From the NCBI GenBank assembly GCA_029667085.1, contig JARUHJ010000001.1, positions 930,001 through 994,000 of the forward strand: a DNA stretch of 64,000 bases, in the 5' to 3' direction. Below are positions 1-64,000 of the stretch, piece by piece. A program made the translations under genes and the position numbers. The number at the start of each line of letters is the position of its first letter. Position 1 is the stretch's first letter. Origin of the DNA: Deltaproteobacteria bacterium IMCC39524. GTDB lineage: Bacteria > Desulfobacterota > Desulfuromonadia > Desulfuromonadales > BM103. The notes beneath the pieces are model-generated. The model was not told the origin of the DNA. It searched no databases and was given only the letters and a program-made list of their open reading frames with translations.

Positions 1-596
1 ACGGTCATTCGACCATCCACCAATTCCATAGAATTCGGATCGATCAATCGGGACAGTGCGCTCAAGCCACTAATACCGCTATCCGACCAGGCGCCAGCCT
101 TACCAACCGCGCCCAGGGTTAGCTTGCCATCAATGTAGTAGGGGTCGGCGAAACAAGTATCAAACCCAAGCAGGGCACCGAGATCAAAATTACGGGCGTC
201 ACGTTGTTCGCGCCACCAATCAACTTCACGGCCATAGGCAGGGTGAAAAGCAGTGTAGAGTGGCAGTTTACGCGTGCGTGCGGCTGTTAACAGAGCATCC
301 ATCTCGGACTGGCTGGTACAGATAGGCTTCTCCACAATCGCAATACGGTCAGATTCGATAACCCGCATGGCGACTTCGAAATGGCTGGGCGTCGGAGTCG
401 AAACGAGGAATGCATCAGCCTTCGATTTGTTGAGCAACTTTTCCAGGTTGTCATGGAAATTAACACTCCCCGGCAATTCCTCGGCTTTATTCGCATCCAG
501 ATCATGCGCATCAACCAGTTTGATTCCCGGCGTATGGGTAATGGCCTGCATCTGGTAGTTGGCAATCTTACCGATTCCAATCAGCGCTATCTGCAT
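1..596 (-). CDS. Gfo/Idh/MocA family oxidoreductase (3' end cut by window edge)
   Basis: Partial NAD(P)-dependent sugar or polyol oxidoreductase; about 198 N-terminal codons are visible and the frame runs open off the left edge. Translation from the ATG at 596 begins MQIALIGIGKIANYQMQAI, a Rossmann nucleotide-binding start with a GxGxxA-type loop. Around residue 95 comes VEKPICTS, the EKP motif whose lysine is catalytic in this family. An AGGAGC ribosome binding site lies about 9 nt upstream of the start. The substrate cannot be told from this fragment. The family assignment is firm. The next gene downstream is outside the window, and the upstream neighbour at 715-1812 is on the same strand. 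Confidence 0.85.
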   Translation of the reverse strand, partial: MQIALIGIGKIANYQMQAITHTPGIKLVDAHDLDANKAEELPGSVNFHDNLEKLLNKSKADAFLVSTPTPSHFEVAMRVIESDRIAIVEKPICTSQSEMDALLTAARTRKLPLYTAFHPAYGREVDWWREQRDARNFDLGALLGFDTCFADPYYIDGKLTLGAVGKAGAWSDSGISGLSALSRLIDPNSMELVDGRMT

Positions 597-714
597 AAGT
601 TCATGCTCCTGTCTGTGTCATTCAATAACAATTCCGAATCAGCTTTATAGCATTTCCGGGGAATAAATTCGAGCCCCTGTTTTGCTCACAGCTCGCTTTA
701 AAGACTCACTTACT

Positions 715-1812
715 TCAGCCAAGCAGAGAATCCAGGGCATCAAATTCAAAACGCTTGTCGGCAAGTTCCATAATCAGGTTAATTTTCTGAGTGTCCATGG
801 CATTAAGTTTGGAAACGTCATCAGTGATGGTATTGAAGACATCTGCCGTTGTGCGGGTCGTCCTCATATAGGGGATGCCACTATTATCAAGAATTTTCTG
901 TGTGATCGCACTGATTTTGGCAACACCGGGGATAACCAGCCCGGCAAGCAGGTGCCGATATTCGGGCAGGTTGTACATATTAGCCAGGGTCACCAATAAT
1001 TCATCACGGCTGCTGGTCACCGTCACCAGAGAAGACTCCTTCAAAAGCTCCGTGACACGTTGTGTAGCAGCAGAACCGATCTGGACATGGTGGGCAATTT
1101 GTCCTGCAGCCTCCTGATTACCATGTAAGGGAACATCGAGGACCTGACTGATACGGCGAAGGGTCGGGTTGGCGAGAATTGGCTGGTAGTTAAAACCACC
1201 GACAACCTTGAACGTTTCCTTCGCAAAAGCGAGCTCCAGGTAGCGCAGCGTTTTTTCACGCTTCTCGGGAATAATTTTATTGACCAGAACCGCGCGAACA
1301 TCAGCCTGCTCTTTCTCAAACAGAGCAAGGTTCATGTACGCTGAATCGACAACGTTGCCAACGCCACCACCAGTCACCATAACGACCGGTGCGTCAGCAA
1401 TCTTGGCAACACGTGCGTTTGAGAAGCCCAGAACCGAGCCGACTCCGGTATGTCCGGCACCCTCTATAATCAGAAAATCATTTTTGCGGTCCAGTTCGTC
1501 TATGGCGTCGAACATTTTCCGCTCCATATCGGCGCCGGAGAGCTCACCCTCAAGTAATTTCTGGGTGTCGCCGGGGTGAAGGACCAGCGGTGACATCAAA
1601 GAGAGGTCATCCTCAAGACCAAAGACTTCAGCCATCAGGGCGGCGTCTTTATCCACAACCATGCCATTTCTGGCGATTGATGGCTTGGGACCAAAGGGTT
1701 TTATGAAACCGACCCTCCTGTATTTTTTACGTGCCATATACATGAGGGAAAGGCTGGTCGTGGTTTTACCACTATTCTGCCCAGTTGCAGCAACAAAGAC
1801 CTTGCGGGCCAT
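715..1812 (-). CDS. P-loop AAA/dethiobiotin-synthetase-like protein with C-terminal DRTGG domain
   Basis: A 365-residue cytosolic protein. The N-terminal half is a MinD/dethiobiotin synthetase type P-loop domain with a Walker A at residues 8-18 (ATGQNSGKTTT) and a Walker B-like segment DFLIIEGAGHTGVGS near 110-125. The C-terminal part resembles the DRTGG domain also found in the N-terminal regulatory part of long phosphotransacetylases (RTTRTTADVFNTI). The pair of domains is a known architecture of unknown reaction, often annotated as a cobyrinate a,c-diamide synthase-like or phosphotransacetylase-domain protein. It lacks the catalytic phosphotransacetylase domain, so it is not Pta. A role in acetyl-phosphate sensing would only be inference. 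It lies 110 nt downstream of the isochorismatase gene on the same strand. Confidence 0.8.
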   Translation of the reverse strand: MARKVFVAATGQNSGKTTTSLSLMYMARKKYRRVGFIKPFGPKPSIARNGMVVDKDAALMAEVFGLEDDLSLMSPLVLHPGDTQKLLEGELSGADMERKMFDAIDELDRKNDFLIIEGAGHTGVGSVLGFSNARVAKIADAPVVMVTGGGVGNVVDSAYMNLALFEKEQADVRAVLVNKIIPEKREKTLRYLELAFAKETFKVVGGFNYQPILANPTLRRISQVLDVPLHGNQEAAGQIAHHVQIGSAATQRVTELLKESSLVTVTSSRDELLVTLANMYNLPEYRHLLAGLVIPGVAKISAITQKILDNSGIPYMRTTRTTADVFNTITDDVSKLNAMDTQKINLIMELADKRFEFDALDSLLG

Positions 1813-1891
1813 ATAAGCTCCTAAAAATGTCGCGAATGGCGCTTGTCGAGAAAAAAACTATGTCGCTCGTGCTGTGCGCAAACCAAAGGCT

Positions 1892-1924
1892 AGTGTCGTG
1901 TCAACGATAAGCTGACGCGGCACT
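1892..1924. repeat. Short inverted repeat, small copy of the 55.5-kb element
   Basis: Arms AGTGTCGTGTCA (1892-1903) and TGACGCGGCACT (1913-1924) can pair over 12 bp with two G-U pairs around a 9-nt loop. The right arm overlaps the stop codon of the isochorismatase gene. AGTGTCGTGTCAAYGAT recurs at 55501-55517 (16 of 17 identical), and the right arm recurs at 55653-55664 (11 of 12). No U-tract follows, so a terminator role is not supported. Confidence 0.55.
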
Positions 1925-2498
1925 AACCTCTTTCCTTAACCAGCTTTGACACTGCACGGAACTGCTCGTGCGTTGATTCCTGGAGCATCTGGAACATAAC
2001 TGTTTCGGCCGTAGTTACAACGGCACCGGCCTGTCCCGCGTTAGCCACTCCTGCGAGGTAATCCGTTTTGTTGCGTGAACAGATTGCATCTCGAATCAGA
2101 TGGACATAGTAACCACCTTCAAGTAGACCCAGCACCGTCTGGTAGACGCAAACATGGGCCTCCATTCCGGTTATCAGCACCTGGCTGCGACCAGTATTCT
2201 TCAAGGCCTCAAGAAAGGTCGCTTCACCACAACAGCCGAAGCTGACTTTTTCAATGACTGTCTCATTGCAGGCGGCAGCCAATTCAGGGACAGTATGCCC
2301 AATTCCTTTAGGATACTGCTCGGTAGTGACAACCGGGAGATTAAGCAAACCGGCAACCTCAACCAGCATGGCAACAGTATTGCGCAAGCGCAGGTAAATA
2401 TCCCCAGGCATCGCCGGTACCAGGCGCTCCTGAACATCAATCACCACCAGGACGGCTTTCTCCGCATCCAACTTGAATTTACCAAGGTCGTTCGACAT
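1923..2498 (-). CDS. Isochorismatase-family cysteine hydrolase
   Basis: A 191-residue cytosolic alpha/beta hydrolase of the isochorismatase/nicotinamidase superfamily. The catalytic triad is visible as Asp21 (VVIDVQE), Lys84 (VIEKVSFG) and Cys117 (EAHVCVYQT). Length and motif spacing fit the YcaC-like single-domain branch more than nicotinamidase or true isochorismatase, so the substrate is unknown. It starts with ATG preceded by a GAGGGAAC-type ribosome binding site. It lies 49 nt downstream of the MaoC-like gene on the same strand and may share its transcript. Confidence 0.85.
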   Translation of the reverse strand: MSNDLGKFKLDAEKAVLVVIDVQERLVPAMPGDIYLRLRNTVAMLVEVAGLLNLPVVTTEQYPKGIGHTVPELAAACNETVIEKVSFGCCGEATFLEALKNTGRSQVLITGMEAHVCVYQTVLGLLEGGYYVHLIRDAICSRNKTDYLAGVANAGQAGAVVTTAETVMFQMLQESTHEQFRAVSKLVKERG

Positions 2499-2547
2499 AA
2501 AAGTTCCCTCGCTTAAAGTTTATTCCACAAAGAATTTGAGGTTGAAT

Positions 2548-3024
2548 CTAAGGATACACGCGCATCACCTGTTCGGCAACGCACGCAGGCTTCTTCTCAC
2601 CCTCAATCTCAATCGTCAGAAGGTAGACAATCTGCACACCATCGCGAACCTCTTCAACGGACTGGACTGTTGTCCGGGCGCGAATTTTAGAGCCACACAA
2701 AACCGGCGCGGGATAGCGAAGTTTGTTCAAGCCATAATTCACCCGCAGGCGCATACCTGGATAATTGTCAGTGAAGAACTCAGGGTGATTGCTCTGGGTC
2801 AGGTAAGGCAACAACGACAGGGTCAGGAAACCATGAGCAATTGTTGTTCCGTACGGGGACTCTTTTTCCGCACGCTGTGGGTCGACATGGATCCATTGCT
2901 CGTCGCCGGTCACCCGTGCAAAATCATCAATCCTCTGTTGGTCAATTTCAAACCATGGGCCGACATGAATCTCCTGGCCCAGAAGAGTCTGGTAACGTTC
3001 AATTAATTCAGTCTGAGCAGACAT
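2548..3024 (-). CDS. MaoC-like dehydratase ((R)-enoyl-CoA hydratase / NodN type)
   Basis: A 158-residue hot-dog fold protein of the MaoC/NodN family, which hydrates enoyl-CoA thioesters to (R)-3-hydroxyacyl-CoA. The hydratase motif is clear: DEQWIHVDPQRA with catalytic Asp and His, followed by GTTIAHGFLTLSLLP. It is one complete domain with no fused dehydrogenase. There are no polyhydroxyalkanoate or fatty-acid genes next to it, so whether it serves beta-oxidation, storage polymer or lipid synthesis cannot be said. It is transcribed divergently from the GspE-like gene; the 296-bp space between them must hold both promoters, but I could not pick convincing ones. Confidence 0.85.
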   Translation of the reverse strand: MSAQTELIERYQTLLGQEIHVGPWFEIDQQRIDDFARVTGDEQWIHVDPQRAEKESPYGTTIAHGFLTLSLLPYLTQSNHPEFFTDNYPGMRLRVNYGLNKLRYPAPVLCGSKIRARTTVQSVEEVRDGVQIVYLLTIEIEGEKKPACVAEQVMRVYP

Positions 3025-3320
3025 GATTAAATCCTTTCAAAACAACTGTCTCGATTATTGATAGATAACCCTATTACCTTTGCCCTGCAAGACAAATCGG
3101 TAAAATATAAGCTTCATAGCGTATACATTTAACTCAGATAAACCTTGAGCAAATTCAAACATTTCGAAATAATACAGAACAGAAACCTCTGCGCAGGAAA
3201 AAAATTCTGTGCTAAAGTGACCAGCAGTTAAAAACAGCTACTGTACTCGAGCAAATGGTTCGTAATTCTGGCAGACAAACAGGCAGGATTAAGACCATTT
3301 CTTAATGCATGAGGTCCAGC

Positions 3321-5174
3321 ATGTCGAACAGCGACAAAAATAAACTTCGAGAAGACAGCCATCCAATGCGTCGGGCGACCGACAAGAGACCACAAAAGTA
3401 CATGCTGACCATTAAGGATGTTGCCAAGCTCCTTCACCAGCGCAGCAGAATCGATGATGAACAGTATGAGATGATTCTCAAGCGGGGCGATGCCCAGGCT
3501 GCAAGGCTGAACAGTCATCTGCCCAAAAACCTGGCCAAGAAAGAGATCTACTTGCCTGAGCTGGCCTCTCCTGCCCAGGTGATCACCTCCTTTAGTCTGG
3601 AGATTCCTGCGACACAGAAGAAATTGACTGAAGATGCCATCACGGAGCTGATCGCCCAGGCGTCTGGCATGGAATATATCAAGATAGACCCCCTCAAGCT
3701 GGAACTTGATGTCGTCACCGACCAGATCCCCAGAGCCTTCGCTTTGAAGAACCTGGTGGTACCGATCGATGAGAAGGAAGGTGTCATCACAATTGCCGTA
3801 GCCGACCCATTCAATGTCCGACCGATTGAAGACTTGCAGCATGCGCTCGGCATCAAGATCAAAAGAATTTTTGCTTCCCGTAGCGACGTCCTGAAAATTC
3901 TCGAGGAGTTTTTCGGTTTTCAGGCCTCTGTCAGAGCAGCGCAAGTCGACATGGGCCTCAGCTCTGAACTCTCCAATCTCGAGCAGCTCTTCAAGATGCG
4001 CGGCCGTGACGAGGTTGAAAGTAGCGATCAACACATCATTTCTGCGGTGGAATTCCTGCTCAAATATGCCTTCGACCAGCGGGCCAGCGATATCCACATA
4101 GAACCGAAACGAGACAAGTCATCAATCCGCTTCAGGGTCGATGGTGTTCTGCACAACATCCACACCGTTCCTGGCAACCTCCATCCGGCGATTGTCTCTC
4201 GCCTGAAGTTGCTGTCACGTCTCGACGTCGCAGAGAAGCGCCGTCCACAAGACGGCCGCATCAAAACCGAACACATGGCCAAAGACATCGAGCTGCGTGT
4301 TTCCACCCTGCCGGTCGCTTTCGGTGAGAAGGTCGTTATTCGAATCTTCGATCCAGAAATTCTCATGCAGAAGCTCGACCGGATCGGTTTTTACGAACGT
4401 GAATACAAACTTTACAGTGAGTTCATCAGAAAGCCGAATGGCATTGTCCTGGTCACCGGGCCTACAGGTAGCGGTAAGACGACGACTCTTTACTCCTCGC
4501 TGAAAACTATCGCCTCACCGGAGATCAATATCATCACCATCGAAGATCCTATCGAGATGGTGATGGAAGACTTCAACCAGGTCGGCGTGCAAGCTGCAAT
4601 CAATGTCACCTTCGGCACCGTCTTGCGGAACATCCTGCGACAAGACCCCGACGTCCTGATGATCGGCGAGATCCGCGATGCAGATACGGCCAGCAACGCG
4701 GTACAGGCAGCCCTGACCGGTCACCTGGTGCTCTCCACCTTGCATACCAATGATGCGCCGTCATCCATCACGCGTCTGCTTGATATCGGGATTCCGGCAT
4801 TCCTGATCACCTCAACAATTAACGGCATTATCGCCCAGCGTCTGCTCCGATCCATCTGCCAGGAATGCAAATATGAAACAACCCTGACTGATGAAGAGAT
4901 CACCTATCTTGACCTTGAGAAGAAAGACTATAAAGTTTGGGAAGGTAAAGGCTGTGATGAGTGTCGCGGCACAGGCTACAAGGGTCGAACCGGGATCTTT
5001 GAGGTCCTCGAATTCACTGAACGGCTAAAAGCGAAGATCACTGAGCACACAGACATGGCCGAAGTTTACGCAATTGCCAAGGCCGATGGAATGGTTTCTT
5101 TGCGTGAGTTAGCCATGCAGAAAATGTTTGAGGGACACACCACCTTCAAAGAGATTGTTTCCGTGACGGGTTAG
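3321..5174 (+). CDS. GspE/PulE/PilB-type secretion or pilus assembly ATPase
   Basis: A hexameric cytoplasmic ATPase of the type II secretion/type IV pilus family, about 617 residues. An N-terminal T2SSE_N-like region (about 100-210, including PRAFALKNLVVPI) precedes the motor domain. Walker A is VTGPTGSGKTTT near residue 380; the Asp box and Walker B follow in QDPDVLMIGEIRD, and the His box is LSTLHTNDAPSSITRLLDIG. A zinc four-cysteine module is present (ICQEC and CDECRGTGYKG). I chose ATG 3321 because a GAGGT ribosome binding site sits 5 nt upstream; ATG 3309 is in frame but overlaps that site. No inner-membrane platform, pseudopilin or secretin of the same system is adjacent, so its partner machine lies elsewhere. 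It is clearly distinct from the TadA ATPase at 37.2 kb. Confidence 0.9.
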   Translation: MSNSDKNKLREDSHPMRRATDKRPQKYMLTIKDVAKLLHQRSRIDDEQYEMILKRGDAQAARLNSHLPKNLAKKEIYLPELASPAQVITSFSLEIPATQKKLTEDAITELIAQASGMEYIKIDPLKLELDVVTDQIPRAFALKNLVVPIDEKEGVITIAVADPFNVRPIEDLQHALGIKIKRIFASRSDVLKILEEFFGFQASVRAAQVDMGLSSELSNLEQLFKMRGRDEVESSDQHIISAVEFLLKYAFDQRASDIHIEPKRDKSSIRFRVDGVLHNIHTVPGNLHPAIVSRLKLLSRLDVAEKRRPQDGRIKTEHMAKDIELRVSTLPVAFGEKVVIRIFDPEILMQKLDRIGFYEREYKLYSEFIRKPNGIVLVTGPTGSGKTTTLYSSLKTIASPEINIITIEDPIEMVMEDFNQVGVQAAINVTFGTVLRNILRQDPDVLMIGEIRDADTASNAVQAALTGHLVLSTLHTNDAPSSITRLLDIGIPAFLITSTINGIIAQRLLRSICQECKYETTLTDEEITYLDLEKKDYKVWEGKGCDECRGTGYKGRTGIFEVLEFTERLKAKITEHTDMAEVYAIAKADGMVSLRELAMQKMFEGHTTFKEIVSVTG

Positions 5175-5220
5175 CAACTTCAGGATTGCTTTCGCGGGGA
5201 AACTCTTAAGGAGACAGGCA

Positions 5221-6003
5221 ATGAATCAAGGCTGTTCCTGGCAAGACGTTTCTATCGCAGTTTTTATCCTGCTTCTGTTCCAGAGCGTTATTATACCGCC
5301 GGCTTATGCCCAGATGGACTGGCTCAAGTCGGGTCAGGAACTTCTGGATACGGTCAACCAGACCCCTCAGGGACAAACCACACCCCAACTCTCCAATCTA
5401 TCCGACAGCGACATCGCCAATGGTCTCAAAGACGCGCTTCGGGTTGGTACGGAAAGGGTCGTTGGACAACTCGGCAAAGCTGACGGCTTCAACGCGGATC
5501 CCGCAATCCACATCCCATTGCCTGATAGTATGTTACGGGTCAAACAAGCACTGGATGCGATAGGTCTGACAGCCATGATGGACGACCTGGAGCTCAAGTT
5601 GAACCGCGCGGCAGAAGCAGCGACCCCACCTGCAAAGAAAATCTTTTGGGATTCCATAGAATCGATGACGATGGATGATGTCACGGGCATTTACAATGGC
5701 CCTGATGATGCCGCCACTCGATATTTCCAAGACAAGATGTCTGCCCCTCTCGCAGAAGCGATGCAGCCCATCGTCGAACAAGCCATCAATCAGGTTGGTG
5801 CAGTTCAGGCTTACGATGCGGTCATGGGAGAGTACTCGAGCCTGCCCTTTATGCCAAACGTCAAAGCAGATCTGAACAGCTATGTTGTTACAGAAGGGAT
5901 GAACGGAATTTTTCATTACATCGCAGCAGAAGAAACGGCAATTCGCCAGAACCCCGTTGCAAGGACCACGGATATTCTGAAAAAAGTGTTTGGCACTAAA
6001 TAG
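5221..6003 (+). CDS. Exported DUF4197 domain protein
   Basis: A 260-residue protein with a Sec signal peptide ending near AYAQ (residue 30), followed by a mostly helical DUF4197 domain. Recognisable family segments are SDSDIANGLKDALRVGTERVV, the PLPDSMLRV stretch, and a C-terminal portion with IFHYIAAEETAIRQNP. The family is periplasmic and of unknown function. The ATG has an AAGGAG ribosome binding site. The gap to the ATPase gene is 46 nt, so co-transcription is likely, but I see no functional link. A strong hairpin terminator follows. Confidence 0.85.
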   Translation: MNQGCSWQDVSIAVFILLLFQSVIIPPAYAQMDWLKSGQELLDTVNQTPQGQTTPQLSNLSDSDIANGLKDALRVGTERVVGQLGKADGFNADPAIHIPLPDSMLRVKQALDAIGLTAMMDDLELKLNRAAEAATPPAKKIFWDSIESMTMDDVTGIYNGPDDAATRYFQDKMSAPLAEAMQPIVEQAINQVGAVQAYDAVMGEYSSLPFMPNVKADLNSYVVTEGMNGIFHYIAAEETAIRQNPVARTTDILKKVFGTK

Positions 6004-6080
6004 TGCCTAGAGACTCGGGGGCTATCCCCCAGTTAGCTGAACAAACACATGCCATAACTAAGGGTTATAAACTATCTGCA

Positions 6081-6120
6081 ACAAAGGCGAGACCATAACT
6101 TCATGGTTTCGCCTTTGTTT
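6081..6120. terminator. Bidirectional intrinsic terminator
   Basis: A 16-bp stem (ACAAAGGCGAGACCAT pairing with 6103-6118, one G-U pair) with a 6-nt loop lies between the DUF4197 gene on the plus strand and the chemoreceptor gene on the minus strand. It can end both convergent transcripts. The T-run is short on either side. Confidence 0.8.
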
Positions 6121-6155
6121 ATCCAAAGAGTTGATCGTTAAAAATTTGTCGGCGA

Positions 6156-8162
6156 CTAAGCCGTCTTCTCTTTCAGGCGCCTTAGATCTTCGATAACCTG
6201 GAGGCTGCCATTGCGACGCTCGTCCATTTCGTCAAAAATACGTTGCGCCATGTCACTGACACGTTCGACCGAACTCTCGATCTGTCGCGTATTTTCGGCC
6301 TGACGGGAGGTCGCTTTCACCATATCATCGGACATGGTCTGGACTTCCTCGACAGCAGAGACGATACTTCTGGCTCCATTGGCCTCTTCTCGTGAGGCCC
6401 TGGAAACCTGGGAAGACATTTCACCCAGCTCTTCAACCGAGTTACTCACTCCGATAACAGACTGAGAGATTTCCTGCGTCGATTTTCTGATATCGTGAGC
6501 CATTTCCATGGCCTGCTGAGAGCTGCCCAAGATCTGGGACAGGACATCTGACATCTCTTCACCCTGCTCCATGCCAACTTTGACCAGTCGGTGCGTGCTG
6601 CGAATATGGTCAACCGTATCTTTTGTATATTTCTGAATCTCTTCGATAATTTGATTAATTTGATCTGTTGATGAAGCGGCTTCTTGAGCGAGGCTTCTGA
6701 CTTCATCAGCAACAACAGCGAAAGAACGTCCATGTTCACCGGCCTGGGCTGCGATGATGGCCGCGTTTAAAGCTAACAGGCTGGTTTTTTGTGTCAGATC
6801 TGTAACGACAGAGGTGATTGTGCCGACCTGCTCTCCCTTGAGAGAGAGATCATTGATTGTTCCCTCAGCCTGCTCAACCGCAGACACAATTCCGCGCATA
6901 CCATCAAGAACCTGTTTTACGGTTTCAACACCGTGTTCAGCACGTTCCTTGACTGTTTCCGACATGGCATGAGAACGAGCGCTGCTCTCTTCGACAGCGC
7001 TTACGGTGTATTGGATCTCGGTCATTGATGCAATCGAGCTTTCCATAAATTCGTTAAGGGACTTGAGACTGTTAGAAACCTGATCGATTGAAACGGAGAT
7101 CTGGCCGACAGCTGAACGCGTCGAGTTAACCGACTCCTGGATAACCCCGGCACCGCCGGAGATATCTGCTGTGGCAGTCGTTGTAGAAGAAGTCGCTAAT
7201 CGTAAAGATGTTATTAATTCCGCATGTTCATCGCGATATTTAAGAAATTCATCAAAGGTGTGTTGCAACTGCTGAGTCAGTAATTCAACGGCATCAAGTA
7301 AGTTGATACGCATCATCGACGAGGAGACCTGGTCGGCGAACAACTTGACCGTATCGACATCGGTGTCAGAGAGCTTGGCCTTTTTGAACTTGTTATCAAC
7401 GGCAATCAGGCCAACGGCCTGCCCACGAACGATGATTGGACAGAGGATGAAGTTCCGTGAGCGCAATTGCGGCACAGCATCACACGGGGGCTGCAGGTGA
7501 TACTCCTCGGGCATCTTTGCAATATCATCAATCAACATCACCTTCCGATCATTAATTGACTTGTAAAGGCAGCCTGCCCGTTCATCAAGAGGAAGTCGGG
7601 TCTTGACATCGGCTTCGTCGAGGCCTCCCCCCCTGCTGGCCGCAAAGTAAAGTTGCTGAGATGCTTCATCGACCATCAGAATGTTAGCGCGATCAAAGCC
7701 GATGACTTTGTGCAAGCCCTCAGCCGAAAGGCGCATTATTTCCTGACGATCGACACTTTTTTGCAGGTCAGTATTGATGATATGGAAGTTCTTGATGCTA
7801 CGGTCGAGATCGGTAAAACGTTGCTCGAAGGAAGCTTTCTGCTCGGCAACTTCTCGATTTAAAACATCCAGTTTCAAAGCCCTGTCATGAATCTGTTGGG
7901 AGGCCCTGCCAATAAAGAACCCGAATAAACCGAGAACAACCATGGTGCCACCACACATATAGGTATACATGTACCGACTCTGTTCAGTCCCTATTATGTC
8001 CTGCATAACCTGGCCAGAGAGAGACTGGCTATCATCCCAGAACAAGATCAATCGCAGGATAATCCAGCCGATCGGAGCCATGACACCAAGCAGCATGCCG
8101 CAAGCGGCATAGGCGACATCACGTTTTCCGCTGCGGCCATTCAATATTTCCGTTAAATCCAC
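6156..8162 (-). CDS. Methyl-accepting chemotaxis protein with GAF domain
   Basis: A 668-residue chemoreceptor. Two transmembrane helices near the N terminus (about 16-41 and 69-88) enclose only a short periplasmic loop. A coiled coil and a cytoplasmic GAF domain (about 150-300) follow, so the input is probably cytoplasmic or redox/small-molecule. The signalling hairpin has the conserved tip GEHGRSFAVVADEVRSLAQE near 475, which binds CheA/CheW. The start is GTG, chosen for its AGGAGG site 6 nt upstream. It begins only 16 nt after the phosphofructokinase stop, so the two are probably co-transcribed. The ligand is unknown. Confidence 0.9.
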   Translation of the reverse strand: MDLTEILNGRSGKRDVAYAACGMLLGVMAPIGWIILRLILFWDDSQSLSGQVMQDIIGTEQSRYMYTYMCGGTMVVLGLFGFFIGRASQQIHDRALKLDVLNREVAEQKASFEQRFTDLDRSIKNFHIINTDLQKSVDRQEIMRLSAEGLHKVIGFDRANILMVDEASQQLYFAASRGGGLDEADVKTRLPLDERAGCLYKSINDRKVMLIDDIAKMPEEYHLQPPCDAVPQLRSRNFILCPIIVRGQAVGLIAVDNKFKKAKLSDTDVDTVKLFADQVSSSMMRINLLDAVELLTQQLQHTFDEFLKYRDEHAELITSLRLATSSTTTATADISGGAGVIQESVNSTRSAVGQISVSIDQVSNSLKSLNEFMESSIASMTEIQYTVSAVEESSARSHAMSETVKERAEHGVETVKQVLDGMRGIVSAVEQAEGTINDLSLKGEQVGTITSVVTDLTQKTSLLALNAAIIAAQAGEHGRSFAVVADEVRSLAQEAASSTDQINQIIEEIQKYTKDTVDHIRSTHRLVKVGMEQGEEMSDVLSQILGSSQQAMEMAHDIRKSTQEISQSVIGVSNSVEELGEMSSQVSRASREEANGARSIVSAVEEVQTMSDDMVKATSRQAENTRQIESSVERVSDMAQRIFDEMDERRNGSLQVIEDLRRLKEKTA

Positions 8163-8178
8163 TCCACCCTCCTGCTAC

Positions 8179-9276
8179 CTAAGCACCTGCGCGCCCAAGC
8201 ATAATACCCAGAGCTTCGGCAGTGCGAACCAGATCACCATCTGGCTCTACGCGGTTAAGTGAATCGACCGCATCAATAATATCGACATCAGAAACTTGAC
8301 GGCCCTGCAAAGAGACCATACGTCCATAGCGTTTCTGTTCGATCAACTCAACAGCTTTGACACCAAAACGCGAACCAAGAATCCGGTCAAACGGTGAAGG
8401 CGTCCCTCCACGTTGAACGTGACCCAAGACAACAACCCGGGTTTCAACCTGCAAACGACGGGAGATTTCATCAGCAACAAACGCGCCGATGCCACCGAGG
8501 CGTTCAACACCCAGGTTTTCAGAACCAGTCAATTGAACAACTTTTTGCCCGGCAATCGGAAAAGCCCCTTCGGCCGCGACCACGATTGAAAACTTGCTGC
8601 CACGGGCCTTACGTGCCTCGATAGCATCACAAACGGCAGTCATGTCGAAAGGAATCTCGGGAATCAGGATAACATCTGCAGAACCTGCCAGACCGGCCTC
8701 CAGGCCTATCCAACCGGCATCACGGCCCATGACCTCAACCACCATGACCCGCTGGTGACTCTCGGCAGTACTGTGGAGTCGATCCAGGGCTTCAGTGACG
8801 ATATTCACAGCGGTGTTATAACCAAAGGTAACATCCGTGCCGCGCAGATCATTATCGATCGTTTTTGGCACACCGACCATCGGCACCCCCTTCTCCTGCA
8901 AGGCTCTGGCAATTTTCAGGGTCCCGTCACCGCCAACGGCAATCAGGGCCTCGACGCCAAGGTCATGTATGTTTTTGACAACTTCGTCGGAAACATCCAC
9001 GAGGCGGGTTTTACCGTTTTCCACAACAGGATAAGCTAGAGGATTGCCGCGATTGCTTGTCCCCAGGATCGTGCCGCCGCGTGGCAGGATGCCACGCACA
9101 GAGGCGAGTGTCAGCTCTCGCCAACGAGGTGTGCCAACGAGTCCATCAAAACCGTCTTCAATACCAATAACACTCCAGTCGCGAGTCAGGGTGGCACTAC
9201 GAACAACACCGCGAATGACGGCATTCAAACCGGGGCAGTCGCCGCCTCCGGTGAGGATCGCTATGGTTCGACTCAT
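8179..9276 (-). CDS. pfkA: 6-phosphofructokinase
   Basis: A 365-residue glycolytic phosphofructokinase that phosphorylates fructose 6-phosphate. Visible motifs are the nucleotide-binding TGGGDCPGLNAVIRG, GGDGTL and the catalytic PKTIDNDL. The residue after GGD is Gly, as in ATP-using enzymes (Asp in pyrophosphate-using ones). The residue before TIDND is Lys, as in the pyrophosphate group. This Gly/Lys combination is found in ATP-dependent enzymes of the mixed clade, so ATP is the likely donor, but it is not a classical E. coli-type PfkA. It is the third gene of an exbB-exbD-pfk-chemoreceptor run with gaps of 0, 43 and 16 nt. Confidence 0.9.
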   Translation of the reverse strand: MSRTIAILTGGGDCPGLNAVIRGVVRSATLTRDWSVIGIEDGFDGLVGTPRWRELTLASVRGILPRGGTILGTSNRGNPLAYPVVENGKTRLVDVSDEVVKNIHDLGVEALIAVGGDGTLKIARALQEKGVPMVGVPKTIDNDLRGTDVTFGYNTAVNIVTEALDRLHSTAESHQRVMVVEVMGRDAGWIGLEAGLAGSADVILIPEIPFDMTAVCDAIEARKARGSKFSIVVAAEGAFPIAGQKVVQLTGSENLGVERLGGIGAFVADEISRRLQVETRVVVLGHVQRGGTPSPFDRILGSRFGVKAVELIEQKRYGRMVSLQGRQVSDVDIIDAVDSLNRVEPDGDLVRTAEALGIMLGRAGA

Positions 9277-9319
9277 GAGATATTCTCCGGCTTAGTCATC
9301 AACAGAGACAGATTACTGA

Positions 9320-9727
9320 TCACTTCTTTCGTTGTTCCGTTGCAATAGCCAGCTTGGTAAATCCGGCATCCCGGGCCAGGTCCATAAGAATAACAACCTT
9401 GCCGTGTCGCGATTCCTGATCCGCCAGCAACAAAACGGTTGTCTGCTTCGCATCAGCTTGATGTTCGGCGAGCAGGCTCCTGAAGTCATCTATGGAAATC
9501 TTCTTTTCACCGTGATAGATGTCGCCTTCCTGAGACAGGTAAACCTTGATCTCTTTCGGCTCACGGTCGATGGTCTGCGAGGAAGCCTCCGGTAGTTTGA
9601 TAGAGATGCCGGGGCTTTCAACAAAAGTCGTGGAGATCATGAAGAAGATCAACAGGAGAAAAACCACGTCGACCATTGGTGTCAGGTCTATCCTCGGCTC
9701 CTCTCGTTGCTTGCGGTGAAAGCTCAT
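9320..9727 (-). CDS. exbD: ExbD/TolR family biopolymer transport protein
   Basis: A 135-residue inner-membrane protein with one N-terminal transmembrane helix carrying the essential proton-channel Asp ([17 protein letters not shown]) and a periplasmic domain. With the ExbB/TolQ-like partner it couples the proton motive force to a TonB- or TolA-type protein. Its start codon follows the upstream exbB stop directly, so the pair is translationally coupled. Neither tonB nor tolA is adjacent, so ExbD and TolR cannot be told apart here. Confidence 0.88.
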
Positions 9728-10327
9728 TTACTCCTCCAGTAGATCAACCAGGCGAAGTGAATAATCTTCCATTTCAATGATCAGCTGGTCGAGACGACTC
9801 GTCAGGTAGCGGTGAGCAAGGATAACCGGGATTGCAACTGTCATTCCCGCTGCAGTTGTAATGAGTGCCTCTGAAATGCCGCCCCCCAGGGTTGCCGGAG
9901 TGCCCATTCCCTGGCTTGCAATCACATTAAAAGCGCGAATCATACCAAGAACAGTACCCAGCAGACCTAACAGTGGAGAGATCGTCGCGATGGTGCCCAG
10001 AAGGCCGAGAAAGCGCTGCAGTGGAGCTGATTCACGTCTGCCTGTTTCTTCAACGACCGCCTTGATCTGATCACGGCTACGGCCTGCAGCACGAAAAGCA
10101 GCGAGAAAAACCTGCGCCAGGGGCGTCCCTGCTTTATGACAGACGGCCACGGCCTCTTCGTGCCGGTCCTTGGCCACCAAAGGTTCCACCTGGTGAGCAA
10201 GCTCCCTGAATTCTCGACGAACCCTGACATAGGTCCAGAGCCGCTCCAGAAAAATGCCGAGAGCAAAAACAGAACAAAGGACAATCGGATACATAAGGTA
10301 TCCGCCTTTTTGGATAATGAGCCACAT
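9728..10327 (-). CDS. exbB: MotA/TolQ/ExbB proton channel family protein
   Basis: A 199-residue inner-membrane protein with three transmembrane helices: near the N terminus (IVLCSVFALGIFLERLW), and two toward the C terminus around LGLLGTIATISPLLGLLGTVLGMI and ALITTAAGMTVAIPVILAHRYL. The conserved proline-rich TISPLLGLLGTV segment is typical of ExbB/TolQ. It is the first gene of the minus-strand run and probably carries the promoter. Partner of the ExbD-like protein immediately downstream. Confidence 0.88.
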   Translation of the reverse strand: MWLIIQKGGYLMYPIVLCSVFALGIFLERLWTYVRVRREFRELAHQVEPLVAKDRHEEAVAVCHKAGTPLAQVFLAAFRAAGRSRDQIKAVVEETGRRESAPLQRFLGLLGTIATISPLLGLLGTVLGMIRAFNVIASQGMGTPATLGGGISEALITTAAGMTVAIPVILAHRYLTSRLDQLIIEMEDYSLRLVDLLEE

Positions 10328-10520
10328 ATTGAACTAAACTCCCTGAAAGGTTAAGGCCTCGCCTGACAATACCATCGAGGGTCAAGGCATTAAGATTTGA
10401 GATAATTGAATCATCCAACCGATTTTATTGGTTTTCTCAAAGGAATACAACGAAAACCCTGTCTTATTTAAGATAGATTTCTGCTGGTCGGAAATCGAGC
10501 AAGGAATGCCAGGCAAAAGG

Positions 10521-11003
10521 TTAGAGCTCAGAAAAAGCTTTCGCCAAGAGTGTATAGGTTTTTTCAATGTGCTGTGGGATGACTCTGGTCTCAGCAAGAA
10601 TCGGCATAAAATTGCTGTCACCGGTCCAGCGCGGGACGATATGCATATGGATATGATCGGCGATACCGGCGCCAGCAGTCCGGCCAAGGTTCCAGCCAAC
10701 GTTAAAGCCCTGGGCGCCACACACCGCTAGCAGAACAGCCTGACTGTCAATTAACAGTTCATGGATTTCGAGAACTTCGTCCTCATCCAGAGCAGCCATA
10801 TCGCCAAGGTGCCTGTACGGAGAAATCATCAAATGCCCGTTTGAATAGGGATAACGGTTCATCATGACGTAGCAGAACTTACGGCGTACCAGGATAAAGC
10901 GATCCGAGTCTGTAATAGACTCATCATTGACACAGAAGATACAAGCACCTTCTTCGGGGCCCTGAATATACTCGAGACGCCACGGCGCCCACAATTGATC
11001 CAT
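10521..11003 (-). CDS. HIT family nucleotide hydrolase/phosphorylase
   Basis: A 160-residue cytosolic histidine-triad protein. The triad HIHMH is at residues 117-121 (His117, His119, His121), and an N-terminal CIFC pair at 21-24 fits a metal-binding variant seen in Ap4A-phosphorylase-like HIT proteins starting MDQLWAPWR. Such enzymes cleave dinucleoside polyphosphates or AMP-linked substrates; the exact substrate is not readable. It lies 15 nt after the phosphodiesterase gene and is probably co-transcribed with it. Confidence 0.88.
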   Translation of the reverse strand: MDQLWAPWRLEYIQGPEEGACIFCVNDESITDSDRFILVRRKFCYVMMNRYPYSNGHLMISPYRHLGDMAALDEDEVLEIHELLIDSQAVLLAVCGAQGFNVGWNLGRTAGAGIADHIHMHIVPRWTGDSNFMPILAETRVIPQHIEKTYTLLAKAFSEL

Positions 11004-11018
11004 ATTCTCTCCGCTACA

Positions 11019-11534
11019 TTAATCCAGACGAATAATCGTTCCACGTATATCGTCATCAACCTCCAGCAGACCGACAGAGTGATAGTCCATACTACGTCTG
11101 TCCGTTGCGCTGCCAGGATTAAAAAACAGGATACCATCATGATGGTGGCAAGCCGGTTGATGGCTATGACCATAGACCAGGCAGTCAAGTGAATTTTCTG
11201 CAAACTCATCTTGAACACGATCCTCCAGGCCGCAGACAGGCCCCCAGCCATGGATCAAACCGATAGTAAACCCACCGACATGAACCAATTTCTTGTGCGG
11301 CACCCCTTGAGTCGCAGGATCCATATTGCCGCGAACCGCATGGAAAGGATATTCGTAAAAAGCATCGAGCAGATTGGGGGACACCAGGTCTCCGGCATGA
11401 AGGATTAAGTCAACCGGCGCAAGAACTTCTTCTATCAGGGTGTGCAGGAAATCATAGGCATCTGCCGAGTCCGGGAGATGTGTATCGGAGAGGACCCCTA
11501 TTCTGACAGGGGAATTCGCATCCATATTCATCAA
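11019..11534 (-). CDS. YfcE/MJ0936-like metallophosphodiesterase
   Basis: A 171-residue calcineurin-like phosphoesterase. The metal-binding motifs are in order: GVLSDTHLP (D-x-H), LILHAGDLV (GD), VRGNMD (GN), HGWG and VYGHSHQP (GHxH), then FNPGSATDRR. Members are manganese or nickel dependent phosphodiesterases of unclear physiological substrate. Two close start codons are possible (ATG 11534 or 11525); the motif begins about 15 residues in, so either works. First gene of a two-gene unit with the HIT protein. Confidence 0.85.
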   Translation of the reverse strand: MMNMDANSPVRIGVLSDTHLPDSADAYDFLHTLIEEVLAPVDLILHAGDLVSPNLLDAFYEYPFHAVRGNMDPATQGVPHKKLVHVGGFTIGLIHGWGPVCGLEDRVQDEFAENSLDCLVYGHSHQPACHHHDGILFFNPGSATDRRSMDYHSVGLLEVDDDIRGTIIRLD

Positions 11535-11813
11535 AGCGCCCTATATTTTGAGTGTAGGTTACATCTATAACGACTAACGCCTGAAGAGCGTTCTGTCAAA
11601 CAGATGGCCTGAAAACGCGTAATAACAGCCCATGATGGCCAATTTTAGCCATAATCTCTTATTACATAGTCAAAGTTTCAATGCAAAGAGGCTTGACGAC
11701 ATTGGGAAAAGCGATACTTTATAAGACGTTGCACCCTATTACACATAATCATAAATATTGGCATCAGCATTGCTGTATAAGCCCGGAGTTAGTCGTTAGA
11801 ATACCGTTTTATC

Positions 11814-11842
11814 TTGACAAAAGTGCGCTATGAGCTTTATCT
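11814..11842 (+). promoter_or_regulatory. Candidate sigma-70 promoter for maeB, in the 397-bp gap 11535-11931
   Basis: TTGACA (11814-11819), a 17-nt spacer and TTATCT (11837-11842), about 90 nt upstream of the malic enzyme start. The -35 is perfect but the -10 is weak. A second candidate, TTGACG at 11693 with TACTTT at 11715, lies further up. Nothing else recognisable, and no gene, was seen in this AT-rich gap, which must also serve the divergent phosphodiesterase gene. Confidence 0.4.
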
Positions 11843-11931
11843 AGACTTTTTATTATTGCTAAAAAAATTTACTGAAACAAAAATCACCAACAAATTGGCT
11901 TCAAGGCAACAAGCCAAGGAGGACACAAAGA

Positions 11932-14199
11932 ATGTCAAAAAGACAGGAAGCGCTTGATTATCACTCAATGGGTCGCAAAGGCAAGATTGAAGTTATCACG
12001 ACAAAGCCGTGTGCTACGAGCAGGGACCTCGCACTGGCTTACAGCCCTGGCGTTGCTGAGCCTTGTCTTGAAATTGAAAAAAACCCCGATGATGCTTACA
12101 AATATACCGCAAAAGGCAACCTGGTCGCAGTCGTCTCCAATGGCACCGCAGTTCTCGGTCTTGGTGACATAGGTGCGCTGGCTGGCAAGCCAGTCATGGA
12201 GGGCAAAGGCGTCCTCTTCAAGAGCTTTGCTGACGTTGATGTTTTCGATATTGAACTCGACACCAAGGACTCCGACGAGTTGATCCGCACGGTGAAGCTG
12301 CTAGAGCCTACATTCGGCGGAATCAACCTGGAAGACATCAAGGGCCCTGAGTGTTTCTACATTGAAGAAGAGCTCCAGAAGATCATGAACATCCCGGTCT
12401 TCCATGATGACCAGCACGGCACCGCCATCATCTCAGCCGCTGGCATGCTCAACGCAGTTGAAATCGTCGGCAAGCAGATCGAGAAGTGCAAGATCGTTGT
12501 CAACGGTGCCGGTGCCGCAGGCATCGCCTGCGCCAACCTGGCTATCACCATGGGGATTGACAAGAACAACGTCATCCTCTGCGACACCAAAGGCGTCATT
12601 TACAAAGGCCGCACGAACGGCATGAACGACTACAAAGAGCGCTTGGCTGCAGAAACTGAAGCCCGCACCCTTGAAGACGCCATGGTCGACGCAGACATCT
12701 TCTTCGGCGTCTCTGCAAAAGGCGCTCTGACCAACGAAATGCTCAAGTCAATGGCCAAAGACCCGATCGTCTTTGCCATGGCCAACCCTGACCCGGAGAT
12801 CACCCCGCCGGAAGCCAAGGCCGTTCGTGATGACGTCATTATCGGTACTGGCCGCTCTGACTACAACAACCAGGTCAACAACGTGCTCTGCTTCCCCTTC
12901 CTTTTCCGCGGTGCACTCGACACACACGCCAGCGCCATCAACGATGAGATGAAGTTGGCAGCTGTCAAAGCTCTTGCCGAACTCGCTAAAGAAGATGTGC
13001 CCGATTCGGTCCGTAAAGCCTACGCTGGAGAAGAGATCAAATTCGGCCGTGAGTATGTTATCCCCAAACCTTTTGATCCACGCGTGCTCTTGCACGTTGC
13101 TCCTGCAGTAGCCCAGGCAGCCATGGATTCAGGCGTTGCCCGCCGCCCGATCGAAGACATGGACGAGTACAAGGAACGCCTGGAAGCGATGCAGGGACGC
13201 TCCAAGCAGATCATGCGCACCTTGATTAACAAGGCCAAAGCCTGTCCGAAGCGCATTGTCTTCCCCGAAGGTGATGAAGAGAAGATTCTTCGCGCGGCCC
13301 AGATTCTGGTTGACGAAGGAATTGCCAAACCAATCCTGCTCGGCGACGAAGACGAGATCAAAGCCAACGCAGCCGCTGCAAACATCGACCTGACAGGCAT
13401 CACCATTATCGACCCACCCAAGAGCGATATGGTGAAAGCATACACCGAAGAGTTCTACACCATGCGGCAGCGTAAAGGAGTCACCGAGTCTGAGGCAAAA
13501 CGCACCATGCGCAAGAGCCGCAACCACTTTGGCTCGATGATGGTCCTTAAAGGTGACGCCGACTCACTCCTCTCAGGGATCAACCACCATTACCCTGAGA
13601 CGATCCGCCCTGCCCTGGAAGTTATCGGCAAGCGTGAAGGACTCTCCAAAGTTCACGGCATGTACATGATGGTCACCAAGAAGGAAGCGACTTTCTTCGC
13701 TGACACCACAGTCGCCATCGAGCCAACAGCTGAAGAGCTGGCAGAGACAGCAATCCTGACCGCTCAGAAAGCCCAGCAGTTTGATTTCGAGCCAAAGGTC
13801 GCCATGCTCTCTTTCTCAAACTTCGGCAGTGCAGCGCATCCTCTGACTGTTAAAGTAAAACGTGCAACAGCCATGGTCAAAGCCCAGGCACCGGATCTGG
13901 TTGTTGAAGGTGAAATGCAGGCCAACGTCGCCCTCGATCCTGATCTGATCGAGAAGCAATATCCCTTCTCACAGCTTAAGGGCGACGCCAATGTCTTCAT
14001 CTTCCCTGACCTGCAATCCGGCAACATCGCTTATAAACTGCTTCACAAGCTGGGCGGTGCCGAGCAGATCGGTCCCATTCTCATGGGCATGAAGAAGCCG
14101 GTTCACGTGCTGCAGCGTGGTGATGCTGTCGCGGACATCATCAACATGGCAGCTGTCGCTGTTGTTGATGCCCAGGAATATGCGGCCAACAACAAATAA
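11932..14199 (+). CDS. maeB: NADP-dependent malic enzyme with phosphotransacetylase domain
   Basis: A 755-residue MaeB-type enzyme that decarboxylates malate to pyruvate, making reduced nicotinamide. Order of domains: malic N-terminal domain (1-160; [12 protein letters not shown], with catalytic Lys in [17 protein letters not shown]), NAD(P)-binding domain (160-400; [14 protein letters not shown]), then a phosphotransacetylase-like domain (about 430-755; [18 protein letters not shown]). In MaeB proteins the last domain is regulatory and senses acetyl-CoA rather than catalysing. A strong AAGGAGG ribosome binding site precedes the ATG. It is a single-gene unit ending in a terminator. It links the TCA cycle to pyruvate and acetyl-CoA. 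Confidence 0.95.
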
Positions 14200-14236
14200 C
14201 AAGCCGCGGAACGAGTAACGCGGAACGCGAAAATCT

Positions 14237-14274
14237 TAGAGGGCCGCCCATACCGGGCAGCCCTCTAGTTTTTT
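14237..14274 (+). terminator. Intrinsic terminator of maeB
   Basis: GC-rich stem TAGAGGGC...GCCCTCTA with an inner CGCCC/GGGC section (14237-14267), followed by a run of T (GTTTTTT). Confidence 0.85.
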
Positions 14275-14300
14275 GTGCAACGATGCTCTTGACTTTCTCG

Positions 14301-14340
14301 TCCCCAGCCCCCAGCCTCCAGTTCCCAGCCCCCAGACCCA
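14301..14340. repeat. CCAGCCCCCAG-type dispersed repeat
   Basis: A C-rich stretch of near-repeats of CCAG(C)n units (CCCCAGCCCCCAGCCTCCAG and on), without coding potential, between maeB and thrC. The same motif in the other orientation lies at 61380-61437. It resembles dispersed low-complexity intergenic repeats of this bacterial group. Confidence 0.6.
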
Positions 14341-14412
14341 TTTCCTCTTTTCTGAAGAGGGAACTCCTGCTAGAATGCCCGGCCACAACACGAACATAAA
14401 GGACAAGAGACA

Positions 14413-15804
14413 ATGAAATATCAAAGTACTCGTGGTCAGATCAGGGACATCCCTTTCAAGCAGGCCGTCATGATGGGTTTGGCCGAAGACGGCGGCTTAC
14501 TGCTGCCGGAATCTATCCCGCAACTGACTCCTGGCGATCTTGATGCCCTGTCGAAACTCGCCTACCCTGAGCTTGCATTCCAGGTCATGAGCTACTTCAT
14601 AGAAGATATCCCTGCCGCAGATTTGAAAAGCATGATCGACCGTGCCTATGCAAGCTTCACTCATCCGGACATTACTCCGGTCATACACGAGGACGGCCTC
14701 TTTATCCTGGAGCTCTTCCACGGCCCCACCCTCGCCTTCAAAGACGTTGCCCTGCAGTTTCTCGGCAACCTCTTTGAGTACCTGCTTGCAGAGTCCGATG
14801 AGCACATGAACATCCTCGGTGCGACTTCTGGAGACACAGGCAGCGCAGCCATTTATGGGGTACGGGGTAAAAAGAATATCAATATCTTTATCCTACATCC
14901 GAGCAAAAAGGTTTCGCCTGTACAGGAACTGCAGATGACTACGGTCACTGACGCAAACGTCTTCAACCTTGCCATCGAGGGCACGTTTGACGATGGTCAG
15001 CAAATCGTTAAAGAAACTTTTGGGGACCTTGATTTCAAAAAGAAGTACGCACTGGGCGCAGTCAACTCAATTAACTGGGCCCGCGTTCTCGCACAGGTCG
15101 TTTATTATTTCTACGCATGGGGGCAGGTCCGCAAGAAAACCGGTTCTCACAAAGTTTACTTCTCGGTGCCGACCGGTAACTTCGGTGATATCTTTGCAGG
15201 CTACATTGCAAAGAGAATGGGGCTGCCTGTTGAAAAGCTGGTGCTTGCGACCAACGCCAACAATATCCTCTCGCGTTTCGTCAACGATGGTGACTACTCG
15301 ATTGGGGAAGTCCACCCGACTCACTCTCCATCGATGGACATCCAGAATGCAAGCAACCTGGAACGCTATCTCTTCTACCTTTTCAAAGAGGACTCAAAAG
15401 AACTTTCCTCAGCCATGCAGGAGTTCTCTTCGACTGGAAAGCTCTCCTTTACCACCGAGCAGATCGCAGAGATTAATGACATTTTTTTCTCCGCATCTGT
15501 AGACAATGAGCAGACCCTGGAAACGATCAAGAATTTTCACGAAGCCACCGGTTACGTCCTCGATCCACACACAGCAACCGGGGTCAAAGCCGGCAAGGAC
15601 CTTTCTGGGGGAGAGTCTCCCGTCATCTGTCTGGCAACAGCACATCCGGCCAAATTTCCAGATGCCGTGCATCAGGCGATTGGCAAAGACCCCGAACGAC
15701 CGGCAAGTTTGGATGGCCTCGAAAAGCGTGAGAAACGCTGCGAGATCATTGAAGCCAAGACCGCTACGGTCAAATCCTATCTGGCCCAAAATGCATTAAC
15801 CTGA
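14413..15804 (+). CDS. thrC: Threonine synthase
   Basis: A 463-residue PLP enzyme converting O-phosphohomoserine to threonine. The PLP lysine is Lys110 in the motif GPTLAFKDVALQFLG. The phosphate-binding loop is in ATSGDTGSAA, and SVPTGNFGDIFAGYIAKRMG is the second typical segment. Length fits the E. coli/yeast class. The N-terminal MKYQSTRG is the usual start. It has a single-gene layout with its own terminator; the other threonine genes are not in the window. Confidence 0.95.
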   Translation: MKYQSTRGQIRDIPFKQAVMMGLAEDGGLLLPESIPQLTPGDLDALSKLAYPELAFQVMSYFIEDIPAADLKSMIDRAYASFTHPDITPVIHEDGLFILELFHGPTLAFKDVALQFLGNLFEYLLAESDEHMNILGATSGDTGSAAIYGVRGKKNINIFILHPSKKVSPVQELQMTTVTDANVFNLAIEGTFDDGQQIVKETFGDLDFKKKYALGAVNSINWARVLAQVVYYFYAWGQVRKKTGSHKVYFSVPTGNFGDIFAGYIAKRMGLPVEKLVLATNANNILSRFVNDGDYSIGEVHPTHSPSMDIQNASNLERYLFYLFKEDSKELSSAMQEFSSTGKLSFTTEQIAEINDIFFSASVDNEQTLETIKNFHEATGYVLDPHTATGVKAGKDLSGGESPVICLATAHPAKFPDAVHQAIGKDPERPASLDGLEKREKRCEIIEAKTATVKSYLAQNALT

Positions 15805-15825
15805 AGCCGTTGTCATTAACCAGAA

Positions 15826-15864
15826 AAAAAAACACGGAGCGTAGCTATCTACTCCGTGTTTTTT
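15826..15864 (+). terminator. Intrinsic terminator of thrC
   Basis: Stem AAAAACACGGAG pairing with CTCCGTGTTTTTT around a 12-nt loop, ending in a T-run. It lies 20-60 nt after the thrC stop. Confidence 0.88.
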
Positions 15865-15920
15865 CTTTTCAGGGTATCTACTTCGCTCCACCAGTAACAA
15901 TAGGGTCATAAACTTTTTTG

Positions 15921-16030
15921 AACAGGGATATACAGGATGTACAGGATAAAACCATAAGAACCAAATATTAGTGATTTATCCAAGCCCCGAAGATTTTGAC
16001 TTTATCCTGCTTATCCTGCCTATCCCTGTT
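15921..16030. repeat. Inverted 30-mer pair built on CAGGAT units, in the 389-bp gap 15805-16193
   Basis: The left arm at 15921-15950 (AACAGGGATA, then two CAGGAT units ending in AAA) and the right arm at 16001-16030 match as inverse complements at 25 of 30 positions, with 50 bp between. Each arm is itself a degenerate tandem of ACAGGAT. The rest of the gap, up to the DUF3179 gene, holds nothing else recognisable. Confidence 0.65.
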
Positions 16031-16193
16031 ATTAATATTTCTTTTGACCTTAAAGCCTCTTGATTTGTAAAGATAAAATGGTTTTCTGCTAACCTCGATA
16101 AGTTAGTTGAGTGAAGAGGATAACCACATTTTCTTTTTGGGTCGTTTGACTCAAAGAGAGCCCTCCTGAGACAATGATTGTAAGGAGGTAAAC

Positions 16194-17114
16194 ATGAGAC
16201 AACTCCTTACCCTGCTCATTTTTTCTATCTTCGCATCAGTCTGCCCACCAACAGCCTATTCTGATTGGGACTACTCCAAGCATAGCATAGAGATAAGTGA
16301 GATTCAGTCCGGAGGCCCTCCCCGCGATGGCATACCGGCGCTCTTCGAGCCCAAAACCCTGCCAGCCAAATGGGTTGATTTTCTCGATGATGATGACCGG
16401 GTCCTCGGAGTCGTTCACAATGGCATCGCCCGCGCTTACCCTATCCGGATCCTCTCCTGGCATGAACTGGTCAATGATGACTTCGGTGGAGCCCCCCTAC
16501 TGGTCAGTTGGTGACCACTCGCATTTGCGGGAGCCGTGTTCTCCCGGGAGATAAACGACAAAACCTATCGATTCGGCGTCTCCGGTCAACTCTATAAATC
16601 CAACGTCCTGATGTATGATCAGCAAACTGAATCGCTTTGGTCCCAAGTCCTTCAGCGTGCAGTGACCGGCCCCATGACCGACACAAAACTTTCTCAACTA
16701 CCTTCGACTCTGACAACCTGGAGCAAGTGGCGCAAGAAATATCCGGAGACAGATGTTCTAACACCAGCAACCGGTCACGTCCGCGACTACTCAAAAGACC
16801 CCTATGCAGATTATTACGAAAGCCGTAGTGGCATGTTTGGATTTCTTAAAGGTGGGCCAGGTGCGGAAGAAAAAGAGTTGGTGATTGGCATAGAGATTGG
16901 CAATACCGCCAAGGCATACAAACTTCAGGACCTCCGTTCCGTAAACCGGATCAAAGATAAAGTTGGTGCAACTGAGATTACGTTAAGATTCGATGATGAA
17001 ACCGACACGCTGACCGTGAAAGACCTATCTGGCAACACTCTCGACCATCTGCTGCTTTATTGGTTCGTATGGAAAGAGATTCATCCTGAAGCGGAGGTGT
17101 ATAGGAGTAAATAA
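16194..17114 (+). CDS. DUF3179 protein, probable selenoprotein (in-frame TGA at 16512)
   Basis: A secreted protein of 306 residues if the single in-frame TGA (codon 107, 16512-16514) is read through. The halves 16194-16514 and 16536-17114 are in the same frame, and no stop or shift separates them apart from that TGA. The N terminus is a Sec signal peptide ending near AYSD. DUF3179 proteins carry a VSWCPLCG-like motif; here the sequence reads LLVSW-TGA-PLAFAGAVF, so TGA stands exactly at the first cysteine, and Ala110 replaces the second. After it come the family segments FGVSGQLYKSNVLMYD and ESLWSQ. A stem-loop starts 13 nt after the TGA. A strong TAAGGAGG site precedes the ATG. The family function is unknown. 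The alternative is a fresh nonsense mutation, which I think less likely given the conserved remainder. Confidence 0.75.
16528..16546 (+). promoter_or_regulatory. SECIS-like stem-loop after the in-frame TGA
   Basis: CGGGAG (16528-16533) pairs with CTCCCG (16541-16546) around the 7-nt loop CCGTGTT. The loop begins 19 nt after the TGA, within the spacing used by bacterial SECIS elements read by SelB. The loop contains GU, but no G in its first two positions, so it fits the common bacterial model only in part. Confidence 0.45.
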
Positions 17115-17222
17115 TCTTTCCTTTGACATGTGATATCAGACAGTTATACTTCCCAAGACAAAAGATCACAGGCTAGCAGACCACCGGTGCACCAATGCGC
17201 TGGCTGCCAGGAGAGAAGTCCC

Positions 17223-17612
17223 GTGAAGATTTTCAGGCAGTTTATTTCTTTTTCGGTCATCGGGGCCATCGGTACAGCTGGCCACTTTGCCGTTCTCATT
17301 ATTTCTGTACAGATCCTCTCAACTGGCCCTGTTACAGGATCAATGGCCGGGTTTCTTGTCGGTGCCATTATTAATTACCTGCTCAACTACCATGTCACAT
17401 TCAAAAGCGGGATCAGACATCTGGAAAGCTTTCCCAAGTTTTTCACCGTCGCTATAATCGGGCTCGTTCTAAACATTTTGATCATGTATATCATGACCCA
17501 ATGGCTGCATTATCTCGTCAGCCAGGCAATAGCTACGGCCATCGTGCTGATTTGGAATTTTCTATGTAATCGTTTCTGGACATTCAGGGAGGAACACCTT
17601 GTCAAACAATGA
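17223..17612 (+). CDS. GtrA family membrane protein
   Basis: A polytopic protein of about 130 residues with four transmembrane helices. The GtrA family takes part in moving lipid-linked sugars across the inner membrane, usually with a GT2 polyprenyl-phosphate glycosyltransferase. Visible family features are the start RQFISFSVIGAIGTAGHFAVL, INYLLNYHVTFKS and the C-terminal NFLCNRFWTF. I prefer GTG 17223, preceded by CAGGAGAG, because upstream codons (back to 17130) add a hydrophilic tail unlike the family. A matching GT2 gene lies at 21164. It heads a plus-strand run of glycan genes. Confidence 0.82.
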   Translation: MKIFRQFISFSVIGAIGTAGHFAVLIISVQILSTGPVTGSMAGFLVGAIINYLLNYHVTFKSGIRHLESFPKFFTVAIIGLVLNILIMYIMTQWLHYLVSQAIATAIVLIWNFLCNRFWTFREEHLVKQ

Positions 17613-17653
17613 TGGAATCATTCTGTCTATATCAGTCGATGTGTCTGCAGTAA

Positions 17654-18976
17654 ATGCCGATGACACCCGCTGAACAAGACGATCCTGGTGGAAGTGTCCC
17701 AGAGAGAGCATTGATGAGTGCCGAGAGAAACCCTCTTGTTGGGGCGCTGAACCGGCTCACCAAACCACCGTGGCTTACCGGAGCCCTCGCGCTCCTGGCC
17801 ACACTGAGTATTGCAGTACTCGCATTTCACCTGGCAACCCTACCCCCGATAATGGGATCTGAAGGGAACCCGCAGACCGGGGACTTCCTCGCTTTCTACA
17901 CCGGCGCCGCCACGATCGCCGGTGGCCACGGTGTGGCCCTTTATGACCTTGACGCACAGCGAACGCTACAAGCCGCGTTGGTCGGAGCCAAGGCAGCGAA
18001 CTGGCAACCTTACGTTAACCCCCCTGGGTTGGCGATTCTCCTATCACCTTTTGTAAGCTTTGGTTACCACTGGGCGTTCTTCGCATTCGACGCAGCCGGG
18101 CTGTTCCTGTTCGCGCTCGCTGTACGGTATCTAGGCTCCGAGATTCCAGCGCTAACGCGCACCTCGGTCGCGGCGTGGACCACGTTTCTCGCAGTGGTCG
18201 CCCACCAGGCGGTAATCCACCCTCTGCTCGGCGGGCAGAACACAGGGATAACCTTGTCGCTGCTCGGGCTCGCCTACGTTGCGCACCGTCGCGACAAGCG
18301 GGTGTACTTGGGCCTTGTTCTTGGGCTTCTCACGTTCAAACCACAATACCTGCTGGTGCTCGGCCCGTTGATGCTGCTACGCGGGGAATTACTGGCTGTC
18401 GGTATCGCCGGTGCAGTCTCGATTGGACACTACGCACTCGGCGCTGTGTTCTGTGGCTGGGACTGGCCACTACGGATGCTTCATACACTGCAAACCTACG
18501 GGCCAATCGAGCAGGCCTCCCAAGGAATGAACCATTTCTCGCTTATAGCAACCGCTAGGCACGTGCTACCTGAGCCGTTCAGCGCGTGGGTCGCCGTATT
18601 AGGTGTGGGGCTGGTCCTTGCTGTCATGGCGGTACACCTACGTACGCTCGACCGGTCACACCCTGGCTTCCCAGTCGCGTGGGGGATGGTGGTGTCGGGA
18701 ACGATGTTGGTGAGCCCGCACCTGAACTACTACGACGCCGGTGTACTGGTGCTCCCAGTGCTCTTGGGGCTTGACCATGTGATCGCCCGATACGGGGTGC
18801 CCGGCACAGTCTGGCGTGTCGCGCTAGTGGCGCTGTGGGCCAGCTATAACAGCTGGAAGCTAGGGCCGGCCCTAGGCTTCCAACCCCTTGTGCTGGTGCT
18901 CGCAGTCGTATTCATCGGTCTTGTTGTAATTCTGCAACGGACGATCCGATCCGAGCCGCACCCCGGCGGAGCCTGA
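17654..18976 (+). CDS. GT87-like (DUF2029) polytopic glycosyltransferase
   Basis: A membrane protein of up to 440 residues with about ten transmembrane helices. It has the GT-C/GT87 pattern: an Asp-containing first loop (TGDFLAFYTGAATIAGG), YVNPPGLAILLSPF and a KPQYLLVLGP segment. GT87 enzymes use polyprenyl-phosphate mannose or related donors. In-frame ATGs at 17660 and 17714 are possible; the last has a purine-rich stretch before it, so 17654 may be too early. Base composition is visibly more GC-rich than both neighbours, with many GCC, CTC, GGG and GTG codons, which suggests acquisition from another lineage. It resembles in type, but not in sequence, the gene at 45026-46231. Confidence 0.75.
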   Translation: MPMTPAEQDDPGGSVPERALMSAERNPLVGALNRLTKPPWLTGALALLATLSIAVLAFHLATLPPIMGSEGNPQTGDFLAFYTGAATIAGGHGVALYDLDAQRTLQAALVGAKAANWQPYVNPPGLAILLSPFVSFGYHWAFFAFDAAGLFLFALAVRYLGSEIPALTRTSVAAWTTFLAVVAHQAVIHPLLGGQNTGITLSLLGLAYVAHRRDKRVYLGLVLGLLTFKPQYLLVLGPLMLLRGELLAVGIAGAVSIGHYALGAVFCGWDWPLRMLHTLQTYGPIEQASQGMNHFSLIATARHVLPEPFSAWVAVLGVGLVLAVMAVHLRTLDRSHPGFPVAWGMVVSGTMLVSPHLNYYDAGVLVLPVLLGLDHVIARYGVPGTVWRVALVALWASYNSWKLGPALGFQPLVLVLAVVFIGLVVILQRTIRSEPHPGGA

Positions 18977-19201
18977 AATCTCAAATTACCGCCAATCAGG
19001 TTTACATGAAATACACACTTTTGACTTTAATCTGATGTTGCACTAATTTGACAAGGGTTTATTGATGTATTGCTAGGGGGAGGATGACTTGATCAACACC
19101 CCAACAGTTCTAACCGACTGATAGCCCTCTTCTGTCGGCATATACTAACCGGCGATTATTTTTAGGGAAACGGATTGACTGGAAACTGGGGGGCAATTCA
19201 G

Positions 19202-20857
19202 ATGGACGACCAGAAAAAATTTCCGACCCACTTAGCTTACCTAAGTTTTTTTATCTTATGCTTTTTCCTAACCATTCCTCCATTCCTGAATGGTTACTGG
19301 GTGGCAAACGACATTCTCTACCAACTCAACTGGAATGAGCTATTTCAACAACAACTCTTCGCCGGCGACCTGTATCCTCGTTGGCTGTTTGAATTGTACG
19401 GTGGTCGAGGCAGTCCGTCTTTCTACTTTGGTTGCCCTCTGCCATATTATGTATCGGCCTTTTTTGCACTTCTGATCCCGGGTGAACAGAGTTCCTGGTA
19501 TTCACTTGGCGCATGTTATTGGTTTGCCCTTGCAGTCTCAGCAACTGGTCTGTTCCGTTTATTGACCTGCTATACCAGACCTGGTGCAGCGTACATGGTG
19601 ACACTCTTTTATATACTGTATCCTTATCACTTAGTGGTCGATCTCTATATCAGGTTTGCCTTTACTGAATTCTTTGCCATTTTCATAGTGCCGTATTTGT
19701 TTCTATTCTCACACCAATTGGCAACTGGCAACCGGAGTGCCGCCCCTAAACTCAGTTTCGCCTATTGTCTTCTAATCCTCTCACACATCCCAACGACCTT
19801 ACTGATATCTCCCTTTATCTGCATTCATTACTGGGTCGTCTCAACGGCGTCCAAAAAGGCATTTAGAATCTGCACCGCCCTTGCATATGGTGTCGGCCTT
19901 TCGGCATTCTATCTCGTTCCAGTGTTCTTTCTCAAAAAACACATTGCTATACCGCAATTGTTCTTTGGTCGCTACTATTATGAAAATGCCTTTTTATTGG
20001 TTGGAGGCAAACTCTTCCCCGATTGGGCCAACTTCTGGGCTTTGCTGAACAATCTGGCTATGATTTCTTTGGCTCTGGCAATTCTGACGATTGTTGTTCA
20101 ATCGAAACCAAGCCGTCTGGCATGGTTCTTTTTCCTGACCTGCATCTTGTCCATCTACATGATGTATCCGGTTTCATCGATTGTCTGGCAAGCTCTGCCT
20201 CCTCTGCAAATCGTTCAATTCCCGTGGCGTTTTTTTATTGTTCTGAATTTTTTTCTATTCTTCAATCTTGCTTTGATTTACGGAAAACAACTGCCGAAAA
20301 GGAATGTTGTTAAAACATCGATGCAAAAATTACTGGTCGCGATTTTAATCGCACTCAGCCTCTTCTCCCTGGTCAGTTGTTATAGGTATTCAGCCACTTC
20401 CGTTTCCACTGAAGAAAAGACATACATTGATAAAGCACTAGCAACCGGAAATACGGGGGGGAGTGAAAACCTGCCGAGGGGTGTCTCCGCTACACTGGTT
20501 GATGACGTTAACAATAATACATTGACAAGGATTGATCGTCTTTTCGAGGTTACAGATGTCAGGCTAATACAAGCGCCCCGCCTGCAAAACGACAAGATTT
20601 ACCTGGAAATCATGATGCCAGAACCAGGAGTTCTAAAGTTCAATCAGTTCTATTTTCCAACCTGGCAGTGCATCGATAAAATATCAGGCATTGAAAAGAA
20701 AATCGTTAAAACAGCAAAGGGTTTTATGGAGATTGAGCTGGAGGCCGGTGCTTACCACTTGGTTTTCAAGCACAGGATGACCGCTTCCGAAAAGTTCGGC
20801 ATCGTGCTTTCATTACTGACAGCCGCGGCCCTCATTTGGAGGGCCAGAAGAGTCTGA
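19202..20857 (+). CDS. Large GT-C-like membrane protein (PTPS-related domain type)
   Basis: A polytopic protein of about 551 residues with roughly ten or more transmembrane helices and a C-terminal soluble domain (about 420-530). The first external loop has NDILYQLNWNELFQQQLFAG followed by DLYPRW, and then GSPSFYFGCPLPYY. This pattern is seen in membrane proteins annotated as 6-pyruvoyl-tetrahydropterin-synthase-related or YfhO-like, which are probably GT-C glycosyltransferases. The name does not imply pterin synthesis. ATG 19202 is preceded by GGGGGG; an upstream TTG at 19175 is in frame. It is unlike the GC-rich gene before it in composition. Function is not established. Confidence 0.7.
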   Translation: MDDQKKFPTHLAYLSFFILCFFLTIPPFLNGYWVANDILYQLNWNELFQQQLFAGDLYPRWLFELYGGRGSPSFYFGCPLPYYVSAFFALLIPGEQSSWYSLGACYWFALAVSATGLFRLLTCYTRPGAAYMVTLFYILYPYHLVVDLYIRFAFTEFFAIFIVPYLFLFSHQLATGNRSAAPKLSFAYCLLILSHIPTTLLISPFICIHYWVVSTASKKAFRICTALAYGVGLSAFYLVPVFFLKKHIAIPQLFFGRYYYENAFLLVGGKLFPDWANFWALLNNLAMISLALAILTIVVQSKPSRLAWFFFLTCILSIYMMYPVSSIVWQALPPLQIVQFPWRFFIVLNFFLFFNLALIYGKQLPKRNVVKTSMQKLLVAILIALSLFSLVSCYRYSATSVSTEEKTYIDKALATGNTGGSENLPRGVSATLVDDVNNNTLTRIDRLFEVTDVRLIQAPRLQNDKIYLEIMMPEPGVLKFNQFYFPTWQCIDKISGIEKKIVKTAKGFMEIELEAGAYHLVFKHRMTASEKFGIVLSLLTAAALIWRARRV

Positions 20858-21163
20858 TGCTGCGAAACCTACGAGATGGCGGGATTGATGGTCGTGAGAC
20901 AGACGAACTGACGATCACAGGCCAGACGGAGCAAAACGTAGGCCACATGAACTTATAGGTTCATCTGGAAAAGCGACCACCCTGAGTCATGAGTCTATTG
21001 ATGAGTTCAAAAGACTTAAACAAGGCCAATTGACATGCAATATTAAGTATTTATACTTCTAACACCCAATTTTACATGGCTCATAAAGAAACGATACGAA
21101 ATAACAGCCATGCCAGTGCCTTAATAATGTTATTCTAATTCCAATTTTTCATTTCATCATTTC
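20858..21163. other. 306-bp gap without recognisable gene
   Basis: The sequence becomes AT-rich toward the GT2 gene. A small hairpin (ATGAAC-6 nt-GTTCAT) lies near 20948-20965. No convincing promoter or terminator with a T-run was found. Confidence 0.5.
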
Positions 21164-22141
21164 ATGAATTCGGGGAGTCCTGTCTTGCCAGACAATCAAG
21201 AATTGAAATTATCGGTTGTTATCCCTGCCTATAATGAAGAAGAAGTTTTGCCGGAGTTTCACAGACGTCTCACTTCCGTTCTGGAAGAGATTGAAGGCGC
21301 CTGCGAAATACTCTACGTCAATGACGGCAGCAGTGATCGGACGCTCGAAGTTTTAAATGCTTTCAAAGACCCCCGCGTGGCGATCATCGACCTGAGCCGT
21401 AACTTCGGCAAAGAGATAGCGCTAACAGCTGGACTCGACCACGCCAAAGGTGAAGCTGTTGTCGTTATCGATGCGGACTTGCAGGACCCCCCTGAGCTAA
21501 TCCCAAAATTCATCGAGAAATGGCAGGAAGGTTACGATGTTGTCTATGCAAGACGAACCGCGCGAGACGGCGAAACATTCATCAAAAAGATAACAGCGAA
21601 GCTCTTTTATCGTCTGATTCAAGGTGTCAGTCGAGTCAAGATTCCTGAGGACACCGGCGACTATCGCCTGCTGAGTCGCCGATCAGTAGAGGCACTCAAA
21701 CAGCTCCGCGAAACTCACCGTTTCATGAAAGGCCTGTTCGCCTGGATTGGTTATCCGCAGATTGCCGTCAACTATCGGCGCGACCCACGTTTCGCTGGCA
21801 GCACTAAGTGGAACTACTGGCATCTCTGGAACTTTGCCATCGAAGGGATCACATCGTTCACCATCAATCCCTTAAAACTTGCCAGCTACCTGGGATTAAC
21901 GACTTCAATCGTTTCCTTCACCTACGCCTTGTTTGTTATATACAAAACGCTCGCCTTCGGGGAGCCGGTACAAGGCTACCCTACTCTTATGGTTGTCATC
22001 CTTTTTTTGGGTGGGGTTCAGTTGATGAGCCTTGGTGTAATAGGAGAATACCTCGGGCGGATGTTCAACGAGACCAAGCAAAGGCCGCTCTACTTTATAA
22101 ACAACTTCAGGCCTGCATCATCAGAACTCAAATCGGACTAG
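21164..22141 (+). CDS. GT2 family polyprenyl-phosphate sugar transferase
   Basis: A 325-residue membrane-anchored glycosyltransferase of the DPM1/GtrB/ArnC type, which transfers a sugar from a nucleotide donor to undecaprenyl phosphate on the cytoplasmic face. The GT-A domain has SVVIPAYNEEEVLPEF, YVNDGSSDRT and the metal-binding DADLQDPPELI; FAGSTKWNYWHLW and two C-terminal transmembrane helices follow. Start is uncertain: ATG 21164 has no clear ribosome binding site, whereas TTG 21185 has GGGGAG 7 nt upstream. It is the natural partner of the GtrA protein at 17223, though three genes away. Confidence 0.88.
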   Translation: MNSGSPVLPDNQELKLSVVIPAYNEEEVLPEFHRRLTSVLEEIEGACEILYVNDGSSDRTLEVLNAFKDPRVAIIDLSRNFGKEIALTAGLDHAKGEAVVVIDADLQDPPELIPKFIEKWQEGYDVVYARRTARDGETFIKKITAKLFYRLIQGVSRVKIPEDTGDYRLLSRRSVEALKQLRETHRFMKGLFAWIGYPQIAVNYRRDPRFAGSTKWNYWHLWNFAIEGITSFTINPLKLASYLGLTTSIVSFTYALFVIYKTLAFGEPVQGYPTLMVVILFLGGVQLMSLGVIGEYLGRMFNETKQRPLYFINNFRPASSELKSD

Positions 22142-22212
22142 TATTTTAAGGATTTCTTACCAGGCTTTTTTTCTCTTAACTTTAAGGTTATTTTTCCCCA
22201 AGTATACTAACT

Positions 22213-23697
22213 ATGTCCAAATACCTTCCTGACTTCGCAGGCGCTTTTTGTCTGATGATCTTCCTAGCCTCGCTTGCTACGAAACGTGATGCCCTCTTTA
22301 GTGATGGTGACACATTCTGGCACATCAAGGCCGGGTCCATAATGTTGGAGAATCAAAGTCTGATCAACAGTGACACCCTTTCACATACAGCTTTTGGTAC
22401 ACCATGGACAGCACATGAGTGGCTGGCCGAAATCATTATGGCAAGCATACATAATGTTGCCGGACTGGAAGGCCTTCTATGTTTCTTTCTACTTATTTCT
22501 TCAATGGCTTTTTGGCTGCTGTTCAAAGCAACAGAAAAATGGGCTAATCAGTGGGTGACGTTAAGTTGCGTCGCTCTGGCTTTCACCTTCAGTCAAGGTC
22601 ATTTATCGGCACGCCCCCACCTGTTTACCTGGCTATTCATGATGATTACATTGTCAATGCTCACAACTGGAGGGAAAAAACTGTACTGGCTGCCTGTGGT
22701 AACGATCGTATGGGCCAATCTCCACGGAGGCTTTATTCTTAGCCTTGTATTACAGATAATTTTCATTGTCGGGATAGTGATTGAAAGCCATTGGGGCATT
22801 AAAACCCCCTACCCTGAGACCCTGCGGCAACTGAAAATACCAATATCTGTTCTACTGCTCAGTGTCTTAGCCGTTGGCTTGAATCCTTTTGGATATGAAC
22901 TTTTGTTATTTCCGTTTCAGGTCTCAAAAGGGGTCTTTTCGGTGATGATCAACGAGTGGAAAGCTCCCAACCTGCAAGAGATGTGGTCCTTTCGCTTTTA
23001 CCTGGTCGCGCTTGTTTTTCTAATCTCTTTTACCAAAAGTACCGTTACTTGGACGGAACGACTTTTAATTGTTTTTTTCCTCAACGCGGCACTAACTCAT
23101 ATTCGCCACATTAGCCTGATGCTCATAGCTTTGACACCCTTCACTGCCAAGATGATCAACACCCATTTCGATACGTGGCGACTTAAACGAATTGAACACG
23201 AAGCAGGGGAACACCTCCAGTTGTCAGCAAAGACAGGCCCCCTGGCAACCATTGTTGTCGTTTTGGTACTTCTCATTTCTAGCTATATCGATCATCGTTC
23301 ACTCATGTTCCTGACTCCGAAGAAAATGCTTAACATAGAAGCGGAACAGTTGAACCAGCTAGTTGGTTATCTTGACAAAAACCTGCCCACCGGAAACATG
23401 TACAACGAATATTCACTCGGAGGCTATTTACTTTATGCTCTCACCCCGCCCCCGAAAGTTTTTATTGACGGTCGAGCGGATATGTATGGTGAGAAGATCC
23501 TGTCAGACTATAGTTCAATCGTTTCTTCAAGTTCAAATCGTGACAATCTACTTGACCAATATGGTATTGATTGGGTCGTTTTTGAAGTAAATTCTCAACT
23601 GGTAAAGGATCTTATTCAGTCAGGTCGTTGGGAATCCACTTTTAGGAATACTCAGTATGTTGTCCTAGTCAGACACAACGAAGATACCGTTTTGTAA
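22213..23697 (+). CDS. Polytopic membrane protein, GT-C-like
   Basis: A 494-residue protein with about ten transmembrane helices. Near the N terminus it carries FSDGDTFWHIKAG and PWTAHEWLAEIIMA, a signature repeatedly seen in uncharacterised GT-C-like membrane proteins of bacteria. The acidic DGD lies in the first external loop, as expected for a polyprenyl-sugar-dependent transferase. A soluble C-terminal part (about 385-494) has IDGRADMYGE. The substrate is unknown. It follows the GT2 gene by 71 nt and precedes the cyclase-fold gene closely, so it is probably part of one transcript. Confidence 0.65.
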   Translation: MSKYLPDFAGAFCLMIFLASLATKRDALFSDGDTFWHIKAGSIMLENQSLINSDTLSHTAFGTPWTAHEWLAEIIMASIHNVAGLEGLLCFFLLISSMAFWLLFKATEKWANQWVTLSCVALAFTFSQGHLSARPHLFTWLFMMITLSMLTTGGKKLYWLPVVTIVWANLHGGFILSLVLQIIFIVGIVIESHWGIKTPYPETLRQLKIPISVLLLSVLAVGLNPFGYELLLFPFQVSKGVFSVMINEWKAPNLQEMWSFRFYLVALVFLISFTKSTVTWTERLLIVFFLNAALTHIRHISLMLIALTPFTAKMINTHFDTWRLKRIEHEAGEHLQLSAKTGPLATIVVVLVLLISSYIDHRSLMFLTPKKMLNIEAEQLNQLVGYLDKNLPTGNMYNEYSLGGYLLYALTPPPKVFIDGRADMYGEKILSDYSSIVSSSSNRDNLLDQYGIDWVVFEVNSQLVKDLIQSGRWESTFRNTQYVVLVRHNEDTVL

Positions 23698-23775
23698 AGA
23701 ATCGAGGACTTGTTTTTTTTAATACATTATTTCGAGACATCAACAGACAATGATTCTCACGTCTCAGGATTTATA

Positions 23776-24654
23776 GTGGCGCATTTTGACTACAAGAGAG
23801 AAATCTCACTTTTACTTTCACGCTTAGATCACGATGGTGGATTCTCAGAAATCCATGGCGGAGATTTTCGCCCTGATTCAACCGCGTGGGCTATTCTCTG
23901 CCTGGATGCTTACAATTCCCATAGTGATATGGCAATAATGGCGCGTGAAAGACTTCGTTCCACTCAAAAGTCCAATGGCAGCATCCCTCTGTCAGCAGAC
24001 CACCCCGAGGCTTTTTGGCCTACGCTTTCTGGGGCTCTGGCGTTATCCGGCGATTCAGCAAGCAAAGGGGCGCATACAAAGGCTATCGAATTTCTCATAT
24101 CTACAATCGGCCAACAGAGTCCTAACCTGGAAGATGACGCTACAGGACACGACACCATGCTCCAAGGCTGGCCCTGGATTGACCAGACTCATGCCTGGGT
24201 AGAACCGACAGCAATGGCAGTACGTGCTCTCACTGAGGTCGGCCTGACCAATCATGATCGCACTCGTGACGGCATTAAACTCTTGCTTAACCGTCAACTT
24301 GCAGATGGCGGCTGGAACTACGGCAACACGACAGTTTACGGACAACGACTCAATCCTATGCCTGGACCAACAGGAATGGCTCTTTGGGCTCTGGCTGACC
24401 ACATTGAACGATCACAAGTTTCAGGAAGCCTTAAATATTTACAGGAACAACTGGGCAGACTTAAGACTCCTCTCTCCCTCGGTTGGGCACTTAAAGGCCT
24501 GTTCTCCTGGGATATTAAGGTTGAGAATGGATATGAGTTGGCTGTTGCCTGCCTGGATCGACAGCAAAAATATGGTTCATACGGCACCTCCCAAGTTGCC
24601 ATCCTGCTCCTGGCATTGGCCATGCTTGATGTTCAGGAGGCCGCAAATGTTTGA
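23776..24654 (+). CDS. Prenyltransferase/squalene-cyclase repeat protein
   Basis: A protein of about 292 residues made of alpha/alpha-barrel repeats of the terpene cyclase and prenyltransferase beta-subunit fold. Repeats with typical Gly-Gly and aromatic spacing are LLSRLDHDGGFSEIHGG, LLLNRQLADGGWNYGN and QQKYGSYGTSQVA. It is much shorter than squalene-hopene cyclase (about 650) and I see no DXDD catalytic motif, so cyclase activity is doubtful. GTG 23776 has an AGGA site 6 nt upstream; TTG 23710 is an in-frame but poorly supported earlier start. Its end overlaps the start of the DUF362 gene by 8 nt. Confidence 0.72.
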   Translation: MAHFDYKREISLLLSRLDHDGGFSEIHGGDFRPDSTAWAILCLDAYNSHSDMAIMARERLRSTQKSNGSIPLSADHPEAFWPTLSGALALSGDSASKGAHTKAIEFLISTIGQQSPNLEDDATGHDTMLQGWPWIDQTHAWVEPTAMAVRALTEVGLTNHDRTRDGIKLLLNRQLADGGWNYGNTTVYGQRLNPMPGPTGMALWALADHIERSQVSGSLKYLQEQLGRLKTPLSLGWALKGLFSWDIKVENGYELAVACLDRQQKYGSYGTSQVAILLLALAMLDVQEAANV

Positions 24655-25660
24655 ATCGAACAGAGATGGAAACTGCCGTGGCATTACACGTCGCGACCTG
24701 CTCTGGGGTATCGCCGGGGGGGTTGCAATCGGGACTGGCATTCATTATCTGTTCCGCCGACCTTCCTTTCCCAATGCAGATGTCTTTATAACCAAGGCGG
24801 CAGACTACAACCTGGATCTGAGGAGTCTGATTGCACGTGGTCTTCATGAGCTTGGTGTCTCACCACAGGAAGTGCGTGGAAAGAGAATCTTGCTAAAACC
24901 GAATCTGGTTGAAGTGTCTCCTGGGCATGAACATATCAACACTCACCCATTGGTGGTTCGTGGGGCAATTGAAGCGTTTCTAGATCTAGGAGCAGCCAAA
25001 GTGTTGGTCGGTGAGGGCCCGGGACACGTCAGCGATACGCTTATGGTTCTTGAAGAAACCGGTCTGGCCGACGTTCTATTCGAAGATCGTATCCCGTTCA
25101 TCGATCTGAATCATGACAATCTATTCAGTATCAACAACCAGACTGGCTTTAATTCTTTAAAGAAACTGACTTTCCCAGGGACTTTGAAAGATGTTGATTG
25201 GATCGTTTCTTTAGCCAAGATGAAGACGCATCACTGGGCAGGAGCAACCCTCTCCATGAAGAACCTTTTTGGTGTCATGCCAGGCGCAGTATATGGCTGG
25301 CCCAAAAATGTTCTACATCATCATGGTATTGATCGCTCGATCATAGATATTAACGCAACGTTGAAACCACACTTCGCTATTGTCGATGGAATTACAGGTA
25401 TGCAAGGAGACGGCCCCATTATGGGAGATCCGATCCAAGCCGGAGTGTTAGTTATGGGAAGAAGCCTACCATCTGTAGATGCGACCTGCTGCCGTGTAAT
25501 GGCACTCGACCCTAATCGTATTTCGTATCTAAAGGTTGCAGAAAACACGCTTGGCCCAATCCAAGTTCACAAGATCAAACAACGTGGTGAAATCATTGCT
25601 GATGTCATGACCGAATTCGCCCTAAGAAGTAATATCCCTGCGCTAAAGCGGTTGATGTGA
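24647..25660 (+). CDS. DUF362 domain protein with Tat-like signal
   Basis: A 337-residue protein. The N terminus has TRRDLLWGIAGGVAIGTGI, a twin-arginine type signal or anchor. The DUF362 domain follows, with ILLKPNLVE, VLVGEGPGH, AKMKTHHWAGATLSMKN and DGITGMQGDGP. Some DUF362 proteins carry a ferredoxin module; none is present here. The frame is open further upstream (to 24254), but that part runs through the cyclase-like gene in another frame and is a shadow. ATG 24647 has AGGAGG just upstream, inside the preceding gene. Function unknown. Confidence 0.8.
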   Translation: MFESNRDGNCRGITRRDLLWGIAGGVAIGTGIHYLFRRPSFPNADVFITKAADYNLDLRSLIARGLHELGVSPQEVRGKRILLKPNLVEVSPGHEHINTHPLVVRGAIEAFLDLGAAKVLVGEGPGHVSDTLMVLEETGLADVLFEDRIPFIDLNHDNLFSINNQTGFNSLKKLTFPGTLKDVDWIVSLAKMKTHHWAGATLSMKNLFGVMPGAVYGWPKNVLHHHGIDRSIIDINATLKPHFAIVDGITGMQGDGPIMGDPIQAGVLVMGRSLPSVDATCCRVMALDPNRISYLKVAENTLGPIQVHKIKQRGEIIADVMTEFALRSNIPALKRLM

Positions 25661-26042
25661 TTAACCACTAGGCAGAAACAGACCCACTCTTTTTGATTTA
25701 AAAAAAAACATCTTGGTCATTCTATAATCAAAATGTATATAAAACCCTTAGACCATTAAGGATGGACTCGAGCGACCACCGAAGACAAATAACAGACAAC
25801 ATCTTGTGGTATTATTATGACTAATGTTAAGCAATAAAAAATGGTCATCAAGTTCTCTCCAACCGTTAGCATAATGAACAAACACTAAAATGGTAAGGCA
25901 CTAGAAAAGTGACATAATTAAAGTATAGTGTTTATATCCAGTCTTTAAAGCTCCTCCTAGCAGACTAAAGTCTTTACATGGAGGGGGTTTAAGTTCTGAT
26001 TTTCTTAACAACCTTTGAGTTGAACCCGCCCTAGGGGAGCGC
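25661..26042. other. 382-bp AT-rich gap before the Tad pseudopilin genes
   Basis: No gene is supported. Near 25952-25988 the stretch CTCCTCC...GGAGGGGG, with an inner AGACT/AGTCT pair, could fold into a stem. It lies about 55-90 nt before the first tadE start and may be a leader structure. No sigma-54 or strong sigma-70 element was found. Confidence 0.4.
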
Positions 26043-26492
26043 ATGAATAGCATCAACAAGGAAAACCTGGAACGTGGAGCGATCATTGTAGAGTTCGCAA
26101 TTCTCCTGCCTTTTTTTCTGCTCTTGGTGATTGGCATGATTGAATTCGGCTTGCTTTTTTACAACCAGCAAGTAATCACCAATGCCAGTCGGGAGGGCGC
26201 CCGTGCCGGTATTGCCCGCATTGCTAAAGACAGTGATGGAAATGACTTTGTATTAAATGAATCAGATATCGATGACATCATCGACAACTATTGCTATGAA
26301 CGTATGATAACCTTTGCTGCGGTGTTGCCAGACCCAGAAACCTCTGCTCCCAACTTGGGGGGACTCCCAGGAGGCCCACTCACCGTAACCACAAAGGTTG
26401 AATATACTTTTTACTTCCCTGGGCTTCTCGGCTTCGACACAAGCATACAATTGGATGCGGAAACGACAATGGATATGGAGCTTAGCCTTTAG
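26043..26492 (+). CDS. tadE: TadE-like pseudopilin
   Basis: A 149-residue Tad/Flp pilus minor pseudopilin. The prepilin motif is ERG/AIIVEFAILLPFF, with Glu at +5 after the expected prepilin peptidase cut and one long hydrophobic helix. Then comes the TadE signature GLLFYNQQVITNASREGARAG. It is cut by the A24 peptidase (31466) and assembled in the envelope. First of three adjacent Tad genes on the plus strand. Possible Cys only at CYERM. Confidence 0.88.
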   Translation: MNSINKENLERGAIIVEFAILLPFFLLLVIGMIEFGLLFYNQQVITNASREGARAGIARIAKDSDGNDFVLNESDIDDIIDNYCYERMITFAAVLPDPETSAPNLGGLPGGPLTVTTKVEYTFYFPGLLGFDTSIQLDAETTMDMELSL

Positions 26493-26669
26493 CACAACAA
26501 CTAGTGTTCGTTACACAACTGAGACAAAGAGGAATCAACTTTGTTGGACAGGGTAAACACGGGATAAGCGAGTCTGAGATTCGTAGCGACGGCCATAAGC
26601 CACTGTTTAGAAGTGCCTAAACTAACGAACAATGAATACACTTTCGTGACAAACAATACAGGGGACCTC

Positions 26670-27092
26670 ATGAAGGGGATACAACTTCGAGAAGAGCGCG
26701 GTGCAGCAACTGTTGAGTTCGCGGTGATCGCAGGAATCCTATTTTTGATTGTGTTCGGAATCATAGAATTTGGCCTACTTTTGTTTAACCAGCACATACT
26801 GACAAACGCCAGCCGAGAAGGCGCCCGTGCCGGAGTAGTGATGAGGTCGCCGCGTTTGAGTGACGAAAAGATTAGAGATGAAGTCAAACATTATGCACAA
26901 AATCATATGGTAACCTTTGCTCCACCAAATGTGGACTGGCCTAACGGAGACGATTTCTCGGTGTCACCGGCAACACGTGTTGGCAATATGTTCGGCCAGG
27001 AATTAACCGTCACCGTAAAGTACGAATTTGATTTTCTTTTTTTCCCGTGGAAACCAAAATTAGAAGCAACGACCCGTATGCGCATGGAGTAA
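26670..27092 (+). CDS. Second TadE-like pseudopilin
   Basis: About 140 residues from ATG 26670, which has AGGGGACC upstream; in-frame ATG 26613 would add a hydrophilic 19-residue tail unlike the family. The prepilin motif is ERG/AATVEFAVIAGILF, then LLLFNQHILTNASREGARAGV. It is clearly a paralogue of the gene at 26043 (same NASREGARAG block), so the pair arose by duplication. TadF is the other known relative in Tad loci and is an alternative name. Confidence 0.85.
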   Translation: MKGIQLREERGAATVEFAVIAGILFLIVFGIIEFGLLLFNQHILTNASREGARAGVVMRSPRLSDEKIRDEVKHYAQNHMVTFAPPNVDWPNGDDFSVSPATRVGNMFGQELTVTVKYEFDFLFFPWKPKLEATTRMRME

Positions 27093-27120
27093 AACCAGTT
27101 AACAACTGAGGGAGCTAAAG

Positions 27121-28491
27121 ATGAGAAACGATCATAATGAACCTCTAAACCGTGCTAAATCAAGAGGCAGCGTACTGGTTCTGACAGCCTTTCTATTGAC
27201 CTTTTTTATCGGAATGGCCGCATTGGCGATCGACATTGGCTACCTGAGCACGACCAAAAATGAGTTGCAGAATACAGCCGATGCCGCCGCTTTGGCAGGA
27301 GCGGGATACATAGGGAGAATTTACAGCTCCCTTCCCGTTGCTGACCAGGCAGGGCACACATTTACTAAAAATGCCATATACACTGTCGTCAATTCTGCGG
27401 CTTTGGAGAATAAGGCTGCCGGGTTAGATGTTACTATCATTAACGATGAGTTTGACGTCAAAATTGGCACATGGAATCAAAACTTGTGCAATCAATTTAC
27501 AGATGATTGTTCAGGTGATCCAGCACTCTTTACTGGTGACATTGAACCTCTGCCACAAGACCCTGGTGCGACTTATACAACGCCCACTGCAGTCTCTGTG
27601 ATTGCCCGCAGAGACACAAAAGCAGGTTCCGACAAACCAATTAGCACCTTTTTTGCCGGGGTACTGGGTATCAACGAACTGCCCACGTCAGCTATAGCCG
27701 TAGCATCGCTCAGCGGGCCGGGAACAATAGCCGAGGGAGAACTGATCCTCCCCTTTGCCCTCTCCGAACATGCGTTCCCTGATTATTGTAACGATTTTAT
27801 TGAATTCTCTCCAACGACTGCGAGTTGCGCTGCCTGGCACAATTTTTTCGATCCGATCAATGCCTCCAACATGGAGAGTAAACTCTTGGGTTTCATTGAG
27901 GGAAACGGCGATGATGATGGTGGCTCTTGCGAACATTGCGGTGACTGTGAAACTTGCGGCCAAAGGATCCTGCCATCTGGGCCGGAGTGGCTGGCAACGA
28001 ACTTTGATATCAATCCCGCTCAATATCCTGAAGAAGCAGTAACTCCCGCGGCTGAGGCAAGTGTAGATTCCTTTAATTTTCAGGGGGGCGATATCGCAGC
28101 ACTCTTCAACGGCGGATACTTTGACGTGAATTATGACGGCGCAACCGGAACTGTTTTAGGTCAGGATAGTAAGCCGGCTCCGCTCTTTGCCTTGTTCGAT
28201 TACTTTAGATATAGAGATGGTGATGATCATGATGACCGGTGGACGACAACTATTCCTGTATATCAAGATCTAACAGTACAAGATGAAAGTAACGATACGC
28301 CAGAGTGTGACAACGCAAACGACAACCGATTGATCGTTGGTTTTGCAACTATTATTGTGTATCAACCTTTTCCACCTCCAGCGACAAACATCAACGTATG
28401 GGTCGATTGTGAGTTTAAAGCTGTTGACGCCAGAGGAGGTGGAGGGACGTACGGCAATACAGTGGGAAGTGTCCCACAACTGGTCAAGTAA
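27121..28491 (+). CDS. tadG: TadG-like pilus assembly protein with CxxCxxCxxC insert
   Basis: A 456-residue envelope protein of the Tad system. The N-terminal hydrophobic segment (RGSVLVLTAFLLTFFIGMAA) precedes AIDIGYLSTTKNELQNTADAAALAGA, the hallmark of TadG/Flp assembly proteins. Four cysteines at 270, 273, 276 and 279 (CEHCGDCETC) follow an acidic-glycine stretch DDDGG; this cluster is not part of the usual TadG pattern known to me. No von Willebrand A domain was seen. The ATG has GAGGGAGC upstream. It is the last gene of the tadE-tadE-tadG group and is followed by a terminator. Confidence 0.82.
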   Translation: MRNDHNEPLNRAKSRGSVLVLTAFLLTFFIGMAALAIDIGYLSTTKNELQNTADAAALAGAGYIGRIYSSLPVADQAGHTFTKNAIYTVVNSAALENKAAGLDVTIINDEFDVKIGTWNQNLCNQFTDDCSGDPALFTGDIEPLPQDPGATYTTPTAVSVIARRDTKAGSDKPISTFFAGVLGINELPTSAIAVASLSGPGTIAEGELILPFALSEHAFPDYCNDFIEFSPTTASCAAWHNFFDPINASNMESKLLGFIEGNGDDDGGSCEHCGDCETCGQRILPSGPEWLATNFDINPAQYPEEAVTPAAEASVDSFNFQGGDIAALFNGGYFDVNYDGATGTVLGQDSKPAPLFALFDYFRYRDGDDHDDRWTTTIPVYQDLTVQDESNDTPECDNANDNRLIVGFATIIVYQPFPPPATNINVWVDCEFKAVDARGGGGTYGNTVGSVPQLVK

Positions 28492-28533
28492 ATTCGATGA
28501 AGAGTCTCTTGTTAAATTCAAGAGATTCATCTG

Positions 28534-28579
28534 ACAAAAAAATTCCCCCCAAATAATAACACTTGGGGGGAATTTTTTA
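28534..28579. terminator. Terminator between tadG and glnA
   Basis: AAAAATTCCCCCCAA pairs with TTGGGGGGAATTTTT around a 9-10 nt loop, with A-runs and T-runs on both sides, so it can stop both convergent transcripts. A weaker hairpin (GAGTCTCTTG / CAAGAGATTC, 28502-28528) lies just before it. Confidence 0.88.
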
Positions 28580-28643
28580 TCCAATGAAAGCAAAAGGCCT
28601 ACTGATTCAGGTTTTTGCATTTCGCTAAAGAGGAGATTTCGAC

Positions 28644-30053
28644 TTAGCAGTCGAAGTAAAGCGCAAACTCTTCAGGGCAAGGCCGCATACGCACAGCGTC
28701 AACCTCTACTTCACGCTTGTAAGAAATCCACATATCAATAACATCCTTGGTGAAGACATCGCCCTTGAGCAGGAAGTCGTGATCAACTTCCAGACAATCC
28801 AAAGCTTCATTCAAGGTACCAGCAACACTTGGGATATCTTTAAGCTCTTCAGGTGACAAGCCGTAGATGTCTTTGTCCAGAGGCTGACCTGGATCAATTT
28901 TGTTCTCAATACCATCGAGACCGGCCATCAACTGCGCAGCAAATGCCAGGTACCCGTTACAACTAGGATCAGGCGTACGGTACTCAACGCGCTTGGATTT
29001 CGGGTTGTCGGTTACAGGGATACGCAGCGACGCCGAACGGTTACGGTTCGAGTAAGCCAGGTTGACAGGAGCTTCGTAACCGGGGACCAAGCGCTTGTAA
29101 GAGTTGGTGGTCGGGTTAGTGAAAGCACAGAGAGCCTTGGCGTGCTTCATGATGCCACCGATATAGTACATGGCCATCTTGGAGAGGCCACCATAACCAT
29201 CGCCGGCGAAGAGGTTTTCACCATCCTTCCAGAGCGACTGGTGGCAGTGCATACCGGAGCCGTTGTCACCAAAGACAGGCTTGGGCATGAAAGTGACGGT
29301 CTTGCCATTTGCGAAAGCGACGTTCTTGATGATGTACTTGAACCACTGAAGGGTATCACCCATGCTGAGCAGGGAATCAAAGCGCATATCGATTTCAGAC
29401 TGACCACCGGAAGCAACTTCGTGGTGAACGGCTTCGATGGTCATGCCGACGCTTTGCAGCACTTCAACCATCTCGTTACGCAGATCGACCATAGAGTCGG
29501 TCGGGGCACAAGGGAAGTAACCTTCCTTGTGGCGAGGCTTGTAGCCGAGGTTAGGGAACTCCTCACGACCGGTGTTCCAGATCCCTTCAACAGAATCTAC
29601 AGAGTAAAAAGACTCGTTGGCCGTGGACGCGTAGCGAACGTCATCAAAGATGAAGAACTCAGGCTCAGGGCCAAAGTAAGCTGTGTCAGCGAGACCGGTA
29701 GACTTCAGGTATGCTTCAGCTTTCTGGGCGATGAAGCGAGGATCGCGGGTATAACCTTCCTTGGTAATCGGGTCAATAATGTTACAGATCAGACTGAGGG
29801 TTGGAACCTTAACAAAAGGGTCGACCTTGGCAGTACTTGGATCGGGCATGATCAGCATGTCCGAGTTATGGATCGGCTGCCAGCCACGAATTGAAGAGCC
29901 GTCGAAACCGATACCTTCTTCAAAAGTATCTTCACTGAACTCAGCGAGTGGCGTGGAAAAATGCTGCCAGATACCTACGAAATCGAGGAATTTATAATCG
30001 ACCATCTTGCAATCATTATCCTGGGCAAATTTGACTACTTCTTGTGGGCTCAT
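28644..30053 (-). CDS. glnA: Glutamine synthetase type I
   Basis: A dodecameric enzyme joining ammonia to glutamate, 469 residues from ATG 30053, the length of the E. coli enzyme. Motifs present: [12 protein letters not shown] (N-terminal domain), the Glu-rich active site (PEPEFFIFD), [12 protein letters not shown] (ammonia and ATP site), and the adenylylation site with Tyr397 in DIYGLSPEE, so activity is probably controlled by GlnE. A GTG at 30062 is an in-frame alternative; AAGGAG lies only 3 nt before it. It is downstream of glnB with a 60-70 nt gap and probably shares its promoter. Confidence 0.96.
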
Positions 30054-30121
30054 CGTGTTCACCTTCTCCTTTTAGGGATTACTATTAGTGTAACAATTGA
30101 TTAGATAAAACAAACAGCTAT

Positions 30122-30523
<402 letters not shown>

Positions 30524-30542
30524 TCACACGGCTTTAGACAAT

Positions 30543-30558
30543 AGCAAATTTCTTGCCC
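30543..30558 (-). promoter_or_regulatory. Sigma-54 type promoter of glnB-glnA
   Basis: On the minus strand GGGCAA-N5-TTGC, that is the -24 GG and -12 GC exactly 10 nt apart, against consensus TGGCAC-N5-TTGC. It lies about 83 nt upstream of the glnB start, so RpoN and an NtrC-like activator would drive the operon under nitrogen limitation. Activator sites were not identified. Confidence 0.65.
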
Positions 30559-30560
30559 AA

Positions 30561-31120
30561 ATTATTAGCAAACCTCCAAATACACCTAAGCCACTGATTT
30601 TATGTGACTTAATAGCAATAAAGAGTTGACCAAAAACATCTCTGTGGTAAATACAGGTGCATACAAATAAAGCAAAGGCACTCCTCGTTGCACACCTTTT
30701 GTGCAGAGGAACTTTGCGGTGTTAGTTTATCTCCTGTGCAACACTCTCAGCTCAGGTGTATTACTAAGAAAAAGGTTATCACAAGGTGCAGGTATATTTC
30801 AGAGTCTACACCCTTACCTTTTGGCCCTGTGCGAGCAGACACGCAGACTGAATCATCTGCACTCTTCAACCCGGGGGTTTCAATATTCTCGTTTAGCAAA
30901 AGCATTGATGCCCCTCCACAACTGAAACTCAAAAGATACAGAGCAGAAATTTACCAATTTAAAAGGTGGTTATCCACTAAGGCATAAAGCTTCCAAAAAC
31001 GAGGGAGGACTTTCATTCAAAACGGCTAAGCAACACCGTGAACATATAACCTTAGTTATAGTTATATAAATAATCGGTATAAAATTAAGGAGTTTTTACC
31101 ATACTACGAAAGTTGTGTGC
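30561..31120. other. 560-bp non-coding region between glnB and flp
   Basis: Frames of up to 99 codons exist on the plus strand near 30688-30987, but the translated protein lacks any ribosome binding site, domain or regular composition, so I do not call a gene. The stretch has several GTGCA-containing words (GTTGCACACC, TTGTGCAG, TGTGCAAC, AGGTGCAG at 30688-30790) that could pair locally. No riboswitch class was recognised. Confidence 0.45.
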
Positions 31121-31148
31121 TTGACTTGAAATGGCTCGGGGTTATGAT
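31121..31148 (+). promoter_or_regulatory. Sigma-70 type promoter of flp
   Basis: TTGACT (31121-31126), 16-nt spacer, TATGAT (31143-31148), 60 nt upstream of the pilin start. Each box matches consensus at five of six positions. Confidence 0.65.
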
Positions 31149-31207
31149 TGCATCAAGCTCAAAAAGGGAAGCAAGGAAGTTAAACCAACTGCAAGGAGGA
31201 AAAGAAA

Positions 31208-31396
31208 ATGGGAATCAAGAATTTTTTCAAGAGATTTATCCAGGAAGAAGAAGGCGCAACAGCTGTTGAATACGCAGTCATGATCGTTTTGATCGTTGTC
31301 GTGTGTCTAGGTGTTGTTAAACTGCTCGGCACAGAGGTCCAAAATGCATTCAGCGTCGTACAGTCATCTATGAATGCAGCTAATACCGGAAGTTAA
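31208..31396 (+). CDS. flp: Flp family type IVb major pilin
   Basis: A 62-residue prepilin. The basic leader ends at Gly16 and the mature part begins ATAVEYAVMIVLIVVVCLGVV, with Glu and Tyr at +5 and +6, the diagnostic Flp motif. After cleavage by the A24 peptidase encoded next, it would form the pilus fibre. Strong AAGGAGG ribosome binding site. Probably made in excess relative to the other Tad proteins, having its own promoter. Confidence 0.95.
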   Translation: MGIKNFFKRFIQEEEGATAVEYAVMIVLIVVVCLGVVKLLGTEVQNAFSVVQSSMNAANTGS

Positions 31397-31465
31397 CAAA
31401 CACTATTAAGGTTTGAAGATTACGAACAAATCAAGCTTCACTGTAATATAATAGAGGCGGCACAA

Positions 31466-32083
31466 TTGGGAAGAGAGAAAATTGAAATCACACCGAGTCA
31501 TATCATTGGCTTGATAGCTGTAGTGGTCTCAATCTACTTCTTGGTCACACAAATAGCAAATCTTCCCATTGTAGCCGCCTCGATTTATTTCATTCTTGCC
31601 TGTACAACAGACACACTCAAATGTAAAATTCCAAACATTCTTAACGCCTGCCTGCTAGTTGCAGGCATTGTTATATATACTGCAACTCTAGGCGTGTCGG
31701 GGCTCCTATTGAGTCTCTACGGTTTAGGCTTGGGACTAATTCTCTTGCTTTTGCCCTACATAATGGGGGGGATAGGTGCGGGCGACGTTAAAGCACTGGG
31801 AGCACTCGGCGCATTGATCGGCCCATATGATTTGTTACATGTGTTTATTTACATGGGGCTGTATGGTGGCGTCCTCGCACTTTTACACTACTGCTTCAAC
31901 ACCAACATAAAAGACAATCTCCGTGAAGCTTGGTTCTCAGTGTGTGCTTCAGTTCTTACTCGAGAAGTTAACTATATAGTCCCCCACAAGCCTGGGCCTC
32001 GTAAAGCCTCTATGCGTTTTCCTTATTCCGCGGCAATCGCCCTTGGTTATTACAGCTTTGTTTATTGGGGAGGGCTTTTATGA
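31466..32083 (+). CDS. tadV: A24 prepilin peptidase (TadV/CpaA type)
   Basis: A 205-residue inner-membrane aspartic peptidase with about five helices. Catalytic residues are Asp49 in CTTDTLKCKIPN and Asp107 in GGIGAGDVKALGALGA (GxGD motif). It lacks the methylase domain of PilD, as usual for Tad peptidases. Substrates are Flp and the TadE-type pseudopilins. The start is TTG 31466 with AGAGGCGG upstream. It follows flp by 69 nt. The C-terminal 50 residues are longer than in many TadV proteins. Confidence 0.88.
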   Translation: MGREKIEITPSHIIGLIAVVVSIYFLVTQIANLPIVAASIYFILACTTDTLKCKIPNILNACLLVAGIVIYTATLGVSGLLLSLYGLGLGLILLLLPYIMGGIGAGDVKALGALGALIGPYDLLHVFIYMGLYGGVLALLHYCFNTNIKDNLREAWFSVCASVLTREVNYIVPHKPGPRKASMRFPYSAAIALGYYSFVYWGGLL

Positions 32084-32833
32084 GTCGCATTTTCAATTTG
32101 TCGACACGACCGGCGTAAGCATTCCAAAAAAAACTTCAATTTTTGCAAAACACGAGAACAAAAAGAGATCAAATGAACTACCTCACGGGAAGCTACGAAG
32201 CATAAACAGCATGCAACATTTGCAGCCAAAACAATTGGGAACCATATTTAGCCGCTATCATGATCTATGAAAATTTGTATCACTAAAAAAGTCCCCATAG
32301 AATTGGTTCCAACTATAGACCTTGATAGTCCTTCATCGCGGCCAAACAAAAGTTATAACTTTAGAGACAATTAGCGCACCAAACTGCGGGGAATTAGACC
32401 AGCTCTTTTGATTAAATTCCTTCGAGCTGTTTTTAACCACAAGCAGAGACATTAAAACCTTCTTAAGAAATAAAATATATGGAATTCTTTGGGAGAGTTT
32501 TTTTTAAAATCTGGTAGAATATATTCAGCTACTTAGCATGACTTGATTCTGATACATTTGGTGCAAGTAGCTTATGTGATAAATTCTCATTCTAGGTAAA
32601 GCAACTTATATCAATTAGAGATAAGGACAGATTCGCAACATGCGTTTCAAACAAATTTAACTTTTTCGGTTTAATTATTGTGTAGACATTATGTAGTACG
32701 GCCGTTTTGTTGATGGCGAAGAGACGATAGGCTCTGTCGCCATAACATTCAGACGAAGGGTCTAATTTAAAAAGCTAATTACTGCCTACTTAAGTTTAGT
32801 GTCCATATCAATATTCATTCAAGGAGGTTCACC
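32084..32833. other. 750-bp AT-rich non-coding region with stem-loop before cpaB
   Basis: No convincing gene: the ATG at 32081 stops after 12 codons and the 75-codon frame at 32043 overlaps tadV with no domain. A stem-loop at 32713-32743 (ATGGCGAAGAG pairing with CTCTGTCGCCAT, one bulge, 8-nt loop) lies about 90 nt upstream of the cpaB start and could be a leader element. No known riboswitch was recognised. Confidence 0.5.
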
Positions 32834-33643
32834 ATGAAACAATATGGCACGCTGATCGCGCTGGCCGTAGCCGTGATTTTCGGCATTGTTGCCGTAATCC
32901 TTGCGAACCAATGGCTGAGTACGCAGGTTTCCGATGACAAAGCTATTGTCCAGGAGCAGAAGTTTCCTCTAACAAAGATTGTTGTCGCAGGACAAAATCT
33001 TGATATCGGATCAATACTTAATGAGAAGAACCTCCTTCTTGTCGATTGGCCAAAGGCAAATACCCCTCAAGGATCTTTTGAAAACATCGAGGAGATCAAA
33101 GATCGTGTATTAGTGACCAGGGTTGTCGCAGGTGTACCAATTATCGCGGCAGAGCTTGCCGCTCCTGGCTCTGGGGCTGGATTAGTTGCCAGCATCAAGC
33201 CAGGCATGCGAGCTATGGCGATCAAGGTTAATGAAGTTATCGGCGTTGCTGGCTTCGTTTTACCCAACACATTTGTCGATGTCATCTCCGTGCAAAACAA
33301 AGCAGCCCAAACAGTTCTCAAACGTATCGAGGTCTTGGCTATTGCACAACAGACCTTCGTGGAAGAAGGGATAGCAAAAGTAGTCAGCACTGTGACGCTG
33401 GAGCTTACACCCAAACAGGTAGAAAAATTATCCGAAACAATTCCCAAAGGCCCCATGACCTTAGCATTATTAAACCCTGCCGAAGACATGGAAGAGAAGC
33501 CTAAGCCAAAACCTGTAAAGGTCGCCAGCAAAAAAAGAGCTTACAAACCACGGCCAGCTGCCCCAAAAGTGTCAACATACGACATTGTAATCATTAAAGG
33601 AACTCAGTCAGTTGAGACAGTTAAACTGAAAAATCAAAATTAG
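32834..33643 (+). CDS. cpaB: Flp pilus assembly protein CpaB/RcpC
   Basis: A 269-residue envelope protein. An N-terminal anchor (ALAVAVIFGIVAVILA) is followed by a SAF-like domain (about 45-115, KIVVAGQNLDIGSILNEKNL) and the RcpC/CpaB domain (IKPGMRAMAIKVNEVIGVAGFVLPNTFVDVI). CpaB helps place or gate the secretin across the periplasm. The C-terminal tail is lysine- and proline-rich (KPKPKPVKVASKKRAYKPRP). AAGGAGG ribosome binding site. First gene of the core secretion run cpaB to tadD. Confidence 0.9.
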   Translation: MKQYGTLIALAVAVIFGIVAVILANQWLSTQVSDDKAIVQEQKFPLTKIVVAGQNLDIGSILNEKNLLLVDWPKANTPQGSFENIEEIKDRVLVTRVVAGVPIIAAELAAPGSGAGLVASIKPGMRAMAIKVNEVIGVAGFVLPNTFVDVISVQNKAAQTVLKRIEVLAIAQQTFVEEGIAKVVSTVTLELTPKQVEKLSETIPKGPMTLALLNPAEDMEEKPKPKPVKVASKKRAYKPRPAAPKVSTYDIVIIKGTQSVETVKLKNQN

Positions 33644-33668
33644 ATTTGATATATTAAGGGAGGCGTAA

Positions 33669-35258
33669 ATGAAACCAACACCCCATGCTACAATTAGGCT
33701 TTTAATGTTTACTTTAGCCTTAACTGTCTCGTTAATTAGCATATCTGGTGCGCAGGTCTGGGAAGACAGCGTCGAAATTGCATCAGGTGAAACCGCTAAC
33801 TATGTTTCACAACACCACCCTTTAAAAAGGGTTATTGTCGGTGACCCAGACATGGTCCATGTTGACGTTATCGCTAAAGATGAAATCGTTCTGGTTGGCA
33901 GGCAGATGGGCCAATCAAAAATTCTGTTGCGTGACAATATGGACAACACGACAACTCTCAATGTTTTTGTGTCGCCCGATGTCAGCCTTTTAAAACGACG
34001 AATTCATCAACTCTTCCCGAATCAGGATATCAAGATTTATTCAAACGCCAACGGAGTCATTCTGGGTGGCACAGTGACTGGAGCTGAGATTATTGAGCAA
34101 GTTCTACGTGTCGCTAGCCAGATTCTGGTCGCTCCAACGGGTGAAGGGCCAAAGCCGATCAAGATCGGAGAAGGCGTGGCTAAGAGTGCATCTAGAGAAG
34201 AGCTTGCGACGGTTATTGCACAGAAGCAGACTATCTCGGCCAGAGCTGATGATGGCGGCGGAGGGGCCGGAACGGGGGAATCAAGCCCACAGATTATCAA
34301 CCTGATGAAGGTTGGTGGCCCACAACAAGTTATGCTTGAAGTCAAGTTCGCCGAGGTCAACCGAGACTCAACGCGTGACATGCAGGCGGCATTCAAGCTT
34401 GGGGGATTGAGCAGCGATTTTGGTGGCGCAATCGGTGTTTCTCCATTTGGTGTTGGTGGCGGAGGAGCGGCCCCTTCTTTGCCAAGCCTTGCGGGGGATC
34501 TCTTTGTCAACCTTGCCGGCCTCGCGGACAACGCGAATGTATTTCTCAACATCAACAAGTTCTCTCTGGCAATGCGATTCCTCGAAGAAGAGGGAATGGC
34601 CAGGCTTCTTGCTGAGCCGCGCCTAGTGACCCTTAGCGGCCAAGAAGCAAGCTTTCTGGCTGGCGGAGAATACCCATATCAGACTGTTAGCGATAGTGAC
34701 GTTTCAATCGGCTTTAAAGAGTACGGAGTCGGCCTCACATTCACTCCGATTGTAGGCAGTGACGGCATGGTGACCTTAAGGGTCAGCCCCAGTGTCAGCG
34801 ATATCGATAGACTGGTACAGACCTCGACGGGCCCGCAACCGATACTAGTTACACGCAAACTCAACACAACGGTCAGACTTCGAGATGGGCAGACTTTGGT
34901 GTTGGCCGGCCTGCTTCAAGACAACCTTCGCGAAAACATTGAGAAGTTACCTTTTCTTGGCGACATCCCGATTCTGGGTGCACTCTTCCGAAGCAGTTTC
35001 TATGAAGAGCGCAAAACAGACCTGTTAGTCTCCGTAACACCGCATATTGTTAAACCGGTCAGAGAAGGCAGCATCAGCTTCCCGGGTGAATTCGTCAAGA
35101 AGCCAAGCCGACTGGAGTTCTATCTGGAAGGCCGACTCGAAGGTCGACGCACTCCTGAGGATCCTTCTCTCTTAAGCCAGCACAATTTTTCTGCTGCAAC
35201 GGCAAGCGACGGTGGTGGGATGGAAGGTGATTTTGGCCAAACAGACGAAGCCCAATAA
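33669..35258 (+). CDS. rcpA: Tad/Flp pilus secretin RcpA/CpaC
   Basis: A 529-residue outer-membrane secretin. Signal peptide to about residue 29; pilus-formation N domain (VEIASGETANYVSQHHPLKRVIVGDPDMVHV); a BON-like part; then the secretin domain (about 330-480) with VRLRDGQTLVLAGLLQDN and PFLGDIPILGALFRS, the conserved secretin signature. A Gly-rich stretch near 195-205 and 255-270 links the domains. It forms the pore for the pilus. It follows cpaB by 25 nt. Confidence 0.93.
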   Translation: MKPTPHATIRLLMFTLALTVSLISISGAQVWEDSVEIASGETANYVSQHHPLKRVIVGDPDMVHVDVIAKDEIVLVGRQMGQSKILLRDNMDNTTTLNVFVSPDVSLLKRRIHQLFPNQDIKIYSNANGVILGGTVTGAEIIEQVLRVASQILVAPTGEGPKPIKIGEGVAKSASREELATVIAQKQTISARADDGGGGAGTGESSPQIINLMKVGGPQQVMLEVKFAEVNRDSTRDMQAAFKLGGLSSDFGGAIGVSPFGVGGGGAAPSLPSLAGDLFVNLAGLADNANVFLNINKFSLAMRFLEEEGMARLLAEPRLVTLSGQEASFLAGGEYPYQTVSDSDVSIGFKEYGVGLTFTPIVGSDGMVTLRVSPSVSDIDRLVQTSTGPQPILVTRKLNTTVRLRDGQTLVLAGLLQDNLRENIEKLPFLGDIPILGALFRSSFYEERKTDLLVSVTPHIVKPVREGSISFPGEFVKKPSRLEFYLEGRLEGRRTPEDPSLLSQHNFSAATASDGGGMEGDFGQTDEAQ

Positions 35259-35277
35259 ATTAAAGGGGATCATTACC

Positions 35278-35532
35278 ATGAGATATCTGATACTGATATT
35301 TGTTGCGACAATATTTATGACAGGTTGTGCCCAGGAAGCCTACTACGCTGATCAAGAGTACGGGATAGCATCGATGGACGCTTACGATCAACAGATCGTA
35401 CACAAGGATTACGTCCATGCCGGTAAGGAAGTTAAAGATATGGAAGGCCTGCACGCGGAGCCGACGATGCAAATGTACCATGACTCTTTCGGCGAAGGGT
35501 TCACCCAGAAAGATGTTGGCGAGGTTGATTGA
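35278..35532 (+). CDS. Small lipoprotein of the Tad locus
   Basis: An 84-residue lipoprotein from ATG 35278 with an AAAGGGG site upstream; lipobox MTGC near residue 18, then a short acidic tail (YYADQEYGIASMDAY). Its position between the secretin and TadZ is that of RcpB or a pilotin in other Tad loci, and the lipid anchor fits a pilotin-like role, but the sequence is too short and divergent to name. Confidence 0.7.
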   Translation: MRYLILIFVATIFMTGCAQEAYYADQEYGIASMDAYDQQIVHKDYVHAGKEVKDMEGLHAEPTMQMYHDSFGEGFTQKDVGEVD

Positions 35533-35584
35533 GCTATCCCTGATTATGGCCTGCACGCCTGAGTTAGGACAAGAAAGAACTAAA

Positions 35585-35625
35585 TTGAGAATGTCGTCAT
35601 AATGAAATTGTGGCGACATTCTCAA
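35585..35625. repeat. 15-bp hairpin in the 411-bp gap 35533-35943
   Basis: TTGAGAATGTCGTCA pairs with TGGCGACATTCTCAA (one G-U) around an 11-nt loop, about 50 nt after the lipoprotein stop. No T-run follows, so it may attenuate or protect the transcript between the secretin part and TadZ rather than terminate it. The remaining gap is AT-rich and has no gene. Confidence 0.6.
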
Positions 35626-35943
35626 CATGAGGATAAGCATAAATAAAGACCAACGAAGCGTATATACAACCATTCCTGACACACTTGTTGTGGTTATTTT
35701 GTTGTCCTGCAGGTGCTTACCTTTCTTGTTCGTAATTTGCAAAGTCAGCGCCATTCTGTCGCAAAAGAGTTCATAACTCTTTGATAATGAATTAAATTGA
35801 TATCATCTATGATATCCTTAAAATCAAAGCAAACTCAGACAATTATCTAAACAGTTAATCGGTTGCACAATTGAAAAATCGAGAGATTTAGTTACAATAC
35901 ATCTGAAGATGGAATTGAAATTTAATTTAGAGGGCAACAATAA

Positions 35944-37122
35944 ATGGCAACTGAACTCATCTTCGCAATCGAGATATCCCAACCTAACCGAGCCAAAGCC
36001 TTTCTGGGCTTAGCCAAGCAGCTAAAAGGGGTAAATATTCTGCAGTGGCAAAGCCGCACGGCTGAAAAAGGCGTGTCTGCAGCTAAAACTGTCCCCGACA
36101 TCATCCTGATTGATGACATCCTGGAAAGCGATGACCTGCTCTCAAGAGTCCAGGCGATCAAAAACAATTTCCCTAAAACCACACTATTCGTCGTTTCAGA
36201 AAACAAGGATCACCAAAACATCATATCGGTCATGAAAGCCGGGGCTTCAGAATACCTTCTTGAGCCTGTTCAAGAAGACCTGCTTTATAATGCGATTGAG
36301 GAGGTCCGCGTAAAGCTGGCCAGCTCAGGGAGCTTGGCGCAAGGCCGCATTTACAGCTTTATCAGTGCCAAAGGAGGTGTCGGTTCAACCGTTCTGGCAG
36401 TCAACACTGCGGCTTCTCTGGCAAGGGACAAAAAAAGTGCCGTGGCGCTGATGGATATGTCTTTTCAATCAGGTGATGCTTCGGTTCTTCTCGACATTGT
36501 GCCTCAGAACACAATTATGGATATCTGCGAGAACATACACCGCCTGGATGTTTCATTCCTGCGCGGTGTGATGTCTGGGCATTCAACAGGGATCAACTTC
36601 CTACCGGCACCAGCCAACCCTGAAGATAGCGAAGATATCCTAAGCGATCATATATCCAGCATCCTGAAGCTTTCCAAAAATCTCTACGATCACCTCGTCC
36701 TTGACTGTGCTTCCATGCATATCAATGACTGCAGCGTGGAGGCGTTCAAACAATCCGACAAGGTCTTTGTAGTAACAGACATGTCGGTTCCAGCGGTTCG
36801 TAATACTGTTCGGCTCTGCAAACTGATCAGAAAATTCGGCATCGGTCTTGAAAAAATTGAGATCATCATCAACCGCTACATCAAAGGCGGAGCACTCTCT
36901 TTAGCCGAAATCGAGAAGAATTTTGACAAACCGGTCTACTGGCTGATACCAAACGATTTCTCGGACGTTGTATCATCAATCAATCGTGGTGTGCCGCTGG
37001 TCAAGTTGACGAGTAATGCCCCTTTTTCCAAGAACATGTCCGAGTTCGTGCGAAAGTTTCAGGGGATCCTGGACGATCCAGACTTCAGGGGAATCAGAGG
37101 GACGTTTGGTAAAAGTATTTAA
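35944..37122 (+). CDS. tadZ: TadZ/CpaE pilus localisation ATPase
   Basis: A 392-residue MinD/ParA-like protein that places the Tad machine, usually at a pole. The N-terminal receiver-like domain (1-125) keeps an Asp at PDIILIDD. The ATPase domain starts at 138 with a deviant Walker A KGGVGST (143-149), where the usual final Lys-Thr is Ser-Thr, a trait of many TadZ proteins. DHLVLDCA is the Walker B region. It is 32 nt ahead of tadA. Confidence 0.9.
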   Translation: MATELIFAIEISQPNRAKAFLGLAKQLKGVNILQWQSRTAEKGVSAAKTVPDIILIDDILESDDLLSRVQAIKNNFPKTTLFVVSENKDHQNIISVMKAGASEYLLEPVQEDLLYNAIEEVRVKLASSGSLAQGRIYSFISAKGGVGSTVLAVNTAASLARDKKSAVALMDMSFQSGDASVLLDIVPQNTIMDICENIHRLDVSFLRGVMSGHSTGINFLPAPANPEDSEDILSDHISSILKLSKNLYDHLVLDCASMHINDCSVEAFKQSDKVFVVTDMSVPAVRNTVRLCKLIRKFGIGLEKIEIIINRYIKGGALSLAEIEKNFDKPVYWLIPNDFSDVVSSINRGVPLVKLTSNAPFSKNMSEFVRKFQGILDDPDFRGIRGTFGKSI

Positions 37123-37154
37123 CTCTTAGAGGCTGTAGTCATACTGGAGGGTCA

Positions 37155-38489
37155 ATGGCAATCAAAAACATGCTCAGTAGAAAAACTACTGAAAACGATA
37201 CAAGCGTTGTTACGCAAACAGAACACTCCAACTTCTACCATGAAGTTAAAAGGAAAATTCACGGCCGGCTGGTAGAAGAAGCGAATCTCGCAGCACTTGA
37301 CACCTTAGAGCCGGGTGAGATCAAAGCTGAAATCGAGAATGTTGTAGAATACTACCTGCGCGATGAAAAAGCCCTTCTCAACGATAATGAGCGTAAACAT
37401 ATCATCGATGAGATCCTCGATGAGCTAACCGGTCTAGGCCCTCTGGAACCATTCTTCAAGGACCCAACGGTCAGCGATGTTCTCGTCAACACCTACAAAG
37501 ACATTTATGTTGAGCGCTTTGGCCTGATCGAAAAGACAAAATCACGCTTCATCGACGATGTTCATCTTCGTAACATTATAGACAGGATAATTTCACGCAT
37601 AGGCCGTCGTATTGATGAATCTTCACCGATGGTTGACGCTCGACTACCCGATGGATCACGTGTCAATGCCATCATCCCTCCCCTGGCTATTGACGGTCCT
37701 ATGCTCTCCATTCGAAGGTTTGCCGTAAAGCCTTTAATAATGCAGGACCTGATTAACTACAAAGCTCTTACGCCTGAGATTGCACAACTTCTGTCAGGTT
37801 GTGTCAAAGCCAAGATGAACATCATGATCTCCGGTGGAACCGGGGCAGGTAAAACAACGCTGTTGAATATACTCTCTGCTAACATCCCCGCTAATGAGCG
37901 AATCATAACCATCGAAGACTCGGCAGAATTGCAGTTACAGCAGCCGCATGTCATACGTCTGGAAACACGACCACCAAGCGTTGAGGGGACTGGGCAAGTC
38001 ACATCACGAGATCTGGTCCGAAACACACTGCGGATGCGCCCTGACAGAATCGTTGTCGGTGAGGTCCGTGGCGCAGAGGCCTTCGATATGCTACAGGCCA
38101 TGAATACGGGCCACGATGGATCCTTGACAACCATTCACTCAAACAGCCCACGAGACTCACTCACTCGCCTTGAATCAATGATCCTTATGACCGGAGTTAA
38201 CCTACCAGAAAAAGCCATGCGTTTCATGGTTTCGTCTGCACTTGACGTGGTTATTCAGGCTTCTCGAATGACCGACGGAAGCCGCAAAATAACCTCGGTT
38301 GCCGAGGTAGTTGGCATGGAAGGCGATGTTATCACCCTTCAGGATATTTTCGTTTTTGAGCGTCAAGGTTTGGATAAAGACGGCAAGGTGGTAGGAGAAC
38401 ATCGGTCGACTGGAATTCGGCCAAAATTCACAGAACGTTTAGAAATGGCAGGGATTGAAGTGCCTGAGAACCTGTTCAACAATTTCTGA
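37155..38489 (+). CDS. tadA: TadA/CpaF pilus assembly ATPase
   Basis: A 444-residue hexameric ATPase of the type II/IV secretion superfamily powering Flp pilus assembly. Motifs: Walker A SGGTGAGKTTLLN near 225-237, Asp box ITIEDSAELQL, Walker B LRMRPDRIVVGEVRGAEAFDMLQ, and the His box TGHDGSLTTIHSNSPRD. An N-terminal helical domain contains LTGLGPLEPFFKDPTVSDVLVN, typical for CpaF. Complete. Coupled to tadB 20 nt downstream. Confidence 0.95.
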   Translation: MAIKNMLSRKTTENDTSVVTQTEHSNFYHEVKRKIHGRLVEEANLAALDTLEPGEIKAEIENVVEYYLRDEKALLNDNERKHIIDEILDELTGLGPLEPFFKDPTVSDVLVNTYKDIYVERFGLIEKTKSRFIDDVHLRNIIDRIISRIGRRIDESSPMVDARLPDGSRVNAIIPPLAIDGPMLSIRRFAVKPLIMQDLINYKALTPEIAQLLSGCVKAKMNIMISGGTGAGKTTLLNILSANIPANERIITIEDSAELQLQQPHVIRLETRPPSVEGTGQVTSRDLVRNTLRMRPDRIVVGEVRGAEAFDMLQAMNTGHDGSLTTIHSNSPRDSLTRLESMILMTGVNLPEKAMRFMVSSALDVVIQASRMTDGSRKITSVAEVVGMEGDVITLQDIFVFERQGLDKDGKVVGEHRSTGIRPKFTERLEMAGIEVPENLFNNF

Positions 38490-38509
38490 ACTTGCCCACT
38501 GGAGACTTT

Positions 38510-39487
38510 ATGGACAAGATGACAATCTTTCTTTACGTCGCAGTTTTCATCTTTACAGCTGCTGTTATTCAGGTCATTTACCTCGCCTGGATGGAAAGCC
38601 GCTTTATTGAGAAACGTAAAATAAAAAAACGCCTGATGTTCATCTCTGCAGGGGGTAAACATGGACAGGAGAAGCTCGATAAATACCGCAAGGGTATTCT
38701 GAAAGATGTTGGGGCGTTCGAACGACTTGTTTTCAGTATTCCCCGTCTGAGTAATCTTGACAACCTTTTAATTAAAGTCAAAATGCCGATCAATGCCACT
38801 CTGTTCATTCTCCTTAGTCTCACTCTCGGATTTATCGGTTTTGGGATTGGCTACCTCTACTTACCACAACCTCTAGCGGCAATTTTTGTTGGTCTAGTCT
38901 GCATGCTTGCTCCATACTTCATCTTAAAACTGGCGGAGAAAAATTATTATAAAAAGTTCAACGATCAACTCCCGGAAGCTCTTGACCTACTGGCACGAGC
39001 TGTCCGCTCGGGCAGTGCCCTGTCTGCCGGATTAGGCATGATTGGCGAGGAGACTCAAGACCCAATTCGTTCAGAATTTGCGGCAACAGTAGACGAGATC
39101 AACCTGGGACTAACCATGACAGAGGCGATGGAAAATCTTTGCCAACGGGTTCCAATTGCGGACTTAAGGTTTTTTTCCATAGCAATTCTGGTGCAAAAAG
39201 AAACCGGTGGCAACATCGGTGAGATTCTCAACAACATCAGCCGGCTGATCAGAGAACGTATTGAATTTAAAGATCATGTTGCCGCTCTCACTGCAGAAGG
39301 TCGCTTGTCAGCGATTGTCTTGATAGGGCTACCAATTTTTATGTTCATCTATATGTATTTGACAAACTATGACTATCTCTCGCTTTTGCTGACAGAAAAG
39401 TTAGGCCACTATATGATCTTTGGTGCAATCGTTTTGATGATTATTGGTTCCTATGTCATCAAGCGTATTGTAGACATTGATATCTGA
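38510..39487 (+). CDS. tadB: TadB inner-membrane platform protein
   Basis: About 325 residues from ATG 38510, chosen because TGGAGA lies 7-12 nt upstream, whereas the TTG at 38492 overlaps no ribosome site. It has transmembrane helices near the N terminus, around 100-135 and at the C terminus, and a central GspF-type domain (FNDQLPEALDLLARAVRSGSALSAGL, VQKETGGNIGEILNNISRLI). It forms the inner-membrane platform together with TadC. Confidence 0.92.
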   Translation: MDKMTIFLYVAVFIFTAAVIQVIYLAWMESRFIEKRKIKKRLMFISAGGKHGQEKLDKYRKGILKDVGAFERLVFSIPRLSNLDNLLIKVKMPINATLFILLSLTLGFIGFGIGYLYLPQPLAAIFVGLVCMLAPYFILKLAEKNYYKKFNDQLPEALDLLARAVRSGSALSAGLGMIGEETQDPIRSEFAATVDEINLGLTMTEAMENLCQRVPIADLRFFSIAILVQKETGGNIGEILNNISRLIRERIEFKDHVAALTAEGRLSAIVLIGLPIFMFIYMYLTNYDYLSLLLTEKLGHYMIFGAIVLMIIGSYVIKRIVDIDI

Positions 39488-39495
39488 AGGTTCTC

Positions 39496-40488
39496 ATGCA
39501 ATTACTTAAAAACACATATTATGCACTTCTGGAGAATGCAGATTACTACGGAATCTTTCTTCTTATGTTTCTGGCTGTATTCTTCATGATACTGGCCATA
39601 AGCCTCTTAATCAGGGGGAGACAAAGTGGCACTGAAGGGCGGCTCAGAAAACTCGTAGGCGAAGGTACGCCTTCAAAATCGGGGAAGGCAGCCTCCCGAC
39701 TCATGGGGCATAATGACGAAAGCTTAGCGGCCAAGCTTTCTAAACCTCTGCACAGGATTGCGTCCATAGATAAAAGAAGCGTCAGACAAAAAATGCAGCT
39801 GACATTAGTAAGAGCAGGATTCCGATCTGACCAGGCCATCTACAATTACCTGACTGCAAAGATTCTGTGTCCAATAATCTATGCTCTGATCTTCATGTTC
39901 TCTCGTATGGTATACAATTTTCAAACAGAAGTTTTATTGTCTATCCTAATGTTACTTATCCTCGGTTTTTTTACACCAAATCTTTGGGTGTTTTTGATGA
40001 CAAAGACCCGCCAGGAAAAACTTGTCAAAGGGTTGCCCGATGCTTTGGATCTTATGGTTGTTTGCGTAGAATCTGGCCTCGGCCTCGATATGACTTTCAA
40101 GCGTGTCGGCGATGAAATGCTGCCCCTGTGCAAAGAGTTAAGCGATGAATTCACCTTAACAACCATGGAAGTAAGAGCGGGGATATCACGCGCTGATGCG
40201 TTCAAAAACATGAATGTGCGCACAGGAGTCTCTCAAATTATTAGCCTTACAACTCTTTTGGCTCAAACCAGTCGCTTCGGGACAAGCTTGGCGACAGCCC
40301 TGCGGGTACACGCCGACTCAATGCGTATCAAACGACGTCAAATTGCCGAGGCAACGGCAGCCAAGTCTGCAGTTAAAATGGTTTTCCCACTGGTTTTGTT
40401 TATCTTCCCAGCAATCTTTGTCGTACTTGTTGGTCCTGGTGCTATCCAGATTATAAAATACCTGATCCCAGCTCTTGGTGGCCGCTAG
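39496..40488 (+). CDS. tadC: TadC inner-membrane platform protein
   Basis: A 330-residue paralogue-type partner of TadB, with a GspF domain: GLPDALDLMVVCVESGLGLDMTFKRV and LAQTSRFGTSLATALRVHADSMR, flanked by transmembrane helices at the N terminus, near 120-155 and at the C terminus. Starts 8 nt after tadB, so translation is likely coupled. Confidence 0.92.
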   Translation: MQLLKNTYYALLENADYYGIFLLMFLAVFFMILAISLLIRGRQSGTEGRLRKLVGEGTPSKSGKAASRLMGHNDESLAAKLSKPLHRIASIDKRSVRQKMQLTLVRAGFRSDQAIYNYLTAKILCPIIYALIFMFSRMVYNFQTEVLLSILMLLILGFFTPNLWVFLMTKTRQEKLVKGLPDALDLMVVCVESGLGLDMTFKRVGDEMLPLCKELSDEFTLTTMEVRAGISRADAFKNMNVRTGVSQIISLTTLLAQTSRFGTSLATALRVHADSMRIKRRQIAEATAAKSAVKMVFPLVLFIFPAIFVVLVGPGAIQIIKYLIPALGGR

Positions 40489-40527
40489 CCCCTTATCTGT
40501 ACCCCATAAAATTAATGGAGGTTCAAA

Positions 40528-41490
40528 ATGCAATGCAACACCTGTGGACCAGGCGTACCCATGAGGTCAATCCTGATCCTGACAATAATTCTGGCGGTAA
40601 TTCTAACTAGCGGTTGCTCGCAATCAGCCCGAAAAGTCAGTTATATTTCTGATGACGCAGCGTCCTTGGAATCCCTTTCTGCAAAAGACGACACATCCTC
40701 GATGCAAAGCAAATCAGCTCAAGAACTGGTCACTGCAGGGTTCATTTATCTGGCAAACGAAAACCTGAGAATTGCAGAGTTGCATTTTGCAACTGCAATC
40801 AATAAAGATCCAACCATGGTGAATGCTTTTATCGGACTTGGCCGAATAGAGATGAGTAAAGGGAATTACAGCGCGGCGATGGTAAGGTTTGGTCAAGCCA
40901 GAGAGTTAAATCCTCAATCATTATATGCTTTGACTGGCGAAGCACGGGCATTACGTATGGAAGGAAAATTAAATGCCGCAATCAAGAAGATCAATACAGC
41001 AATGGCTATTGATCCAAAAGACATCAACGTCATTAAAGAGCTCGCCATGATTTACGACCTTATGGGGAAGGAGAACCTCTCAGGGCCTCTATACCATGAG
41101 ATCATAGTCATGGCTCCGGACCAGGCAGCAAATCACAACAACCTTGGTTTAAACTACATGGTCAGAGGCGAGTATCCTGAGGCGGTACTCTCTTTTCTGC
41201 ATGCGCTCGCACTCGAAAAGGACAATATTCGAATCAAAAACAACCTTGCTTCCGCTTATCTTCTGAGCGGCGACAAGGACAATTCTATTGAAATTTTCAG
41301 GGGAACCGTCGGTGAAGCGGGAGCATATAACAACGTCGGATACCTGCTTATGACTCAAGGCCACTTTGATGATGCAGAACAGGCATTCAAAAAAGCTTTA
41401 CAACTCAACCCAAGCTACTATGTACGCGCACAAGAGAATCTCGACAAACTTAAGAGAACGCGTAACAAAGCAAATGTTTACCGCCCCTAA
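40528..41490 (+). CDS. tadD: TadD-like TPR lipoprotein
   Basis: A 320-residue lipoprotein with a lipobox at Cys30 (VILTSGC) and six or more tetratricopeptide repeats (about 65-310), such as AELHFATAINKDPTMVNAFI and AEQAFKKALQLNPSYYV. TadD-type TPR proteins stabilise secretin assembly. ATG 40528 has GGAGG 7 nt upstream; ATG 40561 would give a more usual short signal peptide but has no ribosome site. Last gene of the tadZ-A-B-C-D run. Confidence 0.85.
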   Translation: MQCNTCGPGVPMRSILILTIILAVILTSGCSQSARKVSYISDDAASLESLSAKDDTSSMQSKSAQELVTAGFIYLANENLRIAELHFATAINKDPTMVNAFIGLGRIEMSKGNYSAAMVRFGQARELNPQSLYALTGEARALRMEGKLNAAIKKINTAMAIDPKDINVIKELAMIYDLMGKENLSGPLYHEIIVMAPDQAANHNNLGLNYMVRGEYPEAVLSFLHALALEKDNIRIKNNLASAYLLSGDKDNSIEIFRGTVGEAGAYNNVGYLLMTQGHFDDAEQAFKKALQLNPSYYVRAQENLDKLKRTRNKANVYRP

Positions 41491-41562
41491 AGCTAAAATC
41501 CCCGCAAGAGCACTGGGCTACTAAACATTGTAGAACTCAAGAACATAGCCAAAGGGCACTAC

Positions 41563-43068
41563 TTAATCGGACGTATTAATGATAGATACCTTTTTATTTG
41601 GGTCAATAGAAGACCCTCTATACATATTTTGACCTTGAGCATTGAATAGATCTTGTGATTTTTTATAATGTTTCCGAGAAAGATCTAATTCGCCCCTCTT
41701 TTCATAAATCTCTCCAATTGCCAATTCTACAAATGAATCATATGGATTAATCTTATTTGCACGTAACTGCATTTTGAGATTTTTATCTGGATCATCACTA
41801 TAGAGCAATATACCAACGTTACTGATTGCCACCGCAGAATTAGGGTTAACATTCATAGAATGAGACCAGAGAGTTAAACTGTTTTGCCAAATATTGTTCT
41901 GCTGAATCGTCAAAAAAGAGAGTCCAAAAAGAATTGGGGTTACGAGAACAACTACAGCTTTTGCATCGAAATTTTTTGTAACTAAAAAAGAAAAAATCAT
42001 AAAAAAACCAACAGAGGGAGCATATAAATAACGGTCTGCTGCCAAATGCGTAATAGGGATAATATTCGATGTTGGAAGAAACAAAAGACCAATCCAAAGA
42101 AGGCTAAAGAAACAATATTTATTAATTTTAAATAAAAAGTATAAAGAGGAAAGGTAAATAGTTATGAAAATGCATGTTAAAACAATTCTTATGTCCCAAA
42201 AAGAAAAAGGTACTTCCAATATATAATTTACAGACAAATTAAAGGGGTAAATGAGTTTTAAAAAAATATGCCCCCATGAATTTATAACAATCAATAGATA
42301 TTTCTGGATTTCAAACTCATAAAAATAATTATGGTGTTGAAGTACAGCGTTCATTTTACCGATATAATTATAATTTATCAGGATAGGAACTGAAGGAACA
42401 GCGGCAAGAATCAGCAAAACAGATATTATTTTTTTATCAAATGATTTTTCCCCAAGCACTCTTTCGGCAATGAAGACTTCATAAATTAACACCAACAAAG
42501 GAAAGACAATTGCATTCTGTTTAGCTAAAATGGCAATGGCCATGGAAACAGTTGAATAAAAAAGTAAACGACGTTTGCCTCCCCGCTTGAATGTTAGATA
42601 TGAAATGAAAGATAAAAGCATGAAAAACAAAGAAAGACTGTCTTTACGGTGAGACACTTGAGCGACAACTTCAACCTGCAAGGGATGCACAAGAAAAAGA
42701 GCAGCAGCCAACCAAGCAGTTTTTTTATCGTCAAACAAAAGAGATGACATCACAAAGACCAACCATGCATTGAGAGCATGCCAAAGAACATTCTGAAGAT
42801 GCCAGCCCGTCGAGAAGAGCCCAAAAACATGATAATCTAGCATCATGCTCAGTTCACGGAGAGGCCTGCCTGGGTAAGTATTCGCTATGAAGTTTTCAAA
42901 GGATCTTATATCAGAATTGCCGACGACGACAAAATTATCATCAAATGACCATGCATTATTAAAAGAATTTGCGTACAAGAAGAGGCCTGACAAAAGGAAT
43001 ATCACTAAAGAGTAAAAATACGGATCTTTATTGAGCCTGTCAGAAAATTTTTCAAGAAAAGAAATCAA
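41563..43068 (-). CDS. TMTC-like polytopic membrane protein
   Basis: A 501-residue protein with about ten transmembrane helices and a C-terminal tail with two TPR-like units (KINPYDSFVELAIGEIYEKR, then GELDLSRKHYKKSQDL). The start has FNNAWSFDDNFVVVGN with an Asp pair in the first loop, and YPGRPLRELSMMLDYHVFG, HALNAWLV and LFLVHPLQVEVVAQVSHRKD are typical of the TMTC/GT-C O-mannosyltransferase-like family. Modification of pilus or envelope proteins is only a possibility from its place beside tadD. It is markedly AT-rich against its neighbours, with many AAA, ATA and TTT codons, which suggests transfer. Confidence 0.7.
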   Translation of the reverse strand: MISFLEKFSDRLNKDPYFYSLVIFLLSGLFLYANSFNNAWSFDDNFVVVGNSDIRSFENFIANTYPGRPLRELSMMLDYHVFGLFSTGWHLQNVLWHALNAWLVFVMSSLLFDDKKTAWLAAALFLVHPLQVEVVAQVSHRKDSLSLFFMLLSFISYLTFKRGGKRRLLFYSTVSMAIAILAKQNAIVFPLLVLIYEVFIAERVLGEKSFDKKIISVLLILAAVPSVPILINYNYIGKMNAVLQHHNYFYEFEIQKYLLIVINSWGHIFLKLIYPFNLSVNYILEVPFSFWDIRIVLTCIFITIYLSSLYFLFKINKYCFFSLLWIGLLFLPTSNIIPITHLAADRYLYAPSVGFFMIFSFLVTKNFDAKAVVVLVTPILFGLSFLTIQQNNIWQNSLTLWSHSMNVNPNSAVAISNVGILLYSDDPDKNLKMQLRANKINPYDSFVELAIGEIYEKRGELDLSRKHYKKSQDLFNAQGQNMYRGSSIDPNKKVSIINTSD

Positions 43069-43198
43069 CGTTTAAACTCGCAAGGTTAACTTCACTGAGG
43101 CGTTTATTATTTTAAGGGATTCAGGAATTGACAAATCAAAAGTTTAACTATTAATATGCCCAAAGGATACCATAAACATTAACAATTCTGGAGGTGTA

Positions 43199-43639
43199 AT
43201 GCACAGTTCGCTAATTTTAATCTCTCTTCTATTCTTTGCTTTGAGTACAAATGGTTATGCAGAAGGAATGTCTGTAGCCTTTACCGGGGCGGAAATTCGT
43301 ACGGCACCTTCATCAATGTCATCAAAGGTCATTCTGAAAGTGAGCAAGTACTATCCCCTGACTGTCAACAAGCGTGGTTCAGAGTATTACCATGTCAGCG
43401 ATTATCGTGGACGAAACGGCTTTATACACAAGTCTCTTCTGAAACCACAACCTGCCATTATTGTAACCGGCGACCGAGCCAATGTGCGTCAAGGTCCAGG
43501 TACGAACCATTCTGTAATTTTCCAGTTATCCAAAGAGGATTCGTGTCGTTTATTATCCAAACAAGAGAAATGGTTTGAGATTCAAACGGTTGATGGCCGC
43601 AAGGGCTGGGTCGCTGCATTTCTAACCTGGGGCCAATAA
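43199..43639 (+). CDS. Secreted protein with two SH3b domains
   Basis: A 146-residue protein with a signal peptide ending near GYAEG (23). Two bacterial SH3 domains follow: about 28-80 (GAEIRTAPSSMSSKVILKV) and 88-145 (RANVRQGPGTNHSVIFQLS, then GRKGWVAAFLTWG). Such modules bind peptidoglycan or protein partners. No catalytic domain. Function unknown. It has a GGAGGT ribosome site and is transcribed alone. Confidence 0.8.
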   Translation: MHSSLILISLLFFALSTNGYAEGMSVAFTGAEIRTAPSSMSSKVILKVSKYYPLTVNKRGSEYYHVSDYRGRNGFIHKSLLKPQPAIIVTGDRANVRQGPGTNHSVIFQLSKEDSCRLLSKQEKWFEIQTVDGRKGWVAAFLTWGQ

Positions 43640-43846
43640 CTTCCAGTAAAACTCCAAGATGAGAAATACTTCGCACCCTGGTGCAGTACAAACTGTCCAA
43701 GAGATGATCACATTGAGAGCTTTCCACTCCCGAACGGATCAGTTACACACTTTGCCCTCTCCCTTCCGGGAAAATCATTTTTCTGTACGACAGGCCTTTT
43801 ACCTGTATTGACAACCCGATCGAAGCGCTGATTAATCCGTAAGCAT

Positions 43847-43875
43847 AAAAACCCTTCAGAATTACTGAAGGGTTT
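43847..43875 (-). terminator. Terminator for the minus-strand GT2-GtrA gene, within the 310-bp gap 43640-43949
   Basis: AAACCCTTCAG / CTGAAGGGTTT, an 11-bp stem with a 5-nt loop. Read on the minus strand it ends in TTTTT, so it serves the gene at 43950-45029. The rest of the gap shows no gene. Confidence 0.7.
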
Positions 43876-43949
43876 CAACATACGTCACTAAATACTCTAA
43901 TATACTTCTAGTGCCATCCCTGCGCTGTTTTCTGGGGATGAAAACATGT

Positions 43950-45029
43950 TCAATTTCTCCATGCAAGTAGTGAGGTCGCAGCGTAATTCCACACTGTGCC
44001 GACTAGCACACCGGCAAGGCCAGAAACCCACCAAGTATATTCCATCCCGAAGATGTAGGATGCAACGCCGATATTAGCCAGACTGCCAATGCTGCACACA
44101 CCGTAGAACGTCAGTAAGCCTTTTATAAGTTGTTTCCCTTTGAGCCGTTTGTCGTAATAGGTCAACCAATTATTGATAAAAAAGTTGGTCGTCATTGCAA
44201 CCAGTGTCGCTCCGGACTGAGCAATTGTAAAGCTGGCATCAACCAGGTTCAAAAATGAGTAAAGCACTGCAAAGTGGACCAAGACACCGGTCGTTCCTAC
44301 CATAGAAAACATAACAAAACGGGCAGGCAATAACCCACCCGTCAGCTTTTCAATCAACATGAAGACAAACTCCATGATGACCATGCTATCCAGTTTACTT
44401 TGCCCATGTTCGCGCACTCTAAATTGATAGGCGACATCAGAAATTCTGATCTTGCCAGGATAACTGGTGACGATATCGAGTAACAGCTTGTATCCTTGCA
44501 GAGAGAGATGGCGTACGCATAGATCCAGGACCTCGCGCTTCATCATAAAGAACCCACTCATCGGATCAGAAATTGGCTGGCGAGCAATCAATCGACTAGT
44601 CGCAGTTGCTAATTTACTGGTACGAATACGGTCAGCATCCCATTCACCAAACCCACCCTCTGCAACATAGCGACTCCCAAGGGCCAGATCTGTCTTCCCT
44701 GTTTTCAGCAAGCATAGCATCTCCGCAAGTTTTGTTTCATCATGCTGCAAATCACCATCTATTACAGCCAAAAATGGTGATACACAAGCGAGGAAACCTT
44801 CGACTACTGCAGATGACAAACCGCGCCTTCCAATGCGGTGAAGTCGACGGGCATTGGGTTTTTCTTTACAAAGATCAGTAAGAGCTTCAAGAGTGCCATC
44901 GGTGGAATCGTCATCAACAAAAATTATTTCCCAGACGACGGACGGTAAGGCTTTTTCTATCGCGTCATATAACAGGCGAATGTTGGCAACTTCATTAAAA
45001 GTTGGAACAATGATGGAAAGTTCGTTCAT
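43950..45029 (-). CDS. GT2 polyprenyl-sugar transferase fused to GtrA domain
   Basis: About 359 residues from ATG 45029. The GT-A domain (1-230) has SIIVPTFNEVANI, FVDDDSTDGT, the metal site IDGDLQHDE and DPMSGFFMMKR; the C-terminal part (about 240-359) is a GtrA-type four-helix domain (FVMFSMVGTTGVLVHFAVLY, FFINNWLTYY). One protein thus makes and probably flips a lipid-linked sugar. ATG 45029 overlaps the stop of the upstream gene as ATGA, a strong sign of coupling; a longer frame to 45113 overlaps that gene and is not needed. Confidence 0.88.
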   Translation of the reverse strand: MNELSIIVPTFNEVANIRLLYDAIEKALPSVVWEIIFVDDDSTDGTLEALTDLCKEKPNARRLHRIGRRGLSSAVVEGFLACVSPFLAVIDGDLQHDETKLAEMLCLLKTGKTDLALGSRYVAEGGFGEWDADRIRTSKLATATSRLIARQPISDPMSGFFMMKREVLDLCVRHLSLQGYKLLLDIVTSYPGKIRISDVAYQFRVREHGQSKLDSMVIMEFVFMLIEKLTGGLLPARFVMFSMVGTTGVLVHFAVLYSFLNLVDASFTIAQSGATLVAMTTNFFINNWLTYYDKRLKGKQLIKGLLTFYGVCSIGSLANIGVASYIFGMEYTWWVSGLAGVLVGTVWNYAATSLLAWRN

Positions 45030-46231
45030 GACAGTGGGGAAGCCTCCGTTACCTGTACACGACATAATCTGATCGTCTGGTATAGAAACATAAACATAAT
45101 TATCGGGGCCCACGGTATAGGCACAAGCAAGTTCAAAGATCTAGCCATAATAGGTGTAAGCCATGCAAGAAACAGCAAATTGATGAGCCCGGGTCGAAAA
45201 CCATTAAAAAGGCCATAACTGGCCAGACAAGCAATCGGAACAGCCAGAAGAGTCAGATCGTAATCCAGCAAAAATGGCGATATCAACAAGGAGCCCGTTC
45301 CGAGAGCAGCAGACTTCAGGCGGAGATCAACATCTTGGCGCCAAACCCAAAGCACAACGATGGCAGCAAATAGCGCCAAAGAGCCATGCAGAACATAGGC
45401 AATCTCCGTATCCAAACCGATTGCACGTAACGAGGTATACAAACTTTGCATTTTATAGAAAGACACCATCCCTTCGTTCAGCACAGATGCCGTTTTACCG
45501 GTACTGGCAAAAAATGCAGACCAGGTCTTTGTCCCAAGAGCCACCCATGAAACTAAAATGAAAGACACCGCCGAGATGCACGCAGAGAAAAATACACGCC
45601 ATCGACACGACGCGATAAGTACGATGGGGATCAGGACACCCAGATGCGGTTTGAAAGTCAGTAAACCTATCAATAATCCAGCAAGAATTGGTTTACGATC
45701 GAGGTAGTAGAGAGCCCCAGTAAAGAGTCCCGCTGTAAGAAAAGCGTTCTGCCCATGGCCCAGCGTCACAAAGACCGCAGGGAAAGCCAGTGTCAAAATG
45801 ATCGCCTCGTGACGCCCTGCAAGTTTCACCACCATAGACACGAACAAAAGCAAGGTCAGTCCCTGCCAGACGAAGAGCGCCAATAGATAAGGTAGTGCGC
45901 CGAGAGGCATCAACATCAGTATAAAGGTAGGTGGATAGGAAAAGCTGTAGAAGTCTTCAAGTTCAGGTCCGAGAGCCACTCTCTCGGCTTTAAATTGTGC
46001 AGAAAAATCGTAGGCAAGAGGCGCCTGGCCGTCGATCGCCAATTGTGCAGCAGAATAAAAGCTGGTGAAATCAGTCCCAAGAGGACGGCCCTGACGATCG
46101 AACACTCCATTTGCCATGAGCACCCAGATCAAAATGACCAGTATGTAGGTTACCAAAAAGATACACGGGTAAACACGTAAACGTTCTTTGGTCAACCACT
46201 TACCAGAGGAACCTGATAGTGACATAGGCAA
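45026..46231 (-). CDS. GT87-like (DUF2029) polytopic glycosyltransferase
   Basis: A 401-residue membrane protein with about ten helices. The first loop has LGTDFTSFYSAAQLAIDG with the GT-C Asp; then YSFSYPPTFILMLMPLG and LLTFKPHLGVLIP, all features of the GT87 family using polyprenyl-phosphate sugar donors. Its gene overlaps that of the GT2-GtrA fusion, which could supply the donor. The acceptor is unknown. In-frame ATG 46225 is an equally good start. Confidence 0.78.
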   Translation of the reverse strand: MPMSLSGSSGKWLTKERLRVYPCIFLVTYILVILIWVLMANGVFDRQGRPLGTDFTSFYSAAQLAIDGQAPLAYDFSAQFKAERVALGPELEDFYSFSYPPTFILMLMPLGALPYLLALFVWQGLTLLLFVSMVVKLAGRHEAIILTLAFPAVFVTLGHGQNAFLTAGLFTGALYYLDRKPILAGLLIGLLTFKPHLGVLIPIVLIASCRWRVFFSACISAVSFILVSWVALGTKTWSAFFASTGKTASVLNEGMVSFYKMQSLYTSLRAIGLDTEIAYVLHGSLALFAAIVVLWVWRQDVDLRLKSAALGTGSLLISPFLLDYDLTLLAVPIACLASYGLFNGFRPGLINLLFLAWLTPIMARSLNLLVPIPWAPIIMFMFLYQTIRLCRVQVTEASPLS

Positions 46232-46289
46232 CGTCCCTCCTCCCTGGTGAGTATATAATTACTCATCATGCAATTAAAATATAACGAAA

Positions 46290-46601
46290 GTGACAGGTCC
46301 CTATTCTCTAGAGGATCGATGTCTATTGAAAAGATTGTATAGGAAACCCGTGGCGATTCAAAGATACAAAAATACGTGCAATTACACCGGATATGGGGTT
46401 AAAGACAAAAGAGAGGTCAGGTCTTACTTATACTTGCTCATAAATATGGGTAAAGTTGTCAGATCTTTCGAAAGGCTGTGCAAATTAGACGGCAAAAAAG
46501 CCCTTGAATTATTTCTATCATGTTTGAGAAGGTCAATACCCAACCAATTAGAAGGTGGATTTATTCCGATATGCGACAGCACAATTGCAGGAGCATCATA
46601 A
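46290..46601 (+). CDS. Possible small hypothetical protein
   Basis: A frame of 103 codons in the 454-bp space between two minus-strand genes. The C-terminal half has a plausible amphipathic helix (SFERLCKLDGKKALELFLSC), but there is no ribosome binding site, no known domain, and the N-terminal part is basic and irregular. It could equally be chance or a gene remnant. The rest of the gap (46232-46289, 46602-46685) is AT-rich and holds nothing I recognise. Confidence 0.25.
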   Translation: MTGPYSLEDRCLLKRLYRKPVAIQRYKNTCNYTGYGVKDKREVRSYLYLLINMGKVVRSFERLCKLDGKKALELFLSCLRRSIPNQLEGGFIPICDSTIAGAS

Positions 46602-46685
46602 TGGGAACCTCGAACAGAACTTATTACACCGCAAGATTGATTTTTCGACAGTACAAATAGAGGAAACGATATAATGCAATTTTAT

Positions 46686-47456
46686 TCATAATTGAAAGTT
46701 TAGAAAAACACCTCTCAGCCGTTCATCAAGTCCGATTAAGGTCTCACCCACAATCTCCTGCGGAACCCCACCATAAAAGTCCTCAGCAATACTCCCGGCA
46801 ATACACGCTTGAGTATCACTATCCCCTCCCAAAGAAACAGTATAACGAACAGCATCCTCAAAAGCAGTCGATTCAAGAAAGGCAATGATGGCTTGCGGCA
46901 CAGACTTCTGGCAAGAGACTTCAAAACCGTAATCTTCGCGAAGAACATCGATCGTTGAGGAAAGATCATATTTAAAATGGTTTTCTACATACCCCTTGGG
47001 CTCTGTTTTACTTGAACCGGTAAGCGATATAAAAACAGCCGCCGCAACAGCCTGTGCACCTTTGATCCCTTCCGGGTGATTATGTGTGATTTCAGCGCTG
47101 TGCTTCGCTTCTTTCAGGACCTTATCCAGATCGTCATAAAACCAGGCAACGGGACTGACACGCATAGCGGAGCCATTACCATAACTGCCATAAGGTTTCG
47201 GATGCGGGGAGCGGGCCCAGCGCCGGAAGCGACCACCGTAACCTGCATTCGGATAATAGTAGAAATATTCTCGGAGTTTATCCTGGTAGGGAATCCTGTG
47301 CAGAAGGCTGTCTGCTAAAGCGATGGTGTGAACAGTATCATCAGTGAAAACACTTTGGCGGCTGAACAGTTCGAACTCTTGGCTCTTGATTCCGGGATGT
47401 TCAAAGCGCGAGCCTATGATATCAACCGCGATGGCCCCCAGCATCCGCCCCTTCAC
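46686..47456 (-). CDS. ADP-ribosylglycohydrolase family protein
   Basis: A 256-residue cytosolic DraG-like hydrolase that removes ADP-ribose from proteins or small molecules. The two magnesium sites are visible: SVFTDDTVHTIALADSLL near residues 34-52 and LGGDSDTQACIAGSIAEDFYGG near 210-230; GSYGNGSAMRVSPVAW is a further family block. It lacks the adjacent draT or nif genes, so control of nitrogenase is not indicated. Encoded alone, with GGGGCGG upstream of the ATG. Confidence 0.88.
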   Translation of the reverse strand: MKGRMLGAIAVDIIGSRFEHPGIKSQEFELFSRQSVFTDDTVHTIALADSLLHRIPYQDKLREYFYYYPNAGYGGRFRRWARSPHPKPYGSYGNGSAMRVSPVAWFYDDLDKVLKEAKHSAEITHNHPEGIKGAQAVAAAVFISLTGSSKTEPKGYVENHFKYDLSSTIDVLREDYGFEVSCQKSVPQAIIAFLESTAFEDAVRYTVSLGGDSDTQACIAGSIAEDFYGGVPQEIVGETLIGLDERLRGVFLNFQL

Positions 47457-47600
47457 TAAATATGTGCTTAGATTTAAAAAAAACGGGGATAATCCCCCGA
47501 CGCTTGCTTCGTAAACATGGTCAAGTCTTTGTTTGTCTCAGAGATCTCTGCTACTCTGTGGTGCAAGATGATTGGGTGGTCTGATTTTTTATGCTTACGT

Positions 47601-48689
47601 TTATAAAGATCCGTTGAGAGAAGCCGTAATCTTTGAAGATAAGGACTTCAATTTCGCCAGACGCTCGTCTTTTGGCAGAGCCCCGAGCTTCTTCACCTCG
47701 ACATAGAACTTTTCCAGATCGTTTCCGGATTGCAGCAAAAGCGTCTGAAAGGCCGGAACCAGCTCATAATAACTTGCCGCTGAAGAGAGTCGCGCATTAT
47801 TCAGGCCGCGCTTGACCCATAAATCATAGCCCGCATAGCCATTCCAGCGCTCTTTGAGGCGTTCATAATCATCAACAGCACCATTTATAATCTGTTCTTT
47901 AGCAATACGCTTTTGATCATTCCCCTGCTCTGAAGCATAAGCTTGTGTTAAATCAGAACGAACGTTCGCAAGGAACTCATGAAAATCAGCAGACCGCTTT
48001 TCCCTCTGCAAACACTCATGCCATAATTCCTGTGAATCGGAGCTATCAAACCAGCGCCTTAGGCCCTCTAACTCTACCGTTTTTGCAAAAGACTCGTTAA
48101 ACACCGTGTCGTTCTGGACATAAATAACCTGGTGTGACATCTCGTGAAAAAGAAGACCTGCAAGTTGAATATCATCATTATCCAGGAATGTGTTCAGCAC
48201 CGGATCATCGAACCAGTTGAGCGTTGAATAAGCCTCGACTCCGTAGACGTCCACATCAAACCCTTGAGCGGAATAAACCTGCGCCCTTGTCTGAGCTTCC
48301 TGTTCATCAAAATAACCGCGATAAGTCACACAGCCGGCGACAGGAAAGCACCACTCGTTCAACTTGAGGGAAAGTTCCGGTGCAACAACCAGGTTCCACA
48401 CAGCGTATGGACGTTCAAGATCCGCATACTTATGATAGCTGCCATTATCCGGCAAATCCAGAGATGAGACAGCAAATTCACGGAGCGTGACAACCTTGGA
48501 GAGTTGTTCTCGAAGGTCATGTGGTTCAGTCTCTTGTGTGAGGATGTCGTCAATCGATTCAGCGCTGGACATCAAGGACCACTGGCCCTTGGCGACCTTT
48601 AGGAGGTAGGTGCTATCGCTACAGGAGATCAGGAGAGCGATTACGAAAAGGAGGAGGAGTATGCAGCATGTTCGACGAAAGAAAAACAT
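47601..48689 (-). CDS. Putative zinc aminopeptidase lipoprotein (PF10023 type)
   Basis: A 362-residue lipoprotein: signal peptide with lipobox LLISC near residue 23, then a predicted zinc peptidase domain with FHEMSHQVIYVQNDTVFNESFA (HExxH plus a downstream Glu that completes the metal site). The family is annotated as predicted aminopeptidase; activity in the periplasm is inferred. It lies 46 nt downstream of ogt on the same strand. Confidence 0.83.
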   Translation of the reverse strand: MFFFRRTCCILLLLFVIALLISCSDSTYLLKVAKGQWSLMSSAESIDDILTQETEPHDLREQLSKVVTLREFAVSSLDLPDNGSYHKYADLERPYAVWNLVVAPELSLKLNEWCFPVAGCVTYRGYFDEQEAQTRAQVYSAQGFDVDVYGVEAYSTLNWFDDPVLNTFLDNDDIQLAGLLFHEMSHQVIYVQNDTVFNESFAKTVELEGLRRWFDSSDSQELWHECLQREKRSADFHEFLANVRSDLTQAYASEQGNDQKRIAKEQIINGAVDDYERLKERWNGYAGYDLWVKRGLNNARLSSAASYYELVPAFQTLLLQSGNDLEKFYVEVKKLGALPKDERLAKLKSLSSKITASLNGSL

Positions 48690-48735
48690 GGCAACCTGTT
48701 TAACAAAGTCATACGCGAAAAAGGCAAGCCCAGAA

Positions 48736-49260
48736 CTAAGTTTTCAGGCCTGAGGCAAGCTTACATTCAAAATCCAGTAACCAGGTTTTGGTGCTGGTCC
48801 CGTGTGCGCCTGAATACTGTCCAACCCTTCCATTTGCATTCACGACCCGATGACAGGGTACAACCAGTGGGAAGGGGTTTGATGACATCACCCCACCAAC
48901 GGCTCGCGCTGCCCCTGGAGAACCGGTTCTGGAAGCCAACTCACTATAAGAGACAACGGACCCCAAGGGAACCTTCATCAACTCATCATGAGTCTTTATC
49001 GCGAAGGCCGAAAGAGATTCGGTGCAAAGTGCCAGGTCGAATTCATCACGCGTCCCCTGGAAAAACTCTGCCAGCTGCAACAAAACTGTCTGTGGATAGC
49101 CTTGGGATATACGCTCAGCATCGGGGTAATAACGCCTGACTGCCGCCACAGCAGCGTCCTGCGAGGTCTCAAAGCAGACCCTGAGCAACCGGTTTTGTCG
49201 TGTAATAACGGCAACATAACCACAGTCAAATGATACCATATCCCACTGTTCTGCAACCAT
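48736..49260 (-). CDS. ogt: Methylated-DNA--protein-cysteine methyltransferase
   Basis: A 174-residue suicide DNA repair protein that takes methyl groups from O6-methylguanine. The active-site Cys is in FPLVVPCHRVVNANGRVGQYSG, and the DNA-binding helix block is VPLGSVVSYSELASRTGSPGAARAVGG. It carries the N-terminal domain of the Ogt/AdaB class. It follows murJ by 3 nt, so it is in the same operon despite the unrelated function. Confidence 0.92.
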   Translation of the reverse strand: MVAEQWDMVSFDCGYVAVITRQNRLLRVCFETSQDAAVAAVRRYYPDAERISQGYPQTVLLQLAEFFQGTRDEFDLALCTESLSAFAIKTHDELMKVPLGSVVSYSELASRTGSPGAARAVGGVMSSNPFPLVVPCHRVVNANGRVGQYSGAHGTSTKTWLLDFECKLASGLKT

Positions 49261-49263
49261 GAA

Positions 49264-50856
49264 TCACCCCTGACGTGAAGGAAAGGACAGTTTCTTTGCC
49301 AATAGGGCCCAGGCTTGCGAAATCTCCCTGACACCGCAAACCCTTAAGGATACAGCGTAAACGAGGGCTCCACAGACAACAGAAGAACCTAGCAAACCAA
49401 GACGAGCCCAGAAGCTACCGGCTACCATCCAGTCTACCTGAGCAAGCAACAGGGAAACAACCACAGCCATCAGAACCAGACCCGGGATCATGCGGAAAGT
49501 CGTCAGGAATATCCTCGAGAGCTCAAGATCCCCGATCCGCTTTGAAAGTAAGACAGTCAAAACGACAGCATTAAAGACCGAAGCAATTGTGAGGGCAAGA
49601 GCCAGGCCAGCATGACCCATGGTTTGCATCAGCAGTAACCCTGCGACAACATTCACCAGGAGTGTCCAGAAGGAGATAAGGACAGGAGTTCGCGTATCCT
49701 TCATCGCATAAAACGAAGGAACAACAACTCTGCTGATACCGACAAAAAGCAAACCGGGGGCATACCAGGCCAGAGCAATGGCAGCCTGAGAGACATCGAA
49801 GGAGGTAAAATTCCCACGCATAAAGAAAAGACTGTAAACAGCCTGGTTGCAGAGGATCAAGCCAAGAGCCGCCGGGATAGTGACCAAAAGAATTAAAATC
49901 AAGGCAAACTGCAACGAGTCGCGGAACCCCTCCCTGTCGTCTGCAGCAGCCTGACGACTCATAGCCGGCAAAACGGCCTGAGCCAGGGAAACCACAAACA
50001 CCCCTTGAGGAAATTCAAAGAGTCGTTGGCCATAATAGAGCCATGAGACACTCCCCTCCTGGAGGAAAGAAGCCAGCAGGCGGGTCACCACCACGTTAAT
50101 CTGGTAAATGGCAACACCGAGGATGCCAGGCAACATAAGACGCATGACTTTAACAACCGCGGAATTACGGAAATTGAAATCAAGGCGAAGATCGTAGCCG
50201 AAGCGATAAAGCACGGGGATCTGCATAAAGAACTGCACCATGCCACCAATAACAACACCCACAGCAAGCGCAAGGATCGGTTGATCCATCCTCGGAGCAA
50301 TAACAAGCGCTGAACCAATCATCGCCAGATTCAGCATCACCGGTGATAAGGCAGGCATGAGAAAGTGCCCTGACACGTTTAAAACCCCAGCAAACAAAGC
50401 CACGAGGCTGACAAAGAGGATATACGGGAACATGAACTGATTAAGCAGATTGGTCAGGGCCAGCTTACCAGCGCTGCCGGCAAAGCCATAGCCTATGAGC
50501 TTAACCAACCAGGGTGACACCAGAATGCCAAGGATGGTGACGCATGAAAGCACAAGCAGCAAGAGGGTCCAGCAGATACGAACCACCTGTCGTGCTTCTT
50601 TTGCCCCTTGATGTTGCAGTACGTCTGTAAAAGTCGGTACAAACGCTGCGGTCAGAGATCCTTCAGCGAAGAATCTACGCAGCAGGTTGGGTATCGTAAA
50701 GGCGACAAAAAACGCATCGGTAACCATACCGGCGCCGAACACCGCAGCAACGACCATATCGCGGATCAATCCGGCAACCCGACTGGTCAGTGTTGCAAGA
50801 GTAAGGATTCCGGTCGCGCGGCTGATCTGTTTCTTTTCATGCTTGGCTTCAGACAC
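49264..50856 (-). CDS. murJ: Lipid II flippase MurJ
   Basis: A 530-residue polytopic inner-membrane protein with about 14 helices (MOP superfamily), which flips lipid II for peptidoglycan. The N terminus has ISRATGILTLATLTSRVAGLIRDMVVAAVFG, AFFVAFTIPNLLRRFFAEGS and FVPTFTDV, all typical of MurJ/MviN. It is the first gene of the murJ-ogt-aminopeptidase unit. Divergent from rpsT, an arrangement common in related genomes. Confidence 0.95.
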   Translation of the reverse strand: MSEAKHEKKQISRATGILTLATLTSRVAGLIRDMVVAAVFGAGMVTDAFFVAFTIPNLLRRFFAEGSLTAAFVPTFTDVLQHQGAKEARQVVRICWTLLLLVLSCVTILGILVSPWLVKLIGYGFAGSAGKLALTNLLNQFMFPYILFVSLVALFAGVLNVSGHFLMPALSPVMLNLAMIGSALVIAPRMDQPILALAVGVVIGGMVQFFMQIPVLYRFGYDLRLDFNFRNSAVVKVMRLMLPGILGVAIYQINVVVTRLLASFLQEGSVSWLYYGQRLFEFPQGVFVVSLAQAVLPAMSRQAAADDREGFRDSLQFALILILLVTIPAALGLILCNQAVYSLFFMRGNFTSFDVSQAAIALAWYAPGLLFVGISRVVVPSFYAMKDTRTPVLISFWTLLVNVVAGLLLMQTMGHAGLALALTIASVFNAVVLTVLLSKRIGDLELSRIFLTTFRMIPGLVLMAVVVSLLLAQVDWMVAGSFWARLGLLGSSVVCGALVYAVSLRVCGVREISQAWALLAKKLSFPSRQG

Positions 50857-50962
50857 GTCTATTTAACCCGATCGAATGTATTATTTTCTATTAATCCCGT
50901 GATTATACTCATAACATACTTGAATTAAACGTTATTTTTTTCAATATTGGAATAATTTTATC

Positions 50963-50991
50963 TTGACTATGCCTTCTCCGAGTGGTATAAA
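50963..50991 (+). promoter_or_regulatory. Sigma-70 promoter of rpsT
   Basis: TTGACT, 17-nt spacer, TATAAA, 54 nt before the rpsT start. A textbook housekeeping promoter with GGAGGA as the ribosome binding site downstream. Confidence 0.8.
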
Positions 50992-51044
50992 ACTGACGCT
51001 TAGACAATAATATATGCAACATACCGTTTCGGAGGAAATAAAAA

Positions 51045-51317
51045 GTGGCAAATCACAAATCAGCAGAAAAACGTCATCGCCAGAGTAAAATTCGTAACGC
51101 TCGTAACACTCATATCCGCTCAACCATGCGTAGCTATGTCAAGAAATTAAGACTTGCTATTGCCGACGGCGATGTGGAGACAGCGAAGAGTCTTCTGGAA
51201 AAAACCGTCCCCTACATTGACAAAGCCGCCACGAAAGGCGTTATTCACAAAGCGACTGCAAGCCGTAAGATCGGCCGTTTGACCAAGCTGGTCAGCCAGG
51301 CAGAAGCAGCAAAGTAA
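51045..51317 (+). CDS. rpsT: 30S ribosomal protein S20
   Basis: A 90-residue basic protein starting MANHKSAEKRHRQSKIRNARN, the classic S20 N terminus, with the helical C-terminal part ending LTKLVSQAEAAK. It binds 16S rRNA in the small subunit. GTG-started (51045) with GGAGGA upstream; a single gene between its own promoter and terminator. Confidence 0.97.
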   Translation: MANHKSAEKRHRQSKIRNARNTHIRSTMRSYVKKLRLAIADGDVETAKSLLEKTVPYIDKAATKGVIHKATASRKIGRLTKLVSQAEAAK

Positions 51318-51339
51318 CAAACGCAAACAGTTTTACAAC

Positions 51340-51375
51340 AAAGGGGCAAGCCTGAATCAGGTTGTGCCCCTTTTG
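51340..51375. terminator. Terminator between rpsT and holA
   Basis: AAAGGGGCA..GCCTG pairs with CAGG..TGCCCCTTTT around a small loop, with T-runs at the right side and A-runs at the left, so it stops both convergent transcripts. Confidence 0.85.
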
Positions 51376-51379
51376 TTTG

Positions 51380-52387
51380 CTAAGACGTCTTTTTTCCCAG
51401 AGCCGCTATATCTAGAACCAACTTTTCCATGTGCATCCTCGGCTCACTACCACTTGATTTCAGCGCCAGGTCCGTTTCCAGGAATTGATTAAAAACCTGA
51501 CGATACTGTTGGTTATCAAATCTGCTCGCCTGTTTCATCAAGCCCTTCAGGAAATAGGGGCTGACACCCACCCTCTTTGGAAATTCGCTCTGCGGTACCC
51601 TCTGGGCAACCAATTCGTTAACTTTCCACATCTGGCGGAAATGACGCGTCATCATGGCCAACACCATCAGAGGCGCCTGCCCTTCAGAAAGCAAACGGTC
51701 CAGCAAGTGAAACGCTGTGGAGACATCCCCCTCGCCCAGAGCATCAGTCAGGTCGAAAACACTTTCAATGCGTGTATCCGAAACGATCGCCGCAACATCT
51801 TTTTCATCTGCGATGTCACGATCACCCAGATACCCCAGTAGCTTCTCAAGCTCACCCTGCACTTCTACAAGGTTGGTTCCAACCCTTTTACAGAAGAGCT
51901 TCAAGCCCTCATTGGTCAGAGTGACATTAAAGGATTTTGCCAGGTCACGCACAAAAGCGGGGAGCTGGTTCTCATAGATCTTTTTAAACTCAAAAGCTTT
52001 TCCAGACTTCTTGAGAATTTGATAGAACTTGCGGCGGGCATCAATTTTATCCGCTGTGAGCAAAAGCACCGTCTCGGGGACAGGCTCATCAAGATAAGTA
52101 AGTAAGCCTTCCAGTTGATCAGCAGATGCATCATGAACATTCTTGATAATGACCAGGCGACGTTCTGAGAAGACCGGGAAAGTCCTTGCCTGCTCAACAA
52201 CTTCACCCGGCTTGAAGTCCTTGCCATAATACTGGGTCAGGTTAAAATCGCGATTCTCAGGAGAAACAACAGTGTCTCGAATTAACTGCAAACCTTGCTC
52301 AACAAAGTAGGACTCAGGGCCGTAAAGCAAAATCAGGCCGGGAAGTGAGCCGGCCTGAATAATATTTTGCAGTTCTCGTATAGACAT
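51380..52387 (-). CDS. holA: DNA polymerase III subunit delta
   Basis: A 335-residue clamp-loader subunit. Recognisable features: LLYGPESYFVEQGLQLIRD at the N terminus, FPVFSERRLVIIKNV, and the C-terminal helical domain with ALMVLAMMTRHFRQMWKV-type sequence. It opens the beta clamp. It follows lptE by 12 nt in a leuS-lptE-holA operon, an arrangement found widely in Gram-negative bacteria. Confidence 0.93.
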   Translation of the reverse strand: MSIRELQNIIQAGSLPGLILLYGPESYFVEQGLQLIRDTVVSPENRDFNLTQYYGKDFKPGEVVEQARTFPVFSERRLVIIKNVHDASADQLEGLLTYLDEPVPETVLLLTADKIDARRKFYQILKKSGKAFEFKKIYENQLPAFVRDLAKSFNVTLTNEGLKLFCKRVGTNLVEVQGELEKLLGYLGDRDIADEKDVAAIVSDTRIESVFDLTDALGEGDVSTAFHLLDRLLSEGQAPLMVLAMMTRHFRQMWKVNELVAQRVPQSEFPKRVGVSPYFLKGLMKQASRFDNQQYRQVFNQFLETDLALKSSGSEPRMHMEKLVLDIAALGKKTS

Positions 52388-52399
52388 AATGTTAAGAGG

Positions 52400-52906
52400 T
52401 CAGAAGCTGTTCAGCATGCTGGCGTGGATGTCTTCGGCCAACCTTTGTGAAACCCGGATAGCGGCAAGCCGCTGGCCCTCCAACTGCAAGTTCTTGTTGA
52501 TAGTCGCCAGATAATCTTCACTACGGGTCAAGTTTTTTTGCCAGACAATCTCGCTGCTATTTTTATGCAGAAGACGGACGGTAATCGCCATCGTTGCACT
52601 GTACTCAGTGATCTGATCAGAGTTTCCATAGGAACGCGCACTGTCGGTAAAAGTCTTCACCTCACCGACTAATCGAACATCCGCTTGACCAGGGTCCTCT
52701 GTCAGTTCTAACAATCGTGACAAAGAGAGTTCTGCTATCAAAGCGTCGGTCAGATAATTTTCAAGATAGGGCTCTACTGTTTGGTTCTCGAAAAGCTGCA
52801 CGTAGAGAGTACGTGCTTCGCCACCGACCCAGGTATCGGAAGCCCCAGGTGTATGATAGCCGCATCCTGCAATGACAAGAATGAAGAAAATTGCAATGAA
52901 ACGCAT
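52400..52906 (-). CDS. lptE: LPS assembly lipoprotein LptE
   Basis: A 168-residue lipoprotein with the lipobox VIAGCGYH (Cys15) and the RlpB/LptE fold: LYVQLFENQTVEPYLENYLTDALIAEL, and a central strand region (SATMAITVRLLHKN). It plugs the LptD barrel in the outer membrane. It lies 5 nt downstream of leuS. Confidence 0.9.
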   Translation of the reverse strand: MRFIAIFFILVIAGCGYHTPGASDTWVGGEARTLYVQLFENQTVEPYLENYLTDALIAELSLSRLLELTEDPGQADVRLVGEVKTFTDSARSYGNSDQITEYSATMAITVRLLHKNSSEIVWQKNLTRSEDYLATINKNLQLEGQRLAAIRVSQRLAEDIHASMLNSF

Positions 52907-52911
52907 AAGCT

Positions 52912-55473
52912 TTATCCTGCGACGACGTTAACAAGGCGGCCAGGAACAACGATCACCTTGCGAAGGGTTTTACCCTCCAGGAAACGAGCAACATTTGGAT
53001 CAGCCAAGGCAGCGACCTCGACAGCCTCTTTATCGGCGTCAACCGGAACAGTGACCTTACCTCGAACTTTTCCGTTGACCTGAACCACAATCAGGAGCGT
53101 TTCAGCAACCAGAGCCTTCTCATCCCAGACCGGCCAACCGAACGTCTCAAGGGGGTCCTCATAGCCAAGGTGCTTCCACAGCTCCTCACAAATATGTGGC
53201 ACAAAGGGTGACAACAATCGAACAACCGTTTCGACCGCCTCACGCAGTGCCTCTGGTGAAGCCTCTTTGTCTGAATAGGCCGTAATGCCGTTCACCAGCT
53301 CCATGACTGAAGCTATCGCAGTATTAAAATGGAAACTGCCGTCAACATCCTCGGTTACTTTTTTAATCGTTCGATGAACCTGGCGTCGCAAATCTTTCGC
53401 CGCAGGTTGCAGATTTTCCGCATCCAACTTGCCGGCACAATCGATAATGGACAGGTTCTCACTGACCAGACGCCAGACCCGGTTGAGGAAGCGGAAACAA
53501 CCTTCCACCCCCTGCTCGTTCCACTCAAGGTCTTTCTCCGGAGGAGACGCAAACAGGGTGAACAGTCTTGCCGTATCTGCCCCATAACGGTTAATCAAAC
53601 CGTCGGGGTCGATAACATTCTTTTTCGATTTGCTCATCTTCTCATTGCGGCCGGGCACAACCTCAGCATTGCAACGCGAGCAACAACCGTTCTCTATCTC
53701 TTCGGGATAGAGCCAGCCATGTTCTGGGCAAGAGGTGGTTTCCTTACAGACCATCCCCTGGGTCAGCAGATTCTCGAAAGGCTCGTCAATGGACACCATA
53801 CCGAGGTCACGCATGACCTTGGTCCAGAAACGTGCATAGAGAAGGTGCATGACCGCATGCTCAACGCCACCGATATACTGATCGGCAGGAAGCCAGTAAT
53901 CAACAGCCGCCTTGTCGACGGGCGAGCTTTCACAATGAGGACTGGCATACCGCAGGAAATACCAGGAACTTTCAACAAAGGTGTCAAAAGTGTCCGTTTC
54001 CCGTTTTGCAGGATCTCCGCATTTCGGACAGGAGGTGTTGACGAAAGATTCAAGCTTTGCCAAGGGGCTGCCCCCCTCGCCGGAGAACTCAATATCAGTG
54101 GGTAAGGTGACCGGCAGGTCCTGTTCAGGGACCGGCACAGCGCCACAACTGTCACAGTAGATCACCGGGATCGGCGTGCCCCAATAGCGCTGCCTGGAAA
54201 CCAGCCAATCGCGGATCCGGTAATTAACCGATTTCTGGCCCAGCTCTTGTGATTCAAGATATTCAGAAACTTTCTCTTTACCGGCTTGATTATCAAGTCC
54301 GTCAAACTGGCCCGAGTTGACCATCGTACCGGGCCCTTCCCAGGCGGCCTCCATCGAAGCAGGTTCGAGCACTTCACCTTCGGGTTGAATCACAACCTGC
54401 ATCGGCAAGTCATATTTACGGGCAAAGTCGAAATCACGCTGATCGTGAGTCGGCACCGCCATAACAGCCCCCGTGCCATAGCCCATCAAAACAAAATTTG
54501 CCAAGAATATCGGCATCTTTGCGCCATTCACAGGGTTAACGCAGTAAGACCCGGTGAAGACACCTTCTTTTTCATAATCATCGCTGGTTCGTTGCGCCTG
54601 TTCGACACCCTGCACCTTCTTGATGAAAGCTTCTACATCCTGACGTCGGTCTTCAGCAGTCAGCTCTTGAGCGAGAGGATGCTCCGGGGCAAGGCTCATA
54701 AAAGTTGCACCAAAGAGCGTATCCGGACGTGTCGTAAAGACACGTACGGCATGGTCTTGCCCCTCAACGGCAAAGTCAATCTCACAACCTGTGCTCTTGC
54801 CGATCCAGTTGCGTTGCATCGTCAGGACGGAGTCGGGCCAGCCAGGCATGCTCTGGGTAGATTCAAGTAGCTCTTCAGCGTAGTTGGTGATGCGGAAGAA
54901 CCACTGCTCCAGCTCTTTCTCTTCAACCTTATTCTCGCAGCGCCAGCAACAGTCTTCCTCAACCTGCTCATTGGCGAGCACCGTCTCGCATTCAGGGCAC
55001 CAGTTGACAGCGGCACTTTTCTTGTACGCCAGCCCCTTCTCCATCATCTTCAGAAAGATCAGCTGCTCCCAGCGATAATAGTCAGGCTCGCAGGTCGCCA
55101 ACTCCCGATCCCAGTCATAGGAAAAGCCCATGCGCTTGAGCTGGGTACGCATGTTGGCGATATTCTCCCGGGTCCATTTCGCAGGATGCGTTCCATGCTG
55201 GATGGCCGCGTTTTCAGCAGGCATACCAAAAGCATCCCAACCCATCGGGTGCAGTACGTTATAACCCTGCAACCGTTTGAAACGGGCGACAACATCACCG
55301 ATCGAGTAATTGCGTACGTGACCCATATGAATACGACCGGAGGGATAAGGGAACATTTCCAGCAGATAGTATTTCGGTTTACTGTCATCCTCGGACACGG
55401 CCCAGGGCTTGGTCTCCGCCCACTGCTTCTGCCAGGCGATCTCTAAATCCAAGGGGTTGTAACGTTCCTGCAT
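52912..55473 (-). CDS. leuS: Leucyl-tRNA synthetase
   Basis: An 853-residue class I synthetase. HMGH (residues 49-52) in the motif [16 protein letters not shown]; the second signature KMSKSKKN near 610; an editing domain (about 220-420, with [21 protein letters not shown]); the zinc-binding cysteines in WCPECETVL and CCWRCENK, and a second pair in CPEHGWLY and CCSRCN. Complete. It heads the leuS-lptE-holA operon. Confidence 0.97.
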
Positions 55474-55500
55474 ACTGCCTCCATAGGGGAGTTTTAGACG

Positions 55501-55664
55501 AGTGTCGTGTCAATGATGAAATGACCTAAAGACAACGCCGTATTTTTTTGTGCCAGCAAGGCATGTCTTGAGTCACATCGTTGCAACGACGTGACTTAAG
55601 GCATAACGAAGCAGGCGCGGAAAAGAACAAGCCGGAAGCGTCAGTTTGTCGTTGACGCAGCACT
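55501..55664. repeat. Candidate small mobile repeat (MITE-like), within the 318-bp gap 55474-55791
   Basis: Bounded by AGTGTCGTGTCA (55501-55512) and TGACGCAGCACT (55653-55664), inverse complements at 9 of 12 positions. Inside is a palindromic AGTCACATCGTTGCAACGAC followed by GTGACT. Both arms recur at 1892-1924 with only 9 nt between them. No target-site duplication was found and no protein is encoded. Confidence 0.45.
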
Positions 55665-55708
55665 GGTCGTGAGCGGACATGTTGCTCGTCTTCACGACCT
55701 TAAACATG

Positions 55709-55726
55709 AAAACCGGCGTAAGCCGG
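55709..55726 (-). terminator. Likely terminator of infA
   Basis: On the minus strand, CCGGCTTACGCCGG followed by TTTT: a 5-bp GC stem with a 4-nt loop, about 65 nt after the infA stop. Confidence 0.55.
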
Positions 55727-55791
55727 CTGTTATCATGGGCAAAGGATCGGCCATCATCCAGAGCAACGGCTGCGGCCGTCATTCAGGGGGA

Positions 55792-56010
55792 TTATTTGGC
55801 GCGATAGGTGATACGACCACGGCTGAGGTCGTAGGGCGAAAGTTCAACTGTTACACGATCACCGGGCAGGATACGGATGTAGTATTTACGCATTTTTCCG
55901 GAAATATGTGCCAGAACAACATGCCCGTTATCAAGCTCGACCTTGAACATTGCATTTGGCAACGGCTCAATAACACTACCTTCAACTTCAATTGCTTCTT
56001 CTTTTGACAA
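55792..56010 (-). CDS. infA: Translation initiation factor IF-1
   Basis: A 72-residue S1-fold protein: [40 protein letters not shown] and [20 protein letters not shown], all standard. It binds the A site of the 30S subunit. It follows a CheY-like gene by 32 nt and so may be the last gene of the chemosensory transcript, an unusual setting for infA. Confidence 0.96.
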
Positions 56011-56042
56011 ACCAGCCTCCGATTTTCCAGGTTAGATGAGGT

Positions 56043-56417
56043 TCAAACACTCATTAATTTTTTTACCGTTTCCAGGATTTTCATGGTCTGGATCGGCTTG
56101 GTGATATATTCATTAGCACCCAGGGCCAAAGCCCTTTCACGATCTTCTATCGCCCCTTCCGTGGTGATGACGATAATAGGGGTCTCTTTGTAGTTTGGAT
56201 CGTTACGAACCATACTGACAAGCTTCAAGCCATCCATAATAGGCATGTTGATATCTGTCAGGATAAGGTCAAATTTTTCCGCGCTCAGTTTTTTAAGGCC
56301 ATCCACACCGTCATTTGCTTCAACGATCTGAAAACCACGAATTCGTTTCAGTGCAAACACTATCAACTGCCGCATGGTGGGCGAGTCTTCAACAACAAGA
56401 ACTTTATAGCCAGTCAT
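56043..56417 (-). CDS. CheY-like response regulator
   Basis: A 124-residue stand-alone receiver domain. Phosphoacceptor Asp55 in LILTDINMPIMDG; acidic pair Glu10-Asp11 (VVEDSPTMRQ); conserved Thr (VITTEGA) and Lys (EYITKPIQ) are present. No output domain, so it works by binding partners such as a motor or another regulator. It follows the GAF gene by 14 nt. Confidence 0.93.
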   Translation of the reverse strand: MTGYKVLVVEDSPTMRQLIVFALKRIRGFQIVEANDGVDGLKKLSAEKFDLILTDINMPIMDGLKLVSMVRNDPNYKETPIIVITTEGAIEDRERALALGANEYITKPIQTMKILETVKKLMSV

Positions 56418-56431
56418 AGAACCTCTCCCGT

Positions 56432-57268
56432 CTACTTGGTTAACAAATCAATAAAACCCTGAATCGTCGACAACTTTCTCTCTGAATCGGAATACATCCG
56501 AGACGAGAAAACTGCCGTGGCGGCATGTCCAGCCAACAGGGTGAAAAGTTCATAGTCCACATTGGTAAACTCATCCTTCTGCTCAAACAGCTTGTAGATG
56601 GAAATCACACCAATGACATGTTCCTTGATTTTAAGAGGAATACAAACAATAGGCTTGTGGAGATCGACCACATAACCATGCATCGACTCAATAAAATAGT
56701 TTTCGCCAGACTCGACAGCCTCACCAATAATGCCAGAGCCTACGGCTATGGAAGGCAGGTCCGAGGTTTCAAGCCCCTCGCTGGCCACAGGCTCAAGAAG
56801 GTTCGTCTTCTCATCAAGCAGAAGCACACCAAATTCTTCGGCGCCGATCAGGTTAATGACAATTTCTTGTATAATTTTCAGAACTTCTTTGAAATCGAGG
56901 GTTGAATGCAATTGATAGGAAGCAATGTAGAGATTGGCAAGCATATTGTTCTCTTCTTCAATCTCAACATAACGATTTGCGAAATTCTGGTTCTCCTCCT
57001 CGACAACCTTGATCTGGCCAAGAATCTCTTCCTTCTCCTGCTCAAGCTCTAAAATTTTCTTTTTCAGCTCCAGTGCTTCCGGACCATCAGCAACAACATC
57101 ATGGCCCTTTTCCTTGAGGGTTTCCTCTAGTTTGACAACGCGAAAGCGAAGACGTTCGTTCTCCTTGAGAAGATCCTGAGTGAACTCGGCTCCTTTTTTA
57201 AAAACCTGCAGAAATTCATCTGCACGCCCTGCAGTGTCATTTTCTTCGTCATGATGACTCATGCACAA
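56432..57268 (-). CDS. Coiled-coil GAF domain protein
   Basis: A 278-residue cytosolic protein. Residues about 20-105 form a coiled coil (KENERLRFRVVKLEETLKE). A GAF domain occupies about 115-255 (LDFKEVLKIIQEIVINLIGAEEF, then VCIPLKIKEHVIGVISIYK). No kinase, cyclase or phosphodiesterase output is attached, so it may be a sensor that signals through contact with the neighbouring receiver or CheB/CheR. Family placement is good; the ligand is unknown. Confidence 0.85.
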   Translation of the reverse strand: MCMSHHDEENDTAGRADEFLQVFKKGAEFTQDLLKENERLRFRVVKLEETLKEKGHDVVADGPEALELKKKILELEQEKEEILGQIKVVEEENQNFANRYVEIEEENNMLANLYIASYQLHSTLDFKEVLKIIQEIVINLIGAEEFGVLLLDEKTNLLEPVASEGLETSDLPSIAVGSGIIGEAVESGENYFIESMHGYVVDLHKPIVCIPLKIKEHVIGVISIYKLFEQKDEFTNVDYELFTLLAGHAATAVFSSRMYSDSERKLSTIQGFIDLLTK

Positions 57269-57375
57269 ACTCCTCGTCTCTTATTCCCAGCCAAAATCAT
57301 GGAATAATAACAATCCTGCGTAAAAATATCCAGCGTTAATAACGCTATCACAGCGCATAAACACTGTATTTTAGA

Positions 57376-58461
57376 TCATCTGTCGTAACCACACTCTTTA
57401 AGGATTTCCCTGCATACCAGAGGCAGGGGAACAATTCGATCGACGAGCCCGGTTGCGATTGCCTCCTTCGGCATACCAAAAACAACACAACTTTCCTCGG
57501 CTTCAGCAATCACACGCCCACCATGACTGTTGATGGTGTGAACGCCCATACGGCCATCGTTGCCCATGCCGGTCAGGACCACTCCGAGCAAGCGCTTTTC
57601 GTAAATAGATGCGGCGCTCGAAAAAAGAGCATCGACCGAAGGCAGATATCGCTGATGGCCCTTGGGATCAGAAACTTTGGCAATAACATTGGATCCTTTT
57701 TGAAAAAGCTCAAGATTTTTGCCACCGGGCGCAATCAGAACCTGACCTGGCCGGACAATGTCACCATTCTCAGCTTCCTTTATGGACAATACACAGAAGC
57801 GGTTCAGTCGTTCAGCGAAAGCACGCGTAAAACCTGACGGCATATGTTGAGCGACGGCAAAGGCCACCGGGATTTCATCGGTGATTGCAGAGAAGATATT
57901 CTGCAGGGCCGGTGGTCCACCGGTCGACGAACCGATAACAACCATTCGGTAAGACTGTGCGACTTCATCAGAGACAACATCTTGTCGTGGTTGGCGGGTG
58001 GTCGTGGGTACGCGCTTCAGTTGACTGACAGCATTACCGTGAGCCATGACATTGCTGAGATTGGCAGAAGTCACTTCACGAACTTTTTCCAGGAGCTCCT
58101 CACGGATATCCATAAGGATGGGCGACACCTTCGAGGAAGGCTTGGGAACAAATTCAACAGCACCAAGTTCAAGGGCTTTAAAAACATTGCCATCATCAGA
58201 GCGCGAGGAGACAACGATAATCGGCGTGGGCTGTTTTTGCATAACAATACGCAGCAGTGTAAAGCCATCCATGCGAGGCATTTCAAGATCAAGAGTAATC
58301 AAATCCGGTTGCAGATCAATCACCTTGCGCAGGCCATCCTCGCCATCGCAGGCGTAGCCGATGACTTCAACATTGGGTAGCGATTCGATCATTTTCACAA
58401 TGCTGCGACGATTAAATGCCGAGTCATCGATAACCAGCACTCTGACCTTAGCGGAGGTCAT
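57376..58461 (-). CDS. cheB: Chemotaxis protein-glutamate methylesterase CheB
   Basis: A 361-residue receiver-methylesterase. Phosphoacceptor Asp58 (LITLDLEMPRMDG), then a linker, and the esterase domain (about 165-355) with catalytic Ser in GSSTGGPPALQ, His in AQHMPSGFTRAF and Asp in GMGNDGR. It removes methyl groups from receptors, reversing CheR. It overlaps cheR by 4 nt (ATGA), so the two are translated together. Confidence 0.95.
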   Translation of the reverse strand: MTSAKVRVLVIDDSAFNRRSIVKMIESLPNVEVIGYACDGEDGLRKVIDLQPDLITLDLEMPRMDGFTLLRIVMQKQPTPIIVVSSRSDDGNVFKALELGAVEFVPKPSSKVSPILMDIREELLEKVREVTSANLSNVMAHGNAVSQLKRVPTTTRQPRQDVVSDEVAQSYRMVVIGSSTGGPPALQNIFSAITDEIPVAFAVAQHMPSGFTRAFAERLNRFCVLSIKEAENGDIVRPGQVLIAPGGKNLELFQKGSNVIAKVSDPKGHQRYLPSVDALFSSAASIYEKRLLGVVLTGMGNDGRMGVHTINSHGGRVIAEAEESCVVFGMPKEAIATGLVDRIVPLPLVCREILKECGYDR

Positions 58462-59339
58462 AACAATCCCCTGCCACTTTGAATAAAGGTCAGAGGCTTC
58501 TGATAAACCATGTCATGCTGAAAATGTCGCAGTTGAAAAGAGGTGCTGAGGTTGATCAGAGATTCTGAATGCCCCAACAGCAAGAAGCCATCAGGAACCA
58601 GACGTTGAAAAAAGTTTTCAATGACACTCTTCTTACCGGCCTGATCAAAGTAGATAATAACGTTCCGGCAGAAGATGAGATCCATCTTCCCCAAAAGGGC
58701 AATCCGTGACGAATCAAAGAGATTTAAATGACTGATTGAGACCAGACTCCGGACCTCGTCTTTAACACGCCACTTACCTTCATGCTCAGTAAAGAACCGA
58801 GCCTTCTGTTGAGGGTCCGTACTACGGAAAGAAGCCTCACCGTAAACTCCCTCCCGGGCCATATGCAGGACCCGTTGGCTTATGTCGGTACCGACCACTT
58901 CAACCTTCCATGACTGCAGCCAGGGTTGGCTGAGGAGAAGCATGGCGATCGTGTAGGGTTCCTCTCCTGATGAACAGCCGGCACTCCAGATTCGCAAGGT
59001 CTTCTTACCCTCTATCTCCTTGCGTTTACGAACCTCTGGGAGGATATCTTCAACAAAGGTCTTAAGTTGAAAATCTTCTCGAAAAAAATAGGTCTCGTTG
59101 GTGGTTAACTGATCAATAACCTCGGTCAGCTCCTGGTCCTTATTCGGATTGTAGCGCAGGAAATAATAATAATCCTTGAAAGTCTTCAGGTTGTGCGTCT
59201 GCAAACGCTTGCCGAGACGTTTTTCAAGAAGATACTTGGAATCTTCCGTAAAATTGAGCCCGCAATGCTGGTAAACAAAATCCCGCAAGAGGCGGAATTC
59301 ATCAGGGTTCATCTTTATGTCAGGTGACAAAAAAAGCAT
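58458..59339 (-). CDS. cheR: Chemotaxis methyltransferase CheR
   Basis: A 293-residue SAM-dependent enzyme that methylates receptor glutamates. N-terminal CheR domain (FRLLRDFVYQHCGLNF) and catalytic domain with TNETYFFREDFQLK, WSAGCSSGEEPYTIAMLL and MDLIFCRNVIIYFD. The start is uncertain: ATG 59339 or ATG 59312 (MNPDEF). It lies 7 nt downstream of the HEAT gene. Confidence 0.94.
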   Translation of the reverse strand: MLFLSPDIKMNPDEFRLLRDFVYQHCGLNFTEDSKYLLEKRLGKRLQTHNLKTFKDYYYFLRYNPNKDQELTEVIDQLTTNETYFFREDFQLKTFVEDILPEVRKRKEIEGKKTLRIWSAGCSSGEEPYTIAMLLLSQPWLQSWKVEVVGTDISQRVLHMAREGVYGEASFRSTDPQQKARFFTEHEGKWRVKDEVRSLVSISHLNLFDSSRIALLGKMDLIFCRNVIIYFDQAGKKSVIENFFQRLVPDGFLLLGHSESLINLSTSFQLRHFQHDMVYQKPLTFIQSGRGLL

Positions 59340-59346
59340 CAGGCAA

Positions 59347-61356
59347 TCAATTCACAGGGAGTTCGGCAAGCAGGTCGGATATCTGCTGACGAACAACTTC
59401 TTCCGTTTCAGTGGCAAGACGTGTTTGCAGGAGTGGTCGAGCTTTCGGACCAAGAACTTCAACCGCGCTTCTGGCAATCTGCGCCCGGACGACCCAGAAA
59501 GGATGATTGATCAACCTCTCAGCATGATCATTGATCCAGTCCTCGGAGCCGTAATGAGTCAACAGGTTCATAGCAGCCGTCACGACCTCTTCATCGCTGT
59601 GGTCCAATGCCGAAACCATATGATTAACGGCACCGGCACCAGCAAGAGTTGAAAGGGTTTCCAGAGCCGCAATACTGACCAGGCCAACCGGGTCTTTCAG
59701 GGCAGACTCAACCAGGGCACAACTTCGCGAACCGGCGACTCTGCCCAGGCCACGTACTGCTGAGGCGCGGACCCAGACATCCTCGTCCTGCAAGGCGAGC
59801 TGCAGGCCATCGAGAGCGTCTTCGTTGCTGCAGTTGCCAAGGATCTCAATAATCGTACGGCGCACTTCAGCGTCTTCATCGGTCAGAGACAGGAGCAGAG
59901 CGCCGATATGATCACTGACATCGAACCGTTCAAAGACTTTCACGGCAGCCCGACGTACTTCGACGGCTGAATCCTTGAGAGCCAGCCCGAGGGTGTCAAG
60001 AACCGCAGGATTATCCAACTCCCGCAAAACCATAACAGCAAACATGCGTTGCGTAGGGTCGTTGTCAGTAAGGAGCGGTGCAAGAGCGCTAAAGCTTTCC
60101 TCCGGGAAACTTTTTGCCAGAGTGATCAGCGCCTCATTTGCGGCCTCCTGGACTTCGAAAGATTCGCTGCGGAGGCAATCGATCAGGTTCGGCATCATCT
60201 GCACGGCGCCGATTTTACCGAGCGCATAAGCAGACATCCGGACAAGCTGGCTATCATCAGATCGGAGTCCGTCCTGAAGCACAGACAACCCTTCTGAGCA
60301 ACCTGCCTCGCCCAGAATATAGGCAAGGTATGCGCGTTGATTTCCCTCAACCTTGTTCCATGTTGACAGGAGTGCCTGACAATGACCGCGTCCAATATCG
60401 ACCAGTGCGGCCAGTGCTTCCTGTTGAAGCGATTCGTAGTCGAGCATCTTCAAGAGGGGTAAAACGGAATCCGAATCACCAAGCCAGCCCAGGATCCGCA
60501 CCGTGGCGCGCTTGAGAGGCTCAGTGTATTCATCATCCAGGTACCCGGACACGGCTACCGCTGTAGGTCCCTTTTCAGATTGTGACAGTTGCTGGGCCAC
60601 GACATCGGGATAACGACTATGGATTGCCACCAGGGCAAGAATCGCAGCCTCACGCACATTTCTCATGGGGTCCGTAAGCGCAACAACAAGTTCTGCAACG
60701 GCAGAGTGATCTCCAGCCTTACCAAGGCAATCAATCAGGGCCTTGCGCAGCAGCTTCTCGTCTTTGTAGGGGAGCAGGTCATTTAACGAAACGGGGGAAG
60801 CGATCCGACTCAATGCATCCAGAATGGTAAATTGCAGGAGCAGATCCTGGTGATGCATCGCCTTGAGAAGATTCGGGATGGCCTCAGAGCTCTTCAATTT
60901 ACCAAGGTTCTCAGCAGCAGCAGCGCGGACGTTGCTGTCTTCATCGTCCAACCCTGCAGTCAGAATCGGAACGGCTTCAGGATCGCCAATATCTCCGAGG
61001 ATATCGATAATAAACTTACGAACGTCATGATCTGGACAACGGGCCTGCGCCAACAGCATCGGCACAGAATCTCGGCCTAATCTTGTCAGTATCTCTACGG
61101 CTGCGTTTCTCAGCCCGGCGTTCTCCTCGGCATGCAACAGCTCAATGATTTCACCAATCAGCTCACGACTGACCGGCAACTTCAGGTAGAGCTCAATGGC
61201 TTCCTTGCGGACACGCCAGCTTTCATCACCAAAGGCCTTGAAAATCAGGTCGAGGCCCTCACTGGCATCACAGGATGCAAGATCACGCAAACCCTGCAAA
61301 CGGACTTCTTCGTCAGGGGAGTTTAACGCTTCGGTAATTTGATCATGTATTGCCAC
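59347..61356 (-). CDS. HEAT/PBS-lyase-repeat protein of the chemosensory cluster
   Basis: A 669-residue soluble protein made almost wholly of about 20 HEAT-like repeats of roughly 31 residues, for example DPEAVPILTAGLDDEDSNVR and SEAIPNLLKAMHHQD. Such solenoids act as scaffolds. Its place directly upstream of cheR-cheB suggests a chemosensory adaptor, but no enzymatic motif is present. Length may vary among relatives through repeat gain and loss. Confidence 0.88.
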   Translation of the reverse strand: MAIHDQITEALNSPDEEVRLQGLRDLASCDASEGLDLIFKAFGDESWRVRKEAIELYLKLPVSRELIGEIIELLHAEENAGLRNAAVEILTRLGRDSVPMLLAQARCPDHDVRKFIIDILGDIGDPEAVPILTAGLDDEDSNVRAAAAENLGKLKSSEAIPNLLKAMHHQDLLLQFTILDALSRIASPVSLNDLLPYKDEKLLRKALIDCLGKAGDHSAVAELVVALTDPMRNVREAAILALVAIHSRYPDVVAQQLSQSEKGPTAVAVSGYLDDEYTEPLKRATVRILGWLGDSDSVLPLLKMLDYESLQQEALAALVDIGRGHCQALLSTWNKVEGNQRAYLAYILGEAGCSEGLSVLQDGLRSDDSQLVRMSAYALGKIGAVQMMPNLIDCLRSESFEVQEAANEALITLAKSFPEESFSALAPLLTDNDPTQRMFAVMVLRELDNPAVLDTLGLALKDSAVEVRRAAVKVFERFDVSDHIGALLLSLTDEDAEVRRTIIEILGNCSNEDALDGLQLALQDEDVWVRASAVRGLGRVAGSRSCALVESALKDPVGLVSIAALETLSTLAGAGAVNHMVSALDHSDEEVVTAAMNLLTHYGSEDWINDHAERLINHPFWVVRAQIARSAVEVLGPKARPLLQTRLATETEEVVRQQISDLLAELPVN

Positions 61357-61379
61357 GGTTTGTCCTGTTTGTAAAAGTT

Positions 61380-61437
61380 CAGGGGCTGGAAGCTGGGGAC
61401 TGGGGGCTGGAAAACCTCCAGCCTCCTCTTTTAAGCC
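61380..61437. repeat. CCAGCCCCCAG-type dispersed repeat, second copy
   Basis: Plus strand AGGGGCTGGAAGCTGGGGAC, then TGGGGGCTGG, and CCTCCAGCCTCC. The inverse complement shares the CCAGCCCCCAG and CCCCAG units of 14301-14340. It fills most of the gap between the HEAT gene and the zinc-ribbon receiver gene and ends at that gene's stop codon. Confidence 0.6.
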
Positions 61438-62354
61438 CCCAACTCCTGACTACGTTTCTCCAGTAGGTCGAGAAATGCGGCTTCAAGAATCTTGCAGTTT
61501 TGTATTTCAGGGCTGGGGAAGCGTTCACTGAATAAGCGCCTGGCTTCCCTGATCTGTGCAGCCAGCAAATCCGACCAGTTCCCCCCAAGAATCCCCTCAT
61601 CGATACGATCCATATAATAAAGGGAGATATCAGAGACGATAATACGTGCCAGACGCTCGGCTCGATCTCGCTCAGGAACATCACTTGAAGAGACTTCATG
61701 ATCTTCAGCTGATTGAATTTTTTCATTCACCGAGTTGATAAAATCAAGGGACTGGGAGGCGCCTTCCGCAACAGAAAGCTGCTCACCGGATTTCTCCATT
61801 TCACCCTTACTGACCGTCTCTGACGTAGGTGCTGCGCCGATCAGAAGACGATTGATCTTCATGATCAGGTCATCAGGGATATGGTGCTTTTCAATGTAAT
61901 CATCAGCTTCGTAGAGAGAATTTGGTGCACGTTTGTAAGCAGCTTTGTTGTAGACGGAAGAGAGCAGGATAATTTTAACATTCTGCAGCCCCGGACGACG
62001 GCGGACCTTTTCGACGACTTCAAAGGCATACAGCCCTTCGAGAGCAACATCGACAATGGCGACCTGAGGGCGCATGGCGTCCATGGCGGCAAGAACTTCG
62101 ACGCCATTATGCCCAAGTGCAGCCTCATAGCCGGCATCCTCAACGAGACTGCGGATTGTGCCACAAATTTCGCTGTCGCTATGAGCGATCATGACCCTGA
62201 CCTGCTTTGCTGCTTTAGATCGTTGAGTGTGGGGCAACTCCACCTTGAAGGGGCTACGACAACGAGCACAACGCATAGTAACCCGCTTTCCGGCCAGTTT
62301 TTCACGATCAAGACGGAACCGGGCAGCACATGCTGGGCATTTAACAATCATCAA
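61431..62354 (-). CDS. Zinc-ribbon and receiver domain regulator
   Basis: A 307-residue protein. The N-terminal zinc ribbon (MJ0042/PAS-type motif) has Cys6, Cys9, Cys29 and Cys32 (KCPACAARFRL, MRCARCRSPF). A receiver domain follows (about 52-170) with Asp102 (VAIVDVALEG); the rest (about 225-307) is helical with no known output. Its start may be ATG 62351. It lies between cheW and the HEAT gene, so it is probably a partner of this chemosensory set. Confidence 0.83.
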   Translation of the reverse strand: MMIVKCPACAARFRLDREKLAGKRVTMRCARCRSPFKVELPHTQRSKAAKQVRVMIAHSDSEICGTIRSLVEDAGYEAALGHNGVEVLAAMDAMRPQVAIVDVALEGLYAFEVVEKVRRRPGLQNVKIILLSSVYNKAAYKRAPNSLYEADDYIEKHHIPDDLIMKINRLLIGAAPTSETVSKGEMEKSGEQLSVAEGASQSLDFINSVNEKIQSAEDHEVSSSDVPERDRAERLARIIVSDISLYYMDRIDEGILGGNWSDLLAAQIREARRLFSERFPSPEIQNCKILEAAFLDLLEKRSQELGA

Positions 62355-62419
62355 AAAACCTCTATAGGGAGACAGGGCATCTCAGAATCTGCTCTACCTG
62401 AGACGCGCCCTGTCAAATA

Positions 62420-62932
62420 TTAATCGTGAGTCAACTTACGCAGTTCTATTTTTTCTTCCGAGGAAAGGACTTTTTCCAGATCAACCAACATTATCAGGTC
62501 ATCATCACGACGTGCGACACCAAGGAAATAGTCAGCCTGCGCTCCTTGGATGAACTGTGGGGAAGGTGCAATTTCTTTACGGGTAAAGCGTTTCACCTCT
62601 TTCACTTCATCAACCAGCAACCCGATATTTCTTTTGGAAAGAGAGCAGATGACGATACGATTCTTGCGGGTATCTTCATCGATGGGCTGGTCGAATCGCT
62701 TGCGCATATCTGCGACAGGGATCACGGAACCACGCAGATTGATAACTCCTTCGATAAAGGAAGGCGCTTTTGGAACAGGCGTCAACTTCTGCGGCCGGAT
62801 GATCTCCTTGATCCTCATGATATCCAGTGCATAGAGTTCGGACCCCACCCTGAAGCAGGCGAGCTGAACCTCTTGAAGCATCTCTTTGCCTTCGTTCTCC
62901 GTCAAGGCTTTTTTAGATGTATAGGTAGACAT
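62420..62932 (-). CDS. cheW: CheW scaffold protein
   Basis: About 170 residues from ATG 62932. CheW/SH3-like double domain: LACFRVGSELYALDIMRIKEII, GVINLRGSVIPVADMRKRF and IGLLVDEVKEVKRF. It couples receptors to CheA. A TTG at 62944 overlaps the preceding response regulator gene and is not needed; the chosen ATG lies just after that gene's stop. Confidence 0.92.
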   Translation of the reverse strand: MSTYTSKKALTENEGKEMLQEVQLACFRVGSELYALDIMRIKEIIRPQKLTPVPKAPSFIEGVINLRGSVIPVADMRKRFDQPIDEDTRKNRIVICSLSKRNIGLLVDEVKEVKRFTRKEIAPSPQFIQGAQADYFLGVARRDDDLIMLVDLEKVLSSEEKIELRKLTHD

Positions 62933-62936
62933 AATA

Positions 62937-63305
62937 TCAGGCAATAAATCTCTGGATCGTCTCGATCACCATCGCCGATTTGAAAGGCTTGGTAATATAC
63001 CAGTCAGCACCAACCTGCTCACCACGGGCCATATCCTCACGACTCTTTTTTGCCGTCAGCATAACCACCGGAATGTGCTTGGTTTCATCGTCATTCTTAA
63101 TGCGACGACAAACTTCAAAACCATCAATCTCTGGCAACATGATGTCGAGAAGGATCAAATCAGGTTTGACCTGACCAACGGCGTCCAATGCCGCCTGGCC
63201 ATCTCCCACACCGTGGACCTCATAGCCCTTGGAGGTCAGCAGGATGCTCTCAAGTTTGAGCAAGCTCTCTTCATCCTCAACAATCAGAATTTTTTTCTTT
63301 GTCAC
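62937..63305 (-). CDS. CheY-like response regulator
   Basis: A 122-residue lone receiver: MTKKKILIVEDEESLL, phosphoacceptor Asp54 in LILLDIMLPEIDGFEVC, VMLTAKKSRED and YITKPF. It begins 20 nt after the upstream CheW-like gene and is followed directly by cheW. No output domain. Confidence 0.93.
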   Translation of the reverse strand: MTKKKILIVEDEESLLKLESILLTSKGYEVHGVGDGQAALDAVGQVKPDLILLDIMLPEIDGFEVCRRIKNDDETKHIPVVMLTAKKSREDMARGEQVGADWYITKPFKSAMVIETIQRFIA

Positions 63306-63325
63306 AAACAGCTCCTTTCGCCGCG

Positions 63326-64000
63326 TTAAAGAGACGCAACATCGAGTACACTTTCAATATTGAGCAAAATAATCATACGCCCCTGATATCGGCCAAGGCC
63401 GCTCACCATTTCGCGATCGAGGCCGGACAGAACGCCCGGAGGGGGCTCAACCTCGTCATCGATGAGGTTAACCACCTGGTTAATACTGTCGACCAGCAGG
63501 CCCACAGAGACATCCTCATGTTGACAAACCACGATACGCGTTGTTGGCATGAACTCCGAGACGCCAAGACTCAGACGACAAAGCAGGTCAAAAACCGGCA
63601 CAACGACACCACGCAAAGAGATAATTCCGAGGATAAACCCGGGAGACCTTGGAATGTCTGTAAACTCTCTAACTTTGATTATCTCGCTTATTTGCTTGAT
63701 GTCCAGTGCGTATTCTTCATCACCGAGGTTGAAAGCGAGATACTGACGACTGGCTTGCTCTCTGGCATCAGCGGGAGACTCAATAATATCATCAGAAGGC
63801 CCATCTATTGACAGTGCAAACTCTTCAGTCGCAGCGAAGAGCAAGTCCAGGCGGCTCGGCCCGTCAGAAGAGCTATCGGGGGCATCGCCAAACGACAACT
63901 CGGTACCGACAGCGTCGGCAACACCTTCACCAGGATCTGACAGATCAAACGCTTCAGCTTCCGGATGAGCCTCTTCCTGTGGAACAGGATCAGCAACGCG
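63326..64000 (-). CDS. CheW-domain protein with acidic N-terminal extension (5' end cut by window edge)
   Basis: Partial: the frame is open from the right edge to the stop at 63326, about 224 codons. A TTG at 63898 could start a 190-residue protein, but 34 further in-frame codons without a stop precede it (acidic, Pro- and Glu-rich: DPVPQEEAHPEAEAFD), so the gene very probably begins outside the window. The CheW domain is at the C-terminal end (YLAFNLGDEEYALDIKQISEII, GIISLRGVVVPVFDLLCRL, VGLLVDSINQVVNL). It could be a long CheW or the end of a larger signalling protein such as a CheA-CheW fusion. Confidence 0.8.
   Translation of the reverse strand, partial: RVADPVPQEEAHPEAEAFDLSDPGEGVADAVGTELSFGDAPDSSSDGPSRLDLLFAATEEFALSIDGPSDDIIESPADAREQASRQYLAFNLGDEEYALDIKQISEIIKVREFTDIPRSPGFILGIISLRGVVVPVFDLLCRLSLGVSEFMPTTRIVVCQHEDVSVGLLVDSINQVVNLIDDEVEPPPGVLSGLDREMVSGLGRYQGRMIILLNIESVLDVASL

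Follow-up and report, generated by a model that had tools for sequence, protein, structure and literature searches.

DUF3179 Selenoproteins

The domain of unknown function DUF3179 (PF11376) is already known as a selenoprotein family. The available portions of two reviews (PMC9312934, PMC13188914) list it with the motif UxxC/T, and for the family the former refers to work by Zhang and Gladyshev (2007) on the Olavius algarvensis symbiont. The records MBW1804167.1 and MDJ0986319.1 are those that the reviews cite. A further open-access paper, in the portion available, gives one DUF3179 gene in a table and nothing more. In the passages returned by a search of open-access full text for DUF3179 and PF11376/pfam11376, we found no mention of UxxA/S forms of DUF3179, of a hairpin in the family or of its function, and neither a clade with a lone selenocysteine (Sec) nor its contrast with the Cys forms was found in print there.

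The gene described here is a member of this family with a variant motif. It lies in a 64,000-nucleotide stretch of Deltaproteobacteria bacterium IMCC39524 (contig JARUHJ010000001.1, positions 930,001 to 994,000), the whole of which we call the window. Like the printed DUF3179 selenoproteins, the window copy belongs to PF11376 and has a predicted Sec replacing a conserved Cys. The printed forms are UxxC or UxxT, whereas the window copy and its clade are UxxA/S and have no partner thiol; as the window copy reads SWUPLA, and not the printed UxxC/UxxT, we call it a variant. Elsewhere in the phylum, other lineages have UxxT and UxxC forms. Cys-form DUF3179 proteins from bacteria and archaea are 33–45% identical to the window protein and have the same H90, N94, S130 and W149. 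They differ from it in their Cys codon, in mostly having a second Cys at +3, in lacking a hairpin signal and in often being encoded near Dsb or thioredoxin genes. Compared with the bacterial SECIS element as set out in the available part of PMC13188914, the hairpin predicted in the window copy matches in spacing, stem, loop size and energy and differs in that its G is third in the loop.

We read the window gene as encoding an exported DUF3179 selenoprotein, in which a hairpin would aid UGA decoding and which would act as a lone-selenol oxidoreductase using an external thiol; we put the probability of this reading at roughly three in four. Thiol peroxidases of the 1-Cys/1-Sec type and similar enzymes have no resolving Cys, and an external thiol resolves their oxidised centre. 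The window protein would resemble them in its proposed chemistry.

A Reading Frame Interrupted by a Single TGA

The predicted DUF3179 selenoprotein gene occupies positions 16194–17114 of the forward strand and, translated with TGA as U, encodes 306 residues with Sec107. Its frame runs from the ATG at 16194 to the TAA at 17112–17114, and the TGA at 16512–16514 (residue 107), which we read as Sec at the position of the conserved Cys in the motif SWUPLA, is the sole interruption. A mechanical ORF list cuts the gene into two ORFs (16194–16514 and 16536–17114). An earlier reading made from the sequence only had proposed a single frame broken only by this TGA, intact and family-like down to 17114, that gene callers would split. 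Translation confirmed the frame, the ORF list shows the split, and the read-through product gave one PF11376 match (residues 44–274, E-value of 5e-80) that spans the TGA. With a profile score of 269.5 bits against a curated cut-off of 27, the product belongs to DUF3179, and the genome gave no further DUF3179 match. An NCBIfam search returned no meaningful family, the one match (E-value of 0.1) lying far below its cut-off.

A Shine-Dalgarno-like AGGAGG, read from the sequence at 16183–16188 of the same strand, precedes the ATG by 5 nt. Positions 16194–16262 probably encode a signal peptide for Sec-type export (about residues 1–23, cut near AYS/D), a call made by eye from the hydrophobic N-terminus and from similar N-termini in relatives. 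Compared with the copy from the same genus, dN/dS was 0.053 before the TGA and 0.093 after it, figures that are rough because synonymous differences are near saturation. At about 0.09, the stretch after the TGA looks to be under purifying selection. Homologous coding sequence lies on both sides of the in-frame UGA, as in bacterial selenoproteins. Because other species and genera also have TGA at this codon and selection downstream appears to be purifying, the TGA is beyond chance. That the seemingly broken gene is a whole gene, with Sec probably inserted at 16512–16514, is well supported by these comparisons.

TGA and Cys Codons in Relatives and the Sec-Decoding Machinery

We determined how the codon varies among related genomes. 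At family level, DUF3179 occurred in 2 of 22 genomes, both of which have a TGA copy. The second of them (G012) is a relative from the same genus, and its TGA copy has no other stop within the matched region. G012 further carries a pair of distant DUF3179 paralogues (L024 and L025) that are nearly identical to each other, lack the TGA and have the motif YCVLS (CxxS). At class level, 27 of 277 genomes contained DUF3179, and 22 of these had TGA at the homologous codon, including one (G083) whose copy (L048) is decayed by two TAG. In three genomes every copy had Cys (CxxT in G085 and G086, CxxC in G072), and two had fragments only (G040 and G115). In the phylum sample, 45 of 395 genomes had a DUF3179 match, and TGA and Cys copies both occur. 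Among the named loci, which are the best 80 of 573 and overlap with the class genomes, so that their count is neither a census nor independent, the codon was TGA in 25 and Cys in 55, with no third residue. Cys homologues at the UGA position are a further feature expected of a bacterial selenoprotein. Sec forms recur in selenium-using bacteria of the phylum, though a plain ORF listing splits the window gene.

Decayed or fragmented DUF3179 copies also occur in genomes that still have selA (L050 and L052 in G115, L049 in G040 and L048 in G083). In G115, the matches flanking the UGA region abut and the UGA region itself is missing.

On its contig 2, the genome of IMCC39524 (99.99% complete) has adjoining selA, selB and selD genes within 4.5 kb (620.6, 405.5 and 361.8 bits, respectively), and its selD itself has a TGA, in SGUAAK. 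It also contains a tRNA-Sec (75.3 bits; anticodon UCA by ARAGORN), so the set known from bacteria that make selenoproteins, SelA, SelB, SelD and tRNA-Sec, is all present. A weaker second tRNA-Sec candidate was found to be tRNA-Trp. Across the genomes tested, selA was present in 44 of 47. It was not found in the other three, which are 59%, 99% and 63% complete. The last of these (G060) has a TGA copy of DUF3179, which counts against the Sec reading.

These results bear on most of what the sequence-only reading had said of the codon. It interpreted the TGA as Sec, which the machinery, the TGA or Cys codons of relatives and the hairpin of the UGA copies support, and it mentioned Sec-containing DUF3179 proteins as recognised in some annotation, as the available portions of both reviews (PMC9312934, PMC13188914) indeed list them. 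The alignment of homologues and the search for Sec genes that it proposed came out in its favour, with only TGA (25) or Cys (55) at the codon in the best 80 of 573 loci and with selA, selB, selD and tRNA-Sec in the genome, and, as to the disabling mutations in related strains that it named as a counter-sign, the matched region of the same-genus TGA copy has no other stop. Its family motif, VSW-C-PLCG, was right in placing Cys at the TGA position of homologues and off in one detail: among the best 80 of 573 loci, most Cys homologues read (V/I)(T/S)Y-C-PLC, while the window copy reads VSW-U-PLAFAG and has no second Cys. The loss of the partner Cys was absent from that reading.

A SECIS-Like Hairpin Downstream of the UGA

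RNAalifold applied to 22 UGA-downstream stretches returned one hairpin, at columns 17–35 counted from the U of UGA, with seven pairs, three of which vary in both partners, and a 5-nt loop. The hairpin starts 13 nt downstream of the UGA and is common to the UGA copies. In the 22 sequences, 96.1% of cells were paired; sliding the partner by 1–3 columns lowered this to at most 67.5%. Across 39 distinct UGA segments, 6.51 of the seven pairs form, compared with 4.68 ± 0.14 under synonymous recoding (about 13 SD above the null, whose maximum in 1000 trials was 5.23). The 56 Cys segments, on the other hand, had 3.00 pairs against 3.03 in their own synonymous null, and hence no hairpin signal. The synonymous-codon null rules out the hairpin as a by-product of the protein sequence. 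A G-U in the loop is invariant in 39 of 39 UGA segments, a dinucleotide that is also fixed by a Val codon.

The two sets cover 95 of 136 DUF3179 loci. The other 41 are repeat copies of counted segments, fragments, or loci that the pattern missed or mismatched, with several CPIT/CPTT and CxxC copies, the CxxS copies L024 and L025 and the UGA copy L157 among the last. Four of 60 Cys rows were false matches and were dropped, which left the 56, and the 39 UGA segments take in the decayed copy L048 and the frameshifted L077. In L047, a UxxC form, the hairpin is altered but fully paired.

The SECIS-like hairpin of the window copy lies at 16528–16546 of the forward strand (stem CGGGAG/CTCCCG, loop CCGTGTT) and is predicted from RNAalifold, the pair counts and the synonymous-codon null. 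The top pair of this copy is mismatched (C/U), which leaves a 6-bp stem and a 7-nt loop, CCGUGUU. The bacterial SECIS model, as given in the Figure 2 legend of PMC13188914, has a loop of 3–9 nt, a stem of 4–16 bp, a UGA-to-loop distance of 16–37 nt, an energy of at most −7.5 kcal/mol and a G required as the first or second base of the loop. With its 7-nt loop, 6 bp, 19 nt from UGA to loop and −8.0 kcal/mol for the hairpin alone, the window copy falls within this geometry and departs from the G rule, its G being third. A crude version of the whole model was passed by 31 of 39 UGA segments (eight fail) and is not specific, since 20 of 56 Cys segments pass it too. Folded alone, the window stretch had no advantage over shuffled sequences (z = −0.35; 67 of 200 did equally well). 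The best fold of its 48 nt is a different structure, though the centroid is the hairpin. Rfam had no match at gathering threshold within the window. The case for a functional hairpin here is thus a comparative one, drawn from relatives and not from the window copy by itself.

Loss of the Partner Cysteine

The usual motif of the Cys forms is [Y/F]-C-P-L-C, with some CxxT and two CxxS copies. The UGA forms read W-U-P-L-A/S, as in the window copy with A, F-U-P-L-T or W-U-P-L-C. Among the best 80 of 573 loci, 54 have CxxC, 19 UxxA, six UxxS and one CxxT. By comparison with homologues, the second-Cys position of the CxxC forms corresponds in the window gene to the Ala codon GCA at 16521–16523 (forward strand), and the only Cys of the window protein is residue 17, inside the signal peptide.

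We counted Cys residues in a region that opens 84 residues ahead of the Sec/Cys and extends as far as the match does, so that C-terminal ends may be missing from it. Within it, all 22 UxxA rows have no Cys besides the Sec; in two cases a single genome contributed a pair of these rows, and L154, which duplicates L060, was excluded. The same holds for five of five UxxT rows and eight of nine UxxS rows, the ninth having a second TGA. Exactly two Cys are present in 54 of 59 CxxC rows and a single one in five of seven CxxT rows. The UxxS copy L146 (genome G530) has two in-frame TGA, the second 71 residues on, at a position where no other row is listed with Cys.

In a tree of 105 rows, UxxA and UxxS group together (32 rows, support 100/96), and a UxxT clade of five rows (100/99) is joined to them weakly (87/61). 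It follows from this tree that a large clade, and not just this genome, combines Sec with loss of the partner. The two UxxC rows (L144 and L047) fall elsewhere on long branches, with unsure placement; a separate gain of Sec is possible for them. Partner loss is not confined to Sec, as it is also seen in CxxT (seven rows) and in the CxxS copies L024 and L025, and the two UxxC forms are Sec forms that keep the partner.

Tentatively, and at a little below even odds, we suggest that the gain of Sec went with giving up the resolving residue, so that a two-Cys exported enzyme fed by DsbD/TlpA would have become the Cys-free, single-selenol enzyme of the UxxA/S clade. If so, one family shows how Sec makes a resolving Cys dispensable, and DUF3179 gains a first functional setting. 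With lone-Sec, UxxT, UxxC, CxxT and CxxC forms in one family, what is gained from Sec when the partner is lost becomes testable.

Genomic Neighbourhoods

Thioredoxin-fold genes were found near 16 of 55 Cys loci, DsbA-like genes near seven and DsbD/CcdA-like genes near eight, compared with one, none and one (DsbD-like) of 25 Sec loci; this contrast is not a clean test, since the groups differ in taxonomy and contig size, nor are the counts an independent survey, since the profiles were built from some of the same genes. The Cys loci with redox neighbours come from Patescibacteria, DPANN archaea, Nitrososphaerota, Verrucomicrobiota and Gammaproteobacteria, among others. The DUF3179 gene could be located in 49 of the 55 Cys loci, which gave 114 operon-like neighbours. 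Redoxin (10) and AhpC-TSA (9) were the commonest families among them, followed by DsbD_TM (5) and DSBA (4). As a control, 114 of the 253 other ORFs of the same loci gave AhpC-TSA 2, DsbD_TM 2 and DsbD_2 2, even though they take in some true downstream redox genes (L097, L105 and L126).

The window gene is flanked by thrC and a GtrA gene, and this, together with the scarcity of redox genes near Sec forms, counts against our redox reading. No widely shared neighbour was found across the Sec loci in a set of 69 proteins, hand-picked from 130 plus two window genes; the commonest were HhH-GPD repair genes (five of 69, all in a single group of genera). Elsewhere in the genome there are four DsbD_TM matches, and most control genomes have such matches too.

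In four lineages, the Sec gene or what remains of it has a cytochrome P460-like gene next to it (L057, 3600–4097; L071, 1492–2076; L168, 7040–7543; L050, 2–577), and CxxCH is visible in all three of the sequences inspected. In the Patescibacteria-type loci L113, L126 and L131, genes for DUF3179 and for DsbA-like, TlpA-like and DsbD-like proteins run in one direction; L126 and L131 also have an ArsR-type regulator gene upstream.

Proposed Function

The residues conserved around the Sec/Cys include H90, N94, P108, L109, S130, G131 and W149, in an alignment of the window protein with 69 of the 80 named loci (best 80 of 573; left out were L072, L077, L081, L107, L112, L117, L123, L127, L131, L132 and L133). 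A sequence search of solved structures gave chance-level matches only (E-values of 0.7 and 0.44).

The frame, the machinery, the conservation, the hairpin and the missing Cys are supported by the results above. For Sec insertion, export, a redox role and a thiol partner, we infer the following course. SelB with Sec-tRNA would decode the UGA at 16512–16514, aided by the hairpin 13 nt downstream, and the selenol would stand in for the first Cys of the CxxC pair of the family. As the second position is Ala or Ser in the clade, Sec would be the only redox residue of the window protein past the signal peptide. The protein would work outside the cytoplasm as a lone-selenol oxidoreductase, its oxidised Se being a selenenic acid or mixed selenenylsulfide that an outside thiol may reduce. 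The reductant would probably be a thioredoxin-fold partner fed via a DsbD/CcdA-type membrane protein; we propose this external-thiol route because of the redox gene neighbours of the Cys forms. If true, this would link a domain of unknown function to extracytoplasmic thiol redox chemistry.

Other explanations of the TGA fare poorly. Decayed copies do exist in the class, as L048 with its two TAG and the fragments in G040 and G115 show, and the TGA might likewise be a fresh nonsense mutation or a sequencing error with nothing made after it. The presence of this TGA in the same-genus copy and in others throughout the class, the (roughly estimated) purifying selection after it and the selection on synonymous sites for a hairpin in UGA copies, with none in Cys copies, make this exceedingly improbable. 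We give just as little credence to two separate proteins, a 106-residue fragment and a product from the GTG at 16536, which the mechanical list presents as separate ORFs: the split falls inside one domain, the second half would have no signal peptide and the Cys relatives are a single chain. UGA readthrough of another kind, by near-cognate suppression or a changed code, would insert Trp or a mixture instead of Sec. It would account for a frame that continues past the UGA and is nonetheless very unlikely in a genome with complete Sec machinery, with Cys and not Trp as the alternative residue (best 80 of 573 loci) and with a covarying hairpin at SECIS distance.

A different question is what an inserted Sec would do. 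It may bind a metal or metalloid, or be non-catalytic in some other way, and ArsR-type regulator genes beside some Cys forms are in keeping with this, as are the loss of the second Cys, which removes the usual dithiol chemistry, and the lack of redox neighbours at most Sec loci. Against it stand the DsbD, DsbA and thioredoxin-fold neighbours of the Cys forms, the 54 of 59 CxxC rows whose sole Cys pair is the CxxC and the statement, in the available part of PMC9312934, that most known selenoproteins are thiol-based oxidoreductases. We consider such a role unlikely, if still a serious candidate, and prefer a lone-selenol oxidoreductase as the probable function of the window protein.

Upstream Repeats and Hairpins

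Upstream of the gene, an imperfect inverted repeat at 15921–16030 has 37-nt arms that are 78% complementary. Its arm TTATCCTGCNTATCCNTGTT occurs in ten places in the genome, that in the window included, while a reversed control had no match; it is a dispersed intergenic repeat. A strong hairpin at 15824–15883, after thrC, is flanked by A and T runs and has a sub-threshold NsiR1 match in Rfam. It is probably a terminator on both strands.
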